A DNA stretch of 64,000 nucleotides from Chryseobacterium oranimense. Its GTDB lineage: Bacteria > Bacteroidota > Bacteroidia > Flavobacteriales > Weeksellaceae. The DNA lies in contig NZ_FQWT01000001.1 in the NCBI RefSeq assembly GCF_900129755.1, forward strand, positions 682,001 to 746,000, read 5' to 3'. Position numbers and translations under genes: made by a program. Under the pieces are notes generated by a model that was not told the origin of the DNA, searched no databases, and was given only the letters and a program-made list of their open reading frames with translations. The first letter of the stretch is position 1; the number at the start of each line of letters is the position of its first letter. Below, piece after piece: positions 1 through 64,000 of this stretch.

Positions 1-788
1 TTTAAATCAGAGCCCTCGAATTCCGCTTCCCAGAAACGTCTTTGTGAACAGTGGAAAATATCAACACCTGCTTCTTTTAATGGCAATAACCATTCTTCCA
101 TTTCTTCCGGAGTGTTTGCTAATTTCGTCGAATAATCCTGCTGCTTCCACTGAGAAAGACGAATAATAATGGTGAAATCCTCTCCTACTGCAGCTCTGAT
201 CGCTTTCACTACATCAACTGCAAATTTGCTTCTTTCTTTCAACGTTTTTCCACCATATTCATCAGTTCTCGTGTTAGTCACTTCCCAGAAAAACTGATCG
301 ATCAAATAACCATGAGCTCCGTGAATTTCAACTACATCAAATCCAAGATCTTTCGCAGATTTAGCAGAAGCTGCAAACTGAGCAATGGTATCCTGAATAT
401 CTTCCAAAGTCATTGTTGAAGCTTTCTCCATTGGCGCCAGAGGATAATCTTCGGACATTCTTGTATCTCCCACATGCCAGATCTGAGGTCCCATTTTACC
501 TCCGTTCTGATGAACTGCATTAATCACATTTTTCCAGCCTGCCAATGCTTCATTGCCATAGAAATCCGGAATATTCTGCATATTTTTTGAAGCAGTTCTG
601 TTAATGACAGTTCCTTCGGAAAGAATTAATCCTACTTCTGCAGCAGCTCTTCTGGCATAATATTCTGCAATATTCTGAGTTGGAACTCCATTGTCAGACT
701 GGGCTCTGGTCATAGGAGCCATTACAATTCTATTTTTAAGTTCAAGACTTTTATAAGTAAATGGTTTAAATAATGATTCTGTATTCAT
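1..788 (-). CDS. Old Yellow Enzyme family alkene reductase (partial, 3' end cut by window)
   Basis: The frame is open from the ATG at 786-788 to the window edge, giving about 262 N-terminal residues. They begin MNTESLFKPFTYKSLELKN and contain the OYE signatures MAPMTRAQ, ARRAAAEVGLILSEGT, GPQIWHVG and FDVVEIHGAHGYLIDQFF. The family is FMN-dependent and reduces alpha,beta-unsaturated carbonyl compounds with NAD(P)H in the cytosol; the last motif belongs to the TIM barrel. The FMN phosphate-binding C-terminus lies outside the window. It is divergent from a HxlR-type regulator across 122 bp, an arrangement that suggests the regulator controls it in response to electrophiles. Family assignment is firm, substrate unknown. 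Confidence 0.9.
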   Translation of the reverse strand, partial: MNTESLFKPFTYKSLELKNRIVMAPMTRAQSDNGVPTQNIAEYYARRAAAEVGLILSEGTVINRTASKNMQNIPDFYGNEALAGWKNVINAVHQNGGKMGPQIWHVGDTRMSEDYPLAPMEKASTMTLEDIQDTIAQFAASAKSAKDLGFDVVEIHGAHGYLIDQFFWEVTNTRTDEYGGKTLKERSKFAVDVVKAIRAAVGEDFTIIIRLSQWKQQDYSTKLANTPEEMEEWLLPLKEAGVDIFHCSQRRFWEAEFEGSDL

Positions 789-842
789 TTTTAAATTGGT
801 ATTTTTATAATTGTTACACAAAGTAACTAATAATAGTTCATT

Positions 843-877
843 TTTGTATCTTTTAAATTTAAAAAGTGGTAACTTTG
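843..877 (+). promoter_or_regulatory. Bacteroidota-type promoter of the HxlR gene
   Basis: TTTG at 843-846 and a perfect TAACTTTG (TAnnTTTG) at 870-877 are separated by 23 bp. The start codon at 911 would leave a 5' leader of roughly 25 nt. The -7 element overlaps the first of the GTAAC repeats described separately. Confidence 0.7.
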
Positions 878-908
878 CAGTAACTTACATTAGTAACGTA
901 AAAGTAAC
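869..908 (+). promoter_or_regulatory. Phased GTAAC repeats, candidate HxlR operator
   Basis: GTAAC occurs at 869, 880, 893 and 904, with spacings of 11, 13 and 11 bp, roughly one helical turn each. TTAC-N4-GTAA at 885-896 is an inverted repeat within the set. A separate palindrome, GTTAC-N5-GTAAC, lies at 813-827 nearer the reductase gene. The array overlaps the -7 element and probable start site of the regulator gene, which fits autorepression. Operator function is inferred from position and symmetry only. Confidence 0.5.
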
Positions 909-910
909 AT

Positions 911-1300
911 ATGAAGCAAAATGAATTAATGGCTTACAGCTGTCCTTTAGGAAAAGCAATGTCAGCCTTAGGAAGCAAATGGAAACCGATCATTGTATTG
1001 GTGATTAAGGACCGAAAATTACGTTTTGGAGAACTTGCGGTGCGGATTAATGTAATTTCCAGAAAAGTCTTAACCGACCAGTTACGTGAAATGGAAGCCG
1101 ACGGACTGGTAATTCGTGAAGAGTTTAAAGAGATCCCTCCAAGAGTAGAATATTCATTGACGGAAAAAGGATTGGCATTGTTACCAATCTTATATCAGCT
1201 GGAAGAATGGGAAACCAAATATCATGTATATGATCCTGAGAAAGAGAAAGATTGCAAAACTCTGTTGGAACAAAAGAATACAAAAAAGGCTGTCGTTTGA
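911..1300 (+). CDS. HxlR family winged-helix transcriptional regulator
   Basis: A 129-residue protein with the HxlR layout: an N-terminal Cys (Cys11 in AYSCPLGKA), helix GSKWKPIIVLVI, recognition region RFGELAVRINVISRKVLTDQLREMEADGLV and wing EYSLTEKG. In characterised relatives such as YodB and HypR of Bacillus, a Cys at the equivalent N-terminal place senses quinones or disulfide stress, so redox sensing is plausible here. It diverges from an Old Yellow Enzyme gene, a common target of such sensors. The start is supported by the promoter just upstream. A terminator follows at 1371-1399. Confidence 0.9.
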   Translation: MKQNELMAYSCPLGKAMSALGSKWKPIIVLVIKDRKLRFGELAVRINVISRKVLTDQLREMEADGLVIREEFKEIPPRVEYSLTEKGLALLPILYQLEEWETKYHVYDPEKEKDCKTLLEQKNTKKAVV

Positions 1301-1370
1301 TGGCTTTTTTATTTCTTTAAAAGTTTGAACTTCAGGGTTTATAGTTAAATAGTTTAACAAATATAAATTA

Positions 1371-1399
1371 AAAACCGCTTCCTAAAAGAAAGCGGTTTT
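1371..1399. terminator. Bidirectional intrinsic terminator
   Basis: A 10-bp perfect stem, AAAACCGCTT (1371-1380) with AAGCGGTTTT (1390-1399), has a 9-nt loop and T runs on both strands. It sits between the converging HxlR and E1 genes and can serve both. Confidence 0.85.
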
Positions 1400-1421
1400 T
1401 TGATTTATCTAAAAATCCCAA

Positions 1422-3854
1422 TTAAAATATCGCAGGATATTTCTGAGGATTTGTTTCATTGAACATTGCGTAGATTCTTTCCACCATATCATCTGCAGAC
1501 GGCTTGCTGAAGTAATCTCCGTCACTTGCATACGCAGGTCTGTGATCATTTGCAGCAATCGTTACCGGGTCCGAATCCAGATATCTGAATGCTTTCTGCT
1601 TCTCAAGGATCTGCTGAAGGATAAATGCCGAAGTACCTCCTTCCACATCCTCGTCAATCACTACCAATCTGTTTGTTTTCTTCACAGATTCAGCAATTTC
1701 GTGAGTTAAATCGAAAGGAATTAAGGACTGTACATCAATGACTTCTGCAGAGATTCCTAATTTTTCCAATTGCTCTGCGGCATCCATTACAATTCTCCAT
1801 GTAGAACCGTAAGTCACCAACGTAACGTCTTTTCCTTCTTTGGTTACTTCAATTTTTCCTACAGGAACCGTGAATTCACCTAAGTTATCAGGCTGTTTTT
1901 CTTTTAATCTGTATCCGTTAAGACATTCAACGATCACAGCCGGGTCATCACTCTGAAGCATTGTATTGTAGAATCCGGCAGCTTTCGTTAAGTTTCTCGG
2001 AACCAATACCAGGATACCTTTTGAAAGGTTCAGAATTCCCGCCATCGGAGAACCTGAATGCCATACACCTTCCAGTCTGTGACCTCTGGTTCTGATAATT
2101 ACCGGAGCTTTCTGACCTCCTTTTGTTCTGTACTGAACCGTTGCCAGGTCGTCGCTCATCCCCTGTAAACAGTAAAGGATATAATCTAAATACTGAATTT
2201 CAGCGATAGGTCTCAAACCTCTCATAGCCATCCCGATTCCCTGACCAAGAATGGTAGCTTCACGGATTCCCGTATCTGCTACACGCACATCACCGTATTT
2301 TTCCTGCATTCCTTCTAATCCCTGGTTAACGTCACCGATATTTCCGGCATCTTCACCAAACACTAAAGTCTGAGGATATTTTTCAAAAATTTTGTCGAAA
2401 TTATTTCTTACTACTACTCTTCCGTCCACTTCTTCAGAGCTGTCTGAGAAAACCGGCTTGATTTCCTTCACGTTTTCAGCTTTCCACTGAGATTGGGAAT
2501 ATAAGTGGGAAGAATAGTTGTCTTTTTCTATTTCAAAAACTTCATTGTATTTCTGCATCAGTTGGGTTCTTTCCGCAGAATTTGTCCCTCTGGTTGCCAG
2601 TAAAGCTTTTCTTGTAAGGTGGAAAATATCTTTTTTAGCTTTGGAAACCAACTTACTGAACTGGGCAATGTAACCTTCAATTTCAGCATTCTGGCCTTTA
2701 AGGTTTTCAACTAAAGGAAGAACCGACTGAATTAAATCCGTAATGGTCTTTTGGTAATTTTCCCAAGCACTTTTCTGACCTGCTTTTACTATTTTTTTAG
2801 CTTCTTCATCAATTGCATCCAATTCTTCTGCCGAAGCAATAATTTCTTCTTTCCCTTCAATTTCGATTGAATAGTTCAGGATCCATTCTTTAAATTTCAG
2901 CAAACCATCGAAATCCGCTTCCCACGAAAGACGTTCTTCGTTTTTGTATCTCTCATGAGACCCAGATGTAGAATGTCCCTGAGGTTGGGTAACTTCAATA
3001 ACGTGAACAACAACCGGAATACTTTCTGTTCTTGCAAAATGCTCTGCCCTTGCGTAGGCATCAAGCAGTGAAGGATAATCCCATGCTTTTACCTGAATGA
3101 TCTCGCAACCTTGATTTTCACCTTCTTTTCTCTGGAAACCGCTCAGCATTTCGGCAATATCCGCTTTTGCTCTCTGATTTCTGGTAGGAACTGAAATTCC
3201 GTACCCGTCATCCCAGATAGATACGATCATTGGAACCTGAAGGGCACAAGCTGCATTCAGGGTTTCCCAGAAATGTCCTTCTGCCGTGGAAGCATCCCCA
3301 ATAGTACCAAAAGCAATTTCATTACCTTCTTTTGAAAATTTTTCAGAACCTTCGAATTTTACACTTTTATACACTTTGGAAGCCTGAGCCAATCCTAAAA
3401 GCCTTGGCATCTGTCCTGCCGTAGGAGAAATATCGGAAGATATGTTTTTCTGTGCTGTAAGGTCTTTCCAGCTTCCGTCTTCATTTAAACTTCTTGTTGC
3501 GAAATGTCCGTTCATCTGTCTTCCTGCTGATGCCGGCTCTCTTTCTACGCTTGTATCTGCATACAGCTGTGCAAAAAAGCTTTCAACCGTTAAAGCATCC
3601 ACTGCTAATGCAAAAGTCTGATCCCTGTAATATCCTGAACGGAAGTCTCCATTCCTGAACACTTTCGCCATTGCCAACTGAGGAAGCTCTTTACCATCCC
3701 CAAAAATTCCGAATTTAGCTTTTCCTGTCAGTACTTCTCTCCTTCCAAGATAGGACATTTCACGAGATATCCTTCCTAACCTGTAATCTTCAAGTATCTG
3801 ATTTTTAAAGTCCTGGAAAGAAATTTGCTGTGTTTCAATATAGGTTGTCTGCAT
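1422..3854 (-). CDS. Fused 2-oxoacid dehydrogenase E1 (alpha + beta), thiamine-dependent
   Basis: An 810-residue fusion of both E1 subunits. The alpha half (to about residue 400) has the thiamine diphosphate motif beginning GDASTAEGHFWETLN near residue 186 and continuing to DDGYGISVP. The beta half begins near residue 480 with VFGEDAGNIGDVNQG and contains PIAEIQYLDYI, the RGHRLEGVWHS region and a transketolase C-terminal domain (VTYGSTW, VIDVQSLIPFD, DEDVEGG). The enzyme decarboxylates a 2-oxoacid and passes the acyl group to lipoamide on E2; branched-chain 2-oxoacids are the likeliest substrate, though pyruvate cannot be excluded. No E2 or E3 gene is adjacent. Start ATG at 3852-3854. Confidence 0.88.
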   Translation of the reverse strand: MQTTYIETQQISFQDFKNQILEDYRLGRISREMSYLGRREVLTGKAKFGIFGDGKELPQLAMAKVFRNGDFRSGYYRDQTFALAVDALTVESFFAQLYADTSVEREPASAGRQMNGHFATRSLNEDGSWKDLTAQKNISSDISPTAGQMPRLLGLAQASKVYKSVKFEGSEKFSKEGNEIAFGTIGDASTAEGHFWETLNAACALQVPMIVSIWDDGYGISVPTRNQRAKADIAEMLSGFQRKEGENQGCEIIQVKAWDYPSLLDAYARAEHFARTESIPVVVHVIEVTQPQGHSTSGSHERYKNEERLSWEADFDGLLKFKEWILNYSIEIEGKEEIIASAEELDAIDEEAKKIVKAGQKSAWENYQKTITDLIQSVLPLVENLKGQNAEIEGYIAQFSKLVSKAKKDIFHLTRKALLATRGTNSAERTQLMQKYNEVFEIEKDNYSSHLYSQSQWKAENVKEIKPVFSDSSEEVDGRVVVRNNFDKIFEKYPQTLVFGEDAGNIGDVNQGLEGMQEKYGDVRVADTGIREATILGQGIGMAMRGLRPIAEIQYLDYILYCLQGMSDDLATVQYRTKGGQKAPVIIRTRGHRLEGVWHSGSPMAGILNLSKGILVLVPRNLTKAAGFYNTMLQSDDPAVIVECLNGYRLKEKQPDNLGEFTVPVGKIEVTKEGKDVTLVTYGSTWRIVMDAAEQLEKLGISAEVIDVQSLIPFDLTHEIAESVKKTNRLVVIDEDVEGGTSAFILQQILEKQKAFRYLDSDPVTIAANDHRPAYASDGDYFSKPSADDMVERIYAMFNETNPQKYPAIF

Positions 3855-3987
3855 AGCTAGATATAAAAGTTTTTATTCTTCAAGTATTGCGCTAATATAC
3901 AATTTTTAAATTAATTTTAATTTTCAATAATTTTTTTTAAAAATTTGATAATAAAAAAAATGTGTTTTATATTGTGAAAAATTGTAA

Positions 3988-4287
3988 ATGATGGAAAAAA
4001 AGTCGCCTCATATCCTGAATGCATCCAGCAATCTTTTAGGTTTTTCCCTGATCATCATCACTTCATTGAAAATCACAAAAATCAGTGAACATACGCATCT
4101 GGACGAATTTGCCGGAGTATCATGCCTGCTTTTTGCTTTCAGCTGTTTCTTTTCATTTCTGGCTATCCGAACTAAAAGTGAAAGGCGTGAAAATAAATAT
4201 GAGACCATTGCGGATTATCTATTTTTAATCGCTTTATTTTGTATTGTTTTAGCAGTTATTATTGTGACCGTAAAAATAATTGACTAA
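3988..4287 (+). CDS. Small predicted membrane protein, unknown function
   Basis: A 99-residue protein with about three hydrophobic segments: roughly 13-30, 41-61 (GVSCLLFAFSCFFSFLAI) and 77-97. A charged loop (RTKSERRENKYE) lies between the second and third. I recognise no family. Two ATG codons are adjacent (3988 and 3991) and either may be used. It stands alone, divergent from the E1 gene across an AT-rich 133-bp gap. Confidence 0.6.
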   Translation: MMEKKSPHILNASSNLLGFSLIIITSLKITKISEHTHLDEFAGVSCLLFAFSCFFSFLAIRTKSERRENKYETIADYLFLIALFCIVLAVIIVTVKIID

Positions 4288-4562
4288 ATCTATAATTTGA
4301 TCACTTTCATTTTTCACCAGATTATTTTTTCTTACAAATAACTCACTTACTTGTCCTTATTATAGTAGAATAGCAAGGTATTCCAATCTATAAATTATTT
4401 CAAATAAAAGGGATGTTTTTTTACATTATAAATAAAAATCTTCTTTAAAATCATCAAAAATTATCATATCGTTAATCATTTTTTCTATTATGGTATGAAA
4501 ATTGTTAAATGAATCGAAATATTAAGTAATTTTAACACACAAAAGAAAAAAAATTTAAATAG

Positions 4563-5369
4563 ATGAAAAAAATTATTTCGTTAGCTGGCGTTTTTTTAAC
4601 GTCAGGCATTATCTATGCACAAATAGGTATAAACACAAACAATCCACAAGCCAGCTTTCATATTGATGCAGCAAAGGACAATCCCCTGTCAGGTGCGCCT
4701 TCAGCGGCACAACAGGTTAATGATTTTGTTGTAACAAGTGCTGCCAATGTTGGTATTGGGACTACAAGCCCAACAGATAAACTGGATGTAGCTTCTGGAA
4801 ATGCAAGAATTCGTAGCATCAACTCGAATGTGGGAGTAGGAGGTACCGACAGAGTTGTTGTGGCTGATGCAAATGGTGTATTAAAAACAATAGACTTTAC
4901 TGCTTATTCATTATTTCATGCGCGTTTGGCAGCTGACCAGAGCATTTCCGGTGCGGCCACCATCACTACTCTTATGTTTGCGGCGCCAATTGCAACCTCA
5001 CCGTTTTACAGCTATAATGCAAGCACAGGAGTTTTAACTTTCACTCAGGCAGGAAATTATCTGGTAACATTACAGGCAAGTTTTGCAGGGATTCCTGCAG
5101 ATACACAGCTACTTTTGGGAATAAGACCGGTTCCTGATGCCACTTATTTAGGTAGAGGTAGTCATTACTCCGCAACTGCAACCCCTACACTTACCTCTAC
5201 TACAAGAATTGGTGAGCTTATGAACTATACAACATTGCTTATCATACCGACCGCAGGTTATCAGGTACGTTTTACAGCCGCTCCTAATCAGGCAGCTACG
5301 GTTTTATCAACGGAAATGGGACCTACAGGAAACGGAAACGTTACGAATGTTACAGTACAAAAAATTTAA
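4563..5369 (+). CDS. Exported protein with C1q-like C-terminal domain
   Basis: 268 residues. A signal peptide is evident (MKKIISLAGVFLTSGIIYAQ, cleavage after about residue 20). The N-terminal part has a GIGTTSPTDKLDV motif, widespread in Bacteroidota surface proteins and phage-fibre-like proteins. The last 150 residues (FHARLAADQ onward, with YNASTGVLTFTQAGNYLVTL) resemble a C1q/TNF-like jelly roll, which usually trimerises. No T9SS sorting domain is visible. It is probably a periplasmic or surface protein; the role is unknown. The 275 bp upstream is very AT-rich with no other feature, and a strong terminator follows. Confidence 0.7.
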   Translation: MKKIISLAGVFLTSGIIYAQIGINTNNPQASFHIDAAKDNPLSGAPSAAQQVNDFVVTSAANVGIGTTSPTDKLDVASGNARIRSINSNVGVGGTDRVVVADANGVLKTIDFTAYSLFHARLAADQSISGAATITTLMFAAPIATSPFYSYNASTGVLTFTQAGNYLVTLQASFAGIPADTQLLLGIRPVPDATYLGRGSHYSATATPTLTSTTRIGELMNYTTLLIIPTAGYQVRFTAAPNQAATVLSTEMGPTGNGNVTNVTVQKI

Positions 5370-5380
5370 TCTTAAAAATA

Positions 5381-5408
5381 AAAAAGGATGTCGTGCGACA
5401 TCCTTTTT
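5381..5408. terminator. Bidirectional intrinsic terminator
   Basis: AAAAAGGATGTC (5381-5392) pairs with GACATCCTTTTT (5397-5408) around the tetraloop GTGC. A/T runs on both sides let it act for the exported protein gene and for the opposing prenyl synthase gene. Confidence 0.9.
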
Positions 5409-5427
5409 TTATATTTAATTCTAATCC

Positions 5428-6405
5428 TTAGAATTTTCTTTCAATTACGTAATCAAGCATACTGTGTAATGATTTTTTCGCTTCAGAATCCGGAAATTCT
5501 TCCAGGATGTCTTTGGCTTTCTGCTGAAAATCTTTCATCACTTTTATAGCATAATCCATACCTCCGGAACTTTTTACAAATTCTATCAGTTCCTTTACCC
5601 GTTTCTGGTCATTGTTATAGCGCTTTATCGTATTGAAGTAATATTTTCTCTCTTTTTCATTGGCATTTTTCAGCGTATAGATCAGAGGAAGGGTCATTTT
5701 CTGCTCTTTAATATCTATACCAACGGGTTTTCCAATTACATTTGAACTTAAGTAATCAAAAAGATCATCCTTAATCTGAAAAGCCATCCCGGTATACGTA
5801 CCGAAATTCATCATTTTTTTAGCAAGAATTTCATCCGCATCATTGGATAAAACCCCAATTTCACAACAGGCAGCAATAAGAGTAGCTGTTTTCTGACGGA
5901 TAATTTCGTAGTAAACATCTTCTGTAATATCCAGTTTTCTGGCCTTTTCCAACTGAAGAAGCTCGCCTTCGGACATTTCGCGGATTGTTCTGGAAATCAC
6001 TCCCAAAAGGTCGTAATCTTTATGATCTGTAGAAAGTAATACTGATTTTGATAAAAGATAATCTCCTACCAGAACAGCAATTTTATTCTTCCACAAGGCA
6101 TTGATGGAAAAGAAATTACGGCGTTTGAAACTTTCATCCACCACATCGTCGTGTACCAAAGTTGCAGTATGGATGAGCTCGATCATAGAAGCGCCACGAT
6201 AGGTTTTTTCATTGACCTCACCTATCAGCTTTGCGCACAGGAAAACGAACATAGGACGCATCTGCTTTCCTTTAGTAGTAACAATAAAACGGGTTACTTT
6301 ATCTAATAAAGGCACTTTGCTCTGCATCGATTCATAAAACTTCTGCTCGAAAAGTTTCATTTCCTCATTGATCGGTCGTTTAATTTCTTCTACGATGTTT
6401 GCCAA
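5428..6405 (-). CDS. Polyprenyl diphosphate synthase (octaprenyl-type)
   Basis: 325 residues, normal length for long-chain trans-prenyltransferases. Both Asp-rich metal-binding motifs are present: DDVVD at 86-90 (FARM) and DDLFD at 213-217 (SARM), along with KGKQMRP near the N-terminus and GEL/QLE in between. It elongates an allylic diphosphate with isopentenyl diphosphate, probably to make the menaquinone side chain, at the cytosolic face of the membrane. Chain length cannot be read from the sequence with certainty. It appears to have its own promoter (6443-6477), so it is likely monocistronic. Confidence 0.9.
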   Translation of the reverse strand: MANIVEEIKRPINEEMKLFEQKFYESMQSKVPLLDKVTRFIVTTKGKQMRPMFVFLCAKLIGEVNEKTYRGASMIELIHTATLVHDDVVDESFKRRNFFSINALWKNKIAVLVGDYLLSKSVLLSTDHKDYDLLGVISRTIREMSEGELLQLEKARKLDITEDVYYEIIRQKTATLIAACCEIGVLSNDADEILAKKMMNFGTYTGMAFQIKDDLFDYLSSNVIGKPVGIDIKEQKMTLPLIYTLKNANEKERKYYFNTIKRYNNDQKRVKELIEFVKSSGGMDYAIKVMKDFQQKAKDILEEFPDSEAKKSLHSMLDYVIERKF

Positions 6406-6442
6406 AATCTGTGAATGAAAGGTAAATACTTATTAATTCTCA

Positions 6443-6477
6443 CAAAGATAATTTTTTTCACGCAATTTCGGGACAAA
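6443..6477 (-). promoter_or_regulatory. Promoter of the polyprenyl synthase gene
   Basis: On the minus strand TTTG (6477-6474) is followed after 23 bp by TATCTTTG (6450-6443), a match to TAnnTTTG. The predicted start site lies about 30 nt before the ATG at 6405. Confidence 0.6.
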
Positions 6478-6478
6478 A

Positions 6479-7354
6479 TTAATCTTTGAATTGTTCTTTA
6501 GGAATAAAATACAGTGCCGGCCGGGAACCTCCCAATCTTGACTTAAATTTTTCTCCTGAAATATACATTCCTGTATCATTAATGGCAATCCCTTCGATCT
6601 GCCCTATTGCCAGAGCACTTCCGAGATAATAATGCTTCGGCTTCTGTTTAAAGAAAATTCCCGGTTCCGTTTCTGTGAATACATTAAGAAATACTTCCGT
6701 TTTTTTGGTGTAGCCTATCAGATAAAGTTTCCGGTCATAATAGGCAGCATCTGTCACCACGAAACTGGTCTTATAAGATTCTGTTTTCTTAGCTTTCTGC
6801 TGTTCTGTTCTATCGGGATCAATAATATAATGGGATGTGGACTTTGATTTCCATTCTTTGGTAAAAAGATGAAGTTTTCCGTTGAGATAAATCATTGCCT
6901 CAGCATCAAAATCATTATTGGTATATCGGGGAATGAATTCCGTCTGCTCCGGATAATAGAAAGTTATCTTTGTAATAGAATCATTTTTTGGCTCATCCTG
7001 AAAAGGCAGTTTATAAATTTCCAGATCTCTTCTTGTTCCGCCGTTATTACCGAAATCACCAATATAGAAATTCTTTCCGTCATTGGTCAGAGCTTCCCAA
7101 TCTTTATTTTTAGCATTGATTGTGAATGTATTTCTGATAGTTCCGGAAGTTTCGTCAAGTTCAAAAATTTCAGGTTCATTACCACTGTCATTGAAGGTAT
7201 AAAGTTTTCCATTCAGAATGCTCAATCCTGAAGTTTCCTTGATTTTATCATCTAAATAAGCAAGTCTGAATTTTCTTATTTTTAAAAAATCGGTCTGCTG
7301 TGAAAATGAGGATTGAAAAATGATAAAGGCAGCAATAAAAAAGACTTTTTTCAT
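6479..7354 (-). CDS. Exported beta-propeller-like protein, unknown function
   Basis: 291 residues starting with a clear signal peptide (MKKVFFIAAFIIFQSSFSQ). The mature part has recurring short blade-like units: ETSGLSILNGKLYTFNDSG, DWEALTNDGKNFYIGDFGNNG, DAEAMIYLNGKLHLF, VTDAAYYDRKLYLIGYT and IEGIAINDTGMYISGE. This pattern of hydrophobic strand, turn and aromatic residue suggests a five- or six-bladed propeller resembling SdiA-regulated or esterase-like phytase-type proteins. No catalytic motif is apparent. It is probably periplasmic. Its stop lies within the promoter region of the next gene. Confidence 0.65.
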   Translation of the reverse strand: MKKVFFIAAFIIFQSSFSQQTDFLKIRKFRLAYLDDKIKETSGLSILNGKLYTFNDSGNEPEIFELDETSGTIRNTFTINAKNKDWEALTNDGKNFYIGDFGNNGGTRRDLEIYKLPFQDEPKNDSITKITFYYPEQTEFIPRYTNNDFDAEAMIYLNGKLHLFTKEWKSKSTSHYIIDPDRTEQQKAKKTESYKTSFVVTDAAYYDRKLYLIGYTKKTEVFLNVFTETEPGIFFKQKPKHYYLGSALAIGQIEGIAINDTGMYISGEKFKSRLGGSRPALYFIPKEQFKD

Positions 7355-7524
7355 AGGGTAAAGGTAAGTTTTTGCGGATGACTGGGAAAGTTGAGAGCCA
7401 TTTTGTTTAAGAACCTCCCGGCCAAAATTCTTTGAATTCCAACACCTTTCCAGGGAAGGAGAATTTGGTCCGTCAGATTGTAGTTATTGTAAAAATCTCT
7501 ATGATTTCTTAATGCAAAAACAGC

Positions 7525-8451
7525 TTAGGCAGATTTCCTTTTCTGTTTTATAGCCTGTTTCTTTAGATAGTCTTTCTGATATTGCCGTACTGTTTTTCCT
7601 GTCCCGTCGTGTCTCCAACCCGGAGAATTGAAGATATAATTGATCCTGTCAGAAAATTTCAGTCCCGGTTGTCTGATATCTTTCCAGATCTTTCTCCATT
7701 CGTAAAGAAGAACTGTATCCGGTTTATTGTCCGGCATTTTAGGATAGATTCCATATTTTACAGGTACATCCGGATCTTCTTTCTCAAAAGTTCCGAAGAT
7801 TTTATCCCAGATGATGAGGCACATGCCCATATTCCGGTCCAGATACTTGATGTTGCAGGCATGATGAACCCTGTGATGGGAAGGTGTTACCAGAATGTAT
7901 TCCAGGATTCCCATTGTTTTCACAGTCTGCGTATGTACCCAGGTTCCGTATACCTGTCCTATCGCATACACAACCATGATATGCCATGGGTTAAAACCTA
8001 AAAAAGCCAGAGGGGAAAAATAAAGATACCTGTAAAGCGGCTGGAGCACCGGGCTTCTGAATCCGGTTGTCAGGTTGAAATATTCTGAATTGTGGTGGGT
8101 AATATGAACTGCCCAGAACGCCCTGGAATGGTGATCCACATAATGCAGCACATAATAGGCAAAATCTGTGATCACAAAACAGATAAGCCAATACCAAACT
8201 GTAAAATCCCATGTAAAAAGCCTGTGGTTGTAAAAAAAGAACATCACTCCCATCGCGAAGGCTTTCATGATGAGATCGAGGCCAAAGTTCATCAGAGCCA
8301 GATAAACGCTTGTTGCAACATCTTTTCCGTTATACAGCTTGGCTTCAGACACATGGCTGTAAATCATTTCTGCCAAAATAACGGCAACATGGAACGGAAT
8401 AGCCCATGCGTATACATTTTCAAGACCGTCCTCGCTCATAAAGAAGTCCAT
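7525..8451 (-). CDS. Sterol desaturase / fatty acid hydroxylase family membrane protein
   Basis: 308 residues with several membrane segments in the N-terminal two thirds. The His clusters of this di-iron family are present: HYVDHHSRAFWAVHITHHNS and SHHRVHH, plus the central HIMVVY and WVHTQ stretch. Family members hydroxylate or desaturate lipids at the membrane using O2 and a di-iron centre bound by these His residues. In Flavobacteriia the substrate might be a fatty acid or carotenoid; the sequence does not say. The gap to the preceding gene holds no recognisable element. Confidence 0.85.
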   Translation of the reverse strand: MDFFMSEDGLENVYAWAIPFHVAVILAEMIYSHVSEAKLYNGKDVATSVYLALMNFGLDLIMKAFAMGVMFFFYNHRLFTWDFTVWYWLICFVITDFAYYVLHYVDHHSRAFWAVHITHHNSEYFNLTTGFRSPVLQPLYRYLYFSPLAFLGFNPWHIMVVYAIGQVYGTWVHTQTVKTMGILEYILVTPSHHRVHHACNIKYLDRNMGMCLIIWDKIFGTFEKEDPDVPVKYGIYPKMPDNKPDTVLLYEWRKIWKDIRQPGLKFSDRINYIFNSPGWRHDGTGKTVRQYQKDYLKKQAIKQKRKSA

Positions 8452-8524
8452 AATAACTTTGCTTTATGTAAAGTTAAGCTTTTAAGGAATTTTTAAGAAA
8501 AATTTTAAGGTTTTTAAGGAAATT

Positions 8525-9559
8525 TTAATCCGCTGTTTTGTTGGCAAGCTGTCCGCATGCAGCATCGATGTCACCACCACGGCTTTTTCTGATCATCACG
8601 GTGATCCCGGCATTTTCTAATTGACGCACGTAATTCTCTTCTGCCTGCTTATTACACTGGTCATATTTGCCATCCCCGATAGGGTTATACTGGATGAGAT
8701 TCACTTTGGAAGGAACCTGCTTACAGTATTTGATCAGAGCTTTAATATCCTCATCACCATCATTAATTCCTTTCCATACGCAGTATTCAAAAGTAATCAC
8801 AGAACCTGTTTTCTGGTACCAGTATTGAAGAGCCTCCATAATATCCGTGAGTGGAAATTTATCAGAGAAAGGCATAATTTCATTCCGCTTGGACTCAATA
8901 GCAGAGTGAAGTGAAAGGGCAAGCTTTACACGAAGTTCATCGTCTGCCAGCATTTTGATCATTTTCGGAATTCCGGATGTAGAAACGGTAATTCTTCTTG
9001 GTGACATTCCCAAACCTTCCGGCTGGGTAATTTTCCTGATGGCTTCCACCACATTTTTGTAATTCATCATAGGCTCTCCCATTCCCATAAAAACAATGTT
9101 GGTGAGCGGTCTGTTGAAGTACATTTTGCTCTGGCTGTCGATCAGGGCAACCTGGTCTACGATCTCAGCGACTTCAAGGTTTCTCATTCTCTTAAGTCTT
9201 GCTGTTGCACAGAATTCGCAGTTCAGGGAACATCCTACCTGTGATGAAACACAGGCTGTAGTTCTGGTCTCTGTCGGGATAAGAACAGATTCTACCAATA
9301 AGCCGTCATGGAGCTTCACTCCGTTCTTGATGGTTCCATCCGTACTTCTCTGAAGCTGGTCGACAGAAACGGGATTAATGGTGTACTCTTCGGAAATTTT
9401 TTCACGGAGAGACTTCGAAAGATTGGTCATTTCATCAATCGAATGGAGGTTTTTACTCCATAACCAGTCATAAACCTGCTTCGCACGAAACGGTTTTTCT
9501 CCTAAAGTTACAAAGTAATCTTTAAGCTGGTCCAGTGATAAAACTCGGATATCTTTCAA
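8525..9559 (-). CDS. rlmN: 23S rRNA (adenine2503-C2)/tRNA (adenine37-C2) methyltransferase RlmN
   Basis: 344 residues, family-typical. The radical SAM cluster motif C110-x3-C114-x2-C117 (GCSLNCEFCATA) is present, as are GMGEPMMNY and the C-terminal GGDIDAACGQL whose Cys335 corresponds to the catalytic methyl-carrying Cys. The enzyme methylates C2 of A2503 in 23S rRNA and of A37 in some tRNAs, using two SAM molecules. It lies 102 bp downstream of queA on the same strand, but an AT-rich inverted repeat separates the two genes. Confidence 0.96.
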   Translation of the reverse strand: MKDIRVLSLDQLKDYFVTLGEKPFRAKQVYDWLWSKNLHSIDEMTNLSKSLREKISEEYTINPVSVDQLQRSTDGTIKNGVKLHDGLLVESVLIPTETRTTACVSSQVGCSLNCEFCATARLKRMRNLEVAEIVDQVALIDSQSKMYFNRPLTNIVFMGMGEPMMNYKNVVEAIRKITQPEGLGMSPRRITVSTSGIPKMIKMLADDELRVKLALSLHSAIESKRNEIMPFSDKFPLTDIMEALQYWYQKTGSVITFEYCVWKGINDGDEDIKALIKYCKQVPSKVNLIQYNPIGDGKYDQCNKQAEENYVRQLENAGITVMIRKSRGGDIDAACGQLANKTAD

Positions 9560-9583
9560 AATAGTAGTGATTATAGATTTTAA

Positions 9584-9645
9584 ATTATAAATTTTAGATT
9601 AAAATCCTTTACAGAAGTTAGGGACCCAATCTAAAATTTATAATC
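9584..9645. repeat. AT-rich inverted repeat between queA and rlmN
   Basis: A 17-bp perfect inverted repeat (9584-9600 with 9629-9645, arm ending AAATTTTAGATT) has a 28-nt spacer. Related AT-rich words (TTATAGATTTTAAATT, AATCTATAATTTAAAATT) flank it at 9570-9585 and 9642-9659. It could form a cruciform or act as a weak terminator; it has no T tract typical of a strong one. Confidence 0.6.
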
Positions 9646-9661
9646 TATAATTTAAAATTAA

Positions 9662-10711
9662 TTACAAAATAAGCATTGCATCACCGTAAGAATAGAATTT
9701 ATACTTTTCTTTTACGGCTTCTTCATAAGCGTGCATGATGAAATCTTTTCCGGCAAACGCAGCAATCATCATCAATAATGTTGATTTCGGTGTGTGGAAG
9801 TTAGTAATCATTGAGTTGGCAACCCCAAAATCGTGAGGCGGGTAAATGAACTTATTCGTCCAGCCATTGAAAGCAGAGATTTTTTTGTTGGAAGAAACAG
9901 AAGTCTCCAATGCTCTCATAGTAGTGGTCCCTACCGCGCAAACTCTTCTGTGAGCTTCTACCGCTTTATTGATGATTTCAGCATTTTTCTCGTCAATGAT
10001 GATTTCTTCAGACTCCATTTTGTGTTTGGAAAGATCTTCTACCTCGATCGGGTTGAAAGTTCCCAAACCAACGTGAAGGGTTACTTCAGCAAAATCGATT
10101 CCTTTGATCTCTAATTTTTTCATCAAATGTTTAGAGAAGTGAAGACCTGCAGTAGGTGCAGCAACCGCTCCTTCTACTTTAGCATAGATAGTCTGGTATC
10201 TTTCTGCATCTTCCGGCTCTACTGCTCTTTTGATGTATTTTGGAAGCGGGGTTTCTCCCAGCTCTTTCAGTTTTGTTCTGAATTCGTCATAAGAACCATC
10301 GAATAAGAATCTCAGTGTTCTTCCTCTTGACGTTGTGTTGTCGATAACTTCAGCAACCAAAGATTCATCTTCAGTGAAGAATAATTTGTTACCGATTCTG
10401 ATTTTTCTTGCAGGATCTACAAGAACGTCCCATACCCTGGTTTCCTTATCAAGCTCTCTTAAAAGGAAAACCTCAATCTTAGCTCCTGTTTTTTCTTTAT
10501 TTCCATAAAGACGTGCAGGAAAAACTTTAGTATTATTGAAAATAAATAGATCTTTCTCATCAAAATAATCCACAACATCCTTAAACAGCTTATGCTCAAT
10601 GGTTTCTGTTTTTCTGTTAAGAACCATTAATCTGGCTTCGTCTCTGTGTTCGGATGGGTGTTCTGCCAATAATTCAGCAGGAAGATCAAAATTAAAATCT
10701 GATGTTTTCAT
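9662..10711 (-). CDS. queA: S-adenosylmethionine:tRNA ribosyltransferase-isomerase QueA
   Basis: 349 residues, family-typical. The N-terminus has [26 protein letters not shown], then [13 protein letters not shown], and the conserved core [40 protein letters not shown] and FIYPPHDF. QueA transfers and isomerises the ribosyl part of SAM onto preQ1-modified tRNA to give epoxyqueuosine at position 34 of GUN-anticodon tRNAs. No preQ1 riboswitch was recognised in the 180 bp between this gene and the divergent AIM24 gene. Confidence 0.96.
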
Positions 10712-10861
10712 TTTTTTAAATTACGGTTTAAAAATTATTCGAATTACAAGTGTAATTTTTCGGAGTGCAAATATACGACATTGAACACCCCTTTGTCAAG
10801 TATTATTTAAAATCAAATTTAAAACCGTGATTCTACGGTGATCTGTAGAGGAAAAAAAGAT

Positions 10862-10869
10862 TACTTTTG
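10862..10869 (+). promoter_or_regulatory. -7 element upstream of the AIM24 gene
   Basis: TACTTTTG fits TAnnTTTG and lies 22 bp before the ATG at 10892. No clear TTTG is found at the -33 distance. A small palindrome, TCTAC-N8-GTAGA (10832-10849), lies where the -33 element would be and might bind a regulator. Confidence 0.5.
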
Positions 10870-10891
10870 AAAACATTAAAAAATTTACACT

Positions 10892-11584
10892 ATGAGCAAA
10901 TATTCATTGGAAGCCTTTGTTAACGAAACTAAAGAAAATCCTCAGCAGAAAGACTATTTTGAGCTTGAAACACCGCATATGCTGGAAATTAACCTTAATA
11001 ACCAGGCGGTCTGGACCAAAAGAGGAAGTATGGTAGCTTATGTAGGAGGAATTAATTTTGAAAGACAGGGAATGCTGGCAGGAGGAATAGGCAATCTTTT
11101 AAAGAAAGCGATCAGCGGTGAAGGAGCAAAGCTGATGAAAGCAGAAGGAAGCGGCAAACTGTATGTGGCAGATTCCGGTAAAAAAGTACGCATCCTTTAT
11201 CTGAATAATGAGTCGGTATGTGTGAACGGAAACGATGTACTGGCCCATGAACAGAGTGTGAAAAGTGATATTACCATGCTTAAAAGTATTGCAGGTATGA
11301 TGGCAGGCGGCCTTTTCCAGGTAAAGCTTTCCGGAACGGGGCACATTGCCATCACTACACATGGCGAGCCGCTGACGTTGATGGTAACCCCGGACAATCC
11401 TGTTTTTACGGATCCTAATGCTACAGTGGCGTGGTCGGGGAATCTAAGTCCGGACCTGAAAACAAATGTTTCATTCAAAAGCCTGATCGGAAGAGGCAGC
11501 GGGGAAGAATTCCAGATGAAATTTTCAGGAAACGGATGGGTACTGATCCAACCTTATGAAGAAGTATATTTCACAGAAAAATAG
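10892..11584 (+). CDS. AIM24 (TIGR00266/DUF124) family protein
   Basis: 230 residues with the family pattern of repeated beta units: QAVWTKRGSMVAYVGGI, GSGKLYVADSGKKVRILYL, VKLSGTGHIAITTHGEP and FQMKFSGNGWVLIQP. There is no signal peptide. AIM24 proteins form a tryptophan-RNA-binding-attenuator-like beta fold; the mitochondrial member supports inner-membrane organisation, whereas bacterial function is undefined. A long glycine/methionine segment (MLAGGIGNLLKKAISGEGAK) inside the domain may be membrane-associating. The gene is monocistronic, followed by a terminator. Confidence 0.88.
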   Translation: MSKYSLEAFVNETKENPQQKDYFELETPHMLEINLNNQAVWTKRGSMVAYVGGINFERQGMLAGGIGNLLKKAISGEGAKLMKAEGSGKLYVADSGKKVRILYLNNESVCVNGNDVLAHEQSVKSDITMLKSIAGMMAGGLFQVKLSGTGHIAITTHGEPLTLMVTPDNPVFTDPNATVAWSGNLSPDLKTNVSFKSLIGRGSGEEFQMKFSGNGWVLIQPYEEVYFTEK

Positions 11585-11682
11585 ATTGTTCAAAAGCTTG
11601 AAACTGTAAACAGAAAGCCTGAATCTACGGTTGAGTGTTAGCTTTGTAACACCCTTACTCACTCTATTTGATAAATAATTGT

Positions 11683-11716
11683 AAAACAGCTGTCTTCCTG
11701 TCGAGGCAGCTGTTTT
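11683..11716 (+). terminator. Intrinsic terminator after the AIM24 gene
   Basis: AAAACAGCTG (11683-11692) pairs with CAGCTGTTTT (11707-11716) around a 14-nt loop and runs into TTTTTTAT. It isolates the AIM24 gene from the GH109 operon. Confidence 0.85.
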
Positions 11717-11803
11717 TTATTTTCCCATACCCACGCACCTATTACCTAAACCCCATCATCCCGCCTCCATACTCTCTACCTCACAACTTTTTAATATATT
11801 TAG

Positions 11804-14098
<2,295 letters not shown>

Positions 14099-14108
<10 letters not shown>

Positions 14109-15136
14109 AACAAATCGTGACCGGATTCACCGGAACTGAAAACTGTACGATGACTCCTATTACCAATGGACTGATAAATACTACCTATTTGGTGGAAGAT
14201 CATGATTCTGAGGAGAAATTTATCCTTCAGAAAATCAACAGACAGGTTTTTCATTTTCCTGAAATTGTCACCAATAATCACCTGCTGATCAACAAAATGC
14301 TGGAAAACGGGAATTATCCTTTGCAGTTGGTCAATATGAAGAAAACTCTATCTGGTAACCTGATGATGAACGATGATGAGGGAGAGTCATGGAGAATGCT
14401 CAGTTTCATTGAAGATACGAAGACATTTTTTAAAATTCCCGATTTAAAAACGGCTTATGAATCGGCAAAAGCTGTCGGAAGCTTTTTAAATACCGTAAAC
14501 CCTTCAGATCTGCCTGATATAAAAATCCCTATTCCTGATTTTATTAATTTTGAGAAAAGGATTTCAGATTATCAGATGTCGTTACAGAATGCTAATACTG
14601 ATCTGTTGAACAATGCAGAGCCAGAAATTGAATTAACGAATGCGCTGCTTTTTCTTCCGCAAAAATGGATTGAAATGGAAAAAGAAGGCCTGCTTCCCAA
14701 AAGAATCATCCACGGAGATCCTAATGTAAGAAATATACTTTTTGATAAGAATTCAAGTCCCTTGGCTGTTATTGACCTCGACACCGTAACGGTTTCTACC
14801 ATTCTGTATGACTTCGGCGATATGGCGAGGTCTTATACCAATACACTGGATGAAGATAATGGAAACGCAGCTGATAATTTTAATCCCCAGATTTACAGAA
14901 CTGTAAAAGACGGATTTTTACTGTATTTGAAAGAGAAACTAACTTTTGAAGAGCTTGAAAACCTGGATTACGCAGCACAGGTTGTCATTTATATCCAAGC
15001 TGTCCGTTTTCTGACTGACTATCTGAATGGAAGCACTTATTACTCTATAAAATATCCTGAACACAATCTGGACAGGACCAGAAATCAGCTGGAACTGCTG
15101 AGAGGGCTGAGAAAATATTTGAAAGATGACTTATAA
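14099..15136 (+). CDS. Phosphotransferase resembling N-acetylhexosamine 1-kinase (NahK-like)
   Basis: 345 residues of the aminoglycoside-phosphotransferase fold. The N-lobe has GLINTTYLVED and FILQKINRQVF. The catalytic loop is IIHGDPNVRNILF (about residues 203-215) and the metal-binding DxD-like segment is AVIDLDTVTVSTILYDFGDMAR. Architecture and length are close to Bifidobacterium NahK, which phosphorylates GlcNAc/GalNAc at C1. Operon position after a GalNAc-releasing GH109 and a nucleotidyltransferase supports that role. Homoserine or other small-molecule kinases of the same fold are the alternative. It starts inside the end of the upstream gene. Confidence 0.75.
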
Positions 15137-15140
15137 TAAT

Positions 15141-15271
15141 CTCTCAGATTTAGCAGATTACGCAGATTTTTTAATACCAATGTTTGATCTCCAAATCTTT
15201 TATACTACAGAAATGTATAAATAAGCTCTGTCATATGCGCAAACATCTGCGTAATCTGCTCAATCTGCGAG
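15141..15271. repeat. Inverted pair of the CTCGCAGATT dispersed repeat
   Basis: CTCTCAGATTTAGCAGATTA followed by CGCAGAT (15141-15167) is the reverse complement of 15245-15271 with two mismatches over 27 bp; a 77-nt spacer separates the arms. It fills the convergent gap between the kinase gene and the DNA glycosylase gene. Related words recur at about 31364, 44905, 50745 and 50839, so this is a dispersed family. Confidence 0.75.
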
Positions 15272-15281
15272 AAATAAAAAT

Positions 15282-15776
15282 TTACAGAAATTCCAAAATA
15301 TTCTTCCATTCTTCCAATTTTCTATCAAAGGAAACAGTATGAAGCGGGCTTGTGGAAGGCAGCTGAAATATGGGTAATCTGTAGTTTTTCCCTAAAAGCT
15401 TCTGCAGGTTTTTATATGATTTTCCTCCGTTACAGAAAATAGCTTTGATAGTGGGGTGTTCATCTAAAAGTTCGGCGATCTGGTTCGCTTCTTCATTTTT
15501 AATCTCAGAATCCAGGCTTCCTTTTCTTTCACAGGAATCAATCACATCCCAGACTGCTATATGATGCTTTTTTAAAACCTTTTTTCTTTCATTATAATCT
15601 TCTGTAAACTCTTCATTGAACAGGTGAAAAATAATGGGCCAGAATTTGTTTTGCGGATGGGCATAATACTGCTGCTTTTCCAAAGATTTTACTCCGGGAA
15701 CAGAGCCCAGAATTAAAATTTCAGACTGAGAGTCAATGAGTGGTGGAAACGAAGAAATTCTGTTTTGCATATTCAA
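15282..15776 (-). CDS. Hypoxanthine/uracil-DNA glycosylase superfamily (DNA-deoxyinosine glycosylase type)
   Basis: 164 residues with the UDG fold landmarks of the hypoxanthine glycosylase branch: LILGSVPGVKSLEKQQYYAHPQNKFWPI at the N-terminus, AVWDVIDSCERKGSLDSEI in the middle, IKAIFCNGGKSYKN, and QLPSTSPLHT near the end. These enzymes excise deaminated bases (hypoxanthine, in some members uracil) from DNA. It is transcribed alone on the minus strand. Assignment to the branch is by motif memory; the exact base specificity is open. Confidence 0.85.
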   Translation of the reverse strand: MNMQNRISSFPPLIDSQSEILILGSVPGVKSLEKQQYYAHPQNKFWPIIFHLFNEEFTEDYNERKKVLKKHHIAVWDVIDSCERKGSLDSEIKNEEANQIAELLDEHPTIKAIFCNGGKSYKNLQKLLGKNYRLPIFQLPSTSPLHTVSFDRKLEEWKNILEFL

Positions 15777-15821
15777 ATATATAAAATTCGGCTAAAGCCT
15801 TTCTTCCATTTGAAAACAAAA

Positions 15822-15839
15822 AGCGGGCTAAAGCCCGCT
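15822..15839 (-). terminator. Intrinsic terminator after the S9 peptidase gene
   Basis: AGCGGGC (15822-15828) pairs with GCCCGCT (15833-15839) around a TAAA loop. On the minus strand it is followed by TTTTTG, placing it 44 nt beyond the peptidase stop. A degenerate second copy of the GGCTAAAGCC core lies at 15790-15799. Confidence 0.75.
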
Positions 15840-15882
15840 CTATTAATATTTCAAGAATAATTTCATTTTTAATTATTCATTC

Positions 15883-17877
15883 TTACAAAGTTTCTTTCAG
15901 CCAGTCGAAGAATTCTCTCTGCCATACCAGTCCGTTTTGCGGATGAAGTACCCAGTGGTTTTCGTTCGGGAAATAAACCAGTTTGGATTTCAATCCTCTT
16001 AATTTAGCTGCCTGGAATGCTTCCTGTCCCTGTTCGTAAGGTACACGGAAATCGATGCCACCCTGAACAATCATGATAGGTTTGTTCCATTTTTCAACAA
16101 AATTGCTTGGGTTGAAGTCTGTGTAAGCTTTAGGAAGCGGTTTTTCCCATGGTGAACCAAGATCCCAGTTGGCAAACCAAAGCTCTTCTGTAGTAAGATA
16201 CCAGGATTTCATATCGAATAATCCATCGTGAGCAATGAATGTTTTGAACCTGTTTTCATGGATTCCGGCTAGCATAAATACACTGTATCCTCCGTAGCTT
16301 GCCCCTACTGCTGCTACCCTTTCACCATCAACGTATGGTAATGTTTTTGCGTAATCTGTTGCTGCCAGATAATCTCTCATCGGCTGACCGCCCCAGTCTT
16401 TGGAAATGTCTTCGTTCCATTTTGTTCCCCATCCCGGCATTCCTCTTCTGTTTGGAGCAACAATGATATATCCGTTGGCTGCCATCAGCGCAAAGTTCCA
16501 TCTTGTACTGAAATATTGGGTCAGAGCAGATTGAGGTCCTCCCTGGCAGTATACCAGCGTAGGATACTTCTTATTAGGATCAAAGTTCGGTGGATAGTGG
16601 AACCATACGCCCATTTCTTTACCGTCCGTTGTTTTTACCATTTTCAGTTCGGATTTACCTTGTGCCAGCTTATCATAAGTATCTTTATTGGCTTCGGTTA
16701 CCTGCTTCATTTCTCCATTTTTCAGGTTCACAGAGAATAGTTCCGTTGCATGGTTGATATCTGTTCTTCCTACTAAAAGTGAAGATTTATTGTCGGTGAA
16801 AATTTCGTTAACATCAAAATCTCCTTTTGTGATCTGCTGTACTTTCGATGTTTTAGGATCTAAAGAGAAAAGCTGTTTTGTTCCTCTGAATGCTGCTGTG
16901 AAATAGATCGATCTGGAATCTCCACCCCAGAATACATCTCCGGAAACACTTTCGTCCCATCCGGCGGTAAGGTTTGTTGTTTTTCCAGACTTCCAGTCCA
17001 TGATTTTCACATCATTCTTATCCGCTTCATATCCGTCTCTGGCCATACTCTGCCAGATTAAGGATTTTCCGTCCGGGCTGAATTTTGGATTTACATCATA
17101 TCCTTTATTGGATTCTGTCAGGTTTTTTGTTGTCCCTGAAGCAGTGTCGTAAGCAAAAATATCCGTATTGGTGCTTGTAGAATATTCTTTTCCGCTTTTA
17201 GGCTTGGTAACGTATAAAAGCTGTGAAGAATCCGGGCTCCAGATAAAGTCTTCCGCTCCACCGAAAGGTCTTTGCGGAGAGTCCCAGGTTTTACCTTCCA
17301 GGAGATCTTTTGCAGATTCCACCTTGTCCGTAGTATTGACTATAAATACATGATTGTATTTTCCTTCATTGAAGTAATCCCAGTGTCTGTGGTTCAGGTC
17401 TGTATATACCTGAGCTGTAGTTTTAGGGGTATCGCTGTATTTGTCTTTCCCCATTAATTTCTCTACAAGAACCTGCTTGCTGAACGCTATTTTTTTCCCG
17501 TCGGGAGAAATTACAATATTGTCCACTTCCCCGATGGTATAAAACTCAGACCAGTCTTTCCCGTTATCTTTTGAAAGAAAGATTTTATCTCCTTCCTGAG
17601 CATAAATTCCATTCTTATCCCACTGGATAAGGGCTTTTTTACCAAAATCTATTTTGGAAGACTGGTTATTAAGAACATTCAGGAAATAGTTCTCATTTTT
17701 TGTTTTCTCTGTTTTCAGATCTACCTGTCCCACTTTGTAGATCAATGAAGACTGATCCGGTGAAACTGCCTGTACTCCGACTTTTTTCAAGGTCCAAAGG
17801 ATTTCAGGCGTCATTAACTGTTGTGCATTCATTAAAAGCGGAGCTGCCAGAGCCAGCAGACTGTACTTAAGTTTCAT
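15883..17877 (-). CDS. S9 family prolyl oligopeptidase-type peptidase, exported
   Basis: The preferred start is the ATG at 17875-17877, giving 664 residues headed by a signal peptide (MKLKYSLLALAAPLLMNAQ); an upstream ATG at 17925 would add 16 residues and bury the signal. The N-terminal two thirds is a WD40-like/TolB beta-propeller. The C-terminal alpha/beta hydrolase has the nucleophile motif GASYGGYS (Ser527), GGIDFRVPYEQG (Asp) and NENHWVLHP (His). Such enzymes cleave short peptides, often dipeptides, in the periplasm, supporting growth on protein. A -7 element (17955-17962) precedes it and a terminator follows. Confidence 0.9.
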   Translation of the reverse strand: MKLKYSLLALAAPLLMNAQQLMTPEILWTLKKVGVQAVSPDQSSLIYKVGQVDLKTEKTKNENYFLNVLNNQSSKIDFGKKALIQWDKNGIYAQEGDKIFLSKDNGKDWSEFYTIGEVDNIVISPDGKKIAFSKQVLVEKLMGKDKYSDTPKTTAQVYTDLNHRHWDYFNEGKYNHVFIVNTTDKVESAKDLLEGKTWDSPQRPFGGAEDFIWSPDSSQLLYVTKPKSGKEYSTSTNTDIFAYDTASGTTKNLTESNKGYDVNPKFSPDGKSLIWQSMARDGYEADKNDVKIMDWKSGKTTNLTAGWDESVSGDVFWGGDSRSIYFTAAFRGTKQLFSLDPKTSKVQQITKGDFDVNEIFTDNKSSLLVGRTDINHATELFSVNLKNGEMKQVTEANKDTYDKLAQGKSELKMVKTTDGKEMGVWFHYPPNFDPNKKYPTLVYCQGGPQSALTQYFSTRWNFALMAANGYIIVAPNRRGMPGWGTKWNEDISKDWGGQPMRDYLAATDYAKTLPYVDGERVAAVGASYGGYSVFMLAGIHENRFKTFIAHDGLFDMKSWYLTTEELWFANWDLGSPWEKPLPKAYTDFNPSNFVEKWNKPIMIVQGGIDFRVPYEQGQEAFQAAKLRGLKSKLVYFPNENHWVLHPQNGLVWQREFFDWLKETL

Positions 17878-17954
17878 ATGTTGATATTCTTTTTTTACGG
17901 AAATATAAATTCCTGCAGACTTCATATTTCCTTTTTTGTTAATTCAAAGATTGC

Positions 17955-17962
17955 CAAAGTTA
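17955..17962 (-). promoter_or_regulatory. -7 element of the S9 peptidase gene
   Basis: The minus strand reads TAACTTTG here, a perfect TAnnTTTG, 77 bp before the chosen ATG. No clear -33 TTTG accompanies it. Confidence 0.4.
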
Positions 17963-18016
17963 ATATTTAAAATAAAAAGGAGCGAAAAAATTAACATTTA
18001 AGTTTTGAAATAAAAA

Positions 18017-18040
18017 AGTCTGCCGTAAAAACAGCAGACT
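18017..18040 (-). terminator. Intrinsic terminator after the holin-family gene
   Basis: AGTCTGC (18017-18023) pairs with GCAGACT (18034-18040), loop 10 nt, followed on the minus strand by a run of six T. It lies just past the stop of the small membrane protein gene at 18065. Confidence 0.75.
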
Positions 18041-18064
18041 GATATAAATTTTATTTCTGATCGG

Positions 18065-18409
18065 TTAATCCCCATCAGAAAACATGGAGTTGGCCAGCGA
18101 AGTAACGAAGGACAGCAGTACACTAAAGATCAGCGCCCACCAGAAACCGTCGACAACCATGCTGTCTATAAAATAATCTGCAATCAGAATAATCAATGCA
18201 TTGATTACCAAAGCAAATAAACCTAAAGTAATGATGGTTAATGGCAATCCTAAAAGCCCAAGAATAGGTTTCACAAAAATATTTAATACCCCGAGAACGA
18301 TGGCAAAAATAATCGCCGAAGAAAATCCTTCGAAATGTACACCCGGAAGCACCTTAGTCAAAAGGTAAGCAACAATTGCTGTAATCAGCAGCCTGATAAT
18401 TAAGTTCAT
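18065..18409 (-). CDS. Phage holin family IV-type small membrane protein
   Basis: 114 residues with four hydrophobic segments (about 4-20, 29-50, 56-80, 85-106), starting MNLIIRLLITAIVAYLLTKVLPGV. This matches the mycobacterial 4-TMS 'phage holin' family found as a housekeeping gene in many bacteria; no lysis genes or other phage genes are nearby. Its cellular role is undefined. The gap to the thioesterase gene (110 bp) suggests separate or weakly coupled transcription. Confidence 0.8.
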   Translation of the reverse strand: MNLIIRLLITAIVAYLLTKVLPGVHFEGFSSAIIFAIVLGVLNIFVKPILGLLGLPLTIITLGLFALVINALIILIADYFIDSMVVDGFWWALIFSVLLSFVTSLANSMFSDGD

Positions 18410-18519
18410 ATTATATTTTTTAATGTTATGGTTTTAACTTTGCAAATCCTGTTCCATTTACGCCTGAAAATTCCTGTAAACTCCTTTATTCAGGGATATT
18501 TTCAATTCCCGAGTCCTAT

Positions 18520-18942
18520 TTATTTGATCCTCATCATGGTTACCAGTGAAGTGGCTACATGACTTTCAGAACCTGTATTTTCATCCAGCACATAAATTTC
18601 TGTTCTTACCACGATAATTTTTGCACCGCCTTTTATAACGTATGACCGTGATATCAGAGCATCTCCCAGGGCAGGACGAAGGTAATTGACCTTGAGTTCC
18701 ACTGTCACTACATAGCAGTCGTCTTTGTAGTGACTTACCGAAGCATAGCCGGAAGAAACATCTACCAGAGAAGCGATCATTGCACCATTGAACATTCCCG
18801 CTTTCCGGGTCATCATTTCCATTTTCGGAATTTTAATGGAAACGAAATCGGTATCCACTTCCAAGAGTTCAGCATTGTAGAATTTTAATGTTTCGGAGCG
18901 ACCAAAGCTGTCTGTAATGAGTTTCCTTTTTTCCGGAGTCAT
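18520..18942 (-). CDS. PaaI-type hotdog-fold thioesterase
   Basis: 140 residues with a single hotdog domain. The helix-forming motif FNGAMIASLVDVSSGYAS carries the conserved N, G and D/S positions of the PaaI/YbgC class, followed by strands VVTVELKVNYLRPA, ALISRSYVIKGGAKIIVVRTEIYV and SHVATSLVTMM. Family members hydrolyse acyl-CoA thioesters in the cytosol. The substrate is not indicated by the context. Confidence 0.85.
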   Translation of the reverse strand: MTPEKRKLITDSFGRSETLKFYNAELLEVDTDFVSIKIPKMEMMTRKAGMFNGAMIASLVDVSSGYASVSHYKDDCYVVTVELKVNYLRPALGDALISRSYVIKGGAKIIVVRTEIYVLDENTGSESHVATSLVTMMRIK

Positions 18943-19255
18943 GAATTATTTTATTTATGAATACCACACAAAATACACAAATGTTTTCAGAAATACCAGA
19001 AAATTTACAACAAGTTTATTTGCTGATGATGAAATTTAAAGAGGTTAATAAGCTTTAGATTGCAGAAGAGCATTTTTTTAAGCACTTAAGACATTTGAAG
19101 TTAATATTTATACCGTGAAAAAGTATACTTAAGTCTTAGAATCTCTGGTTTCCTTGATGTTCATTGTTGATTGATTAATTATTCCCATCGTTTAGAGGGA
19201 TGGCAAATCCCTTGAATTTTTGCCAGGGTGGTTTCTAAAGCGCCCACAAAAATAC
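18943..19255. other. Intergenic region without a recognised gene
   Basis: This 313-bp stretch lies between the divergent thioesterase gene and a small exported protein gene. It is AT-rich, with CTTAAG words at about 19081 and 19128 but no convincing hairpin or open frame. The promoter of the downstream gene begins at 19256. Confidence 0.6.
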
Positions 19256-19263
19256 TAGCTTTG
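19256..19263 (+). promoter_or_regulatory. -7 element of the small exported protein gene
   Basis: TAGCTTTG matches TAnnTTTG. It lies 15 bp upstream of the ATG at 19279, so it argues against an upstream start codon at 19228. Confidence 0.55.
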
Positions 19264-19278
19264 CATAAACAGCACCAC

Positions 19279-19701
19279 ATGACCATCAAAAATATTTTCA
19301 CATTACTAAGCCTTCTGATATCCTCTATTTTTCATGCCCAGACCCTACATCTGTATGGCGGCTCCGATCAGGATCAGTATCTTGGCTGTCTAAACTGTGA
19401 TACGTTTGACAAAAATTCAATCTGGAATTCCTATGGTGAATATGGGAATGTGTTCAGCTCAAAATCCATCTGGAATGCAAGCAGCAACTATGGAAGTTCA
19501 TACAGCACGTATTCCCCGTGGAGCAGCTATGCTTCATATCCTCCGGCAATTGTGGATCAGGACGGGAATTTTTTCGGCTACCTTACTTTAAACACATACA
19601 AATCAGAAAGATCGGAGCTTGAACTGGCACAAATCTTATGTAGATACCACGAGTCGATAAAGAAAGACCTCAGCGGATGGTACGATAAATTATTCCGTTA
19701 A
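19279..19701 (+). CDS. Small exported protein with SIWN/YG repeats
   Basis: 140 residues from the ATG at 19279; the in-frame GTG or ATG-like upstream extension at 19228 would lie upstream of the promoter. A signal peptide is clear (MTIKNIFTLLSLLISSIFHAQ). The mature part has the CLNC pair and a short degenerate repeat: KNSIWNSYGEYGNVFSSK, then SIWNASSNYGSSYSTYS and PWSSYASYPPAIVDQDGNFF. I recall similar repeats in small secreted proteins from unrelated bacteria, but no function. The two Cys may form a disulfide or bind metal. Its stop is 2 nt from the stop of topB. Confidence 0.7.
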   Translation: MTIKNIFTLLSLLISSIFHAQTLHLYGGSDQDQYLGCLNCDTFDKNSIWNSYGEYGNVFSSKSIWNASSNYGSSYSTYSPWSSYASYPPAIVDQDGNFFGYLTLNTYKSERSELELAQILCRYHESIKKDLSGWYDKLFR

Positions 19702-19703
19702 AT

Positions 19704-21824
19704 TTAATTAAGCTGTACCTGGAAATCTTCTCCAAGTGTCAGAACTCCTTCTGTTAAAGCTTCTGAATGGGTACTGAAACCTTTTAGCTTTGAAGTTTTC
19801 CCCTTTAAAACCAAATCTAAAAGCTGTTTATCAGAAATTTTTTTCCCAAATACATCAAAGGTGATTTTGAACCCACAATTTTTAAAATCTGAACATCCCA
19901 CTGCTGCTTTTCCTTTGATCAGGTGGTGTTCTTTACATTTCGGGCACTTTGTTTCTTCCCAGGACTGAAGTTCTTTTTTCTGTGCAGGCTCTCTTTTCTT
20001 TTTTTCCTCTGCTTTTTCCTCTTCCTGCAGCATGATTACTTTTCCTTTCCCGTCAACTACTTTTCGGGTAAGATCGGAAACCATCTGGATCAATTCTTCT
20101 TTAAACTGATTGGCTTCATATTCCCCTTTTTCAATTTTTCGCAGCTTTTGTTCCCATTCTCCGGTCAGTTCGGGACTCTTCAGAAGTTCATCCTCTATGG
20201 TATCAATTAGCTGAATGCCGGTTTGGGTAGCAATGAGATTTTTTCTTTTTTTCTCAATATATTTCCTTTTAAAAAGCGTTTCAATGATATTTGCACGGGT
20301 GGACGGCCTTCCGATTCCATTGTTTTTAAGCAGTTCACGCAGTTCCTCGTCTTCCACCTGTTTTCCAGCAGTTTCCATAGCTCGCAATAGGGTTGCTTCG
20401 GTATATGGCTTAGGTGGTGTGGTTTTTCCCTGATGGATCATAGGATCATGAGGACCGCTTTCCCCTACTTTAAATTCAGGAATGGTCTGCTCCTCTTCTT
20501 TCTCCTTATCTTTATCAGTAACTTCCTCTTTCGGTTCTTTGGCATAAACCGCTCTCCATCCCGGTTCCAGAACCTGTCTTCCGCTGGTTTTGAAAGGAAT
20601 GGTCCCTACTTTCCCTTCCACCAGTGTATTTGAGATTTTACATTCAGGATAAAAAACGGAAATAAAACGTTTCGCAACAAGGTCATAGATCAGCTTTTCT
20701 TCCCTGCTCAAATTTTGAGAAGGCGGAACTTCTGTTGGAATGATCGCGTGGTGGTCCGTTACTTTGGTATCATCAAAAACGGCTTTTGATTTTGGAATCG
20801 GAGCCTCCAGTAACGGGGCAATCAGATCCTGGTAAGGATACATTTTCTGAAGAATGCCTGCTATTTTCGGATATAAGTTATCTGACAGGTAAGTTGTATC
20901 TACACGCGGATAGGTTACGTGCTTTTTTTCGTAGAGACTTTGGATATAATTCAAGGTGTTTTCTGCAGAATATCCGTATTTTTTATTCGCTTCCACCTGA
21001 AGTCCGGTAAGATCGAAAAGCCTTGGATTTTTTTCTTTTCCTTCTTTAATTTCAAAAGAAACGATCTCAAAAGGATTCAATTTCAGGTATTCAAGTCCTT
21101 TTTCTGCCCGGTCTAGGGTTTTTAAACGGTCAATTGCCGCGTTGAAAATAACATCACGGTATTTTGTTTTAAGTTCCCAATATTCTTCAGTGGTAAAAGC
21201 ATCAATTTCTTTCTGACGCTGAACAAGCATCGCCAGAGTCGGAGTCTGTACTCTTCCGATGGAAAGAACGGCCTTATTCCCGCCAAATTTTTTGGTAAAT
21301 AATCTCGTAGCATTAATTCCCAGGAGCCAGTCGCCGATTGCTCTTGCATTTCCGGCCAGATACAGGTTTTTATAATCTTCAGCAGGTTTCAGATTGTCAA
21401 AACCTTCCTTAATAGCTTCTTCGGTAAGAGATGAGATCCACAAACGCTGAACAGGTTTATTACATTTTGCTTTTTGTAAAACCCATCGCTGAATCAGCTC
21501 TCCCTCTTGCCCGGCATCACCACAGTTGATGACTTCATCACATTCCTCCACTAATTTCTCAATCACTTTGAACTGGGCTTCAACGCCTTTGTTCGGAATT
21601 AATTTGATCCCAAAGCTACTTGGAATGATCGGCAGTAAAAATAAATTCCAGGATTTATACTGAGGTCCGTAATCATGCGGTTCTTTCAAAGTGCAGAGAT
21701 GTCCGAATGTCCAGGTCACACAGTATCCGTTGCCCTCCATATAGCCCTGCTTAGGCATTGTAGCACCTAATACTTTGGCGATATCTCTGGCAACACTTGG
21801 CTTTTCGGCAATACAAAGTTTCAT
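19704..21824 (-). CDS. topB: DNA topoisomerase III
   Basis: 706 residues. The TOPRIM domain opens with MKLCIAEKPSVARDIAKVLGA and contains INCGDAGQEGELIQRWVL, whose Asp and Glu bind Mg. SIGRVQTPTLAMLVQRQKEID and the active-site Tyr in HVTYPRVDTTYLSDN identify a type IA topoisomerase. A late NNGIGRPSTRANIIETLFKRKY belongs to the domain IV. A C-terminal zinc-finger-like segment has CPKCKEHHLIKGKAAVGCS then C. It passes single strands to decatenate replication intermediates. A second type IA enzyme of this kind is often carried on mobile elements, but this one sits among housekeeping genes. Confidence 0.93.
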   Translation of the reverse strand: MKLCIAEKPSVARDIAKVLGATMPKQGYMEGNGYCVTWTFGHLCTLKEPHDYGPQYKSWNLFLLPIIPSSFGIKLIPNKGVEAQFKVIEKLVEECDEVINCGDAGQEGELIQRWVLQKAKCNKPVQRLWISSLTEEAIKEGFDNLKPAEDYKNLYLAGNARAIGDWLLGINATRLFTKKFGGNKAVLSIGRVQTPTLAMLVQRQKEIDAFTTEEYWELKTKYRDVIFNAAIDRLKTLDRAEKGLEYLKLNPFEIVSFEIKEGKEKNPRLFDLTGLQVEANKKYGYSAENTLNYIQSLYEKKHVTYPRVDTTYLSDNLYPKIAGILQKMYPYQDLIAPLLEAPIPKSKAVFDDTKVTDHHAIIPTEVPPSQNLSREEKLIYDLVAKRFISVFYPECKISNTLVEGKVGTIPFKTSGRQVLEPGWRAVYAKEPKEEVTDKDKEKEEEQTIPEFKVGESGPHDPMIHQGKTTPPKPYTEATLLRAMETAGKQVEDEELRELLKNNGIGRPSTRANIIETLFKRKYIEKKRKNLIATQTGIQLIDTIEDELLKSPELTGEWEQKLRKIEKGEYEANQFKEELIQMVSDLTRKVVDGKGKVIMLQEEEKAEEKKKREPAQKKELQSWEETKCPKCKEHHLIKGKAAVGCSDFKNCGFKITFDVFGKKISDKQLLDLVLKGKTSKLKGFSTHSEALTEGVLTLGEDFQVQLN

Positions 21825-22151
21825 GAATTTCGGGATTATTGAAGGGGGACAAAAGTCGTGATTTTTTTTGGATTTTGCTAATTTAGTTAGGAGTTGATGT
21901 TTGCTTCATCAGTATAAGTATCTGATAGAAAGGCTAATGAATGATTATATATTGTCAGGTGAAATTGAGTTGCCAATATCACTGAAATATCCGAACCAAC
22001 AAAAAGAAATAATCTGGCTCTTAAATTTCTAATTAATGTATTAACAAAACTTAAAATAACACAAAAAGCTGAAAAACAATATATTAATAAATAAAAAACA
22101 AAAAATATCAAAAAGTCTATAATTTCAGTGGACTAATAAAAATATATGTCC
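21825..22151. other. Intergenic region upstream of the methionine operon leader
   Basis: 327 bp of AT-rich sequence between topB (divergent) and the leader promoter. A 74-codon frame on the minus strand (21887-22111) has low-complexity hydrophobic composition and no promoter, so I do not call it. No conserved RNA fold was recognised. Confidence 0.6.
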
Positions 22152-22159
22152 TATATTTG
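22152..22159 (+). promoter_or_regulatory. -7 element for the methionine operon leader
   Basis: TATATTTG is a perfect TAnnTTTG, 27 bp before the leader ATG at 22187. The -33 element is not obvious. Confidence 0.6.
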
Positions 22160-22186
22160 CAACCGTATTCAGGAAATGAAACAAAA

Positions 22187-22285
22187 ATGAAACAGGAATT
22201 AAAACATCAGTCCCTAAATAAACAGGCCATCAAAACTATGATGATGTGCAACTGTATGCCTATGCATCAGAAATTCCGTGGCTGA
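22187..22285 (+). CDS. Met/Cys-rich leader peptide, attenuator of the EamA-metNIQ operon
   Basis: A 32-codon frame (ATG 22187, TGA 22283-22285). Residues 18-26 read MMMCNCMPM: five Met and two Cys in nine codons, against one Met (the start) elsewhere. It is preceded by a good promoter and followed 26 nt later by a strong terminator hairpin, then by a methionine transporter operon. This is the classic layout of transcription attenuation by ribosome stalling when charged Met-tRNA (or Cys-tRNA) is scarce. The peptide itself probably has no function. A four-codon frame at 22176 overlaps its start and may be incidental. Confidence 0.8.
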   Translation: MKQELKHQSLNKQAIKTMMMCNCMPMHQKFRG

Positions 22286-22310
22286 CCTTGATTTAAATAT
22301 ACCATATTCT

Positions 22311-22345
22311 AAAGGCCTTACCACGTTGTAGGGCCTTTTTATTTT
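22311..22345 (+). terminator. Attenuator terminator of the methionine operon
   Basis: AAAGGCC (22311-22317) pairs with GGCCTTT (22332-22338); a T-G wobble and TAC/GTA extend the stem to 11 pairs with a CACGTT loop. TTTTTATTTT follows. It lies between the leader peptide stop and the first structural gene at 22373. A competing antiterminator pairing was not resolved; the GGCC word at 22224-22227 inside the leader frame is one candidate partner. Confidence 0.85.
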
Positions 22346-22372
22346 AATATAATAATATACAAAAACATACAA

Positions 22373-23368
22373 ATGAGCACTTTTAAAAACAGCTGGCTGG
22401 TGCCGCTCGCATTTATCAATATTTATGTGATTTGGGGAATTACGTTCCTCGCCATTTCTTTCGGTCTTAAAGGATTTCCTCCTTTTATTCTTTCCGGATT
22501 CCGGTTTTTAGCGGCCGGGCTTTTGATGCTGGGATGGCTGGCTGCTAAAGGTGAAAAAGCAAATTCTTTAACCAACTGGAAGAAAAACGGGATTACCGGA
22601 ATATTGATTCTTACCGGAGGAACTGGTCTTGTAGCCTGGGGTGAACAGTATGTATCTGCTTCTGAAGCGGCAATCGCCATTGCAACAGGTCCCTTCTGGT
22701 TCATTGCAATCGACAAGAAAAACTGGAAATACTATTTCTCCGATAAATTCATTCCAATCGGATTGATTATAGGATTTGCAGGCTTAATATTATTCCTGAA
22801 TGGAAGCGTTTCCAATACTCATCATGCAACAGCTGACGGAAAACTGCGGATTTCTGCATTTATTGTACTGGCATTAAGCTCTGTGGCATGGGTTCTGGGA
22901 TCTTTATATTCAAAGAAAAACCCGGCCTCACAGTCAACGCTTATGAATATTGCTCAGCAGCTTATCATTGCCGGAGCTGCTTCCTTTATAATTGCTTCTT
23001 TCAGAAGAGAATGGCACGGTTTTTCATTCTCCAACATTCCTGTATCGGCATGGGCAGGAGTATTGTTCCTGGTGTTTTTCGGATCGATAGTCGCTTATTT
23101 ATCCTACATATGGCTTCTATCTGTGAAGCCGGCAGCATTGGTAAGTACCCATACTTATATTAACCCGATCGTTACGGTATTCGCAGGCTGGATCGTAGCC
23201 GGGCAAACCATTAACGGAAGCCAGATGTACGGCCTATCTGTGATATTATTGGGAGTACTTCTTACCAATACGACCAAATACTTCAGGCTTTCGAAACGCT
23301 CAAAAGTAAAGATCAGGAGAGTGAAAAGGTTCTTCAATAAGACCGTAAGACCGTATCAGCCTATTTAA
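22373..23368 (+). CDS. EamA/DMT superfamily transporter
   Basis: 331 residues, ten predicted membrane helices in two EamA halves (about 10-140 and 160-300). Typical segments are NIYVIWGITFLAISFGLKGFPPFILSGFRFL and PAALVSTHTYINPIVTVFAGW. The C-terminus is strongly basic (RLSKRSKVKIRRVKRF). Family members usually export amino acids or metabolites. It is first in an operon with metNIQ (23-bp gap to metN) behind a Met-responsive leader, so a link to methionine or cysteine movement is likely, although export beside import is unexpected. Confidence 0.85.
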   Translation: MSTFKNSWLVPLAFINIYVIWGITFLAISFGLKGFPPFILSGFRFLAAGLLMLGWLAAKGEKANSLTNWKKNGITGILILTGGTGLVAWGEQYVSASEAAIAIATGPFWFIAIDKKNWKYYFSDKFIPIGLIIGFAGLILFLNGSVSNTHHATADGKLRISAFIVLALSSVAWVLGSLYSKKNPASQSTLMNIAQQLIIAGAASFIIASFRREWHGFSFSNIPVSAWAGVLFLVFFGSIVAYLSYIWLLSVKPAALVSTHTYINPIVTVFAGWIVAGQTINGSQMYGLSVILLGVLLTNTTKYFRLSKRSKVKIRRVKRFFNKTVRPYQPI

Positions 23369-23391
23369 AATTAAAACTATACATTAAAAAA

Positions 23392-24420
23392 ATGATAGAA
23401 ATCAAGAACATTTCAAAAACATTTCATCAAAAAAAGCAGTCTTTCAAAGCACTGGATCAGGTAAGCCTCAGCATAGAAAAGGGGGATATCGTAGGGATCA
23501 TAGGATTTTCCGGTGCAGGAAAAAGTACCCTGATCCGTACCGTAAACCTTCTGGAAAGACCTGACGAAGGCCAGATCATTATCAACGGAAAGGATTTCAC
23601 TAAGCTAAGCTCAAAGCAGCTTGCAGGTGAACGAAAAAAAATTGGAATGATCTTCCAGCATTTTAACCTGCTTTCATCAAGAACGGTTTTTGACAATGTA
23701 GCTCTTTCCTTAGAGCTTGACCATGTAAGTAAAGATGAGATCAATAAAAAAGTAAATGAACTGCTGAAGATCGTAGGACTGGAAAACAAGGCCAATGATT
23801 ATCCTAAGAGCCTTTCCGGAGGGCAGAAACAAAGAGTTGCCATCGCAAGGGCCCTGGCCAATGATCCTTATCTCCTTCTTTGTGATGAAGCGACCAGTGC
23901 ACTGGATCCGGCGACCACACAATCGATTCTGCAGCTTTTAAGGGATATAAATCAAAGACTTGGTATTACCATCCTGCTGATCACCCACGAAATGGAAGTT
24001 ATTAAAGCAGTCTGCAATCATGTTGCGGTGATCGACAAAGGAAGATTATTAGCAAAAGGAACATTAAGCGAGATCATTTCGGACAGGGAAAACCCGGTGA
24101 TCCGACAATTTATAAATTCAGATATCATGACCATACCTCAGGAACTTAATAAAAAACTGCAGAAAGAACCGCAAGACGGTTTATTTCCGCTGGTAGAAAT
24201 AGAACTCAATGAAAATATCAGTGTTGAAAAACTTCTGTCAACCCTTTACGACCAATATAAAATACCTTACAAGCTTCTGAAAGCCGATGTAGAGTACCTT
24301 GGTGACTCCAATTTCGGAAAACTCCTTCTTCAGCTGCAGGGAGAAACTGAAGACAACCAGAAAGCCATTTATTATTTTAACCAGAATAAAATTCAAAATA
24401 CAGTAAAAGGATATGCTTAG
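23392..24420 (+). CDS. metN: Methionine ABC transporter ATP-binding protein
   Basis: 342 residues. Walker A GFSGAGKST (about 38-46), Q-loop FQHFNLL, signature LSGGQKQRVAIARAL, Walker B LLLCDEATSALDP and switch TILLITHEMEV are all intact. Residues after about 260 (GLFPLVEIELNENISVEKLL) form the NIL/ACT-like regulatory domain characteristic of MetN, which binds methionine and inhibits transport when the cell is full. It couples ATP hydrolysis to uptake through MetI. The stop overlaps the metI start by 8 nt. Confidence 0.94.
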   Translation: MIEIKNISKTFHQKKQSFKALDQVSLSIEKGDIVGIIGFSGAGKSTLIRTVNLLERPDEGQIIINGKDFTKLSSKQLAGERKKIGMIFQHFNLLSSRTVFDNVALSLELDHVSKDEINKKVNELLKIVGLENKANDYPKSLSGGQKQRVAIARALANDPYLLLCDEATSALDPATTQSILQLLRDINQRLGITILLITHEMEVIKAVCNHVAVIDKGRLLAKGTLSEIISDRENPVIRQFINSDIMTIPQELNKKLQKEPQDGLFPLVEIELNENISVEKLLSTLYDQYKIPYKLLKADVEYLGDSNFGKLLLQLQGETEDNQKAIYYFNQNKIQNTVKGYA

Positions 24421-25069
24421 TGATTCGGTAATTTCCCTGTTGGGAAAGGGACTTTGGGAAACGGTTTATATGACGTTTGTCTCAGGATTTTTTGGATTTG
24501 TTTTAGGACTTCCGGTCGGAATTCTATTGTTCTTAACAAGGAAAGGCCAGTTGCTGGAAAATACAGCTTATTATAGAGTTACTTCTATCCTGGTTAATAT
24601 TTTCCGCTCTATTCCTTTTATTATTTTGATTGTCTGGATGATTCCATTTACAAGGGTAATTATTGGAACTTCAATTGGAATGAATGCAGCACTGGTTCCG
24701 CTGAGCGTAGGAGCAGCTCCGTTTATTGCCAGGTTGGTGGAAAACAGCCTTCTCGAGGTTCCGCATGGTTTGATAGAAACCGCAAGAGCTTTGGGCGCAT
24801 CACCTTTACAGATCATTCAGAAAGTATTGCTTCCGGAAGCGCTTCCTTCCCTGATAAACAACGCGGCAATCACCTTAATCACATTGGTAGGCTATTCTGC
24901 AATGGGAGGTGCATTGGGTGCAGGCGGTCTAGGGCAGATCGGCTATCAGTATGGGTATATCGGCTATGATGCTGTGATTATGAATGTAGTTCTGGTACTG
25001 CTTGTCGTATTGGTATTTATCATACAGTTTGCAGGAGACAGATTAGCAAAGAAATTCGACCACAGGTAA
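24413..25069 (+). CDS. metI: Methionine ABC transporter permease
   Basis: 218 residues with five membrane helices. The EAA loop that docks to MetN is ETARALGASPLQIIQKVLLPEALP. Features such as GFFGFVLGLPVGILLFLTRKGQ and GYSAMGGALGAGGLGQIGYQYGY are typical MetI. It overlaps metN, and metQ follows after 54 bp that contain a small hairpin repeat. Confidence 0.93.
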   Translation: MLSDSVISLLGKGLWETVYMTFVSGFFGFVLGLPVGILLFLTRKGQLLENTAYYRVTSILVNIFRSIPFIILIVWMIPFTRVIIGTSIGMNAALVPLSVGAAPFIARLVENSLLEVPHGLIETARALGASPLQIIQKVLLPEALPSLINNAAITLITLVGYSAMGGALGAGGLGQIGYQYGYIGYDAVIMNVVLVLLVVLVFIIQFAGDRLAKKFDHR

Positions 25070-25080
25070 ATACAATAACA

Positions 25081-25097
25081 GAGGCTTCGAGCACCTC
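25081..25097 (+). repeat. GGCTTCG hairpin repeat, copy before metQ
   Basis: GAGGCTTCGAGCACCTC folds into a short hairpin (GAGG/CCTC) and continues CAGCCAG. The related sequence at 26013-26041 lies just after metQ, so two copies of GGCTTCG-N6-CTCAGCCA flank that gene. Confidence 0.5.
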
Positions 25098-25123
25098 AGC
25101 CAGCTCTTTAAAAAAAAATTCTA

Positions 25124-25942
25124 ATGAAAAAAATAAACATTCTAGGCCTTTTAGCGGCCGGACTCTTCCTATTTAATGCATGTTCAGGAAAAAAAGATGA
25201 TCCGAATCATATTGTAGTAGGGATTACTTACGGGCCGGAAATGGAAATTGCCGTAGCAGCAAAAAAAGTAGCTAAAGAAAAATATAATCTTGATGTGGAG
25301 CTTATTCCGTTCAATGATTATGTAGTTCCGAATGAGGCTTTAAACAACGGAGATATCGAGGCTAATGCCTTCCAGCATGTTCCCTATCTTAACGAGCAGT
25401 CGAGACAGAGAGGGTACAAACTTGCTGTAGTCGGGAATACTTTTGTGTATCCTATCGTTGCTTATTCAAAAAAGATCAGAAATATTAGCCAGCTGCAGAA
25501 CGGAAGTACAATCGTTATTCCCAATGATCCTACAAACGAAGGCCGGTCATTACTCCTTCTTCAGAAAAACGGGCTGTTAAAATTAAGGGAAGGAACCGGA
25601 TTATTACCTAAAGTTACCGACATCACAGAAAATCCAAAACAATTGAAAATCCTGGAAATTGAAGCCCCTCAGCTGCCAAGAGTATTGGATGACAGAGAAG
25701 TGGTTATTGCAATCATCAATAATAATTTCGCTTCGCAGGCTGGATTAGATGCAGAAAAACAGGGTGTTTTCAGTGAAGATAAAGATTCACCATATGTGAA
25801 TGTTATTGTTACGACCCATGACAATGAAAATTCTGCAAAAGTCAAAAACTTTGTAAAAGCATACCAGTCAGAGGCTGTGGTTAAAAAAGCGGAAGAAATT
25901 TTTAAAGGCGGAGCAGTGAAGGGATGGGCAGATCATGAGTGA
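25124..25942 (+). CDS. metQ: Methionine-binding lipoprotein
   Basis: 272 residues. A lipoprotein signal ends at the lipobox LFNAC (Cys near residue 20). The NlpA/MetQ family core follows: HIVVGITYGPEMEIAVAAKKVAKEKYNLDVELIPFNDYVVPNEALNNGDIEANAFQH is typical, as are VYPIVAYSKKI and IPNDPTNEGRSLLLLQ. Anchored to the membrane, it captures methionine and delivers it to MetNI. It completes the operon. Confidence 0.94.
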   Translation: MKKINILGLLAAGLFLFNACSGKKDDPNHIVVGITYGPEMEIAVAAKKVAKEKYNLDVELIPFNDYVVPNEALNNGDIEANAFQHVPYLNEQSRQRGYKLAVVGNTFVYPIVAYSKKIRNISQLQNGSTIVIPNDPTNEGRSLLLLQKNGLLKLREGTGLLPKVTDITENPKQLKILEIEAPQLPRVLDDREVVIAIINNNFASQAGLDAEKQGVFSEDKDSPYVNVIVTTHDNENSAKVKNFVKAYQSEAVVKKAEEIFKGGAVKGWADHE

Positions 25943-26012
25943 TGCGAATTTTTGAGTTCCTGGGTGTGGGTTTCAGGTTGTATGCCATAACATAAAGAAC
26001 TCTCCCAAAAAA

Positions 26013-26041
26013 CTGGTGGCTTCGGGAGCCTCAGCCACCAG
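26013..26041 (+). repeat. GGCTTCG hairpin repeat, copy after metQ
   Basis: CTGGTGGCT (26013-26021) pairs perfectly with AGCCACCAG (26033-26041), with TCGGGAGCCTC between. It is 71 nt beyond the metQ stop and might end the operon transcript, although no T run follows. See the copy at 25081. Confidence 0.6.
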
Positions 26042-26168
26042 ATATTGTCCTTTATCAATATTGATGAAATCATTAACCTTCTCAGAACCCGGAACTCGAA
26101 ACCCTAAAACTCTTCAACACTCAAACTTCTTAAACTTAAAATTAATTGGCTTATTTTTATTTTCTCAA

Positions 26169-26199
26169 TTTGAGATAATAAAAATTTTACTTACTTTTG
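26169..26199 (+). promoter_or_regulatory. Promoter of bglX
   Basis: TTTG (26169-26172), 19 bp, TACTTTTG (26192-26199): an exact match to the Bacteroidota consensus. It fixes the bglX start at the ATG 26224, because in-frame TTG codons at 26197 and 26200 lie in or at the edge of the -7 element. Confidence 0.8.
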
Positions 26200-26223
26200 T
26201 TGTTAATCAATAAAAGGCATTGT

Positions 26224-28485
26224 ATGTTCAAGAAAACCGCCATTGTAAGTTTATTCACTCTTATTTCTGCTTCATATATGGCTCAGACTCAAACCCTACC
26301 CATCTATTTAGATGAATCAAAACCTGTGGAACAGCGTATTCAGGATGCTCTTTCAAGAATGACGCTTGAAGAAAAAGTAGCAATGCTGCATGCACAGTCC
26401 AAATTCAGCTCACCCGGTGTTCCAAGACTGGGAATTCCCGAATTCTGGACAACAGACGGTCCTCACGGGGTACGGCCTGAAGTGATGTGGGACGAATGGG
26501 ACCAGGCCGGATGGACCAATGACTCGATCATAGCCTACCCTGCCCTTACAGCACTTTCTGCAACATGGAACAAGAAAATGTCATGGAATTACGGAAAAGC
26601 CCTTGGTGAAGAAGCCCGCTACAGAAAAAAAGATATCCTCCTCGGACCCGGAGTTAATATTTACAGAACTCCGCTGAACGGAAGAAACTTTGAATACATG
26701 GGGGAAGACCCGTACTTAACTTCAAAAATGGTGGTTCCTTATATCAAAGGGGTTCAATCTAACGGGGTCGCTACTTCTGTGAAGCATTTTGCTTTAAACA
26801 ACCAGGAAATGTTCCGCCATACCAGTAACGTTAATGTAGATGACAGAGCACTTTACGAAATCTATCTTCCGCCATTCAAAGCAGCAGTAACCGAAGGTGA
26901 TTCGTGGACAATCATGGGGGCTTATGATATGTACAAAAACCAATATGCCAGCCAGAATCAATATCTTTTGAATGATATTCTGAAAAAGGAATGGGGCTAC
27001 AAAGGTGTTGTATTGTCTGACTGGGGAGCGGTAAACAATACAGAGCAGGCCATCCACAACGGACTGGACCTTGAATTCGGCAGCTGGACGAACGGACTTT
27101 CTAAAGGAACTAAAAACGCATACGATAATTATTATCTGGCAAAACCCTACTTAGATCTTATCAAATCCGGAAAAGTAGGAACTAAAGAACTTGACGACAA
27201 GGTGACGAGACTCCTACGCCTGGCTTATAAAACCACGATGAACAGGAACAAACCTTTCGGAAATGTTGCTTCTGAGGAGCATAAGGCTGTAGCCAAAGAA
27301 ATCGGGGAAGAAGGTATTGTACTGCTGAAAAATCAAGGAAACGTACTTCCTATTGATGTTAATAAAGCTAAAAAAATTGCCGTTATCGGCGAAAATGCCA
27401 TTAAGGTAATGACCGTCGGCGGAGGTTCTTCATCGCTAAAAGTAAAATATGAAACCCTTCCATTAGATGGAATTAAAAACAGGTTTGGAAAACAGGCCGA
27501 TGTACAGTACGCAAGAGGTTATGTGGGCGATATCGGCGGAGAATACAACGGGGTAAAATCCGGCCAGAATCTGAAAGATGACCGTCCTGCAGAAGAATTG
27601 CTTAACGAAGCCGTAGAACTGGCAAAAAATTCCGATTACGTGATTTTCGTGGGAGGACTGAATAAATCTGATTTCCAGGACAGCGAAGGTAACGACAGAA
27701 AAAGCTACGGACTTCCTTACAATCAGGACCATGTGATTTCGGCGTTGGCAAAAGCCAATAAAAACCTTGCAGTAGTTCTGGTTTCCGGAAATGCAGTCGC
27801 CATGCCTTGGATCAAGGAGGTTCCTTCTGTACTTCAATCCTGGTATCTTGGGTCTGAAGCCGGTAATTCTATCGCTTCTGTTTTGGCTGGTGACGCCAAT
27901 CCTTCCGGAAAACTTCCGTTTACATTCCCTGTGAAACTCGAAGATAATTCAGCGCACCGATTGGGAGAGTATCCCGGACAGAAAGACGAACTGGCAGCCG
28001 GAAAAGGTAAAGACCAGAAGAACCCGATCAATATTACTTACAATGAAAGTATTTTTGTAGGATACCGCTGGCATGACACGAAAAAGATAAAACCTTTATT
28101 CAGCTTCGGACATGGATTGAGCTATACCACATTTGAATTCGGAAAAGCAACGGCTGATAAAAATGTGATGTCTCAGGATGATAAGATCACTTTTACCGTA
28201 ATTGTAAAAAATACAGGGAAGAGAGCAGGTGCTGAAGTGGCACAGCTTTACATCAGTGATATCAAAGCTTCCGTACCTCGCCCTGCAAAAGAACTGAAAG
28301 GGTTTGAAAAAGTATTTTTAAATCCCGGCGAACAGAAAGAAGTAACCTTTACCATTGATAAAACATCTCTGAGCTATTTTGATGCTGAAAAGCATGACTG
28401 GGTAGCTGAACCCGGAGATTTTGAAGCACAGATCGGTAATTCTTCTGATGCTATCAAGACGAAGGTGAAATTTACATTGAAGTAG
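26224..28485 (+). CDS. bglX: Periplasmic GH3 beta-glucosidase
   Basis: 753 residues from ATG 26224, starting with a signal peptide (MFKKTAIVSLFTLISASYMAQ). The GH3 N-terminal barrel contains FWTTDGPHGVRPE, LGPGVNIYRTPLNGRNFEYMGEDP, VATSVKHFALNNQE and the nucleophile motif GVVLSDWGAV (Asp266). The GH3 C-terminal domain (VLLKNQGNVLP onward) and a fibronectin III-like domain (VIVKNTGKRAGAEVAQLYI) complete the BglX layout. It releases terminal beta-D-glucose from oligosaccharides or glycosides. It is monocistronic, with its own promoter and terminator. Confidence 0.92.
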   Translation: MFKKTAIVSLFTLISASYMAQTQTLPIYLDESKPVEQRIQDALSRMTLEEKVAMLHAQSKFSSPGVPRLGIPEFWTTDGPHGVRPEVMWDEWDQAGWTNDSIIAYPALTALSATWNKKMSWNYGKALGEEARYRKKDILLGPGVNIYRTPLNGRNFEYMGEDPYLTSKMVVPYIKGVQSNGVATSVKHFALNNQEMFRHTSNVNVDDRALYEIYLPPFKAAVTEGDSWTIMGAYDMYKNQYASQNQYLLNDILKKEWGYKGVVLSDWGAVNNTEQAIHNGLDLEFGSWTNGLSKGTKNAYDNYYLAKPYLDLIKSGKVGTKELDDKVTRLLRLAYKTTMNRNKPFGNVASEEHKAVAKEIGEEGIVLLKNQGNVLPIDVNKAKKIAVIGENAIKVMTVGGGSSSLKVKYETLPLDGIKNRFGKQADVQYARGYVGDIGGEYNGVKSGQNLKDDRPAEELLNEAVELAKNSDYVIFVGGLNKSDFQDSEGNDRKSYGLPYNQDHVISALAKANKNLAVVLVSGNAVAMPWIKEVPSVLQSWYLGSEAGNSIASVLAGDANPSGKLPFTFPVKLEDNSAHRLGEYPGQKDELAAGKGKDQKNPINITYNESIFVGYRWHDTKKIKPLFSFGHGLSYTTFEFGKATADKNVMSQDDKITFTVIVKNTGKRAGAEVAQLYISDIKASVPRPAKELKGFEKVFLNPGEQKEVTFTIDKTSLSYFDAEKHDWVAEPGDFEAQIGNSSDAIKTKVKFTLK

Positions 28486-28511
28486 TCATCATATTAGTAT
28501 ATTTAATTTTG

Positions 28512-28535
28512 AAGCAGGTTCTAAGGGGCCTGTTT
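28512..28535 (+). terminator. Intrinsic terminator after bglX
   Basis: A stem from CAGGTTC (28515-28521) with GGGCCTG (28526-28532), including two G-T pairs and a TAAG loop, is extended by AAG/TTT pairs and followed by TTTTTT. Confidence 0.7.
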
Positions 28536-28568
28536 TTTACATTCTATTCCTCTTCAGCATTGACTTTA

Positions 28569-29123
28569 CTAATGAGCATTCTCAAAATAATGAATCATCT
28601 CTCCTTCAGGAAGATAATATTCTTGTGTATTGATCTCTGCCTCTCTGTTACCGCTGTTTTCCAGAAAAGAATTACTGAAAAGAGCATATGAAGGCTGTTC
28701 CGCGAAGTTATTTTTAAGCATTTGATGGGCTTCAACCACCGTTTTGCCATAAAGTTTCTTAAAATTTCCGATGGTATACTGTGAAAACTTTCCGTAATGT
28801 ACAATGAATTTGAGTGACATATCGATAGAAATGCTCAGTTCCTTATTCAATTCTTTAATCTTTTGGTTAAAGGCATTCCGCATCTTCCAGAGCATTTTAG
28901 AAATACGCTGATAGGACGGATTATTATCATACCTGTAAAATAAAATAGCGTCCCCTTCGATCTCTGAAATTTCAAAATACTGATCATTCATATCGATCAG
29001 GGTAGATAATAGCTGTCTTACAATATATTCTCCCGTATAAAGTTTTGTATTGAATACAAATTCAGTAAACCCGCTGAAATCCGGGATAAGAATGACGCCT
29101 GCATGTATATTTGTATGCTTCAT
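28569..29123 (-). CDS. DUF2652 protein, class III nucleotidyl cyclase-like fold
   Basis: 184 residues. The start HAGVILIPDFSGFTEFVFNT and the segment FEISEIEGDAILFYRYDN match DUF2652, a family that looks like a class III adenylate/guanylate cyclase catalytic core: the first Asp (PDFSGF) and the second acidic site (EGDA) would sit where cyclases bind metal. In many family members nucleotide cyclase activity has not been shown. There is no membrane segment. It is transcribed alone, convergent with bglX. Confidence 0.75.
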   Translation of the reverse strand: MKHTNIHAGVILIPDFSGFTEFVFNTKLYTGEYIVRQLLSTLIDMNDQYFEISEIEGDAILFYRYDNNPSYQRISKMLWKMRNAFNQKIKELNKELSISIDMSLKFIVHYGKFSQYTIGNFKKLYGKTVVEAHQMLKNNFAEQPSYALFSNSFLENSGNREAEINTQEYYLPEGEMIHYFENAH

Positions 29124-29326
29124 GATGAGATCGTTTAAGCTTTCATCATCATAGACGAAGAAGAATAGGTTTTACTTTATGAAGAAGGGAAAATTAGCTT
29201 TCTTTGCTGTACATTTTATATCTCAACAATCAATTCTTTCTCATAACCGGCATCGGATTAAATAAAAAAAGAACCGGCACAATAATACCGATCCCCTTTC
29301 ATATAGTTTGTATATTTTTAATAAAA

Positions 29327-30715
29327 TTATGAAACAGCTATTTCCGCATGCTTCATTTTTGAGCTTCTGACAATAAAATAAAGCAGCAATCCAAGAGCCA
29401 GCAAAGCATATCCGATCAGAATGATCAGGCTTAAATCCCCTACGGCATATTGAGAAGGAAAAATCTGGCTCATCAAAGTCATGAACGAAAGCCCTATCCC
29501 TGCACCTAAAAAATAACTTGTAGAACTTAAACTGGAAGCCACTCCGTAATGAGAGGGCGCCACATCCTGGATTCCCATTACTGAGAGCGCAGTAAAGCAA
29601 AACGTCATCCCGATTCCTGAAATACAGGCTGCTCCCAATAATACAATCGTCAATGGATGGCCCATATAAACCGCAATCAGTAAAGACAGGGCTCCGGCAA
29701 GCATAAAACTCCAGCCAAACACTCCCATCCGGGAAGAATTCAACCTTTTGGAAATATAAGGCAATACAAATTTTGCAGCCAGTGCAGACATGATACTGAA
29801 CGGCACAAGCATCAGCCCGGCAGAAGCCGCACTGTGCCCCATATCCTTCTGAAGCATTAATGAAATAAGGAATAAAAATCCTATGAAAAATGCCCCTAAT
29901 GTGAAGAAAACGGCATTAGAAATGACTAATGATCTGTGTCTGAACATCTGCAAATCTATCAACGGCTGAGCTACGGATTTTAACCTGATGAATACAGCAG
30001 CCAGAAGGAGAACAGCAATTATCAAAGAACCGATAACAAGAAGAGAATTTTCTTTTATATGAACCAGCTCATGCGTCCCGTAGGTAAGGCTCAAAAGTCC
30101 CAAAACAAGCAATATTCCCGATACAAGATCTGTCTTCTGCCCTGCTTCATCTTTTTCGTCTGCAGGCAGATACCGGTAAGCAAAAATCAAGGTCAATAAA
30201 AGAATAGGAACATTGATCAGGAAAACCCAGTGCCAGCTTAAGTAAGTACTGATAATTCCCCCCACCGAAAGCCCGCTTCCCGAGCCAATGGCAGCGAATG
30301 AGCTGAAAATCCCGATGGCACGGTTACGTTCCTGCTCACCTCTGAATGTGTTGGTCACAATGGATAAAGCAGAAGGCATGATCAATGCGGCTCCCAATCC
30401 CTGAAGAGCACGGAATACCGCTAACATTTCAAAGCTTTGGGAAAGTCCGGCTCCTAACGAAGTCAGCATAAAGACCAGAGCTCCGACAAGGAATATCTTC
30501 TTGCGCCCGATCTGGTCGGAAAGCTTTCCGCCAATAATCAGAAAACCGCCAAAAAACAATACATATAAAGTCTGAAGCCACTGTACGGTTGCAGCCCCAA
30601 TGTTGAACTGCTCCTGAATAGAAGGAATGGTTAAATTAATAATGGCAATATCCAAAGCCTCCACAAATGTTCCTACCGATGCTAATATTAATATTAAATT
30701 TTTCCTCGTACTCAT
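29327..30715 (-). CDS. MFS multidrug/solute exporter (DHA2, EmrB/QacA-type, 14 helices)
   Basis: 462 residues with about fourteen hydrophobic helices. Motif A-like GGKLSDQIGRKKIFLVG and motif C-like FAAIGSGSGLSVGGIISTYLSWHWVFLINVP identify the drug:H+ antiporter-2 group; the N-terminus has ALDIAIINLTIPSIQEQFN. It probably exports toxic compounds using the proton gradient. The gene diverges from an Lrp-family regulator 142 bp away, which may control it and could point to an amino-acid-like substrate. Confidence 0.88.
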   Translation of the reverse strand: MSTRKNLILILASVGTFVEALDIAIINLTIPSIQEQFNIGAATVQWLQTLYVLFFGGFLIIGGKLSDQIGRKKIFLVGALVFMLTSLGAGLSQSFEMLAVFRALQGLGAALIMPSALSIVTNTFRGEQERNRAIGIFSSFAAIGSGSGLSVGGIISTYLSWHWVFLINVPILLLTLIFAYRYLPADEKDEAGQKTDLVSGILLVLGLLSLTYGTHELVHIKENSLLVIGSLIIAVLLLAAVFIRLKSVAQPLIDLQMFRHRSLVISNAVFFTLGAFFIGFLFLISLMLQKDMGHSAASAGLMLVPFSIMSALAAKFVLPYISKRLNSSRMGVFGWSFMLAGALSLLIAVYMGHPLTIVLLGAACISGIGMTFCFTALSVMGIQDVAPSHYGVASSLSSTSYFLGAGIGLSFMTLMSQIFPSQYAVGDLSLIILIGYALLALGLLLYFIVRSSKMKHAEIAVS

Positions 30716-30731
30716 GTATTCAAATTTTCTA

Positions 30732-30739
30732 CAAAATTA
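30732..30739 (-). promoter_or_regulatory. -7 element of the MFS exporter gene
   Basis: The minus strand reads TAATTTTG (TAnnTTTG) 17 bp before the ATG at 30715. The -33 match is not evident. Confidence 0.4.
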
Positions 30740-30771
30740 ATTTTAAAAGAACGTATTTGAAAATAATATGG

Positions 30772-30779
30772 TAAATTTG
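30772..30779 (+). promoter_or_regulatory. -7 element of the Lrp-family gene
   Basis: TAAATTTG matches TAnnTTTG. An in-frame ATG at 30768 overlaps it, so translation must begin further downstream, at 30858. Confidence 0.5.
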
Positions 30780-30857
30780 GAACAAATAAACTATTTAATA
30801 TCATATAAAAGAACAAATCGATTATTAACAGAATACCAATCTTTAAAAACAGAACAA

Positions 30858-31328
30858 ATGACTACAGACCATTACATTCCCGACGAAAAAGACCTTTCTA
30901 TCCTGCGTTTACTTCAAAAGGATGCTAAAATGAGTGTGCGTGATATTTCAGCCAGGATCAATTTAAGCTCAACTCCTACGCATGAACGGATCAAACGAAT
31001 GGAAAAGCTGGGCATCATCAGGGAGTACACCGCTGTTCTGGACCGTAAAAAAGTAAACAAAGGCATGATGGTGATCTGCATGATTGCCCTGAATGTCCAC
31101 AACAAAAAAACTGCGGGAAAATTTATAGAAGAAGTAGGAAAACTAAAAGAGGTGGTAGAATTCTACAACATCAGCGGAGATTTTGATTTTATGCTTAAAA
31201 TTCTAGCTCCGAATATGGATGACTTTCATGAGTTTTTTGTGAATAAGCTATCTGAAATTGAAGGAATCGGGCAGACGAAAAGTATTTTTGTGATGAACAG
31301 CATTAAGGAAAGTGTGCAGATTTTATAA
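30858..31328 (+). CDS. Lrp/AsnC family transcriptional regulator
   Basis: 156 residues from ATG 30858, the usual family length; an upstream in-frame ATG at 30768 is inside the promoter. The N-terminal winged helix-turn-helix reads DEKDLSILRLLQKDAKMSVRDISARINLSSTPTHERIKRMEKLGIIREYTAVLD. The C-terminal RAM/ACT-like effector domain includes VEFYNISGDFDFMLKILAPNMDDFHEFF and binds an amino acid in known members. Divergence from the MFS exporter suggests it regulates that gene. It is a local regulator; there is no evidence that it is a global Lrp. Confidence 0.9.
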   Translation: MTTDHYIPDEKDLSILRLLQKDAKMSVRDISARINLSSTPTHERIKRMEKLGIIREYTAVLDRKKVNKGMMVICMIALNVHNKKTAGKFIEEVGKLKEVVEFYNISGDFDFMLKILAPNMDDFHEFFVNKLSEIEGIGQTKSIFVMNSIKESVQIL

Positions 31329-31363
31329 ATATTTTTAGACCCAAGAATCTTATATAACTTTTT

Positions 31364-31485
31364 TGTCTCTCGCTGATTGAGCAGATCGGGCAGATGTTTG
31401 CGTATAATTATGATGAAAATGATTTTTAATTTCAAAATTAAATTATGCTATCAGTTATCAATATAAATATGCTTAATCTGCTCAT
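31364..31485. repeat. Degenerate copy of the CTCGCAGATT dispersed repeat
   Basis: CTCTCGCTGATTGAGCAGAT at about 31364-31383 and the opposing CTTAATCTGCTCAT at about 31472-31485 form a worn inverted pair, like the one at 15141-15271. It lies between the Lrp gene and tam. Confidence 0.55.
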
Positions 31486-31581
31486 AATTTTAACTTGAAC
31501 ATTTAAGAATATTTTATCATTTTGTTTTCAGTATTTCTTTCCGGAATTACTAAATTGAAACTTCATTCTAACATCACAAAT

Positions 31582-32349
31582 ATGCCCTGGAATCCTGAAG
31601 TTTACAATCAATTTAAAAATATCCGTTTCAAACCTTTTTATGATCTTGCTGAACTGATCACGAATGAAAAGGAAATGAAAGCGGTAGACCTTGGCTGCGG
31701 AACGGGTGAACAGACGGCCATTCTTACTGAGAAATTTCCCAACGCCCAATTTACAGGAATCGATTCTTCTCCTGAAATGCTGGAAAAATCTAAAGCACTG
31801 GAAAACGAACGCCTTCATTTCAAGCTTGCTACTACAGAAGAAATGCTGAACGCTGACGAAAACTGGGATCTTATTTTCAGCAATGCTGCTTTACAATGGT
31901 CGGATAATCATTATGATCTGTTCCCAAAACTCATCTCAAAGTTGAAATCCGGCGGACAGCTTGCCATACAGATGCCTTACCAGCCGGGAAATACATTGAA
32001 CAAAATTCTTTCTGAACTGGCGGGTGATGAACCCTTCAGATCCCAGCTTAAAGGCTGGAACCGCCCGTCTGCTGTTCTTACCATAGATGAGTATGCACAG
32101 ATTCTGTTCGATAACGGGATTGAGGATTTAAATCTGTTTCAGAAGGTGTATCCTATTATTGCTGACGATCATGAAAGTTTGTTTAACTTTATTTCCGGAT
32201 CTGCTTTAATTCCTTACCTGGAAAGGCTTGATGAGGAGCAACAGAAAAGTTTCACAGCAGAATTTAAAAAACGTATTGAGAAAAATTTTCCAAAACTTCC
32301 TGCTATTTATGCTTTCAAAAGAATATTGATGTACGGAAGAAAAAAATAA
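31582..32349 (+). CDS. tam: Trans-aconitate 2-methyltransferase-like SAM methyltransferase
   Basis: 255 residues from ATG 31582 (MPWNPEVYNQF, aligning with the E. coli Tam start); 20 codons upstream are in frame but unlike the family. SAM-binding motif I is AVDLGCGTGEQTAIL, followed by FTGIDSSPEMLEK and the Tam-typical DLIFSNAALQWSDNHYDLFPKL and LAIQMPYQP. Tam methylates trans-aconitate, an inhibitor by-product of the TCA cycle. Similarity runs the full length, though a different small acid substrate is possible. Confidence 0.82.
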   Translation: MPWNPEVYNQFKNIRFKPFYDLAELITNEKEMKAVDLGCGTGEQTAILTEKFPNAQFTGIDSSPEMLEKSKALENERLHFKLATTEEMLNADENWDLIFSNAALQWSDNHYDLFPKLISKLKSGGQLAIQMPYQPGNTLNKILSELAGDEPFRSQLKGWNRPSAVLTIDEYAQILFDNGIEDLNLFQKVYPIIADDHESLFNFISGSALIPYLERLDEEQQKSFTAEFKKRIEKNFPKLPAIYAFKRILMYGRKK

Positions 32350-32350
32350 A

Positions 32351-32381
32351 AAAGCCCTGCTTACGATTAATGCAGGGCTTT
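32351..32381. terminator. Bidirectional intrinsic terminator
   Basis: AAAGCCCTGC (32351-32360) pairs with GCAGGGCTTT (32372-32381) around an 11-nt loop, with A and T runs on both sides. It separates tam from the converging exported-protein gene. Confidence 0.9.
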
Positions 32382-32400
32382 TTGATATTCTCTACTGTTA

Positions 32401-32916
32401 TTATTTCCAAAAATTCCAAACTGTTCCATCGAAAACAGCGAATGTTTTGCTGGCCGTATCATAACAGATCATTCCGGGATACGGATCTTTTACGCTGAGA
32501 TGGGGTGAAGAGATTTTGGGAAGAATCATAGCTTTGTCCGGTGACTCTAAGACAAGAACTCCATCAGCGCTCCCCTCCTTCTCTCCGATTATAACTCCGG
32601 CTCCGTTTTCATTCGAATCGTTTGCTTTAATTGTCGTGGAATTTCCCGTATCGCTCAATGCTTTCCAACTATTATTTTCATATACTTTTACTTTGTCATC
32701 AGAGGTATCAAAAATAAATGTTCCGTTGGCTGTATTTCCGGCAGGAAGACCTTTTGTAGCAGGAAGAATCAGACCTTTTGTGTTTTCCGGGCTGTTGTTA
32801 AAATCCAATATTGTGTTTTTACCTTCAATTATGTCTTTACCTATGGCTACCTGCGCATGGAAAGTATTAAAAGCCAATACGATCAGAACAGTGCTTAAAC
32901 TTTTTATATGTTTCAT
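32401..32916 (-). CDS. Small exported protein with GMxxYD/DGTxW C-terminus
   Basis: 171 residues from the ATG at 32914-32916 (an upstream start would put 13 residues before the signal peptide). The signal is MKHIKSLSTVLIVLAFNTFHAQ. The end PGMICYDTASKTFAVFDGTVWNFW is a unit common in Bacteroidota surface proteins, in which a short beta segment precedes a Trp. An earlier related unit is NGTFIFDTSDDKVKVYENNSWKAL. Function unknown; likely surface or outer-membrane associated. It lies 16 bp downstream of a larger protein with a matching C-terminal unit, so the two probably form an operon. Confidence 0.7.
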   Translation of the reverse strand: MKHIKSLSTVLIVLAFNTFHAQVAIGKDIIEGKNTILDFNNSPENTKGLILPATKGLPAGNTANGTFIFDTSDDKVKVYENNSWKALSDTGNSTTIKANDSNENGAGVIIGEKEGSADGVLVLESPDKAMILPKISSPHLSVKDPYPGMICYDTASKTFAVFDGTVWNFWK

Positions 32917-32932
32917 ATTTTTAATAATTAGG

Positions 32933-33985
32933 TTAATCATTACAGCTTCTTTCAATACATTTCCATTGAGTTCCGTTATATAGTTTTATACAACGATCCT
33001 GGATGTCATATACAAGCATCCCCTCTTTTGGTTCCGAAACAGCATCTCCCGATTGAGGAACCTGGCTTACATGCTGTACTCTGGTAATGACAAATCCTTT
33101 GGTTTTCGACTCCAACGCAAGAAATCCATTGGGAATATTCTCAGGCCAGTCAGCCGTTTTCTGCTGTACTGTAATCCCCATTTTGGTATAACTGTCAGGT
33201 ACGCCTGAAGCTCCGGGTTTGGTACAGTAATCATCAAGCTCATGAACTATTTCATCAGCAAAACCGCAAACCTGTTTATCCTCCGGAAGCCCTTCAGGCC
33301 ACAAAGAAGGACACAGGGCCTTGGTTGCATTTGGTCCGCAGAAACTGGCATTTCCAGGCGCAAGCCCCGTTACCGTATCCATGGCAATGGCAATAATCTG
33401 GCTGTCGTTACTGAGTATGGAAGCTCCTCCTCCGCTTACCTGTGCTTTGGCAATACAATAGGCTTTCCCCAAAGGAGCCCCGATATAATTGACAAAAGGA
33501 TAGGTAACGGACTGCTGGCTGAAAGTCCCGCATATTTCCACAACACTGTATGTTCCCATATCGATGGTTGAAGTCGCTCCGGGAAATGTTCCCATGAATG
33601 AAGGATCTCCCTGGGAAACCGATCCGGTAAGGGAAAGATATGCTTTGGTCCCCAGCTTAACTTTTGAGCTTTTCTGACTTCCGAAAACTCCGATGATGAT
33701 GGAACCTTCTGATTTCACACTCGCAGCGTCTTTGATTTCAAGATCACCGTTGACTGTAATTCCTTTTACAATAAGTGCCGATCCCGGCTGAATAACTAAA
33801 ACTGCTCCCTGAGGAATGGTAATATCGTTGGTTAATGTAAGATTTCCGTTGAGACAATAGGTTGTTCCTAGGTTCATTGCCTGGCCGGTATAAGCGGTAC
33901 ACTGAGCACGCGCAATACCATAAAAAAGAGCTATTAACAAGAAAATCACTTTCTCATTAATAGCGCCAAAATTTAAATAATTCAT
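32933..33985 (-). CDS. Exported beta-rich protein, partner of the downstream small protein
   Basis: 350 residues with a signal peptide ending near IARAQ (about residue 28). The mature N-terminal half resembles a right-handed beta-helix (GNLTLTNDITIPQGAVLVIQPGSALIVKGITVNGDLEIKDAASV). Cys residues are unusually frequent in the middle (CGPNATKALCPSLW, CGFADEIVHELDDYC), suggesting disulfides. It ends EGMLVYDIQDRCIKLYNGTQWKCIERSC, the same type of unit as in the next gene. No T9SS sorting domain is visible. Function unknown. Confidence 0.65.
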   Translation of the reverse strand: MNYLNFGAINEKVIFLLIALFYGIARAQCTAYTGQAMNLGTTYCLNGNLTLTNDITIPQGAVLVIQPGSALIVKGITVNGDLEIKDAASVKSEGSIIIGVFGSQKSSKVKLGTKAYLSLTGSVSQGDPSFMGTFPGATSTIDMGTYSVVEICGTFSQQSVTYPFVNYIGAPLGKAYCIAKAQVSGGGASILSNDSQIIAIAMDTVTGLAPGNASFCGPNATKALCPSLWPEGLPEDKQVCGFADEIVHELDDYCTKPGASGVPDSYTKMGITVQQKTADWPENIPNGFLALESKTKGFVITRVQHVSQVPQSGDAVSEPKEGMLVYDIQDRCIKLYNGTQWKCIERSCND

Positions 33986-34273
33986 ACGCTTTTATAATAA
34001 ATTAAGATTTTTTACACATTTTAAGAGCCAAAATGCGCTTTCCAAAATACAGGACCTATCAACAATTTGCATACCAAAATTTTATTTACAGGAGCTATTT
34101 AAGCTGATAGTATTGGAGTTATAATCCTTAATTAACACAGCAACAATAATTTAAACAACTGTTTAAAAAAATATTTTTTTTTGCTATTTTTTCTTAAGCT
34201 GAAAGAGAATTATTTTTTTGTACAGCAAAGCCGATGGCTAGATTCAATCAACAATTGCATATCAGAAAACTAA
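33986..34273. other. AT-rich intergenic region
   Basis: Between the exported-protein pair and the terminator of the upstream operon. It includes long A/T runs (34150-34220) and presumably the promoter for the exported pair, but I could not assign one with confidence. No open frame of note. Confidence 0.5.
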
Positions 34274-34299
34274 AAAGGTGTGCCAGTAAGCACACCTTT
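34274..34299 (-). terminator. Intrinsic terminator of the GTPase-membrane operon
   Basis: AAAGGTGTG (34274-34282) pairs with CACACCTTT (34291-34299), loop 8 nt. On the minus strand TTTTT follows. It lies 32 nt past the last stop of the operon. Confidence 0.85.
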
Positions 34300-34330
34300 C
34301 TAATGGTTATTTTTTTCACCCATCAACTCT

Positions 34331-35566
34331 CTAGTCTTCTGGAAATCCTATAATTTTTCCACCATCGAAAAACATTATATAACATACTGCTCCTGTTGTC
34401 AATAATAAAAGGAGGCTCCAAAAAGCAATTTTATACCCGTTCAGCCGTGTTTCTTTATGGCTGTAGCTTTCGTTTTCCCGGTTGAAATCTTCCAGGCTAT
34501 TTCCAAGTCTGGGTCTTGAATGACTCTGATTCATCCAAGAACTTGCTCCAATTGAGCTGACTGTACCAATATCTTTGGTGAGCCTGATCTTATCCGCAAA
34601 TACCTTTCTTCTTTCCAGATGCTGCTTTCTGATGAATTCTACTTTTCCGTCTGACTTTAATTTTTTAACCAGTTCATCTATGTTCGCAGCATATTGATCA
34701 AATTCCTGATTGATGGTTACAATGCCTTCTTTTGATTCAATGATCTTCTTTTCGTTCTCCTGATGTTTCCTTTCATTGTGAGCAATCTGTTTTTCGATAT
34801 CGTTAATGATGGTTTTTCTGTCTTCTTTCAGGTTTTCCTTCTCCTGTTCCAACTCCTGGATACAGTTGCTGACGAGCCTGGATTTTTCTTCATCCGATTT
34901 TTGAATTTCACGGTCAAATCCATTTTCATCCACAATTTTAAAAATCCCTTTCTGCTGGACAAACTCAGCAACTTCACGGTTATCAGTGAAATAGATCATA
35001 TCATATATGCTCAAAAGCCCTGTTGCCCTGCTTAATAAAGACTGCAGCTGGGAAGATCTATTCTCCATATAAACCATAAGGTAATTATTGCCAGACTGAG
35101 TGGTACCCAGGTTTTCTATCTGACGGAGATTCAAATTGATTTTATCGAAGTCTTTCGGCTTATCAATAGAAAATTTATCGGAATGGTTAATGGTAATGGT
35201 ACCGTCTGCAACATTACGATCTTCAAGATGCTGGTGAAATTCATCCAAAACATTAATGACAAGACCTTCCGGAGCCACCTTATCTACAAAAATAAGGCTT
35301 GATCCTATAAATGTTCCGCCACGCTGTGAGTTCTGTTCTTTTGCAAAAGTGTATACAACGTAAGAAATCAGAGATGAACTACCGGCCGGCTCAATTCGTA
35401 TGCCATAGATCCTGCTACCCGGAAAAAGCTTAACAGCGTCTGTTTTTAAATCAAATGTCCTGATATTTTTAGCGATTTCCGCATTACCTCCCAGGAAATA
35501 AGACTGCCTGAAACCATTCGGGTTCCCAAAAGTCCCGAACGCAGAAAAAAAATAAGTATTGCCCAT
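34331..35566 (-). CDS. Coiled-coil, C-terminally membrane-anchored protein of a GTPase operon
   Basis: 411 residues. The N-terminal 200 residues form a globular domain starting NTYFFSAFGTFGNPNGFRQSYF; then comes a long charged coiled coil (about 225-305, rich in E/K/Q) and a basic stretch, and finally a transmembrane helix near 382-403 (IAFWSLLLLLTTGAVCYIMFF) with a short tail. I know no function. The start loosely recalls N-terminal domains of GTPase-associated proteins in predicted conflict systems, but this is memory-based and weak. The ATG overlaps the TGA of the GTPase-like gene by one base, implying coupled translation. Confidence 0.55.
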   Translation of the reverse strand: MGNTYFFSAFGTFGNPNGFRQSYFLGGNAEIAKNIRTFDLKTDAVKLFPGSRIYGIRIEPAGSSSLISYVVYTFAKEQNSQRGGTFIGSSLIFVDKVAPEGLVINVLDEFHQHLEDRNVADGTITINHSDKFSIDKPKDFDKINLNLRQIENLGTTQSGNNYLMVYMENRSSQLQSLLSRATGLLSIYDMIYFTDNREVAEFVQQKGIFKIVDENGFDREIQKSDEEKSRLVSNCIQELEQEKENLKEDRKTIINDIEKQIAHNERKHQENEKKIIESKEGIVTINQEFDQYAANIDELVKKLKSDGKVEFIRKQHLERRKVFADKIRLTKDIGTVSSIGASSWMNQSHSRPRLGNSLEDFNRENESYSHKETRLNGYKIAFWSLLLLLTTGAVCYIMFFDGGKIIGFPED

Positions 35567-36501
35567 CAGTTGGTAAAGCTAAATTTTAAACGTTCCCAAA
35601 ATGTTCCTTCATAATCCAGATCGTAACCGGTAATGCTTCTGTACAGCCATTTGGACAGAACTTCCGCGGTAGACAGATTGAGCAGGTTCACCCGCTCCTG
35701 TCCTATGGAATTCTGAACGCTCCCGATCGTATAATAGGATTTGCTTAATCCATAAGTATTGATCCTTTGTGCAGTCATCGGCAGACGGTCGGAAATAAAG
35801 CCTTCCAGCTCTTCCGCGCTTTCCACATCCATCCTTCCCGATTTGTCCCATTTGGAAATCACCAGTACGGCATTTACAGATTTCAGGTTTTTCCCTTTTC
35901 TTTCCAGCTCATCCAGAAATTCATTGATCAGGCTGTCTTCTTTATGGGCAGAATCGTAGCTGGTAACAATAATAAAGGTAAGCGGCACATTGGCATTCAG
36001 AAAGGATTCTATACTGCTGTGATAGCTTCCGCCTCTTCTGATCTCATTATGGTTTTCCCCTGAAGTCTCCAGAAAAGTAAGATCAATAGGAACCACTTTT
36101 TTTGATTTATTGTTAGGTTCGAAAACCAGATCCAGGCGGGTCACCTGATCTCTTGTTGATCTGCCCGGTAAAATTCCCTGCCGAATGTTCTCAAAAAAAT
36201 CAGACAGCAGGACGTTGGCCTCTTTACTGTTAGGAGTTCCAAGTTTCGGTCTCAAAACACCTGCATGAGATTTCAGGTAGTAAAGCATGGAAGATAGAAT
36301 TACAGATTTCCCTGAATCTGCTGTTCCAAAGAAGAATATAAAATTGCTTTCCTTATTTTTAATATCGTTGGAAATGGTTCTGGCTATGGGAACGAAATCA
36401 TCCTGTACCTGCTGTTCACGATCAAATGACAGGGGTTTCAGCATTTCTTCTGCTTCCTGATCAAAAGAGAGGGGTTTAAATTTCTCGTTAAAATTTTCCA
36501 T
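35566..36501 (-). CDS. P-loop GTPase-like protein
   Basis: 311 residues. The Walker A loop is GTADSGKS (59-66). A likely G3/switch region is DLTFLETSGENH (141-152) and a likely G4 base-recognition motif is SKWD (217-220) after VNAVLVI; together they suggest a TRAFAC-class GTPase rather than an ATPase. The N-terminus carries a near-duplicate KPLSFDQE/KPLSFDRE. There is no membrane segment. It is the middle gene between two membrane proteins, with a 3-bp gap upstream and a 1-bp overlap downstream. A recruited membrane-complex switch is a reasonable guess, but biochemical role is unknown. Confidence 0.65.
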   Translation of the reverse strand: MENFNEKFKPLSFDQEAEEMLKPLSFDREQQVQDDFVPIARTISNDIKNKESNFIFFFGTADSGKSVILSSMLYYLKSHAGVLRPKLGTPNSKEANVLLSDFFENIRQGILPGRSTRDQVTRLDLVFEPNNKSKKVVPIDLTFLETSGENHNEIRRGGSYHSSIESFLNANVPLTFIIVTSYDSAHKEDSLINEFLDELERKGKNLKSVNAVLVISKWDKSGRMDVESAEELEGFISDRLPMTAQRINTYGLSKSYYTIGSVQNSIGQERVNLLNLSTAEVLSKWLYRSITGYDLDYEGTFWERLKFSFTN

Positions 36502-36504
36502 GGT

Positions 36505-37530
36505 TTAATTATTTGGAATTAAAGTATTTCCGCTTCTTTTGTTATTGAAAACACTTCCCCGGTTGTTTCTGTTATTATCGGGGCTTGTAACCAGCAAGAT
36601 GATAATCACAATAATGAAATCCAGCAAAATACATCCTGCAAGCACTACAAACTGGTACATTCCAAAATGTTTGATGGCATGTTCAAATGCAAAACCGATC
36701 TTTCCCACTTCCTGAGTCTGGGAAACCAGAGGTTCAAAATGAATTTTCTCATTCCCAAGAACGGTCTGTGCCCGGCTTCCCAATTTGTTGTATTCGGCAA
36801 GGGATTCATCGATAATACCCTGCGACAGGTCATCTTTTTCTTTTTTAGACAAAAGAAGCAAATCCTGAATGTTTTTGTTCCATTTTAAAGAAGCATTATT
36901 CAGGTCCATCTTCAATGCTCTTTCTTCAGGAGACAGGTCAGAAATCATATTATCGATCTGGTGACCCATTCTCTCAGAAAGATCTTCATAATCATTTCCA
37001 ACGGGAGTCAGTAAATCTACTTTCTGGCCCGTTAGTTTTTCAATATCCCTGATCAATGACTGGGCCCGGGTTCCTATTCCTTTGTTTCCGGGATCTTTGA
37101 TCTGCTCCATCAGCTGCTTTTTCTTGATCTCGATATTTTGGGTGGTGATTTTATTGTATTTATAGCTCAGCTTGGATTCCACATCGTTTTCGAGAGCCAT
37201 GAAACTTTTATTGATATCCCGTAGTTCATCAGTATAAATATCCGTTTTCATAAACCTGGTATACAATGCATTAAAATTGGCAATAAAGCAAAATGAGGCA
37301 ATAAATACGTAGATTCCGACAAGGCTTCCGGTAGGTTTTCCTTCAAGCTTGGCATTCCGAAGCATCCAGCACAGGAACAAAAGTAAAAGGGATAATACCA
37401 GAGCAATAACGAAGGATGCAGGGCCGAAGATCTGCTGCAGCCCGAGCCATGTCTGGTAAAAGCTTACGCTGATAAGCAGCAGGGCAAGGATTCCCAAAAA
37501 GAGGTCTGCGGGAGTTATTTTCTTATTCAT
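36505..37530 (-). CDS. Membrane protein, first gene of the GTPase operon
   Basis: 341 residues from the ATG at 37528-37530; an upstream in-frame start would add 44 residues without support. Three membrane helices lie near the N-terminus (about 10-28, 33-55, 65-88), followed by a 180-residue charged, helical extramembrane region with heptad character, and a fourth helix pair near 285-310 (FVVLAGCILLDFIIVIIILLV). The tail is rich in Asn/Arg. No family recognised. The topology resembles sensor-like proteins but there is no catalytic motif. Confidence 0.6.
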   Translation of the reverse strand: MNKKITPADLFLGILALLLISVSFYQTWLGLQQIFGPASFVIALVLSLLLLFLCWMLRNAKLEGKPTGSLVGIYVFIASFCFIANFNALYTRFMKTDIYTDELRDINKSFMALENDVESKLSYKYNKITTQNIEIKKKQLMEQIKDPGNKGIGTRAQSLIRDIEKLTGQKVDLLTPVGNDYEDLSERMGHQIDNMISDLSPEERALKMDLNNASLKWNKNIQDLLLLSKKEKDDLSQGIIDESLAEYNKLGSRAQTVLGNEKIHFEPLVSQTQEVGKIGFAFEHAIKHFGMYQFVVLAGCILLDFIIVIIILLVTSPDNNRNNRGSVFNNKRSGNTLIPNN

Positions 37531-37861
37531 AATAATTGAGTTTGTTTGTTTTCGTTTTATAATGCCGAAACTACAAACAACCGCGAAAGAAAAATTACGG
37601 AAAACCGTAAACGGACTTTTATCTATTAAAAAGAAACTGAGATGTATAATTTGAAATCCCAAGCATTGAAAAGGGATTCAGAATATTAGATCAGATAAAT
37701 AAACTCTATAGATATTTAAAATAATTCAAATTATCCCCTTTACTATTGATTTTAAATCAATTAACACTATTTTAAAATCACCTCACTGTGATTAAAACAG
37801 ATTTTAAATACAAATATTTCATAATTTAGTGATAACTAAAAACCATCAAAATTCAAAATTT
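37531..37861. other. Divergent promoter region
   Basis: 331 bp of AT-rich DNA between the GTPase operon and a T9SS cargo gene. The words ATTTTAAAATCA and GATTTTAAAT recur at about 37750-37810. No gene or strong hairpin. Confidence 0.5.
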
Positions 37862-39037
37862 ATGAAAACATCATTATTATCCATGAAAAATGGCATGGCT
37901 GCTGCTATGCTTTTTTTAACAGGTATCGCCAGTGCCCAGCAGTGGGACATTAACGGGAATGCAGGTATCACCCCTGCCAATTATGCAGGAACAGTAGACC
38001 CAATCGCTTTTTATCTGAGAACCAATGGCGCTTCAGCGAATCCGGGACAGGCTATCCTTAACGAACCCGGCTCATTTATCGTAGATGCCGTGAATAATTC
38101 CAACGTCTCTAAAGCAAAGGGAAGCATCATTGTAGGAATTTCCAATGTTCTTGGGGGCAACGCCGGAAGCTCCCTGGTAGCCGGCTGGGAAAACGATCTG
38201 GCTAACGGCGGAGGTGCCAATATTATTGGCGGCCAAGCCAATGCCGTCCTGAATGGATCAAGCAAATCTGTAGCTCTGGGCTGGAAAAACATCATCAGAA
38301 ACCATAATCAGTTTGCACTGGGAGTAGGTATAGACCTTAAAGATGTTTATTCCGGCGGATTCGGAATTGATCTTGCCGCTACGGGAAACCGTTCTTTTGT
38401 AATAGGCTCCGGAACGGGAGGCGCAAAGCTTACGAATAACATTCCATTATCCATTATGTTTGGGCTATCGACTACATCAACGATGCTGATCAAAGATAAA
38501 AGTGTAGGTATTCTTACGCTTACTCCTACTGCCAATTTCCATACGGTAGGAACGGTAAGACATGAAAATCTGCCTACAGGAAGCGGCCGCGCCCTGGTAG
38601 TAGATCCAAACGGAAATGTAATGGTTTCCAATACCTCCCTTAACAGAATGGCTTCTCCTGATGAAACTATCCTGAAACTGGAAGACCGCATTAAGAACCT
38701 TGAAAATACGGTAGAAGAGCTGAAGCAATTGTTACTGAATAAAGGTATTTCATCAACCAATATATCATCATATGATATCGCAAAATTAGCCCAAAATGTT
38801 CCCAATCCCACCAAAAACGGAACAAGCATTGGCTATTATCTGCCGAAAAATGCAAAAACAGCTTCTATCGAGATCTATAATATCTCCGGACAGCTGGTAA
38901 GATCTCTCCCCCTTCGTGAAAAAGGAAACGGGGCAGTTACGGTTTCAAGTTCGGACTTTCCATCCGGTACTTATGTATATAAAATGGTCACAGACGGAAA
39001 AATTACAGGTTCCAAAAAAATGGTTCTGGAGGATTAA
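37862..39037 (+). CDS. Type IX secretion cargo with YadA-head-like repeats
   Basis: 391 residues from ATG 37862 (11 codons upstream are in frame but precede the signal peptide MKTSLLSMKNGMAAAMLFLT...ASA). The middle has short repeats such as KGSIIVGISNVLGG, SSLVAGWENDLANG, GANIIGGQANAVLNG and KSVALGWKNIIRNHNQFALG, which recall the left-handed beta-roll of YadA-like heads. A short coiled coil (ETILKLEDRIKNLENTVEEL) follows. The end (LAQNVPNPTKNGTSIGYYLP to GKITGSKKMVL) is a type A T9SS sorting domain. It is presumably exported to the surface, perhaps as a trimeric adhesin. Confidence 0.8.
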   Translation: MKTSLLSMKNGMAAAMLFLTGIASAQQWDINGNAGITPANYAGTVDPIAFYLRTNGASANPGQAILNEPGSFIVDAVNNSNVSKAKGSIIVGISNVLGGNAGSSLVAGWENDLANGGGANIIGGQANAVLNGSSKSVALGWKNIIRNHNQFALGVGIDLKDVYSGGFGIDLAATGNRSFVIGSGTGGAKLTNNIPLSIMFGLSTTSTMLIKDKSVGILTLTPTANFHTVGTVRHENLPTGSGRALVVDPNGNVMVSNTSLNRMASPDETILKLEDRIKNLENTVEELKQLLLNKGISSTNISSYDIAKLAQNVPNPTKNGTSIGYYLPKNAKTASIEIYNISGQLVRSLPLREKGNGAVTVSSSDFPSGTYVYKMVTDGKITGSKKMVLED

Positions 39038-39064
39038 ATGCTTGATATATTATTTTCAAAAAAT

Positions 39065-39088
39065 GAGCAATGGAAGTTTCCATTGCTC
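39065..39088. terminator. Bidirectional intrinsic terminator
   Basis: GAGCAATGGA (39065-39074) pairs with TCCATTGCTC (39079-39088) around AGTT, with T run on the plus side and A-rich sequence before it. It lies between the T9SS cargo gene and the converging nuclease gene. Confidence 0.85.
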
Positions 39089-39104
39089 GTTTTGATTGTA
39101 TCTA

Positions 39105-40154
39105 TCAGTTTGTAAAGTCTACCTTTTCAGGTATTTTATCCGCATAATAAGTCCTCATGTTCTTAATTTGTTCCAGAACTTCCGACATAGCATCCTGTAT
39201 GGTCTTATACCTTAAACTTTCTGAAAGTGTAAAGCAGCAAATATTTCCTTCTTTCCACAATTTAAATTTATGCGGTCCCAAATAAGCCTGAATGTCTGCA
39301 CTGTATTGTGTAAAATTTACATAGTAGTATAATGATACATTCAGTTTTCCATCAGCCTGAAAAATCAGTGTAACATTATCTTCATCCGGAAAAGGATAAA
39401 ACCTGATCGCTATTTCCTTTCTGGCCCAATTCCTATTATTAATGTGATAGCCTCTGATGTCTGTTTCACTTTTGATTTGCTCGGCCAATCCTACAATATA
39501 ATGATCCAGTCTGTCTTTAGCATCTAAAATCTGTGAAAAATTTTCTTCAATGAATTCTGTAATATGTTGTTCCATTTTCAATTTATTTTTGTCTGAGAAT
39601 TGTAATAAAAAATCATTTACAAAAAAATCCCATTTGTCATTTAATTTTACCAAGGGATTCTTCAGTATTTTATAAAATGTATGCTGAATATTGATGTAGT
39701 TCCAACCCGGGGGTACATGTTCAGTTTTATAAGACATGATTACAAAAAACTTTTCCAGATGGGGATATTTTGAATTTATATCCTCTACATAATCATCCAG
39801 AGGATTGTTTAGTGTGTGAAAAATTTTATTTTCGAACAGAATTAAATACCTTTTATTATGCAATATCAGATCAATACGGTTTCCCAGATTTGTTGTATGC
39901 TGTGTAGTGGTATTACATTGATCAATAAAACTATCAACAATTTCTTGGGAAAAAGAATCTTTTAAAAGATATTTAAGAAATAAATTCCGACGCTTGTATT
40001 CAGATTTTGAATCCAGAATATAAGCTAAAACATCAGTAAAAGGATTCTCATAAAACCCTCTTGTTCCGATATCAAATATGTTTTTTTCTTTATCAAAAAT
40101 AAATTGGGGAATTGAATTAACAGATTCTCTCAACTCATCTATGGTGTAGTTCAT
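39105..40154 (-). CDS. PD-(D/E)XK nuclease superfamily protein (PDDEXK_4-like)
   Basis: 349 residues. The catalytic core is visible: RIDLILHNKRYLILFENK supplies Asp95 and the E-x-K pair Glu108/Lys110, and an upstream acidic residue lies in ENPFTDVLAYILDS. The C-terminal half is alpha/beta with no known domain. Such nucleases cut DNA with Mg2+. It lies 18 bp downstream of a GmrSD-type gene on the same strand, so co-expression and a defence role are likely. Target recognition is unknown. Confidence 0.78.
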   Translation of the reverse strand: MNYTIDELRESVNSIPQFIFDKEKNIFDIGTRGFYENPFTDVLAYILDSKSEYKRRNLFLKYLLKDSFSQEIVDSFIDQCNTTTQHTTNLGNRIDLILHNKRYLILFENKIFHTLNNPLDDYVEDINSKYPHLEKFFVIMSYKTEHVPPGWNYINIQHTFYKILKNPLVKLNDKWDFFVNDFLLQFSDKNKLKMEQHITEFIEENFSQILDAKDRLDHYIVGLAEQIKSETDIRGYHINNRNWARKEIAIRFYPFPDEDNVTLIFQADGKLNVSLYYYVNFTQYSADIQAYLGPHKFKLWKEGNICCFTLSESLRYKTIQDAMSEVLEQIKNMRTYYADKIPEKVDFTN

Positions 40155-40172
40155 CTATGAAATAAATTAAAA

Positions 40173-42248
40173 TTATTGTTCTATCAGCTGCATATCAAAT
40201 GACTGTTGTATAAGATCCATTACATCATCTATTTCAGAAATGTTTGAAATTGTGATTTCTACATTTCCATTACCCCATCTTCCTAACCCTGTAACATCCT
40301 TACAAAGATTTAAAGGATCATTAATTTCATCAAACTTCATATTGAGCATTAATCTCAACCTTGATTTCTGAGGTTCAATATCTACAAAATTAGTCACCGT
40401 TTTGTAGGCTATATATAACTTTTTAAACTCTTCTTTTATGGATGAATCTATATTTAAAATGCGCTTTCTTAAAGCTTCGTACAGCTCTAATACATCACCC
40501 TGTAAAAAAGTGAAATGCTCTCTGGTATAGTGAACAATTTCCTTTTCAGATGTGTTCAAATAAGTATTTAATATATTTTCATCAAGTCTGGGAGAATCCC
40601 ATATTTTACAAGCCTTTTCGGCTAGTTGTGTCGCTCTTTCATTAATTTCTCCTTCAGACCAGGTTGAAACAGATCTCAAATAGGAATTTAATCGGAGTGG
40701 AGAATCATCGAAACCTCCGTCTATACTTTTTTTCTGAGCAAAGGGGCGGTCACTCAATTCAGAGTTATAACCTGTAAGAGTAAGATTACCCAATGTATGT
40801 AAATAGTTTTTCTGAATATCTTTCCAATGCTCTCCCAACATATTCTTCCAGTCAGGTGAAAGATTAGGGTTTTGGGGCAAAATATGTTCAATAGTATATT
40901 CATCAACATTGACAAACTCTTTGCGTTTATAGTTTTCAAGCTGGCTTAGCAGATAATTTCTAGATCTGAAATTGTAAACATCCTTTGATACAATTTCTTT
41001 TTTAAATTCAGTATCATCCGGAAACCGTTTATAGGAGTCCAGTATCTGAAATGCAGCCTGAACGCTTATAACGTATTGTTCTTTATTTACCGATCTGTAA
41101 AGATTAGCAAATGTTTTATTCAAACTGTTTGTCGGAATACCACAAATGGCTCTTCTGAATACGTAACTTTCAACTAGTTTCAAAATAATAATAAGCTCTT
41201 GTTTGCTAAGAATACCCAGAACAAAATCATTGTATACCGGCAGCACAAAAGGATAAGCTACATCAACTCTCAATCTTAGTATATTATTAAACAGGATCTG
41301 CAGATCTTTATCTTTCTCTTTTCTGAGAACCACTTTTGCATAATGAGTAGTATATATGAAGAGATCCTTAATAATTTCTTCTATATCCTTTTTAGATTTA
41401 TCTGAATTCACATATTGTTTAAACTCTTCATATACCTGATTGATACGAGGAATTCTACCTGTTTTTACGGATAAATAATCTCTCATAAACCCATCAAACC
41501 GTGAAGCATATTCATTCCCGAAGGCCTGTTCCATCGGAAACCAATAATTTTCATAGAGTTTATTCTGCAAAGTGATTTCCTGTCCCATCAGTACATAATT
41601 ACGGATAAGATCTGCCTGGGACAAGTCCAGACCTGTAGAGTTCATACTTTCGAAAATTAATTGTGGATTATCTTTATCCTTTTCCAAGGCAACATCTACA
41701 ATGAACAGTCTAAGTACTCCATTGTAAATATCTTTAACATTTTCTATATTAATTTTAGAAACAAAAAACTTGTAATTTTCCACTACCCTGTTAAAAATAT
41801 CTTCCTGCGGAACTTCATTCAGCAGATCAATATAAGACTGTTTATCTCCTCTGGTGAGCATTAGTTTGTAACGCAGATTATTATCTTCATCTGCATTCAG
41901 TAAATAATAATTAAAAAGTTTGTTTGCACTTGTATCAATATCCACCTTATTTTTTTTCAGGAAATGAGCCAGCGCCATCATCAGAATAGAAACTGTAGTT
42001 AAACGCTGCTGCCCATCAATGACCAAAAGTTTCGGGACATCTGAAATTGTATGAATATCTTCCTGAAAATAAACTATTGAGCCCAGAAAATGTCCCTGCT
42101 GCTGATCGTCGTTACTAATTCTCAAAATATCTTTTAAAAGTTGGTCACATTGGATGAGCTGCCAGCTATAAGTTCTCTGATAAATAGGGATCACAAATTG
42201 CTTCGGCCCTTTAATAACGCTTAATAAATTAGCGGATGATGCTTTCAT
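40173..42248 (-). CDS. GmrSD-like DUF262-DUF1524-DUF5655 protein (type IV restriction type)
   Basis: 691 residues from ATG 42246-42248; 28 upstream codons are in frame but not family-like. N-terminal DUF262 has VIPIYQRTYSW, LLVIDGQQRLTTVSI and ESMNSTGLDLSQADLIRNYVL, the ParB-like NTP-hydrolysing half. DUF1524 carries the HNH signature YTIEHILPQNPN then TLGNLTLTGYN. The C-terminal about 100 residues (YIAYKTVTNFVDIEPQKSRLRL, GLGRWGNGNVEI) match DUF5655. GmrSD enzymes cut modified phage DNA. It precedes a PD-(D/E)XK nuclease gene. Confidence 0.88.
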   Translation of the reverse strand: MKASSANLLSVIKGPKQFVIPIYQRTYSWQLIQCDQLLKDILRISNDDQQQGHFLGSIVYFQEDIHTISDVPKLLVIDGQQRLTTVSILMMALAHFLKKNKVDIDTSANKLFNYYLLNADEDNNLRYKLMLTRGDKQSYIDLLNEVPQEDIFNRVVENYKFFVSKINIENVKDIYNGVLRLFIVDVALEKDKDNPQLIFESMNSTGLDLSQADLIRNYVLMGQEITLQNKLYENYWFPMEQAFGNEYASRFDGFMRDYLSVKTGRIPRINQVYEEFKQYVNSDKSKKDIEEIIKDLFIYTTHYAKVVLRKEKDKDLQILFNNILRLRVDVAYPFVLPVYNDFVLGILSKQELIIILKLVESYVFRRAICGIPTNSLNKTFANLYRSVNKEQYVISVQAAFQILDSYKRFPDDTEFKKEIVSKDVYNFRSRNYLLSQLENYKRKEFVNVDEYTIEHILPQNPNLSPDWKNMLGEHWKDIQKNYLHTLGNLTLTGYNSELSDRPFAQKKSIDGGFDDSPLRLNSYLRSVSTWSEGEINERATQLAEKACKIWDSPRLDENILNTYLNTSEKEIVHYTREHFTFLQGDVLELYEALRKRILNIDSSIKEEFKKLYIAYKTVTNFVDIEPQKSRLRLMLNMKFDEINDPLNLCKDVTGLGRWGNGNVEITISNISEIDDVMDLIQQSFDMQLIEQ

Positions 42249-42406
42249 TCGTATTGTTTTAAGCCACAATGATAGGAAAAATATATAACTCTTCTTTACT
42301 GGAAAACGTAATTCCTCAACAAAGCCACACATAAAGCGACCTTACCCTTTTCATAATTTCATAAAAGCTTAAATAATATCTGCGCTTCACAAGTTCCAAA
42401 TCCCTT

Positions 42407-43129
42407 TTACAACCCCTTTTTTCCTTCAATCCAATACGCCTGTGACCTGATACACTTGGCATCCACACCTTTTGTTTTAAGGAATTTCCTGACTGCAGAC
42501 ATTGTATTCCCGTTTCCTGTAAGATAGAAAACCACTTCGTTGTTGTAAACAGCCTCCTTTTCTTCTTTCAAAAAGTCATTCAAAGCCCCTATAATGTTAT
42601 GTATATCATTTTTGGATACATGGTAACCGTATAGTTCGATCTTTTTCAGGGCTGAGGACTCTTCCAGCTCATGAAGACAGACAAATGAACCTCCTATTTC
42701 TTCTGCTGCTACTTTGATGGCCAGAGAGCTCCCAAGCGAAGTTTCATCACCTATCGAAAAATGAATTCCTGCATTGGGTTCAAAAAAACGTTTTCCCCTA
42801 GGCATTAAAACTTTGGTAACATCACCTTCTGACAGATGATGAGCGAAACGGCTACCAACAGAATCGGCATTATGAAGATGAAACAGAACATCGAAAGTTC
42901 CTTCCTGCCTGTTAAAATTGAAAGGTGAATAATTACGGTAATCCCTTTCGTTGACTCTTATTCCAATAGCATAAGCAGGTTCAAATGAAACATCTTCCAG
43001 ATCGGAAGCAAAGCGGATAAGCCGAAGATCTTTTGAAATATTTTCAGTATAAATAACGGTACACTCTTTAAATTTTGAGGACATAACATTTTCTAAAGTG
43101 TCATTGATCCATTTTGGTAAGCTTGGCAT
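42407..43129 (-). CDS. Siderophore-interacting protein (SIP family FAD-dependent ferric reductase)
   Basis: 240 residues. The FAD-binding motif is RNYSPFNF (R-x-Y-S), followed by the SIP-type GSRFAHHLSEGDVTKVLMPRGKRFF, the DETSLGSSLAI segment typical of SIP and FNR-like C-termini, and VVFYLTGNGNTMSAVRKFL. The family reduces ferric siderophores with NAD(P)H to release iron in the cytosol. No uptake genes are nearby. An AraC-type regulator gene 80 bp upstream on the same strand may control it. Confidence 0.85.
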   Translation of the reverse strand: MPSLPKWINDTLENVMSSKFKECTVIYTENISKDLRLIRFASDLEDVSFEPAYAIGIRVNERDYRNYSPFNFNRQEGTFDVLFHLHNADSVGSRFAHHLSEGDVTKVLMPRGKRFFEPNAGIHFSIGDETSLGSSLAIKVAAEEIGGSFVCLHELEESSALKKIELYGYHVSKNDIHNIIGALNDFLKEEKEAVYNNEVVFYLTGNGNTMSAVRKFLKTKGVDAKCIRSQAYWIEGKKGL

Positions 43130-43209
43130 AAAAAATTTTAATACAAAGGAAGCCTCAAAATAAAAACGGACCGATAGCCGTTTCAGGGAATTAGTTGGAC
43201 AATTCGCGG

Positions 43210-44082
43210 TTATTCTCCATTTTCTTTTTTGTTCCGGAATTCTGAGGGCGGACAGCCTTCAATCTTGGAAAATAAACGGGAAAAATAAGCATGATCACTA
43301 TACCCCAGGTCATAAGAAATTTCTTTTACTGATAATTGAGTAAAAGATAAAAGTCTTTTGGCTTCAATTAAAACTTCCTGATGAATCCAGTACTGTGCAG
43401 ATCTTCCTGTAACTTCGCGGATGACATCGGTAAGATAGCCGCGGGAAATATTCAAAGCTTCGGCGTAAGATGATGGACTTTTCATGGTTTTAAATTCTTT
43501 CCTTACAAGAATCCTGAATTTTCTTACTAACTGAACCGCCCGGTTTTCACCGGATACCCCGGAATTGTTTTCTCCTGAAAAGATCATCGCATACATCCCT
43601 GTAAAAGCATTCATTAAAGACCGGATAACCAAAAAACCTTCTTTGGAACCAAGCATTTCCTCTGTACAGGACATCTGAAGCATTGCAGCACATGTGCTGA
43701 GCTTTTCGGTCCAGTTTTTATCGATGGAAATCGGCTGTATATCCACTATAGTTTCCTCAAAAACCGATCTTACAGAATCCGGCAGCAGGTCCGCCTTCAC
43801 TGCAATAAACCATCCGGTGACTTTTTCCATAAGAATTCCTTCGTGAACCTGTCCCGGCAGCAGAAAGAAAACAGCTTTATCCCGTGCTTCTATCATCTTA
43901 AAATCAACCATCATTTTGGCCTTGCCACTTTCCAGAAATGTAAATATATAATGACTGTCCCGGTGAATACCTTTATCAAACAGATTATCCTCGGTGCTGA
44001 TGGTACGCTTTTCAATTCTTTCAATCAGGATGCCATGCCGGGTAATACCGCTTAGGTCATATGTAGGGATCGTCTGCTTCAT
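43210..44082 (-). CDS. AraC family transcriptional regulator
   Basis: 290 residues. The C-terminal about 100 residues form two helix-turn-helix motifs (SYAEALNISRGYLTDVIREVTGRSAQYWIHQEVLIEAKRLLSFTQLSVKEISYDLGYSDHAYFSRLFSKIEGCPPSEFR), a full AraC DNA-binding unit. The N-terminal part is a cupin-like sensor domain (HYIFTFLESGKAKMMVDFKMIEARDKAVFFLLPGQVHEG). It follows the LysE-type exporter gene by 13 bp and precedes the SIP gene, so it may control either. Ligand unknown. Confidence 0.9.
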   Translation of the reverse strand: MKQTIPTYDLSGITRHGILIERIEKRTISTEDNLFDKGIHRDSHYIFTFLESGKAKMMVDFKMIEARDKAVFFLLPGQVHEGILMEKVTGWFIAVKADLLPDSVRSVFEETIVDIQPISIDKNWTEKLSTCAAMLQMSCTEEMLGSKEGFLVIRSLMNAFTGMYAMIFSGENNSGVSGENRAVQLVRKFRILVRKEFKTMKSPSSYAEALNISRGYLTDVIREVTGRSAQYWIHQEVLIEAKRLLSFTQLSVKEISYDLGYSDHAYFSRLFSKIEGCPPSEFRNKKENGE

Positions 44083-44095
44083 ACTTGCTTTCAGA

Positions 44096-44731
44096 TTATT
44101 TAGCTTTTGAAAGGGCCATTTTTGCTGCTAAAAACATTAAAACACTTGCCATAAACCACTTCTGAACCTTCACCCAAAAAGGATTTTCCGCAAAAAATAC
44201 AGCCACTCTTGCTGCCGCCAGTACGATGATAAAGTTGATACTAAAGCTCACAAAAACCTGGATCACTCCCAGTTCCAGACTTTGAGTAAGTACCGAACCG
44301 TACTCTGGTTTAATGAACTGTGGGAAAAAAGACAGGTAAAATACAGCAACTTTCGGATTCAGTACATTCGTCAGAAAACCAACTGTGAAAAGTTTTCCGG
44401 GACTGTCGTGTGATCCGTTTTTATCTACCTCAAATATATTTCTGCTTTTGGGCTTAACTGCCTGATATGCCAGATACAAAAGGTAAACCGTTCCAAGTGC
44501 TTTCAGTACCGTATAAGCGACCGGAACAGCCAGCAACACTGCCGTAAGCCCGAATGATACCATGATGATGTGAAAGAGAAAACCGCAAACTATTCCGGTA
44601 AGTGAAATCATTCCTGATTTTTTCCCCTGCGTTATCGATTTGGAAATCAGATAGATCATGTTTGGACCGGGACTTATCACCAATACCAGTGCAGCAAGGA
44701 CAAAAAATAAGAGTTCGTGAAGTGGAATCAT
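44096..44731 (-). CDS. LysE/RhtB family exporter
   Basis: 211 residues with six hydrophobic helices. N-terminal VISPGPNMIYLISKSITQGKKSGMISLTGIVCGF is the RhtB/LysE signature (PGP motif), and FTVGFLTNVLNPKVAVFYLSFFPQF supports it. Members export amino acids such as homoserine, threonine or lysine. It is in an operon with the AraC-type regulator. Confidence 0.87.
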   Translation of the reverse strand: MIPLHELLFFVLAALVLVISPGPNMIYLISKSITQGKKSGMISLTGIVCGFLFHIIMVSFGLTAVLLAVPVAYTVLKALGTVYLLYLAYQAVKPKSRNIFEVDKNGSHDSPGKLFTVGFLTNVLNPKVAVFYLSFFPQFIKPEYGSVLTQSLELGVIQVFVSFSINFIIVLAAARVAVFFAENPFWVKVQKWFMASVLMFLAAKMALSKAK

Positions 44732-45168
44732 CTTGCAATCATTTAGTTAAATATCTCTGGAAGCTTTTTTTCAGCTGTAAAGAAATTATCGGACAAATAT
44801 AGATGTTTCTCACGATTAGTAGGTTTGGTTCCCAATCGATTTTCTCTTTTTAGATCTTAATAATTAAGGCTGAATTATTAATTAACCATAAGAAAACAAA
44901 TCTGTGTCATCTGCAAAATCTGCAAGAAGCTTAAATGTATTCTTTTGTCTTGAAACAAAAGAATCAAAAATTCAAGACCGGGAAACTTTCGACCTTATAA
45001 AATTCAATAAAAAAATATAAATAACTAATAAACAACAATTTAAGATCAATCCGTATTTCTACTTAAGATGATATTTGGTTATTTACACTCTAAAATTCAT
45101 CTCATTTTCTTCGTTCCTTTGAGTTGTTCAATAATAAAGAATTCCAAAAACAACCAAAAACAAAACTC
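44732..45168. other. Intergenic region with dispersed repeats
   Basis: 437 bp between a LysE-type gene and an unknown soluble-protein gene. It holds a trace of the CTCGCAGATT family (GTGTCATCTGCAAAATCTGC near 44905) and the hairpin repeat at 44939-44976. A near-consensus -7 element (TTCCTTTG, 45114-45121) lies 47 bp before the downstream ATG. Otherwise nothing seen. Confidence 0.5.
44939..44976 (+). repeat. TTCTTTTGT hairpin repeat, copy 1
   Basis: ATTCTTTTGT (44939-44948) pairs with ACAAAAGAAT (44955-44964) around CTTGAA; CAAAAATTCAAG follows to 44976. An inverted copy at about 54069-54106 is the same 38-bp unit, except that the outermost stem pair is A-T here and G-C there. The compensatory change implies that the hairpin matters. 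Confidence 0.7.
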
Positions 45169-45828
45169 ATGGAAACAATTCAAATTACACAGACTGAAGT
45201 AGGATTCAAAGATCCGTTCGAACGCGTTATTTTTTCTGAAAAAGCTGGAGGAGAATCTAAAGAATCTTATTCGATTGAAGTATCAGGTGAAGGGCAGCTT
45301 ACAGGACTATCTTATACTGTACCTCCGTTCACTCAGGGAAGAATCACTGCTTCTCTTCAGGTATCTGCAATGTCCAGCCAGGATGTGAAAAATCTAAATG
45401 ATCTGGCTATGGGTATGCTGGATGCCAGCTATAAAGAGCAGGTAAAAGAGTATGAAAAAACTTCTGCCAGTGCCAATTTATCTGTCTGGACCTGGTTCTT
45501 CGGCGGGGGCGGGGCTTCTGCTTCTTATGAAAAAACCAAAGAGACCATGAAGTCAAAGGGGCTTACAGAGCAACAGATCACCACACTAATGGATGCATTT
45601 CTTGAAAAAGCTAAACAGATGTCTACTGTAAATATTGACTTCTATGTTAATAATTCAGCCAATGATTATGCTGTTTCCGGAGATCTGTATCTGTATACTG
45701 TTTCAGGAACAATCAAAACTGAAAAAGGAACTGCCCAATACCGTATGCTGGCTGACCAGGCTTCGGCCGGAGGCCCTCCTCCTGCTGGAGGCGGAGCTCC
45801 TTCTTCGGGAACCATTAAACTGAACTAA
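45169..45828 (+). CDS. Unknown soluble protein next to a serine protease
   Basis: 219 residues from ATG 45169 (an in-frame TTG at 45124 is less likely). No signal peptide or membrane helix. The layout looks symmetric: beta-rich start (VEVSGEGQ-like strands, GLSYTVPPFTQGRITASLQV), helix (KNLNDLAMGMLDASYKEQVK), a Gly-rich aromatic hairpin (VWTWFFGGGGASASY), helix (EQQITTLMDAFLEKAKQM) and beta strands (YLYTVSGTIKTEKG), ending in a Pro/Gly tail. I recognise no family. A strong terminator separates it from the downstream protease gene. A structural or pore-like role is a guess only. Confidence 0.6.
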   Translation: METIQITQTEVGFKDPFERVIFSEKAGGESKESYSIEVSGEGQLTGLSYTVPPFTQGRITASLQVSAMSSQDVKNLNDLAMGMLDASYKEQVKEYEKTSASANLSVWTWFFGGGGASASYEKTKETMKSKGLTEQQITTLMDAFLEKAKQMSTVNIDFYVNNSANDYAVSGDLYLYTVSGTIKTEKGTAQYRMLADQASAGGPPPAGGGAPSSGTIKLN

Positions 45829-45848
45829 TATTAAGTTGGTCAGGAAAT

Positions 45849-45879
45849 AAATTCGGAACGGCTTTGCCGTTCCGAATTT
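45849..45879 (+). terminator. Strong intrinsic terminator
   Basis: A 14-bp perfect stem (AAATTCGGAACGGC, 45849-45862, with 45866-45879) closed by TTT and followed by more T/A. It lies between the soluble-protein gene and the protease gene, so the two are not a simple operon unless readthrough occurs. Confidence 0.9.
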
Positions 45880-45932
45880 TAATACAATGATGAGCAACTG
45901 CTCTAATCTATCAACCACTAAATAACAAAATC

Positions 45933-46952
45933 ATGAAGCTAAGTAAAGAAGATATCATCCTGCACGATAAAATGGCAGAAAAGCTACCCGAACTTGTTGA
46001 AGAATATTTCAAAAGGCCGGAAATAACCTCTTTGAGTGTTTCATTAAAGACTGTAAATGATCAATTAATCAATAGTCTCAGCTATACTTTCGGGGTAAAA
46101 GAGAAACTTCCTCTTTCACAGGTGAAAAATGCTATCCCTTCTACACTTTTTGGATTCCCTACAGATGTAGTTGATTTTGAAATGCAGGACAATCACCTGG
46201 CAACACCTGATATGGTGGCAGATGCAACCAGAAATGAAAAAACAGATCCATTGATCGGCGGAATCAGTATTTCAGCGAACGGAGAACTGATGCAGGGCGG
46301 AAAGGCAATTGCAGGCAACGGTACGCTGGGAGTTATGGTGAATAAAAAAGGGGACAAAAATCCTTATATGATCACCTGCGCCCACGTAGTGGCGGGAACT
46401 ACTACAAAGCTTGATTCTGATATATGCCAGCAGTCTAAATGGCAGACTACTTTAAACTACTGTCATGACTGTGCAGCACTGAAGGACTATTATAAAGAGA
46501 ATGTATTCTTTGACAGAAATTCAGTAGTTATAGATGCCTGGCTGGACTGTGCTATTGCAAGAAAAGGATATTTCAGGAATGCTGATATAGGGAAAGTATA
46601 TGGCGTAGGAAATACCATTACAGGATTTGGAGAGGTCAACACTACCCTGATTGGCGAAGAAGTCATGAAAAGTGGGATTACTACTGAAATTACAACAGGT
46701 ACTATAACAAGTATTACAGAATCTTTAAAAGTTAAGAAATTAGACGGAAGCGAGGTTGTCGCCCATAATGTAATAACAGTAAGGGGTGATGGCGGATATT
46801 TCTCAAGGTCAGGAGATTCCGGATCAGCAGTTTTTAAGACGAATGATTTCACAATGATCGGCGTTCTTTTTGGTTCCGGTGTTACAAGCGGATTGGGTTT
46901 GGTTTCTCCGATCGATGCCGTTTTAAGCAAATGGCCCGATATTCAACTGTAA
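45933..46952 (+). CDS. Trypsin-like (S1-type) serine protease without a signal peptide
   Basis: 339 residues. The catalytic triad can be placed at His151 (MITCAHVVAG), Asp205 (WLDCAIA) and Ser296 (SGDSGSAV). An alpha-helical N-terminal domain of about 110 residues precedes the protease and may be inhibitory or regulatory. There are paired Cys residues (QQSKWQ region C165, C177, C180) but no export signal, which is unusual for a trypsin fold outside the DegP group; intracellular trypsin-like proteases are a feature of some predicted conflict systems. Substrate unknown. It has no PDZ domain. Confidence 0.75.
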   Translation: MKLSKEDIILHDKMAEKLPELVEEYFKRPEITSLSVSLKTVNDQLINSLSYTFGVKEKLPLSQVKNAIPSTLFGFPTDVVDFEMQDNHLATPDMVADATRNEKTDPLIGGISISANGELMQGGKAIAGNGTLGVMVNKKGDKNPYMITCAHVVAGTTTKLDSDICQQSKWQTTLNYCHDCAALKDYYKENVFFDRNSVVIDAWLDCAIARKGYFRNADIGKVYGVGNTITGFGEVNTTLIGEEVMKSGITTEITTGTITSITESLKVKKLDGSEVVAHNVITVRGDGGYFSRSGDSGSAVFKTNDFTMIGVLFGSGVTSGLGLVSPIDAVLSKWPDIQL

Positions 46953-46970
46953 AATATCCATTATTCCATT

Positions 46971-47027
46971 GTATTGGCTGATGTAAAATACAAAGCCGAA
47001 GCCCAGTTTTATGCATTAAGCCAATAC
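46971..47027 (+). terminator. Possible terminator or long hairpin after the protease gene
   Basis: GTATTGGCT (46971-46979) pairs with AGCCAATAC (47019-47027) across 39 nt and is followed by TGTTTTA. The long loop makes function uncertain. Confidence 0.4.
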
Positions 47028-47053
47028 TGTTTTATCCATAATCTATACAACCG

Positions 47054-48619
47054 TCAGTTTGTATTAAAATACTTTTTCAGATCCGATATGCTTTCTATCT
47101 TAAGACTCTGAGCCTGTTTCTTACGCATCATTAGTGCATAGGAATTATTGAATCCAAGCGGCTTCAACCATTGAATTCCATACTGTTTCCGGAATTCCGA
47201 ATCAACGTATTGATAGGTTTTATCAGCACTTTGTGTCACTGTTTTAAGCGTTTCCGGTGTAGGTTTTAAAAGCACCAGAAGTCCGGTTCCTGTATATTCA
47301 GGGTAAAAATCTATGGCATCATTCACCAGAGCATCAAAACAGATTTTGGTTCCTCCCAGTCCCGTCTTCGTTTCCGCTTTATAATCAGTATAGCCTTCAA
47401 TCAGCATTTTATACATTTCTGTGAGAATATACTGTTCCCCAAAGATTTTTGAGCCAATGCGTACCGTTCCGGAATTGCCTTTCCTTGAAGGTTTATAGAG
47501 TTTATTTTTAATTAAGAAATCCTTTGCGATCTTTTCCGGAGTCTGTTTAAGATAATCGGATTTATAATTCAGATCGGTCATGATGGAATCATTGAATTTA
47601 CCTTCCAAAAGGTTCAGTGTTTTTTCCAGATCAGGAAATTTCTGCAGGGTTTTGGTTTTAATAACCGGAGCAGCGAAATAAGGAGGAAATATTTTTTTAT
47701 CATCATTCAAAACATACAGATCAAAGGCTTTGATCCTGCCGTCCGTAGAATATCCGCTGATAAGATCCAGCTCTTTTTCATAGGCAGCTTTGTACATAAT
47801 AGCATCGTTTACCACCACAGGATTTACATTAAGCCCGTACACGGACCGCAGGCCAAGGTCTCCATCCTGCCTTCCCATAAATTCGGGAGTAAAACCAGCC
47901 TTAATTTTATTTCCTGAAACAGATTTGAACAGATAGACGGCTCCAACTAAGATTAATACAACGGGAACGATATATTTTAATTTCTGAAACAGGCGATATC
48001 CTGATTTCTGCACCACAGCAATACCCTGGTCCAGTAAAACCGCCAGTAATGCTGCCGGAATAGCTCCTGCCAGGATCATATTGGTATTATTCAATGAAAT
48101 TCCTCCGAAAATAAATTCACCCAACCCTCCTGCAGCTACAAACGAAGCTAAGGTAGCCACTCCGACATTGATGACAGCCGCTGTTCTTATCCCCGCAATG
48201 ATAACGGGCATTGCCAGTGGAAGTTCCACCTTAAAAAGAAGCTGGCTCCTGTTCATCCCCATTGCCTTTGCAGCTTCGATAACGGTTGGATTAACCCCTG
48301 TTATTCCTGTATACGTATTGCGGATAATGGGTAAAAGAGCATAGATCAGCAATGCAACGATGGCGGGTTTAGGCCCGATTCCGAAAGCAGGAATCATAAA
48401 GCCCAGCAAGGCAATACTTGGAATGGTCTGCAGAATTCCGGCTGCCCCCAAAACAGGGCTGGACAGCTTTCTTTTCCTGGCAATGAGAATACCTAATGGT
48501 ACACCGACGATAATAGCCAGAACCAGCGACAAAAAAGTAAGCCCCAGATGCTGTACAATCTGGGTCAGAAGTTTTTCCTGCTGTTCAATAATAAACTGCC
48601 AAAGGCTTTGCTGCGTCAT
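47054..48619 (-). CDS. ABC transporter permease fused to its substrate-binding domain (EgtU/OpuC-like)
   Basis: 521 residues. Residues 1 to about 215 are a membrane permease with the EAA loop (AAKAMGMNRSQLLFKVELPLAMP) and family segments such as GILQTIPSIALLGFMIPAFGIG. Residues from about 240 form a periplasmic binding domain of the OpuAC type (FTPEFMGRQDGDLGLRSVYGLN, FYPEYTGTGLLVLLKP). Fused permease-binding proteins of this family carry choline/betaine or, in Gram-positives, ergothioneine (EgtU). Next-door egtB and egtD favour ergothioneine, although betaine uptake remains possible. It overlaps the ATPase gene by 4 nt. Confidence 0.83.
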   Translation of the reverse strand: MTQQSLWQFIIEQQEKLLTQIVQHLGLTFLSLVLAIIVGVPLGILIARKRKLSSPVLGAAGILQTIPSIALLGFMIPAFGIGPKPAIVALLIYALLPIIRNTYTGITGVNPTVIEAAKAMGMNRSQLLFKVELPLAMPVIIAGIRTAAVINVGVATLASFVAAGGLGEFIFGGISLNNTNMILAGAIPAALLAVLLDQGIAVVQKSGYRLFQKLKYIVPVVLILVGAVYLFKSVSGNKIKAGFTPEFMGRQDGDLGLRSVYGLNVNPVVVNDAIMYKAAYEKELDLISGYSTDGRIKAFDLYVLNDDKKIFPPYFAAPVIKTKTLQKFPDLEKTLNLLEGKFNDSIMTDLNYKSDYLKQTPEKIAKDFLIKNKLYKPSRKGNSGTVRIGSKIFGEQYILTEMYKMLIEGYTDYKAETKTGLGGTKICFDALVNDAIDFYPEYTGTGLLVLLKPTPETLKTVTQSADKTYQYVDSEFRKQYGIQWLKPLGFNNSYALMMRKKQAQSLKIESISDLKKYFNTN

Positions 48620-49530
48620 ATGATCTGTAATTTTCTGTAATCATTAAATGCTTTGATCAGGTTTTCGTAATAGAGAGTATTTTTATGATCCGAACTTAAT
48701 TTTTGCAGGGCATCCCAAACACTTGTATTTTCATTAAAACCCAATTCTGAGTTCAGGACAGTACCTGTATCTTTCAATGTTGCTATCTTATATTCAAGCA
48801 AAAGCCTGTTTTCAGCAAAAAAATCTGTGACAAAATCATTTTGAGGGCGGTAAAGCATTTCTTTTGGCGTTCCGGTCTGAATAATTTTCCCTTTATCCAT
48901 TAAGCAAATCCGGTGACCCAGTTCAAAAGCTTCCTGTACATCGTGGGTAACGAGGATGATCGTCTTGTTTTTAAGTTCCTCGAGGGATTTAAATTCTGAA
49001 TGAATATCTGCTTTGGTGATATTATCTAATGCCCCGAAAGGTTCATCCATCAGCAAAACAGGGGTATTGGCAATCAGGGCCCGGGCAATTCCCACTCTCT
49101 GCTGCTGACCTCCGCTGAGCTCATTGGGAAATCTCGAAAGTACGTCTTCGGAAAGGTGAAGCTTATGTAAAAGTTCATAAGTCCGGTTCTGAGTCTTTAC
49201 TTTGTCCCACTTCAGGAGCTCAGGAACTACAGCAATGTTCTGTCTGATCGTATAATGGGGAAACAAGCCGGCATGCTGCATCACAAAACCGATTCCCATC
49301 CGAAGTTCTTCCGGTTTCTGATCGCGTATATTTTTGCCGTCAATGAAAATATTCCCGGAATCTGCTTCTATGAGTCGATTGATCATTTTAAGCGTGGTTG
49401 TTTTGCCACAACCGCTGGTTCCGAGAAGCACCAGGATTTCCTGATCATTGGCATGAAAGGAAATATGGTCAACTGCCGGTTTTCCGTTAAAATTCTTTGA
49501 AACTGATTCTACTTTGATCATACACACCAA
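48616..49530 (-). CDS. ABC transporter ATP-binding protein (OpuCA/EgtV-like)
   Basis: 304 residues. Walker A LGTSGCGKTT, signature LSGGQQQRVGIARAL, Walker B VLLMDEPFGALD and ILVTHDVQEAFELG are intact. Unlike some OpuCA proteins, no CBS domain pair is present; the C-terminus ends soon after FFAENRLLLEYKIATLK and a short tail. It energises the fused permease. Its start lies 1 bp from the egtB stop, so egtB and the transporter are cotranscribed. Confidence 0.87.
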   Translation of the reverse strand: MVCMIKVESVSKNFNGKPAVDHISFHANDQEILVLLGTSGCGKTTTLKMINRLIEADSGNIFIDGKNIRDQKPEELRMGIGFVMQHAGLFPHYTIRQNIAVVPELLKWDKVKTQNRTYELLHKLHLSEDVLSRFPNELSGGQQQRVGIARALIANTPVLLMDEPFGALDNITKADIHSEFKSLEELKNKTIILVTHDVQEAFELGHRICLMDKGKIIQTGTPKEMLYRPQNDFVTDFFAENRLLLEYKIATLKDTGTVLNSELGFNENTSVWDALQKLSSDHKNTLYYENLIKAFNDYRKLQII

Positions 49531-49531
49531 A

Positions 49532-50704
49532 TTATCGGGCCAGCCTGATTCCTGTAAACTGCCATTTCAGATTGGTCTGGAAAAAATTACGGTAGGTATT
49601 CCTGCTATGCCCGGGAGGTGTAGCCTCCGAAGCTCCGCGCAAAACCGTTTGATTGACCATGAATTTTCCGTTGTACTCTCCTACTGCTCCGGCTTCTTTT
49701 TTAAAACCGGGATAAGGCAGGTACGCGGAATTAGTCCATTCCCAACGGCTTCCCCAATCTAAATGTTCTGAGGCAACCTCCCATTCAGCTTCGGTAGGCA
49801 GGCGCATTCCTTTCCAGGATGCAAAGGCGGATGCTTCATAAAAATTGATATGGCAGACTGCTTCATTCAGGTCGATTTCCTGCAAACCGTTTAAGGTATA
49901 ATTCATCCATTGACAGTCAATATAATGCCAGTACAGCGGAGATCGGGCATTATTTTGCTTCACCCAGTCCCAGCCTTCGGCATGCCAGTGCCTGAAATCG
50001 GTATACCCTCCTGCCTCCATAAATTCCAGATACTCTCTGTTGGTAACCAGCCGGTCCGCCATTTCAAAATTATGAAGATACACTTTATGCCTGCCAAGCT
50101 CATTATCAAAACAAAAGCCTTCTCCGTTAAAGCCTATTTCATAAACACCTTCAGGAAACCTGATCATTTCAGTATTTCCCGGATCAGGTTTTGGCAAAGT
50201 ACCTTCTGATTTATAAGCCGGGAAAAGCGGATTATGCCCCAGTATATATTTAATATCAGTTATTAAAAGTTCCTGATGCTGCTGTTCGTGGTTAAGACCC
50301 AGTTCTAAAAGCGGTTCAACAGCTTCAGTCATAAACCGGCTTTCAAGAAAGATTTTCATGTGCTCGTCCACATACCTGCGGTATTTATAAATATCGGAAA
50401 CGGAAGGCCGGCTTAAGTTTCCACGGTCGGTACGGATTACTCTTGCTCCAATGGTTTCGTAATAGCTGTTAAAAACAAAATTATATTGCGGATCAAAAAT
50501 TTTATAATCCGGAAAATTAGGTTCCAGAATAAACGTTTCAAAAAACCAGGTGGTGTGGCCGAGGTGCCATTTCGGAGGACTTACATCTACAATGGGCTGT
50601 ACAACATAGTCCTCTATTTCCAGAGGGGCACATATTTCTTCGGAATGTTTCCGGATATCGGCGTATTGTTTTACTAAATCTGATGTTGCTATGTTTGGAG
50701 TCAT
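49532..50704 (-). CDS. egtB: Ergothioneine sulfoxide synthase EgtB
   Basis: 390 residues. The DinB_2 N-terminal part supplies the iron triad: WHLGHTTWFFE (His50) and NHEQQHQELL (His139, His143). The C-terminal FGE-sulfatase-type domain has VTNREYLEFMEAGGYTDFRHW, CHINFYEASAFASWKGMRLPTEAEWEVASEH and VNQTVLRGASEATP. EgtB uses Fe(II) and O2 to join a thiol donor (cysteine or gamma-glutamylcysteine) to hercynine. With EgtD upstream and no EgtA or EgtC in the window, the direct cysteine route is possible. Start ATG at 50702-50704. Confidence 0.92.
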   Translation of the reverse strand: MTPNIATSDLVKQYADIRKHSEEICAPLEIEDYVVQPIVDVSPPKWHLGHTTWFFETFILEPNFPDYKIFDPQYNFVFNSYYETIGARVIRTDRGNLSRPSVSDIYKYRRYVDEHMKIFLESRFMTEAVEPLLELGLNHEQQHQELLITDIKYILGHNPLFPAYKSEGTLPKPDPGNTEMIRFPEGVYEIGFNGEGFCFDNELGRHKVYLHNFEMADRLVTNREYLEFMEAGGYTDFRHWHAEGWDWVKQNNARSPLYWHYIDCQWMNYTLNGLQEIDLNEAVCHINFYEASAFASWKGMRLPTEAEWEVASEHLDWGSRWEWTNSAYLPYPGFKKEAGAVGEYNGKFMVNQTVLRGASEATPPGHSRNTYRNFFQTNLKWQFTGIRLAR

Positions 50705-50744
50705 GTGCTTGAGTTTTAGTTACTGAGTTTGATTGATTCTTATG

Positions 50745-50811
50745 TTTTTGCTCTCGCTGATTAAGCAGATTTAACGATTTTATAAGAATGGCTGAATCTG
50801 TGTAATCTGAT
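50745..50811 (-). repeat. Dispersed repeat of the CTCGCAGATT family, tandem copy 1
   Basis: TTTTTGCTCTCGCTGATT, then GCAGATTT, then TTTTATAAGAATGGCTGAATC and TGTAATCTGAT. A near-identical unit follows at 50839-50905; the two lie in the 224-bp egtD-egtB gap. Confidence 0.75.
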
Positions 50812-50838
50812 AGATATGTGGGAGATCTTATTTCTTTT

Positions 50839-50905
50839 TTTTTGCTCTCGCAGATCAGGCATATTGAGCAGATTTTTATAAGAATGGCTGAATCTGTAAT
50901 CTGAT
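50839..50905 (-). repeat. Dispersed repeat of the CTCGCAGATT family, tandem copy 2
   Basis: TTTTTGCTCTCGCAGAT, GAGCAGATTT, TTATAAGAATGGCTGAATC and TAATCTGAT match copy 1 (50745-50811). The two copies are in direct orientation, about 94 bp apart start to start. Confidence 0.75.
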
Positions 50906-50928
50906 GATCTGGGGTAATTTCTATTATT

Positions 50929-51912
50929 TTATTTTACTTCCCAGACGGTGTCTACAAACCAATTTTTTGAATCTTTGATTTCTCCTACCCTTTTAAAATC
51001 TGATTTCTCTCTTAGTTCTTCTATTTTTTCTGTGGAAAATTTCTGTGAAATTTCCATATCGATAAGTTCATTTTCTTCAAATGAAATTCTGTCTTCTCCT
51101 ATCGTTACCGTCTGGTCCTTCAGGCTTACCAGAAAACTTCTGCAGGCCCCGCTTACAGGATCGTAGGTTTGGTAATGCTGAAACTGTTGCGGATCGAAGT
51201 TGGCACCGAGTTCCCTGTTGATACGGCTCAGCAGATTAAGGTTAAAAGCCGCAGTAATTCCATTTTTATCGTTGTAGGCGTTTAAAATAATGTGCGGGTT
51301 TTTCTTAAGATCAAAACCGATCAGCAGCTTATCTCCGGAAGCCAGATTTCGGTTTAAATCATATAGAAAATTTTCAGCTTCTTCTATATTCATATTGCCG
51401 ATATTGCTGCCCAGAAACAGGATCACCTTCTTCCTGTCTGATAATGAGGCTGCTTTCTGAAGCATTTCAAAGTACTCGCCTTCCAGGGTAACTGTTTTCA
51501 GATCCGGTAATTCCCGGGTTAATTTTTCATTTAAAATAGAAAGAATATTACCCGAAATATCAATGGGCATATAGGTAAAATCAGTTTTCTTTTCAACGAG
51601 GTACCTGAGTAAAAACGTAGATTTCATTGCATCCCCTGCTCCCAGCTCTATAAGGTCGAAAGCTTCATTTTCCGGGATGATGAGACTGGCGAGATCTGCT
51701 GTTTTATTTTTGAAGATGTCTAGTTCACATTGGGTAAGATAGTATTCGGGCATGGCCATAATTTCCTGGAAAATGCGGTCTCCCGTTTTATCATAAAAAT
51801 ACTTGGAAGATAACCTTTTCGGAATGCTTTTCAGGCCCTCAAGAACATCAGGACGAAAACTGCCGGCATGACGGTTCTCAACCATTGCATGTGGTTTTAA
51901 CTGTAAATTCAT
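50929..51912 (-). CDS. egtD: L-histidine N-alpha-methyltransferase EgtD
   Basis: 327 residues, the family length. Diagnostic segments are LSSKYFYDKTGDRIFQEIMAMPEYYLTQCE at the N-terminus, DLIELGAGDAMKSTFLLRYL (SAM motif I), MPIDISGNIL, ILFLGSNIGNMNIEEAENFL and the SQKFSTEKIEEL end. EgtD trimethylates histidine with SAM to hercynine, the first step of ergothioneine synthesis. It lies upstream of egtB and the transporter on one strand; the intervening repeats may separate the transcripts. Confidence 0.93.
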   Translation of the reverse strand: MNLQLKPHAMVENRHAGSFRPDVLEGLKSIPKRLSSKYFYDKTGDRIFQEIMAMPEYYLTQCELDIFKNKTADLASLIIPENEAFDLIELGAGDAMKSTFLLRYLVEKKTDFTYMPIDISGNILSILNEKLTRELPDLKTVTLEGEYFEMLQKAASLSDRKKVILFLGSNIGNMNIEEAENFLYDLNRNLASGDKLLIGFDLKKNPHIILNAYNDKNGITAAFNLNLLSRINRELGANFDPQQFQHYQTYDPVSGACRSFLVSLKDQTVTIGEDRISFEENELIDMEISQKFSTEKIEELREKSDFKRVGEIKDSKNWFVDTVWEVK

Positions 51913-52041
51913 ATGTTTTAATTTGTGTGGTTTTTAGTTCACTACAACTATCTTGCCGCTCCAACATTAAATTCCATAAAACATCCTTAGTTTCAGCTTA
52001 ATAAATATATTAATTTTATATTTATCGTAAGATTTAAAAAA

Positions 52042-52482
52042 ATGCCATTCGATCAATCTGTATTAACGGAAAAATTAAAGAAACGAGACCACGATTTTTT
52101 AATACTGAAAAAAGACATCCTAGAAACTGTTTTCAATAAGGATGAAATTGTCTTTACCCTTATTAAAATCCGAAAAAGTGAAATTCCGGATATTCATTCC
52201 TTTATTATTTCAGCAATGGCGGCTTCCGGATCGGATGAGTTTGAAATACAGAATTCAGAAATCATCCTGAGGGATCGGGAATCAATGGCAGGAAAAATTG
52301 CTGATTTTGAAAGACGCTGGAAGGTTCGTTTAGAATTAGAGACTTATTTGGACGGCGAAGCTCAGTATGTGTATGAGACAGATGCAGATCCCAGCAGACA
52401 GAGCTATGACAGTGAGATCAGCTATATTATTGAAGCAGAAGATTTTTTTATCTACTTTTTTACCCATCACTTTTATTATTAA
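52042..52482 (+). CDS. Unknown small cytosolic protein
   Basis: 146 residues, charged, with no signal or membrane segment. Segments include IRKSEIPDIHSFIISAMAASGSDEFEIQN and a C-terminal acidic/aromatic run (ISYIIEAEDFFIYFFTHHFYY). I recognise no family. It stands alone, divergent from egtD across 129 bp. Frame and codon use look genuine. Confidence 0.6.
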   Translation: MPFDQSVLTEKLKKRDHDFLILKKDILETVFNKDEIVFTLIKIRKSEIPDIHSFIISAMAASGSDEFEIQNSEIILRDRESMAGKIADFERRWKVRLELETYLDGEAQYVYETDADPSRQSYDSEISYIIEAEDFFIYFFTHHFYY

Positions 52483-52512
52483 TACGTAGTTTTCTTGACG
52501 CAAAGAATAATT

Positions 52513-52539
52513 AAGGATGGCTCATATTGTAAGGATGGC
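52513..52539 (+). repeat. Short AAGGATGGC direct repeat
   Basis: AAGGATGGC occurs at 52513 and 52531 in the gap after the small protein gene; AAGATGG follows at 52541. The preceding words GACGCAAAGAA are also common in intergenic repeats of this genus by memory. Confidence 0.4.
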
Positions 52540-52614
52540 AAAGATGGATCAACTTGATCTTATGAAGCGTTGATATTACCGATTGGTTAATAAGAGTACT
52601 AAATGCAGATTGGT

Positions 52615-53766
52615 TTACTGTGAGACATTACTCCCGGGATTTTGTCCGTACTTCATTTTATTGATCAGAGGGTTGGCATACATGGCCAGGAAAAATTCTT
52701 TGGAGACAGCATCAGACGGGTCAATACGCATTTCGAGCCTGCGTACAAACAGCTGTTTTTCCTGTTCGGTATATTCTGAAGCGTAAGTATCGGTGTCGTG
52801 GAGAAGATCATAAGCGATAAACTTGGTGGGCCAAAGTTTATAGTTCTGCAGGATGGAATCGTCAATCATCTGGGCAATCGCCTGCAGCTGCTTATTTTTG
52901 TTCTCAAGGTGCGCTATATCGTCCAGTTCCGCATCCAGTACGGTTCCTGCATGAATGTGGATTCTTTTCTTTTGCCCCAGTACTCCGCTCAGCATGGTCA
53001 TAAAATCTTCATCCTTGCCTTTTATGTATTCCTCATCCCTGTGCCTGGCCAGAAGCTGCGGCATTTTTAAGGAATCGGTAGGGTCGTATTCGTAAGAGAT
53101 GGATATGGGAACTATTTTGAGTGTTTTAAAATAATCCGTCAAAGAAAGATCGCCCGCTGCCATTGCCAGCATTTTTAAAACGCCTTGCTGGGTAGCATCG
53201 TTTCCGTCTTTGGTACGGCCTTCCCTCTGGGCAATCCACACGGAACGTTTTTCAACATGTAAAAGCTGTTCAATATATTCGGACATGGTCTGGGAACTCT
53301 TCAGCTGCTCACGGATGGACAGCCCTCTCTGAACCAGAAAGTTACGGTTAAGCTTGGCCAGTACGTGTAAAAATGTTTTCTGAACCAGGTTGTCCCCAAT
53401 TGCGGACGAGGTCATGATAAACCCTTTCTCAAGCAGCACCAGATTCAGCAGCGAGGTATCCAAAACAATATCCCTGTGGTTGGAAACGAAGAGATAAGGT
53501 GTATTGGGATCCAGCTTTTCAAACCCGGAAGTCGTTAAACCCTCAGAACTCTTCGCCAGGATCTGACGAATCGTGTGGGCAATAAACTGGTGCTGAAAAT
53601 CGCTTATGGAATGAATATTTTTAAACTGTTCCCTCCAGACCTGCTTATCAACATCAGGAAAGGTGAACCCCATCAGTGCCGTCATCATAGGATCACGGGC
53701 GATTCCCCGCAATGCTTCATTTACTTCATGATCATAAAAAGGCCTGATTTCATCGAACTTCGACAT
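52615..53766 (-). CDS. Glycerol-3-phosphate/1-acylglycerol-3-phosphate acyltransferase family protein
   Basis: 383 residues from ATG 53764-53766 (MSKFDEIRPFYDHEVNEAL); 13 codons upstream are in frame but lack support. Acyltransferase block I is VSNHRDIVLDTSLLNLVL (an HxxxxD arrangement), block II includes FLVQRGLSIREQL and block III is AQREGRTKDGNDATQQGVLKML. The enzyme would acylate a glycerophosphate in phospholipid synthesis at the inner membrane, or another lipid acceptor. No operon partner. Confidence 0.82.
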   Translation of the reverse strand: MSKFDEIRPFYDHEVNEALRGIARDPMMTALMGFTFPDVDKQVWREQFKNIHSISDFQHQFIAHTIRQILAKSSEGLTTSGFEKLDPNTPYLFVSNHRDIVLDTSLLNLVLLEKGFIMTSSAIGDNLVQKTFLHVLAKLNRNFLVQRGLSIREQLKSSQTMSEYIEQLLHVEKRSVWIAQREGRTKDGNDATQQGVLKMLAMAAGDLSLTDYFKTLKIVPISISYEYDPTDSLKMPQLLARHRDEEYIKGKDEDFMTMLSGVLGQKKRIHIHAGTVLDAELDDIAHLENKNKQLQAIAQMIDDSILQNYKLWPTKFIAYDLLHDTDTYASEYTEQEKQLFVRRLEMRIDPSDAVSKEFFLAMYANPLINKMKYGQNPGSNVSQ

Positions 53767-53805
53767 GGAATGATTTAAGATTAATACTATTTTGCAAAAG
53801 AACAA

Positions 53806-54126
53806 AAATTTATCGAGGCTACGCTACAATGTTTGTTAAAGTATTATGATTGACGTTTAAGTTTAAAAAAATACCCTGTTCTGAACGTGGCAGTCCATTT
53901 TTATCGGCCTGGGAAGCTGTAGCGTTAAAAAAAATAAAAATTGATCCGTTAAAAAATTCCCACTGTTTGAGTGCGGACGGAACATTGAACCGAAGGAGAA
54001 ACATTCAATCCGCACGAGTTTTGGGAATTTTAGGAGCAAATTTTATTTTTTAGCGAAAGATTCCAAGCCTTGAATTTTTGGTTCTTTTGTTTCAAGACAA
54101 AAGAACAATTGATAAAAAACAACCCA
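53806..54126. other. Intergenic region, relic-like repeat
   Basis: 321 bp with the hairpin repeat at 54069-54106 near its right end. A 67-codon frame at 53850-54053 has an odd composition and no promoter; I regard it as non-coding repeat DNA. I recall similar sequence as a widely dispersed element in Chryseobacterium genomes, which I cannot confirm here. Confidence 0.45.
54069..54106 (-). repeat. TTCTTTTGT hairpin repeat, copy 2 (inverted)
   Basis: GTTCTTTTGT (54081-54090) pairs with ACAAAAGAAC (54097-54106) around TTCAAG; TTGAATTTTTG precedes. Read on the minus strand, it is the unit at 44939-44976 with a compensatory G-C for A-T pair at the stem base. Confidence 0.7.
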
Positions 54127-54672
54127 TTATTTTACTTTTTCCAGCAGATACAGTTTAGCTCCGGAAAAAGCCAGTTTAGGCATCAGGTTTCCTTCCAGAA
54201 CCATCGTTTTGTTGTTGACGTCAATTACTGAAATATAATTGTTGGAATTGTATTCTATATAGTTTTCCTTTTCTTTGGTTGCAGGATTCTTTCCGAATTC
54301 CATAGAATATTTTACCCAGTCTTCATCGCCGGAGCTGCAGTGTACGGGTTTGAATTTGGATTTTTTAGCCTTGAAAACAATCTGATCGTAGCCGTCCGCA
54401 CAGTCGGAAGTGAACGAGCTTTCCGGGTTCTGATCGTTTGAAAATTCTTCAAAAGAGCCTTTGTAAACGCCTACCACTTTCCAGGTTCCGTCTACACGGT
54501 CTTCATCTATTTTTCCTTTGGCTTTGCTTACGGCCCAGCTGATCCCGTTTACGGTTCCTTTTACAGCCTTGTAACCTACTTTGGCAACTCCTGTCACTAC
54601 TTTTGTTGCAGTTCTTACCACACAGGAATTCAGTACAAGAACGGCTGAAAGGAGGAATATTGTTTTTTTCAT
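54127..54672 (-). CDS. Predicted lipoprotein, unknown function
   Basis: 181 residues. A lipoprotein signal ends at the lipobox LNSC (Cys17). The next segment VVRTATKVVTGVAKVGYKAVKGTVNGISWAVSK is small-residue rich and amphipathic. The rest is beta-rich with DGTWKVVGVYKGSFEEF, resembling lipocalin-like lipoproteins of Bacteroidota. Two Cys pairs (DCADGYD, HCSSGDED) may form a disulfide. Function unknown. Confidence 0.7.
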   Translation of the reverse strand: MKKTIFLLSAVLVLNSCVVRTATKVVTGVAKVGYKAVKGTVNGISWAVSKAKGKIDEDRVDGTWKVVGVYKGSFEEFSNDQNPESSFTSDCADGYDQIVFKAKKSKFKPVHCSSGDEDWVKYSMEFGKNPATKEKENYIEYNSNNYISVIDVNNKTMVLEGNLMPKLAFSGAKLYLLEKVK

Positions 54673-54759
54673 TTGTCAGGTTTTTTATTGTTGCGAAGAT
54701 AGGTTTTTTGGAAGATAAGATAATTTGATATATTAAGATCAAAAAATTATAATAATAAA

Positions 54760-56703
54760 TTATCCTTTAAAATATTCTTCAAACAAAATATTTTCTGAAT
54801 TAGGAAGTTGCCACTTATTAATAAGAAACTCTAAAATCTTCCTACTTCTTTTCTCAATATCAGTTGTTTCCCAGCTATAATAATTTAAAAGTTCTTTTTC
54901 GGATTCATAGATAATATTATTATTATTGATAGCATTATTTATACGAATTTTGTGGGCATTGAAGTCTCTTAGTATTTGGCTATTATTTGACATAAATATA
55001 TTTCCTAAGGCATAAGAATATTTCCTTTTTTTTGCAACTCCCAAACGGTTGATGTCTTTATAGGAAGTTCTTATTTTCATCTCTTCTTCAGGATAAATCC
55101 TATTAACACTAATTTCTCGCTCTACCATATTTCCAGATAAATCTTCTTCATATTCTTTTAAAATAAAATGAATGCCATCCCAGGTATAAAAATAATTCCC
55201 AAGTGATAAATTACGGATTACCTCTTTCCATGTAAAATGTTTTACCCTATTTTTTAATAGTTGGTCTTTAAGAGAAATTCCAGATTCAGCTGCATTTCCG
55301 GTTCTAAAATATTTATTAATATCTCTAAAGGTAGCTTCCTGATTATAGTTAGTTTTATTACCATTTAGTAAAAAGCACATAATATTATGTCTCTCAGCAG
55401 CCCATAAAAATTGTTCTATAGTAAATAAGGTTTGTTCTTGTTCTTCGGAGATTACATCGTCTTCTTTTTGGGGTAACAGACGAACTAAAATTGCTAATAT
55501 CAGATTGAGCATATATCTACCGTAACCAAAGGGAAAGCTATTAAGCCTTAATAGAGATCTTTGAATATTAGAAGTGTAATGATATCTAAAGTCTGGATCC
55601 TGATCTACTTCGTATGGATTGTAGATGAAATACCACAATATGACGGATTCTTTCATACAGTTTAACCATTTTCGAAGCTCTATAGGATTCATCATATATT
55701 GATTATTATGAATATTCATTAAATCAAAATCTTTTTCAAATAGAATTTTTTGGTAAGACTTAAAATCACTAGCTACCATTTTTTCGTTGGAAAAATATAG
55801 CAGCCAAAAAGCTTTTAGAAAGGCATCGTCGTCCATCATTTTTTTAGGATTAGGATTTCGTCCAAGCCATTTATAGATTTCAAGCCATGTCTTATTGATA
55901 GAGTTTCGTTTGGCTAGTATTTGTGTTTTACCAAAATTTTGTTTTGACACAAGGTATAAAACTCTGTTCTTAAATCGTTCAAGTCCAGATAGCTGTTTGC
56001 CTCTAAAGTTCAGGGTCTCGAAAACCATAGAGATATCAAGATTACTTCCTGCTGTTTCACTAAGGTTGAGCACTGAAAAAAGTAAGCGTTCAGTAATTTT
56101 TGTAATGAGATCTTTAACGTTATTTTGTGACCATCCTTCTAATTTTTGTTGAAAAAATCCCTTAGCAAAATCTAAATTATAAGTGTAAAGAGTCTCTACA
56201 TCTTCTATACCATAGGATTCATCTTCAAATATTTCTCTGATTAAATAATTGTGAGAGGGTACATCTACATGATATCCAAATAAATATTTGTTTCCTAAAT
56301 TATTTATAAAAAAATATTCTTCAGTTATTTTCTGTTGATGCTCAGATTCTTTAAGCTTTTGACATAATTGAGAAAGCAAAATTAATATAGTTGTTAAGCG
56401 TTGCTGTCCGTCTACTAAATTATAAGCTTGATAATATTTCTCATTAAGCTTTACTTGCTTGTTTTCATAATCAATCAAATTTTCAAATCCTTCCTTGGAT
56501 AAATTTTCAAAATCGTAATCTGAAAAATTATTGATAGTAAGTATTCCTGTAAAATGATAAGCATTATTCTGCAAGTGGACATTTGAAAGATCTGCCCAAA
56601 GATCATCTAATTGAGCCTCTTCCCATGAGTAGCCTCGTTGATAGTCAGGAATACGAAATATTTTGTTATGGAATATCTGTTTAAATGGTAATATTTCAGA
56701 CAT
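54760..56703 (-). CDS. DUF262 protein with degenerate HNH domain (GmrSD-like)
   Basis: 647 residues. DUF262 is intact: FRIPDYQRGYSWEEAQLDDLW, YNLVDGQQRLTTILIL and FETLNFRGKQLSGLERFKNRVL. In the C-terminal DUF1524-like part the His-bearing segment of an HNH nuclease reads VNRIYPEE where the sister protein at 40173-42248 has IEHILPQN; the later SYALGNIFMSNNS is retained. The nuclease may therefore be inactive, or cut by another means. Local base use is AT-richer than the housekeeping genes. It sits beside a tyrosine recombinase and a methyltransferase operon, so a defence or mobile-island role is likely. Confidence 0.78.
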   Translation of the reverse strand: MSEILPFKQIFHNKIFRIPDYQRGYSWEEAQLDDLWADLSNVHLQNNAYHFTGILTINNFSDYDFENLSKEGFENLIDYENKQVKLNEKYYQAYNLVDGQQRLTTILILLSQLCQKLKESEHQQKITEEYFFINNLGNKYLFGYHVDVPSHNYLIREIFEDESYGIEDVETLYTYNLDFAKGFFQQKLEGWSQNNVKDLITKITERLLFSVLNLSETAGSNLDISMVFETLNFRGKQLSGLERFKNRVLYLVSKQNFGKTQILAKRNSINKTWLEIYKWLGRNPNPKKMMDDDAFLKAFWLLYFSNEKMVASDFKSYQKILFEKDFDLMNIHNNQYMMNPIELRKWLNCMKESVILWYFIYNPYEVDQDPDFRYHYTSNIQRSLLRLNSFPFGYGRYMLNLILAILVRLLPQKEDDVISEEQEQTLFTIEQFLWAAERHNIMCFLLNGNKTNYNQEATFRDINKYFRTGNAAESGISLKDQLLKNRVKHFTWKEVIRNLSLGNYFYTWDGIHFILKEYEEDLSGNMVEREISVNRIYPEEEMKIRTSYKDINRLGVAKKRKYSYALGNIFMSNNSQILRDFNAHKIRINNAINNNNIIYESEKELLNYYSWETTDIEKRSRKILEFLINKWQLPNSENILFEEYFKG

Positions 56704-56912
56704 TATTTTTAGTTTATGTGGTTATTGTTTTTAATTTACTATTGCTAATCACTATAGTAGCATGTTAAAATTATAAGCTAATTACAACTAAGATAAAAAT
56801 AAGAAAAATTGCTTTATTATATTATGGTTTACCGTAATTGAATAATAAGATAGGCTTAAGTTTTTATGCAATAATTTTTTATTAAACTTTATTTTTTATA
56901 TGGAATCATAAA

Positions 56913-58073
56913 TTATATTTTATCCCATTTTCCCATTTCTTTTATTTTAACATTATCAACAATTTTTGCATAAACTTGTGTTGTCCGAATATTTGTATGT
57001 CCTAACAATTTGCTTACTACTTCTATGGGAATGCCTAATGAAATTGATACTGTTGCAAAAGTATGTCTTGCCACATGGCATGTAAGTTTTTTATTTAATT
57101 CTAATGTAGTTCCAATTTTTTTCAAAACTCTATTGGTTACTTTATTACAATATACTTTGAAAATGTAATTTTCACTAAAGGGCTTTTCGGGGATAAAGCT
57201 TTTTGCTTTTTTACTGAGAGGAATATTTACTAAGTATCCTGTTTTGTGCATTCTGAGATGTATAGAGTCATTAATTATAGAATCCTCTGAGAAACTCTTT
57301 AAATCAGAATACCGAAGTCCTGTATAACAGGCGAATAAAAAATAACTAAGAATTTCCTTTTGTATTGGTTCAGAAAAATCATCTTTTAAATAATATTCGG
57401 TAAGTTTATTTAGCTCTTCAATTGAGAGAAAATCTCTCTTTCCATCAACTTTTTTTATTGAAGTATATTGAAATGGATTTGTTTTTATATATCCAAAACG
57501 AATAGAAATATTAATGAATGTTCGTAATACCCTCAAACTTTTACTTGCTGTATTCTCATTATTTCCGAGGGTATAAAGCATGTATTGTTTATAGTCATTA
57601 ATAAATTTCTCATTAATATCTGAAAAATAAATTTCACTTTTAAATTTAAGGATCTTGGTAATCTGAGATTTATATCCAAACCAGGTTTCTGATTTGAATT
57701 TAGCTTTGTTTTCTTCCAAATAACCTAAAATATAATCTGTGAAACTTTTTTCATCAGAATTATGATTCAATGATAGTAATCGTTCTTTAAACTGGGTTAA
57801 GGTTAGTGGAAATTCTTCATTGATAAAATTGTTAACCAATAATTTAATAGACTTTTTATCTATTGCCTCTAAAATCATATTATACCTTTCATGATTTTTA
57901 TTTTGAGTTTTGACTCTTTGATTTCTCAAGGACCAGTCTCGTAAAGGGATTGTAACAGGGGTGGCCGTTTCTATTTTTTTTCCTTTCAAAAATGCTCTTA
58001 AATAGATTGGATATAAACCTTGCTTGTTTTTTTCTCTTTTTTGTACAAACCGATAGCTTATCTGTATGCTCAT
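56913..58073 (-). CDS. Tyrosine recombinase, probable invertase of the adjacent methyltransferase cassette
   Basis: 386 residues with the Bacteroidota integrase layout: an arm-binding start (KREKNKQGLYPIYLRAF), a SAM-like core-binding domain (about 100-200), and the catalytic domain with Arg in CYTGLRYSDLKS, His-x-x-Arg in CHVARHTFATV, LLGHTNIRTTQVY for the second His and the nucleophile Tyr. All catalytic positions are visible. It ends 97 bp from one 80-bp inverted repeat of the methyltransferase cassette, reading away from it. By position it should carry out the inversion; alternatively it is the integrase of a mobile element. Confidence 0.85.
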   Translation of the reverse strand: MSIQISYRFVQKREKNKQGLYPIYLRAFLKGKKIETATPVTIPLRDWSLRNQRVKTQNKNHERYNMILEAIDKKSIKLLVNNFINEEFPLTLTQFKERLLSLNHNSDEKSFTDYILGYLEENKAKFKSETWFGYKSQITKILKFKSEIYFSDINEKFINDYKQYMLYTLGNNENTASKSLRVLRTFINISIRFGYIKTNPFQYTSIKKVDGKRDFLSIEELNKLTEYYLKDDFSEPIQKEILSYFLFACYTGLRYSDLKSFSEDSIINDSIHLRMHKTGYLVNIPLSKKAKSFIPEKPFSENYIFKVYCNKVTNRVLKKIGTTLELNKKLTCHVARHTFATVSISLGIPIEVVSKLLGHTNIRTTQVYAKIVDNVKIKEMGKWDKI

Positions 58074-58164
58074 AGTTACTGAAGTATTTGTGAAGTGAAT
58101 TTATTCATAATCTGCGAAGAGATAATTTTAAAATGATAAAAATCAGCAGATATTAAGGCAAATT

Positions 58165-59244
58165 ATGGAGATTGGAAAACCTATGCCTCTTGCATCAAAT
58201 AAAGGGAAAAGTTTTCAAGGGAGTATTGTGCTTGGTAAAGGGTTTGTTTTGACCTCGAAAGAGGCTTTAGATTTAATTGAGAAGGATCCGAGAAATAAAG
58301 AAGTTTTATTTCCATACTTAAATGGGGAGGACCTTAATAACGATCCTAATCAAGAGCCCTCCCGCTGGGTCATTAACTTTTTCGATTGGTCGGAAGAAAA
58401 GGCCCGTACTTATCCCGATTGCTTTGATATAGTAGAAAGATCCGTGAAACCTGAGCGATTAATACAGAAGGATAAAGGAGGTAAAGAAAAATGGTGGCAG
58501 TTTTTAAGACCAAGAAAAGAACTTTACAATGCCATATCTGAGTTAGACCAGGTAATGGTGATAAATAATCACACAAGACATCATGTTTTTGCTTTTTATT
58601 CTAAAAATATTGTTTATTCGCATGCGTTAACTGTAATTACAATTGATAGTCTCTCATATTATTCTATAATGACATCTCAAATTATGAATGAATGGGCTTG
58701 GCATAAGGGTTCTACGATGGGAACATCTACATTGAGATATACATCATCTCAGATATTTGAAACTTTTCCTTTCCCACCAAATATTTCAGAGAGTGAGAAT
58801 AATTTTTTAAAGAAATTAGGTGAAGAGTATCTAGCAATTCAGAGAAATATAATGAAATCAATGAATCTGGGATTGACTAAGATATATAACTTTTTTCATA
58901 ATAAGGACTTAAGGGTAGATGAAAATACTTCGGTGGATAATTATAATGATATTTTGAGATTACGCAATTTACAGGTTAAATTGGATATCGCTGTTTTGAA
59001 TTTGTTTGGCTGGTCTGATATAAATCCTAATCATAATTTTTATGATATAGAATATTTACCAGAAAATGATAGGACACGTTTTTCTATTCATCCGGAAGCA
59101 CGTAAAGAGATCCTAAAACGTTTGCTCTCACTCAACCATCAACGTTACAATGAGGAAGTATCTGAAAATTCAAAAAATATTAAAACTAAACATAAAAAGA
59201 CAGGTAATCAAAAGAAAGAAGCCAATTTCCCGAAGTTATTTTAA
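58165..59244 (+). CDS. Silent alternative C-terminal specificity cassette of the methyltransferase
   Basis: A frame of 359 codons from ATG 58165. Its first 80 bp after the ATG (from 58171) are identical, inverted, to methyltransferase codons beginning at residue 882. It encodes a diverged copy of that protein's tail: conserved flanks (KDPRNKEVLFPYLNGEDLNND, SRWVINFFDW, HPEARKEILKRLL) surround a divergent centre, as in a target-recognition domain. There is no methyltransferase catalytic domain and no promoter recognised upstream. Inversion of 58171-60395 would join it in frame to the upstream 881 residues, giving a 1238-residue protein. Its stop overlaps the opposing gene's stop. Confidence 0.88.
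   Translation: MEIGKPMPLASNKGKSFQGSIVLGKGFVLTSKEALDLIEKDPRNKEVLFPYLNGEDLNNDPNQEPSRWVINFFDWSEEKARTYPDCFDIVERSVKPERLIQKDKGGKEKWWQFLRPRKELYNAISELDQVMVINNHTRHHVFAFYSKNIVYSHALTVITIDSLSYYSIMTSQIMNEWAWHKGSTMGTSTLRYTSSQIFETFPFPPNISESENNFLKKLGEEYLAIQRNIMKSMNLGLTKIYNFFHNKDLRVDENTSVDNYNDILRLRNLQVKLDIAVLNLFGWSDINPNHNFYDIEYLPENDRTRFSIHPEARKEILKRLLSLNHQRYNEEVSENSKNIKTKHKKTGNQKKEANFPKLF
58171..58250 (+). repeat. 80-bp inverted repeat, left arm (invertible cassette boundary)
   Basis: Identical to the reverse complement of 60316-60395 over 80 bp; mismatches begin at once on both sides. It encodes IGKPMPLASNKGKSFQGSI and following residues in the same frame in both copies. Confidence 0.95.
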
Positions 59245-62200
59245 TCTTCGGGAAATAAAGTATTATTTGAATTTATAGAATCAAACTTTGGGCTCTGTCT
59301 ACCGACGGTTTTATCAAAAAAGTTTACTTTTGATTGTCCATTAAATTGCTTTAAGTTTAATAACAATAACCTTTTTAGGATTTCTTTTCTTGTATCTGGA
59401 TGAATTGTAAATCGAATATTATCATTTCCTGGTAAATGTTCTAATGTATAAAAATCATGTTTTAATTTAAGGTCATTCCATCCATAAAAGGACAACACTA
59501 AATTATCCAAATGAGACTGCAAACGTCTCAGTTCGTTTATACTATTTGCTATTTCATAATAGTCAACATCATTATATTTTTGTAGATGTTTTTTCAACCA
59601 CACATTAGTACCATCATTCAAATTTCTATCATGAAAAAAATTATAGATCTTTGTTAAACCAACTTTAATTCGATTCATTATTTCTTTGCGTACGGAAAAA
59701 TATGACTTAGCTAATATTTCAAAATTGCTTTTTGCCGTATCAGCTATTATTGGCAATGGAAAGGTTTCGAATACATCTGATGGAGTGTAACGAGTATCAG
59801 ACTTTAAGGCAGAAGCATATTTTTGTACCCAAGATTGATGTATAGAATTCTGTAATAAGCCAAACGTTAAATAATCATCAAATGTAAGTACAATACACAT
59901 CATAGAAATAACCTGGCTCTTAGGCACAAAAGTAAAGGCTAAAGTTTTACTTACTTGTGCAATCACCATTACCTGGTCTAACTCAGATATGGCATTGTAA
60001 AGAGCAGGTCTTTTCTCACCATATATCCACCACTTTTGAGGTAAGGGTTTTCTTAATGCATATATTCCGATAATTTCATTATCATCATTATCTCTTTTCC
60101 ATCGTTGTCTTTCTGGTTTAACTAACCTCTCTATGATTTCATAACAATCAGGATAAGTCTTTGCTTTCTCTTCATCCCAATCAAAGAAATTAATAACCCA
60201 TCTGGATGGTTTTTGTTCTGGATCATTATTCAAATCGTCACCATTTAAGTATGGGAAAAGTACATCTTTGTTACGTGGATCTTTTTTTATGAGTTTTTCT
60301 GCTTCTTCAGGAGATAAAACAAACCCTTTACCAAGCACAATACTCCCTTGAAAACTTTTCCCTTTATTTGATGCAAGAGGCATAGGTTTTCCAATAACTT
60401 CGGAATCATCTAAATAAGAAGTTATTCTTTCTACGGTCTTATTGTCTAAAATAATTTTATTTTTCCATTCGCCTTTATGAATGGTAATTAATGAAACTTC
60501 TACTGCAGCCTGACCTGGCCACTTCATTGAACGAATAGCATGGTTAATCACTCCATTACTTGAACAGATGACGTCCAAACCTCCTTCTCGGGCGGAACCT
60601 TGTGCAATAGTATTGGTAGAAATTAAAGATTGGAAGCCATTGATTTTAATAACATCAAAGATTCTTCTGAAAAAATAAGTTACTAAATCTACTGCGCCAA
60701 TCGGTCGATATGTATATTTTATATATTCAAGGAAATTAGTTCCATAATTTCCACTTAACTTTTGTCCACCTAAAAATGGTGGATTTCCTAAAATACAGTC
60801 AAATCCTCCATTTTGGAAAACTTCCGGGAATTCTAAAAACCAATGAAAGAATTTCTTCTGTTCAGCAATCACCATACTAGCTCCACGATCTAAGATTTGC
60901 GCACCGGAATTAAGATAAGTTTTATATTGACTATATGTTGTTAGTTTGTCTTTATTTTCTGCTGTTTTGGGAATGAAAAATTGTGCAACTTGCAAATCAG
61001 CCAGTTGTTTTAGTCTATACCATTTCTTGCCATTGGTTAAATCATAATATATTTTGGATTTTTGTGCAATCTGTTCAGAAGTATGCTCTGGCAATTGATT
61101 GAATTGTTCCATCGATTTTTGTATATCTGCAAAATCAGTATCTGCTGTATTTAAATCAAATAATTCGCTTATTTGAAGTTTACGTTCTGTATCATTACGT
61201 TTTTTAAAAGCAGATGCTATTGCCTTATCATCGCCTGCTAAAGCTTTAAATGCTTCACTGGCAATCCCATCGTGAAGATTTTCATAGCGGGCCAATCCTA
61301 TAATTGCATTTCCATTTTTGATATGGTGATCTAAAAAGTTTAATGGTTCACCTGGGTCATGAGCTTCCAACCATAGAGCTACTTTACAAAGTTCTACAGC
61401 CAATGGATTTAAATCAACCCCGTAAATACAATTTTTAATGGCATCCCTAATTGCAGTTCGAAGAACAGAAGGTGTTGGCTGGTCTTCATTACTTCGTAAG
61501 CGTGCTAATTCGAATCCAATTTTTCTGGCGGCAGAAAGTAAAATATGTCCGCTTCCGCAGGCAACATCACATACTGTAATGCTTAATAATGCTTTTTCTG
61601 GATCGGCTTCTTTAAGTTTGCTTTCTATGATATGATCTAATGAATGAGCAATAAGAGGTTTTACAAGTTCTTCTGGAGTGTAGTGTGATCCTGATGCTGA
61701 TCGATCATTTCCTTGTTTAAATCTGAATTCTCCATTTTCTACTACAGGCTCAAATTCTAGTAGTCCTTCATACACAGAACCAAATTCTTCTACATCCAGA
61801 TCGGCATAGTTTACCCGAATGGTTTGTTGGTTTTCATTCTCGAAAGTAACTAAGTATTTAAAAACATTGAGTACATATTTATTGTTTAGTATCGTTTTTT
61901 CAATACTACCGATTGCATTTTGGTTAAAAATACCAGACCCAAGAGCATCAATTCCCAATTCTTTACCATAATGGCTATCTTCAAAAAGTCTAAATGTAGT
62001 TAACAATGACTGCCACAAATCTGTTTTTTTCGGATCAATATAAAGTGATTTACTAACAAGATAAGTGAGACGTTGGATACTGTAATATTGGTAGTAAATA
62101 TCTTTAAGTTTCTTTTCACTCTCTGTAAGATTTTCTTTATAAATAAGATTTCGTTCTTCTATGACTAAAAGAAACAAGATACGATACACTGAACGCAAGA

Positions 62201-63038
62201 TATGCAGATAATATTCTTTTGCAGATAATTTTTCTTCTTCAATAGCATTTCTCAGTTCAAAATTTTCTGGCTGCGAAAGTAATCCGTTTGCTAAAGCTAT
62301 TATAGACTGTTCTACGGCTAAACTTAATCGCTCGCGAATACGAGACCCAGACGCTAAGGCTTCATTATGATAAAATTCTAGGATGGAATCTTTTCCATCT
62401 TCTTTTTTATCACTAATACGAGATGAGTGAAGTAATCGATAAAAAATTGCAAACTCTGCATAATGCCCTTCTTCCATCATTTGCTCAAGATTGAATTCAA
62501 GATAACTTAATCTTGAAAGCCTTGTGGCATCACGGAGTACACGGAAATGGTTCCCATTGGTTACAAACCCATAAATATGTTCGGTAGAATTGATATATTC
62601 CTGGATTAATGAATGTGGTGAAAGTCTTGGTCCATTTTCTGCCTTTTTATCCATGGATTGCTCACTACCAACAATATGTATTGGGAAGTCATCTTTATTA
62701 GAGGCTCTATAAGATACAGCAAAAGATTTTCCGTTAACAATTTCTGCATTAGAAAGGGAGACTTGATATCCTAAAAGGTTAAGAAGAGGGACAATCCAAT
62801 ATTTTCGTGTCTCTGAAATTCCTTTATCTGTCCCAGAAAAAGCATTCTTTTTTTGTTTAAAAATTTGCCAATGAGTATTTAGCAAGCTCCAGGCATTGCT
62901 TATTTCATCTCGGACCTGTTCATTTGGCTTTAAACCAAAATCTTGTGGTTTTTGGAAGCTGATATCATCCTGGCGTATTTTTTCCAGGATTTCACTTGTG
63001 AATATATTTCCTTGTATATTTATTGTTGTTAGTTTCAT
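59241..63038 (-). CDS. Adenine-specific DNA methyltransferase (Eco57I/PglX/DrmMI type) with switchable C-terminus
   Basis: 1265 residues. SAM motif I is TVCDVACGSGHILLSAAR (about residue 490) and the amino-methyltransferase motif IV is GNPPFLGG (about 750), as in N6-adenine enzymes. The N-terminal 250 residues resemble the nuclease-like region of type IIG enzymes (LIQEYINSTEHIYGFVTNGNHFRVLRD) but lack an evident D-ExK set, so nuclease activity is doubtful. Residues 882-1265 are the specificity part inside the invertible segment; the alternative tail is 27 residues shorter. Its start is 3 bp from the helicase gene stop, so the two are an operon. It probably marks host DNA for a phage-defence system. 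Confidence 0.87.
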   Translation of the reverse strand: MKLTTINIQGNIFTSEILEKIRQDDISFQKPQDFGLKPNEQVRDEISNAWSLLNTHWQIFKQKKNAFSGTDKGISETRKYWIVPLLNLLGYQVSLSNAEIVNGKSFAVSYRASNKDDFPIHIVGSEQSMDKKAENGPRLSPHSLIQEYINSTEHIYGFVTNGNHFRVLRDATRLSRLSYLEFNLEQMMEEGHYAEFAIFYRLLHSSRISDKKEDGKDSILEFYHNEALASGSRIRERLSLAVEQSIIALANGLLSQPENFELRNAIEEEKLSAKEYYLHILRSVYRILFLLVIEERNLIYKENLTESEKKLKDIYYQYYSIQRLTYLVSKSLYIDPKKTDLWQSLLTTFRLFEDSHYGKELGIDALGSGIFNQNAIGSIEKTILNNKYVLNVFKYLVTFENENQQTIRVNYADLDVEEFGSVYEGLLEFEPVVENGEFRFKQGNDRSASGSHYTPEELVKPLIAHSLDHIIESKLKEADPEKALLSITVCDVACGSGHILLSAARKIGFELARLRSNEDQPTPSVLRTAIRDAIKNCIYGVDLNPLAVELCKVALWLEAHDPGEPLNFLDHHIKNGNAIIGLARYENLHDGIASEAFKALAGDDKAIASAFKKRNDTERKLQISELFDLNTADTDFADIQKSMEQFNQLPEHTSEQIAQKSKIYYDLTNGKKWYRLKQLADLQVAQFFIPKTAENKDKLTTYSQYKTYLNSGAQILDRGASMVIAEQKKFFHWFLEFPEVFQNGGFDCILGNPPFLGGQKLSGNYGTNFLEYIKYTYRPIGAVDLVTYFFRRIFDVIKINGFQSLISTNTIAQGSAREGGLDVICSSNGVINHAIRSMKWPGQAAVEVSLITIHKGEWKNKIILDNKTVERITSYLDDSEVIGKPMPLASNKGKSFQGSIVLGKGFVLSPEEAEKLIKKDPRNKDVLFPYLNGDDLNNDPEQKPSRWVINFFDWDEEKAKTYPDCYEIIERLVKPERQRWKRDNDDNEIIGIYALRKPLPQKWWIYGEKRPALYNAISELDQVMVIAQVSKTLAFTFVPKSQVISMMCIVLTFDDYLTFGLLQNSIHQSWVQKYASALKSDTRYTPSDVFETFPLPIIADTAKSNFEILAKSYFSVRKEIMNRIKVGLTKIYNFFHDRNLNDGTNVWLKKHLQKYNDVDYYEIANSINELRRLQSHLDNLVLSFYGWNDLKLKHDFYTLEHLPGNDNIRFTIHPDTRKEILKRLLLLNLKQFNGQSKVNFFDKTVGRQSPKFDSINSNNTLFPED
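60316..60395 (-). repeat. 80-bp inverted repeat, right arm (inside the methyltransferase gene)
   Basis: Reverse complement of 58171-58250, perfect over 80 bp. It falls at the junction between the catalytic region and the specificity tail of the methyltransferase, at residue 882. Confidence 0.95.
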
Positions 63039-63041
63039 GGT

Positions 63042-64000
63042 TTAGAAAAGTGCTTTAGGTTTTGGCAAGAGGATGTATACTCCCATAACATCAGGAGGTA
63101 ATACTGGAGTAGATTTTTCATAGCTTCGTCCCCCAATTAATGTTTTGAATCTGCCATGTGCTTCTACCAATTTATCTGCACGTTGAGTTGCTAGTTCTAT
63201 AAACGCATCTTTCTTAGTCTCAAAAGACTTTAATTCTACATTTAAAAGTTGTTGCTGCTGTTCCAATGCCATATTGCTCAAAGGTATTGCGTTATTCAAT
63301 AAATGTTGAGCTTTTGTAAAGTCTACAGGCTGTAAACCTTCTGAATTCTCAGTATATCCCCACAAATACATTTCTTCAGCTACTGATTCATTTTTAGAAC
63401 GTACTTCTTTTACAACATTTCTCACTCTAAACATGACCAGAGTTGTTTTACTTTCAACACTGTCAGTTTGGATTACACTTGTTCTTGCTAAACCATAAGG
63501 ATTGCCTTGTTCTTCAAAAGCATTACTTATAATATAATGGCAAAGTTGTTCTACAAAGCGATGATTTCTTCCTATATATTGATAATTCTTAGGAGTAGGT
63601 GAAGTAAAGGCAATCCGAGTTTCTGTTTTGCCTTTCAACTGTTCTGTTTTAGACAATAGAGCAACTTGTAAGTGTTTTGGAAGATTTGTTGTTTGTACTT
63701 TATATCCTTCCAAATCAGTTGTAACTGACGCTCCTAATGCTTGTAACGCAAATACTGAAAAATTCTCTACAATCTCAGGATCTCCAATGGCTTCATCTAC
63801 TTCTTGTAAATCCTTTTTAATAGCTTCGGCATCTACAGATTCTTGGGCGAAAATTGATCGTAAGTTTTCTCCTCTTTTACGAGCCATTTCTAGTTCATTA
63901 TCAATTCTTATTTTGTCTTCTGCAAATAGTGTTAATTGTTCTGCTTCTGATTCAGTCTTCAAAAGTTTTTGAGTCAATTCAGTCATCAATGACTTATTAT
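63042..64000 (-). CDS. C-terminal part of a large SNF2-like helicase (DrmD-like), cut by the window
   Basis: The frame is open to the right edge, so only the last approximately 319 residues are seen and the true start is outside; the ATG at 63984-63986 is internal. Segments such as FALQALGASVTTDLEGYKV, YQYIGRNHRFVEQLCHYIISNAFEEQ, TTLVMFRVRNVVKEV and IELATQRADKLVEAHGRFK match the tail found in DISARM-type DrmD and related SNF2/HepA-like helicases, by memory. No helicase motif is in view. Position directly before a DrmMI-type methyltransferase supports the assignment. Confidence 0.6.
   Translation of the reverse strand, partial: NKSLMTELTQKLLKTESEAEQLTLFAEDKIRIDNELEMARKRGENLRSIFAQESVDAEAIKKDLQEVDEAIGDPEIVENFSVFALQALGASVTTDLEGYKVQTTNLPKHLQVALLSKTEQLKGKTETRIAFTSPTPKNYQYIGRNHRFVEQLCHYIISNAFEEQGNPYGLARTSVIQTDSVESKTTLVMFRVRNVVKEVRSKNESVAEEMYLWGYTENSEGLQPVDFTKAQHLLNNAIPLSNMALEQQQQLLNVELKSFETKKDAFIELATQRADKLVEAHGRFKTLIGGRSYEKSTPVLPPDVMGVYILLPKPKALF

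What the first reader, a model, noticed from the sequence alone, without database searches (positions are those of the whole stretch)
58171..60395. Invertible cassette that swaps the specificity tail of a DNA methyltransferase
Two perfect 80-bp inverted repeats (58171-58250, 60316-60395) lie at the same codon of two homologous tails. The reading frame is the same at both, so inversion replaces residues 882-1265 with a 357-residue alternative. The tails share conserved flanks but differ in the centre, as target-recognition domains do. The arrangement predicts two methylomes in one strain. Comparable inversion is known for type I HsdS genes and reported for PglX of some BREX loci; a helicase-linked, single-chain adenine methyltransferase in Flavobacteriia with this layout is, as far as I know, not described.
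Basis: partly seen in the sequence, partly recalled or inferred. Interest (0 to 1): 0.95.

Follow-up and report, generated by a model that had tools for sequence, protein, structure and literature searches.

The report
Four-way flip switch for defence enzyme
A gene for a predicted DNA-marking enzyme, in a predicted phage-defence operon, has a second version of its predicted target-reading end lying backwards beside it within two nested pairs of mirror-image repeats, and related genomes carry the same pieces rearranged, so DNA flips, likely made by the recombinase gene next door, would let one gene make four enzymes predicted to mark different DNA sequences.

Summary
The 80-bp perfect inverted repeats (IR1) are real, and a second, inner perfect pair (IR2, 41 bp) splits each tail at the start of its target-recognition fold. 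All four arrangements keep the frame (1265, 1238, 1252, 1251 aa). A tyrosine recombinase gene lies 97 bp from IR1. The operon (YprA/DruE-like helicase, SNF2 helicase, PglX/MmeI-like methyltransferase) has the gene order published for ARMADA Type I. Seven further loci have cassette and recombinase; five homologous systems have neither beside the methyltransferase. Chryseobacterium sp. E1 has the window's N-modules exchanged around an identical 1.4-kb core, and database stand-alone and full-length proteins share identical tail ends that begin at or near IR1 or IR2. Synonymous codons are nearly frozen in the repeat cores (10 of 12 columns versus 6 of 86 elsewhere). One draft genome (FH2) joins both tails to the gene body, as a mixed culture would. 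No reads were available; inversion in culture, the recombinase's role, the specificities and phage defence are inferred. Known kind (invertible specificity), new variant: a two-site, 2x2 shuffler inside one single-chain methyltransferase, with stand-alone tails across Bacteroidota in protein data.

The parts
59241..63038 (-). Single-chain adenine methyltransferase (Eco57I/MmeI-type, PglX-like), 1265 aa; residues 1-881 constant, 882-1265 exchangeable tail
   Evidence: (Eco57I 7.8e-22, MmeI_Mtase 5e-16, MmeI_TRD 2.8e-12)
58165..59244 (+). Alternative tail ORF, convergent, 359 aa, taken as silent store
   Evidence: MmeI_TRD 3e-8; 54% identical to residues 881-1239
60316..60395 (.). IR1, copy in the expressed gene (80 bp perfect)
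58171..58250 (.). IR1, copy in the alternative tail
59962..60002 (.). IR2, inner repeat in the expressed gene (41 bp perfect), around codons ISELDQVM (residues 1017-1024)
58522..58562 (.). IR2, inner repeat in the alternative tail
60003..60315 (-). Expressed N-module (between IR1 and IR2), long type; corresponds to MmeI TRD-N
58251..58521 (+). Alternative N-module, short type
59244..59961 (-). Expressed C-module (after IR2); compact TRD fold plus C-terminal helices, ends TLFPED
58563..59241 (+). Alternative C-module, ends FPKLF
56913..58073 (-). Tyrosine recombinase, 386 aa (Arm-DNA-bind_5, Phage_int_SAM_5, Phage_integrase); predicted invertase
58074..58170 (.). Spacer between recombinase and IR1; TGAAGTATTTGTGAAG (58080-58095) is invariant in all 9 spacers compared
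63042..63998 (-). C-terminal part of a 945-aa SNF2/BrxHII-like helicase (gene continues beyond the window, contig C7:745042-747879); upstream of it a 1742-aa YprA/DruE-like helicase (C7:747901-753129)

Best explanation
This is most likely an invertible cassette with two nested pairs of perfect inverted repeats in the methyltransferase gene of a predicted ARMADA Type I phage-defence operon, in which inversion at either pair, likely catalysed by the adjacent tyrosine recombinase, would exchange the two halves of the target-recognition region independently and so give four predicted sequence specificities. Shown by sequence: the repeats, the open frames of all four forms, the recombinase with its catalytic residues, the operon, DNA-level conservation of the repeat cores, and relatives that hold the same modules in other arrangements with breakpoints at or near IR1 or IR2. 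Inferred: that the rearrangements arose by inversion and not by serial gene conversion; that this recombinase does it, at both sites; that the convergent tail is silent; that module N reads the first base pairs and module C the remaining ones, as in MmeI; and that switching changes which phages are restricted.
For: Repeats. All four arrangements open, 1265/1238/1252/1251 aa. Window versus Chryseobacterium sp. E1: IR1 and IR2 identical in both genomes; the segment between the IR2 copies (1399 and 1396 bp) has 1396 matches, no mismatch and 3 gap columns in the same orientation; but the window's expressed N-module is E1's silent one (311 matches, no mismatch, 2 gap columns), and the window's silent N-module is closest to E1's expressed one (256 matches, 11 mismatches, 23 gap columns): one IR1 plus one IR2 inversion explains this. 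F. ichthyis versus F. ajazii (gene bodies 99.0% identical): N-modules in the same places (98%, 94%), one C-module on opposite sides (87%). Of 120 full-length x 112 stand-alone proteins, 8 pairs share an identical C-terminal run of at least 120 aa; leaving out one protein labelled partial, the runs start at residue 1, 2 or 30 of the stand-alone tail (three pairs), at the first residue of the IR2 motif (three) or 4 residues before it (one); they include E. miricola/E. occulta (whole 374-aa tail) and two proteins named C. koreense on contigs 8 bp apart in length (254 aa from IR2 on). FH2 draft: the second tail is joined to 152 bp of the gene body, while the recombinase-side contig ends with the IR1 core. 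Codons: 10 of 12 invariant degenerate columns in the IR cores use one codon in all 12 tails versus 6 of 86 elsewhere. IR2 25-mer: exactly one forward and one reverse copy, both exact, in each of 7 of 7 cassette genomes; 0 in 5 non-cassette genomes and 0 in the M. roseus draft, where I found no tail. Recombinase beside the cassette in 8 of 8 loci, FH2's on a contig that ends in IR1. The C-module superposes on the TRD of CamA from model residue 148 (window residue 1019, inside IR2) on.
Against: No reads were available; apart from the FH2 draft (and a blended E1 consensus, which may be assembly error) each assembly shows one arrangement, so switching in a culture is not shown. IR1 and IR2 share no core that I could see, and in S. 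pneumoniae the local tyrosine recombinase PsrA inverts only one of three repeat pairs, so a second enzyme is possible. Long IR1 copies in some loci (80-251 bp) would also allow homologous recombination, and some loci have further perfect pairs not shared with the others (L013 31 bp; L018 29, 26 and 20 bp; L023 20 bp). Exchange is not confined to IR1 and IR2: the window's expressed C-module and L023's silent one share a TRD core but have different C-terminal ends, and L013 and FH2 (bodies 96% identical) have unrelated C-modules. The exact IR2 25-mer (up to 3 mismatches) occurs in 1 of 395 class genomes, the own one; elsewhere in Bacteroidota the motif reads ISKLD or ISQLD, with DNA untested. 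The MmeI mapping rests on 16-21% identity; the whole-tail superposition on MmeI has 15 A rmsd, and the model is poor (pLDDT under 50) just before IR2. The codon test counts related tails as independent, and its regions were chosen after the repeats were known.
Confidence: 0.83

Rival explanations
1. The tails diversify by homologous recombination or gene conversion between duplicated tails (and incoming DNA), not by a programmed recombinase; the repeats are conversion tracts.
For: IR1 length varies from 18 to 251 bp between loci and some loci have extra perfect pairs of their own, as conversion tracts would; C-modules are replaced between close relatives and exchanged near the C-terminus too.
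Against: In L013, FH2 and L018 IR1 and IR2 are only 18-28 bp; the IR2 core is identical across two genera including synonymous positions; a recombinase is adjacent in 8 of 8 cassette loci and beside none of 5 homologous loci without a cassette (L020's contig ends about 1 kb past the gene).
Confidence: 0.12
2. The second tail is not a silent store but a separately made specificity protein that competes with or joins the methyltransferase body in trans.
For: The window's second tail has its own ATG just before IR1, and so do L022 and E1; L023 has a valine codon there, and in L013 and L018 an ATG lies inside IR1.
Against: Start codon position and context differ between loci; modules of stand-alone and full-length tails interchange, as cassettes do. 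Expression was not testable.
Confidence: 0.07
3. The recombinase is a leftover island integrase and has nothing to do with the cassette.
For: It has an arm-binding domain like phage integrases; the GmrSD-type gene beyond it was found only in E1 among the loci compared.
Against: Homologues 80-84% identical (64% in M. roseus; E1 in pieces of 80-97%) lie beside the cassette, or at a contig end that reaches it, in 8 loci and M. roseus; single copy in the window's genome, next match 29%; a 16-bp element in the spacer is invariant.
Confidence: 0.08

Closest known systems
ARMADA Type I (Bell et al. 2025 preprint, PMC12458937; abstract, outline and 12 of 29 passages seen)
   Same: YprA-like helicase first, then BrxHII-like SNF2 helicase, then PglX-like methyltransferase, in that order; YprA homologue most like Druantia's.
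   Different: The words inversion, invert and phase variation do not occur in the held text of the preprint; no invertible specificity cassette in the passages seen. The phage tests in those passages are for Type II.
Pneumococcal cod/Spn556II locus, type I HsdS with PsrA (PMC4948785, passages)
   Same: Extra hsdS copies, several inverted-repeat pairs (15, 298, 85 bp), a local tyrosine recombinase, combinatorial TRD exchange.
   Different: Separate specificity subunit of a type I R-M system, three hsdS genes; here the exchanged part is the C-terminal tail of a single-chain methyltransferase in a helicase operon, with one repeat pair at the TRD-N/TRD-C boundary.
BREX PglX with partial PglX and integrase in Lactobacillus rhamnosus (PMC7513527, passages, citing earlier BREX work; Goldfarb 2015, recalled as that work, is not held)
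   Same: [quoted passage not shown] heterogeneity linked to phase variation.
   Different: BREX-1 operon, another layout; no two-site TRD-N/TRD-C exchange in those passages.
MmeI, Type IIL enzyme (PMC4833311, abstract and passages; PDB 5hr4)
   Same: Homologous methyltransferase and target-recognition region (profile E 2e-29); TRD-N reads bp 1-2, TRD-C the rest.
   Different: About 16-21% identical in the tail; a restriction enzyme in one chain, not part of a helicase operon (recalled).

Membership tests
ARMADA Type I | YprA-family helicase, most similar to Druantia's | tested here: met
   1742-aa gene scanned in two pieces: DEAD on the first, Helicase_C and best PADLOC hit DruE (4.6e-42) on the second; MZB/DUF1998 only below the Pfam cut-off (20.7 vs 24.2 bits)
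ARMADA Type I | BrxHII-like SNF2 helicase and PglX-like methyltransferase, order YprA > BrxHII > PglX | tested here: met
   945-aa SNF2 helicase (DpdE 1.2e-161, DrmD, BrxHI/II), then 1265-aa methyltransferase (DrmMI 9.5e-233); order as quoted
ARMADA Type I | Placement in the ARMADA clade of the YprA tree; BrxA-like insertion | not tested
   reference sequences not at hand
ARMADA Type I | Protects against phages | not testable with these tools
   -
DISARM class 1 | Separate drmB (DUF1998) and drmC (PLD) genes (recalled) | tested here: not met
   not among the neighbours scanned: acyltransfer/glycosyltransfer/ketosynthase-type genes on one side, recombinase and a GmrSD_N gene on the other
BREX | PglX by curated cut-off, with pglZ/brxC (recalled) | tested here: not met
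   NCBIfam BREX-1 PglX 61.5 bits against cut-off 500; no such neighbours among those scanned
Phase-variable type I R-M (HsdS) | hsdS, hsdM, hsdR | tested here: not met
   single-chain methyltransferase with its own TRD
Invertible (phase-variable) specificity cassettes as a kind | Perfect inverted repeats, alternative coding tail, local recombinase | tested here: met
Invertible (phase-variable) specificity cassettes as a kind | Different arrangements in related genomes | tested here: met
Invertible (phase-variable) specificity cassettes as a kind | Both arrangements in one culture | tested here: inconclusive
   FH2 draft assembly joins both tails to the gene body; no reads
Type IIL/MmeI family | MmeI-type methyltransferase and TRD | tested here: met
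   [not shown]
Type IIL/MmeI family | Fused N-terminal nuclease | not tested
   no nuclease family in the Pfam scan; motif not examined further

The most novel reading that the evidence does not exclude
A whole branch of ARMADA-type phage defence in Bacteroidota carries a dedicated two-site shuffler that recombines half target-recognition domains, TRD-N and TRD-C, of one single-chain methyltransferase, giving each lineage a 2x2 repertoire of predicted self/non-self marks, stocked from a module pool shared between species: a combinatorial specificity repertoire for a defence system.
Probability: 0.65. Interest if true: 0.87.

Novelty: new variant of a known kind. Interest (0 to 1): 0.8.

Why it matters
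If right, an innate phage-defence system changes its self/non-self mark by flipping DNA at the natural joint of the target-recognition fold, so that a clone would hold cells with up to four methylomes and restriction ranges. That would bear on why phages and plasmids meet uneven restriction in Flavobacteriia and Bacteroides, on how a cell survives switching its own protective mark, and it offers natural, in-frame half-TRD swaps as parts for building methyltransferases with new targets. It also makes a ready test system: four predicted forms, four junction PCRs, four methylomes.

Tried and rejected
DISARM, Druantia, Dpd: PADLOC (2023) names the three operon genes DrmMI, DruE and DpdE/DrmD, but no one of these systems fits the gene set seen; ARMADA Type I does.

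IR1 as the only switch point: rejected, because relatives exchange C-modules relative to N-modules with breakpoints at or near IR2.

A common core in IR1 and IR2 for one recombinase: not found by eye; a local repeat search around the window's IR1 gave only weak imperfect palindromes.

Mucilaginibacter genus survey with a stand-alone tail (P0005): 0 of 120 genomes, and the tool warns that an empty answer shows nothing. M. roseus was itself among those without a match, although the protein database has both its tails on one 2114-bp contig, seemingly not held in that genome set. Its assembly breaks may come from long repeats alone, so I give them little weight.

Surveys with the methyltransferase (different E-value limits): genus 3 of 173 at 1e-30, all three with an opposite-strand tail; family 4 of 320 at 1e-60, all four with such a tail, G128's seen only (G235 seems to be L013); order 5 of 395 at 1e-60, 2 with such a tail, own and G529, which seems to be L022; class 15 of 395 at 1e-40, only the own genome with such a tail, the others seen with about 1.5 kb of flank or less.

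AlphaFold on 836 residues with 11 sequences gave pLDDT 51.6 and was not used; the tail alone with 95 sequences gave 78.4. Plasmid records gave 106 matches, all under 60% identity, and phage records one. In one search, 131 of 252 sequences passed the motif and length filter, the rest were dropped; N-modules whose lengths differ by more than 12 aa were counted as different without alignment. In one search, 8 of 240 proteins were of intermediate length and dropped; several stand-alone or full-length proteins there come from short contigs and may be fragments (P0020, P0072, P0133, P0138). Only the best 120 of 869 and 120 of 4208 proteins were in hand. E1 was left out of the codon test because its assembly is full of indels. 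A notebook entry on residues matching MmeI 774 was wrong and was corrected; nothing here depends on it.
Full report
Observation. The two 80-bp perfect inverted repeats at 58171-58250 and 60316-60395 are real and are the longest exact ones in the window; the next are 41 bp (58522-58562 / 59962-60002, inside the same cassette) and 24 bp (elsewhere). They lie at the same codon of two homologous, convergent reading frames: the methyltransferase 59241-63038 (1265 aa) and a 359-aa ORF 58165-59244. Both tails carry an MmeI_TRD domain. Inverting the DNA in silico gives open frames in all four possible arrangements: as assembled 1265 aa, IR1 inverted 1238 aa, IR2 inverted 1252 aa, both 1251 aa.

Surroundings. 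A tyrosine recombinase gene (386 aa, Arm-DNA-bind_5, Phage_int_SAM_5 and Phage_integrase domains) lies 97 bp from IR1, transcribed away from the cassette. On the other side the operon runs off the window; fetched from the same contig it holds a 945-aa SNF2 helicase and a 1742-aa DEAD-box helicase whose best PADLOC match is DruE, then genes of acyltransfer, glycosyltransfer and ketosynthase type (I take them for flexirubin-like pigment synthesis from recall). Gene content and order match ARMADA Type I as described in a 2025 preprint (PMC12458937; abstract, outline and 12 of 29 passages seen). I did not place the helicase in a tree, so this filing rests on domain hits and order. The genome is in the same genus as Chryseobacterium sp. 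FH2 and E1.

Relatives. A scan of one genome per species gave 13 loci. Six have the same arrangement (L013 Chryseobacterium MAG, L014 Chryseobacterium sp. FH2, L018 Flavobacterium endophyticum, L022 F. ichthyis, L023 F. ajazii, L024 Chryseobacterium sp. E1), one contig ends at the repeat (L015 Mucilaginibacter roseus), five have the helicase and methyltransferase genes without a second tail (L016, L017, L019, L020, L021; L021's first gene is cut by the contig end) and one is a short fragment (L025). A viral-collection contig (L047) is a further cassette locus, cut inside the expressed tail. The recombinase is beside the cassette in 8 of 8 loci including the window (FH2's on a second contig that ends in IR1) and beside none of the five without (a 30% match lies 6.6 kb away in L019; L020's contig ends about 1 kb past the gene). 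Its R, K, HxxR, H and Y are invariant in the eight sequences aligned, M. roseus included and E1 left out for its indels (the residue roles are established knowledge of the family). It is the only close copy in the window's genome; the next is 29% identical.

Two sites. In the seven loci where both copies are held, the repeats at the tail start (IR1) are 18 to 251 bp and the inner ones (IR2) 25 to 41 bp; where IR1 is short it narrows to ATGGGAAAACCTATGCC, and IR2 always holds ATATCTGAGTTAGACCAGGTAATGG (FH2's 170-bp arm includes 152 bp of gene body, discussed below). Some loci have further perfect pairs of their own: L013 31 bp, L018 29, 26 and 20 bp, L023 20 bp. The IR2 25-mer occurs exactly once on each strand, without mismatch, in 7 of 7 cassette genomes and not at all, at up to 3 mismatches, in the 5 genomes whose system lacks a cassette, nor in the M. 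roseus draft. In 12 tails from six loci, 98 alignment columns have an invariant, degenerate amino acid; inside the two cores 10 of 12 use a single codon, elsewhere 6 of 86 (Fisher p 3e-8; related tails counted as independent, regions chosen after the repeats were known). Homologues without a cassette have other residues at the IR2 position (IKTLKKYY, IESNNIVM, IKPLERVL, ISSKEMIL, IAPLERVL). So the DNA, not only the protein, appears to be conserved at these two places.

Rearranged states. Window against E1: IR1 and IR2 are identical in both genomes, the 1.4 kb between the IR2 copies has 1396 matches, no mismatch and 3 gap columns in the same orientation, the adjoining 1000 bp of gene body 995 matches, the 1300 bp on the recombinase side 1245 matches and 48 mismatches; but the long N-module that is expressed in the window is the silent one in E1 (311 matches, 2 gap columns) and the short one is the other way round (256 matches, 11 mismatches, 23 gap columns). 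One IR1 and one IR2 inversion explain this. F. ichthyis against F. ajazii (gene bodies 99.0% identical): N-modules in the same places, one C-module on opposite sides (87%), the other replaced (62%). In the six loci with readable tails one tail ends LFPED and the other KLF; the expressed tail is long+LFPED in the window and L013, short+LFPED in L014 and L023, short+KLF in L018 and L022. Against a strict two-site picture, L013 and FH2 (bodies 96.1% identical) have unrelated C-modules, and the window's expressed C-module and L023's silent one share a TRD core with different C-terminal ends, so replacement from outside and other exchange points occur too.

Database proteins. Among 120 full-length x 112 stand-alone proteins, 8 pairs share an identical C-terminal run of at least 120 aa. 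One stand-alone protein is labelled partial (P0119). In the other seven the run starts at tail residue 1, 2 or 30 (P0002 E. miricola / P0128 E. occulta; P0095 Bacteroides fragilis / unnamed P0138 and P0133), at the first residue of the IR2 motif (P0012/P0142, P0020/P0139, P0038/P0125) or four residues before it (P0072/P0148). P0038 and P0125 are both named Chryseobacterium koreense and lie on contigs of 2,992,385 and 2,992,377 bp. Of 15 pairs with C-modules at least 99% identical (five same-gene duplicates set aside), 10 have a different N-module.

Mixed culture hint. In the FH2 draft, contig 12 joins the second tail to 152 bp identical to the gene body, while contig 13 ends with the recombinase-side flank and the IR1 core. 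With an IR1 of 18-19 bp a single arrangement should assemble through; both joins in one assembly suggest both arrangements in the culture. In E1 the consensus of the expressed N-module is a blend (of 143 columns where the two modules differ, 101 like the short one, 33 like the long one, 9 like neither), which could also be assembly error. No reads were available, so this stays a hint.

How far it reaches. The stand-alone tail search gave 869 proteins at E <= 1e-20 (the best 120 listed), among them Elizabethkingia, Flavobacterium, Mucilaginibacter, Pedobacter, Sphingobacterium, Dysgonomonas, Niabella, Taibaiella and Bacteroides fragilis; some will be fragments of full-length genes. I compared 14 full-length/stand-alone pairs chosen for equal or nearly equal contig length: in 14 of 14 the IR2 motif (IS[EQK][LV]D) is shared (contig identity is inferred from length, and part of one pair's output was cut). 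Their DNA repeats were not tested. In the genomes searched the methyltransferase is rare: 3 of 173 in the genus, 5 of 395 in the order, 15 of 395 in the class, and most of the class relatives show no second tail nearby.

Known and new. Invertible specificity is a known kind: pneumococcal hsdS with PsrA (PMC4948785, passages) and, in BREX, a full and a partial PglX separated by an integrase in L. rhamnosus (PMC7513527, passages; Goldfarb 2015 itself not held). ARMADA is known from the preprint, whose held text has no occurrence of inversion, invert or phase variation. Nine literature searches (open-licence papers only, and only the 2 to 20 top rows of each list seen) showed no invertible TRD cassette in ARMADA, DISARM or Type IIL enzymes; I saw passages of four likely papers (PMC5903667, PMC10939037, PMC11868660, PMC12707154) and found none there. 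I rate it a new variant of a known kind.

Noticed in passing
58080-58095: TGAAGTATTTGTGAAG (TGAAG repeated with an 11-bp period) is invariant in all 9 recombinase-cassette spacers compared, several of them near-identical, and in M. roseus, whose recombinase is 64% identical; a candidate arm-binding site or operator.
   Followed up: partly
54760-56703: A GmrSD_N/DUF262 gene (647 aa) next to the recombinase, with a homologue next to the recombinase in E1 and none found in the held DNA of L013, L018, L022 or L023.
   Followed up: no
L024 12721-13006: The E1 genome's expressed N-module consensus is a blend of both module types, possibly from reads of two arrangements.
   Followed up: partly
L015 end and G174:C3 start: The M. 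roseus draft breaks at both sides of the cassette; both tails sit on a separate 2114-bp contig.
   Followed up: partly
window 59241-63038, L003 and L005: PADLOC 2023 names the three operon genes after three other systems (DrmMI, DpdE, DruE), so ARMADA Type I loci may be misfiled with that release.
   Followed up: no
L013 13650-13680 / 13976-14006; L018 13160-13188 / 14198-14226 and 12806-12831 / 14594-14619: Further perfect inverted repeats (31 bp in L013; 29 and 26 bp in L018) within the tails, not shared between loci, perhaps other exchange points or conversion tracts.
   Followed up: no
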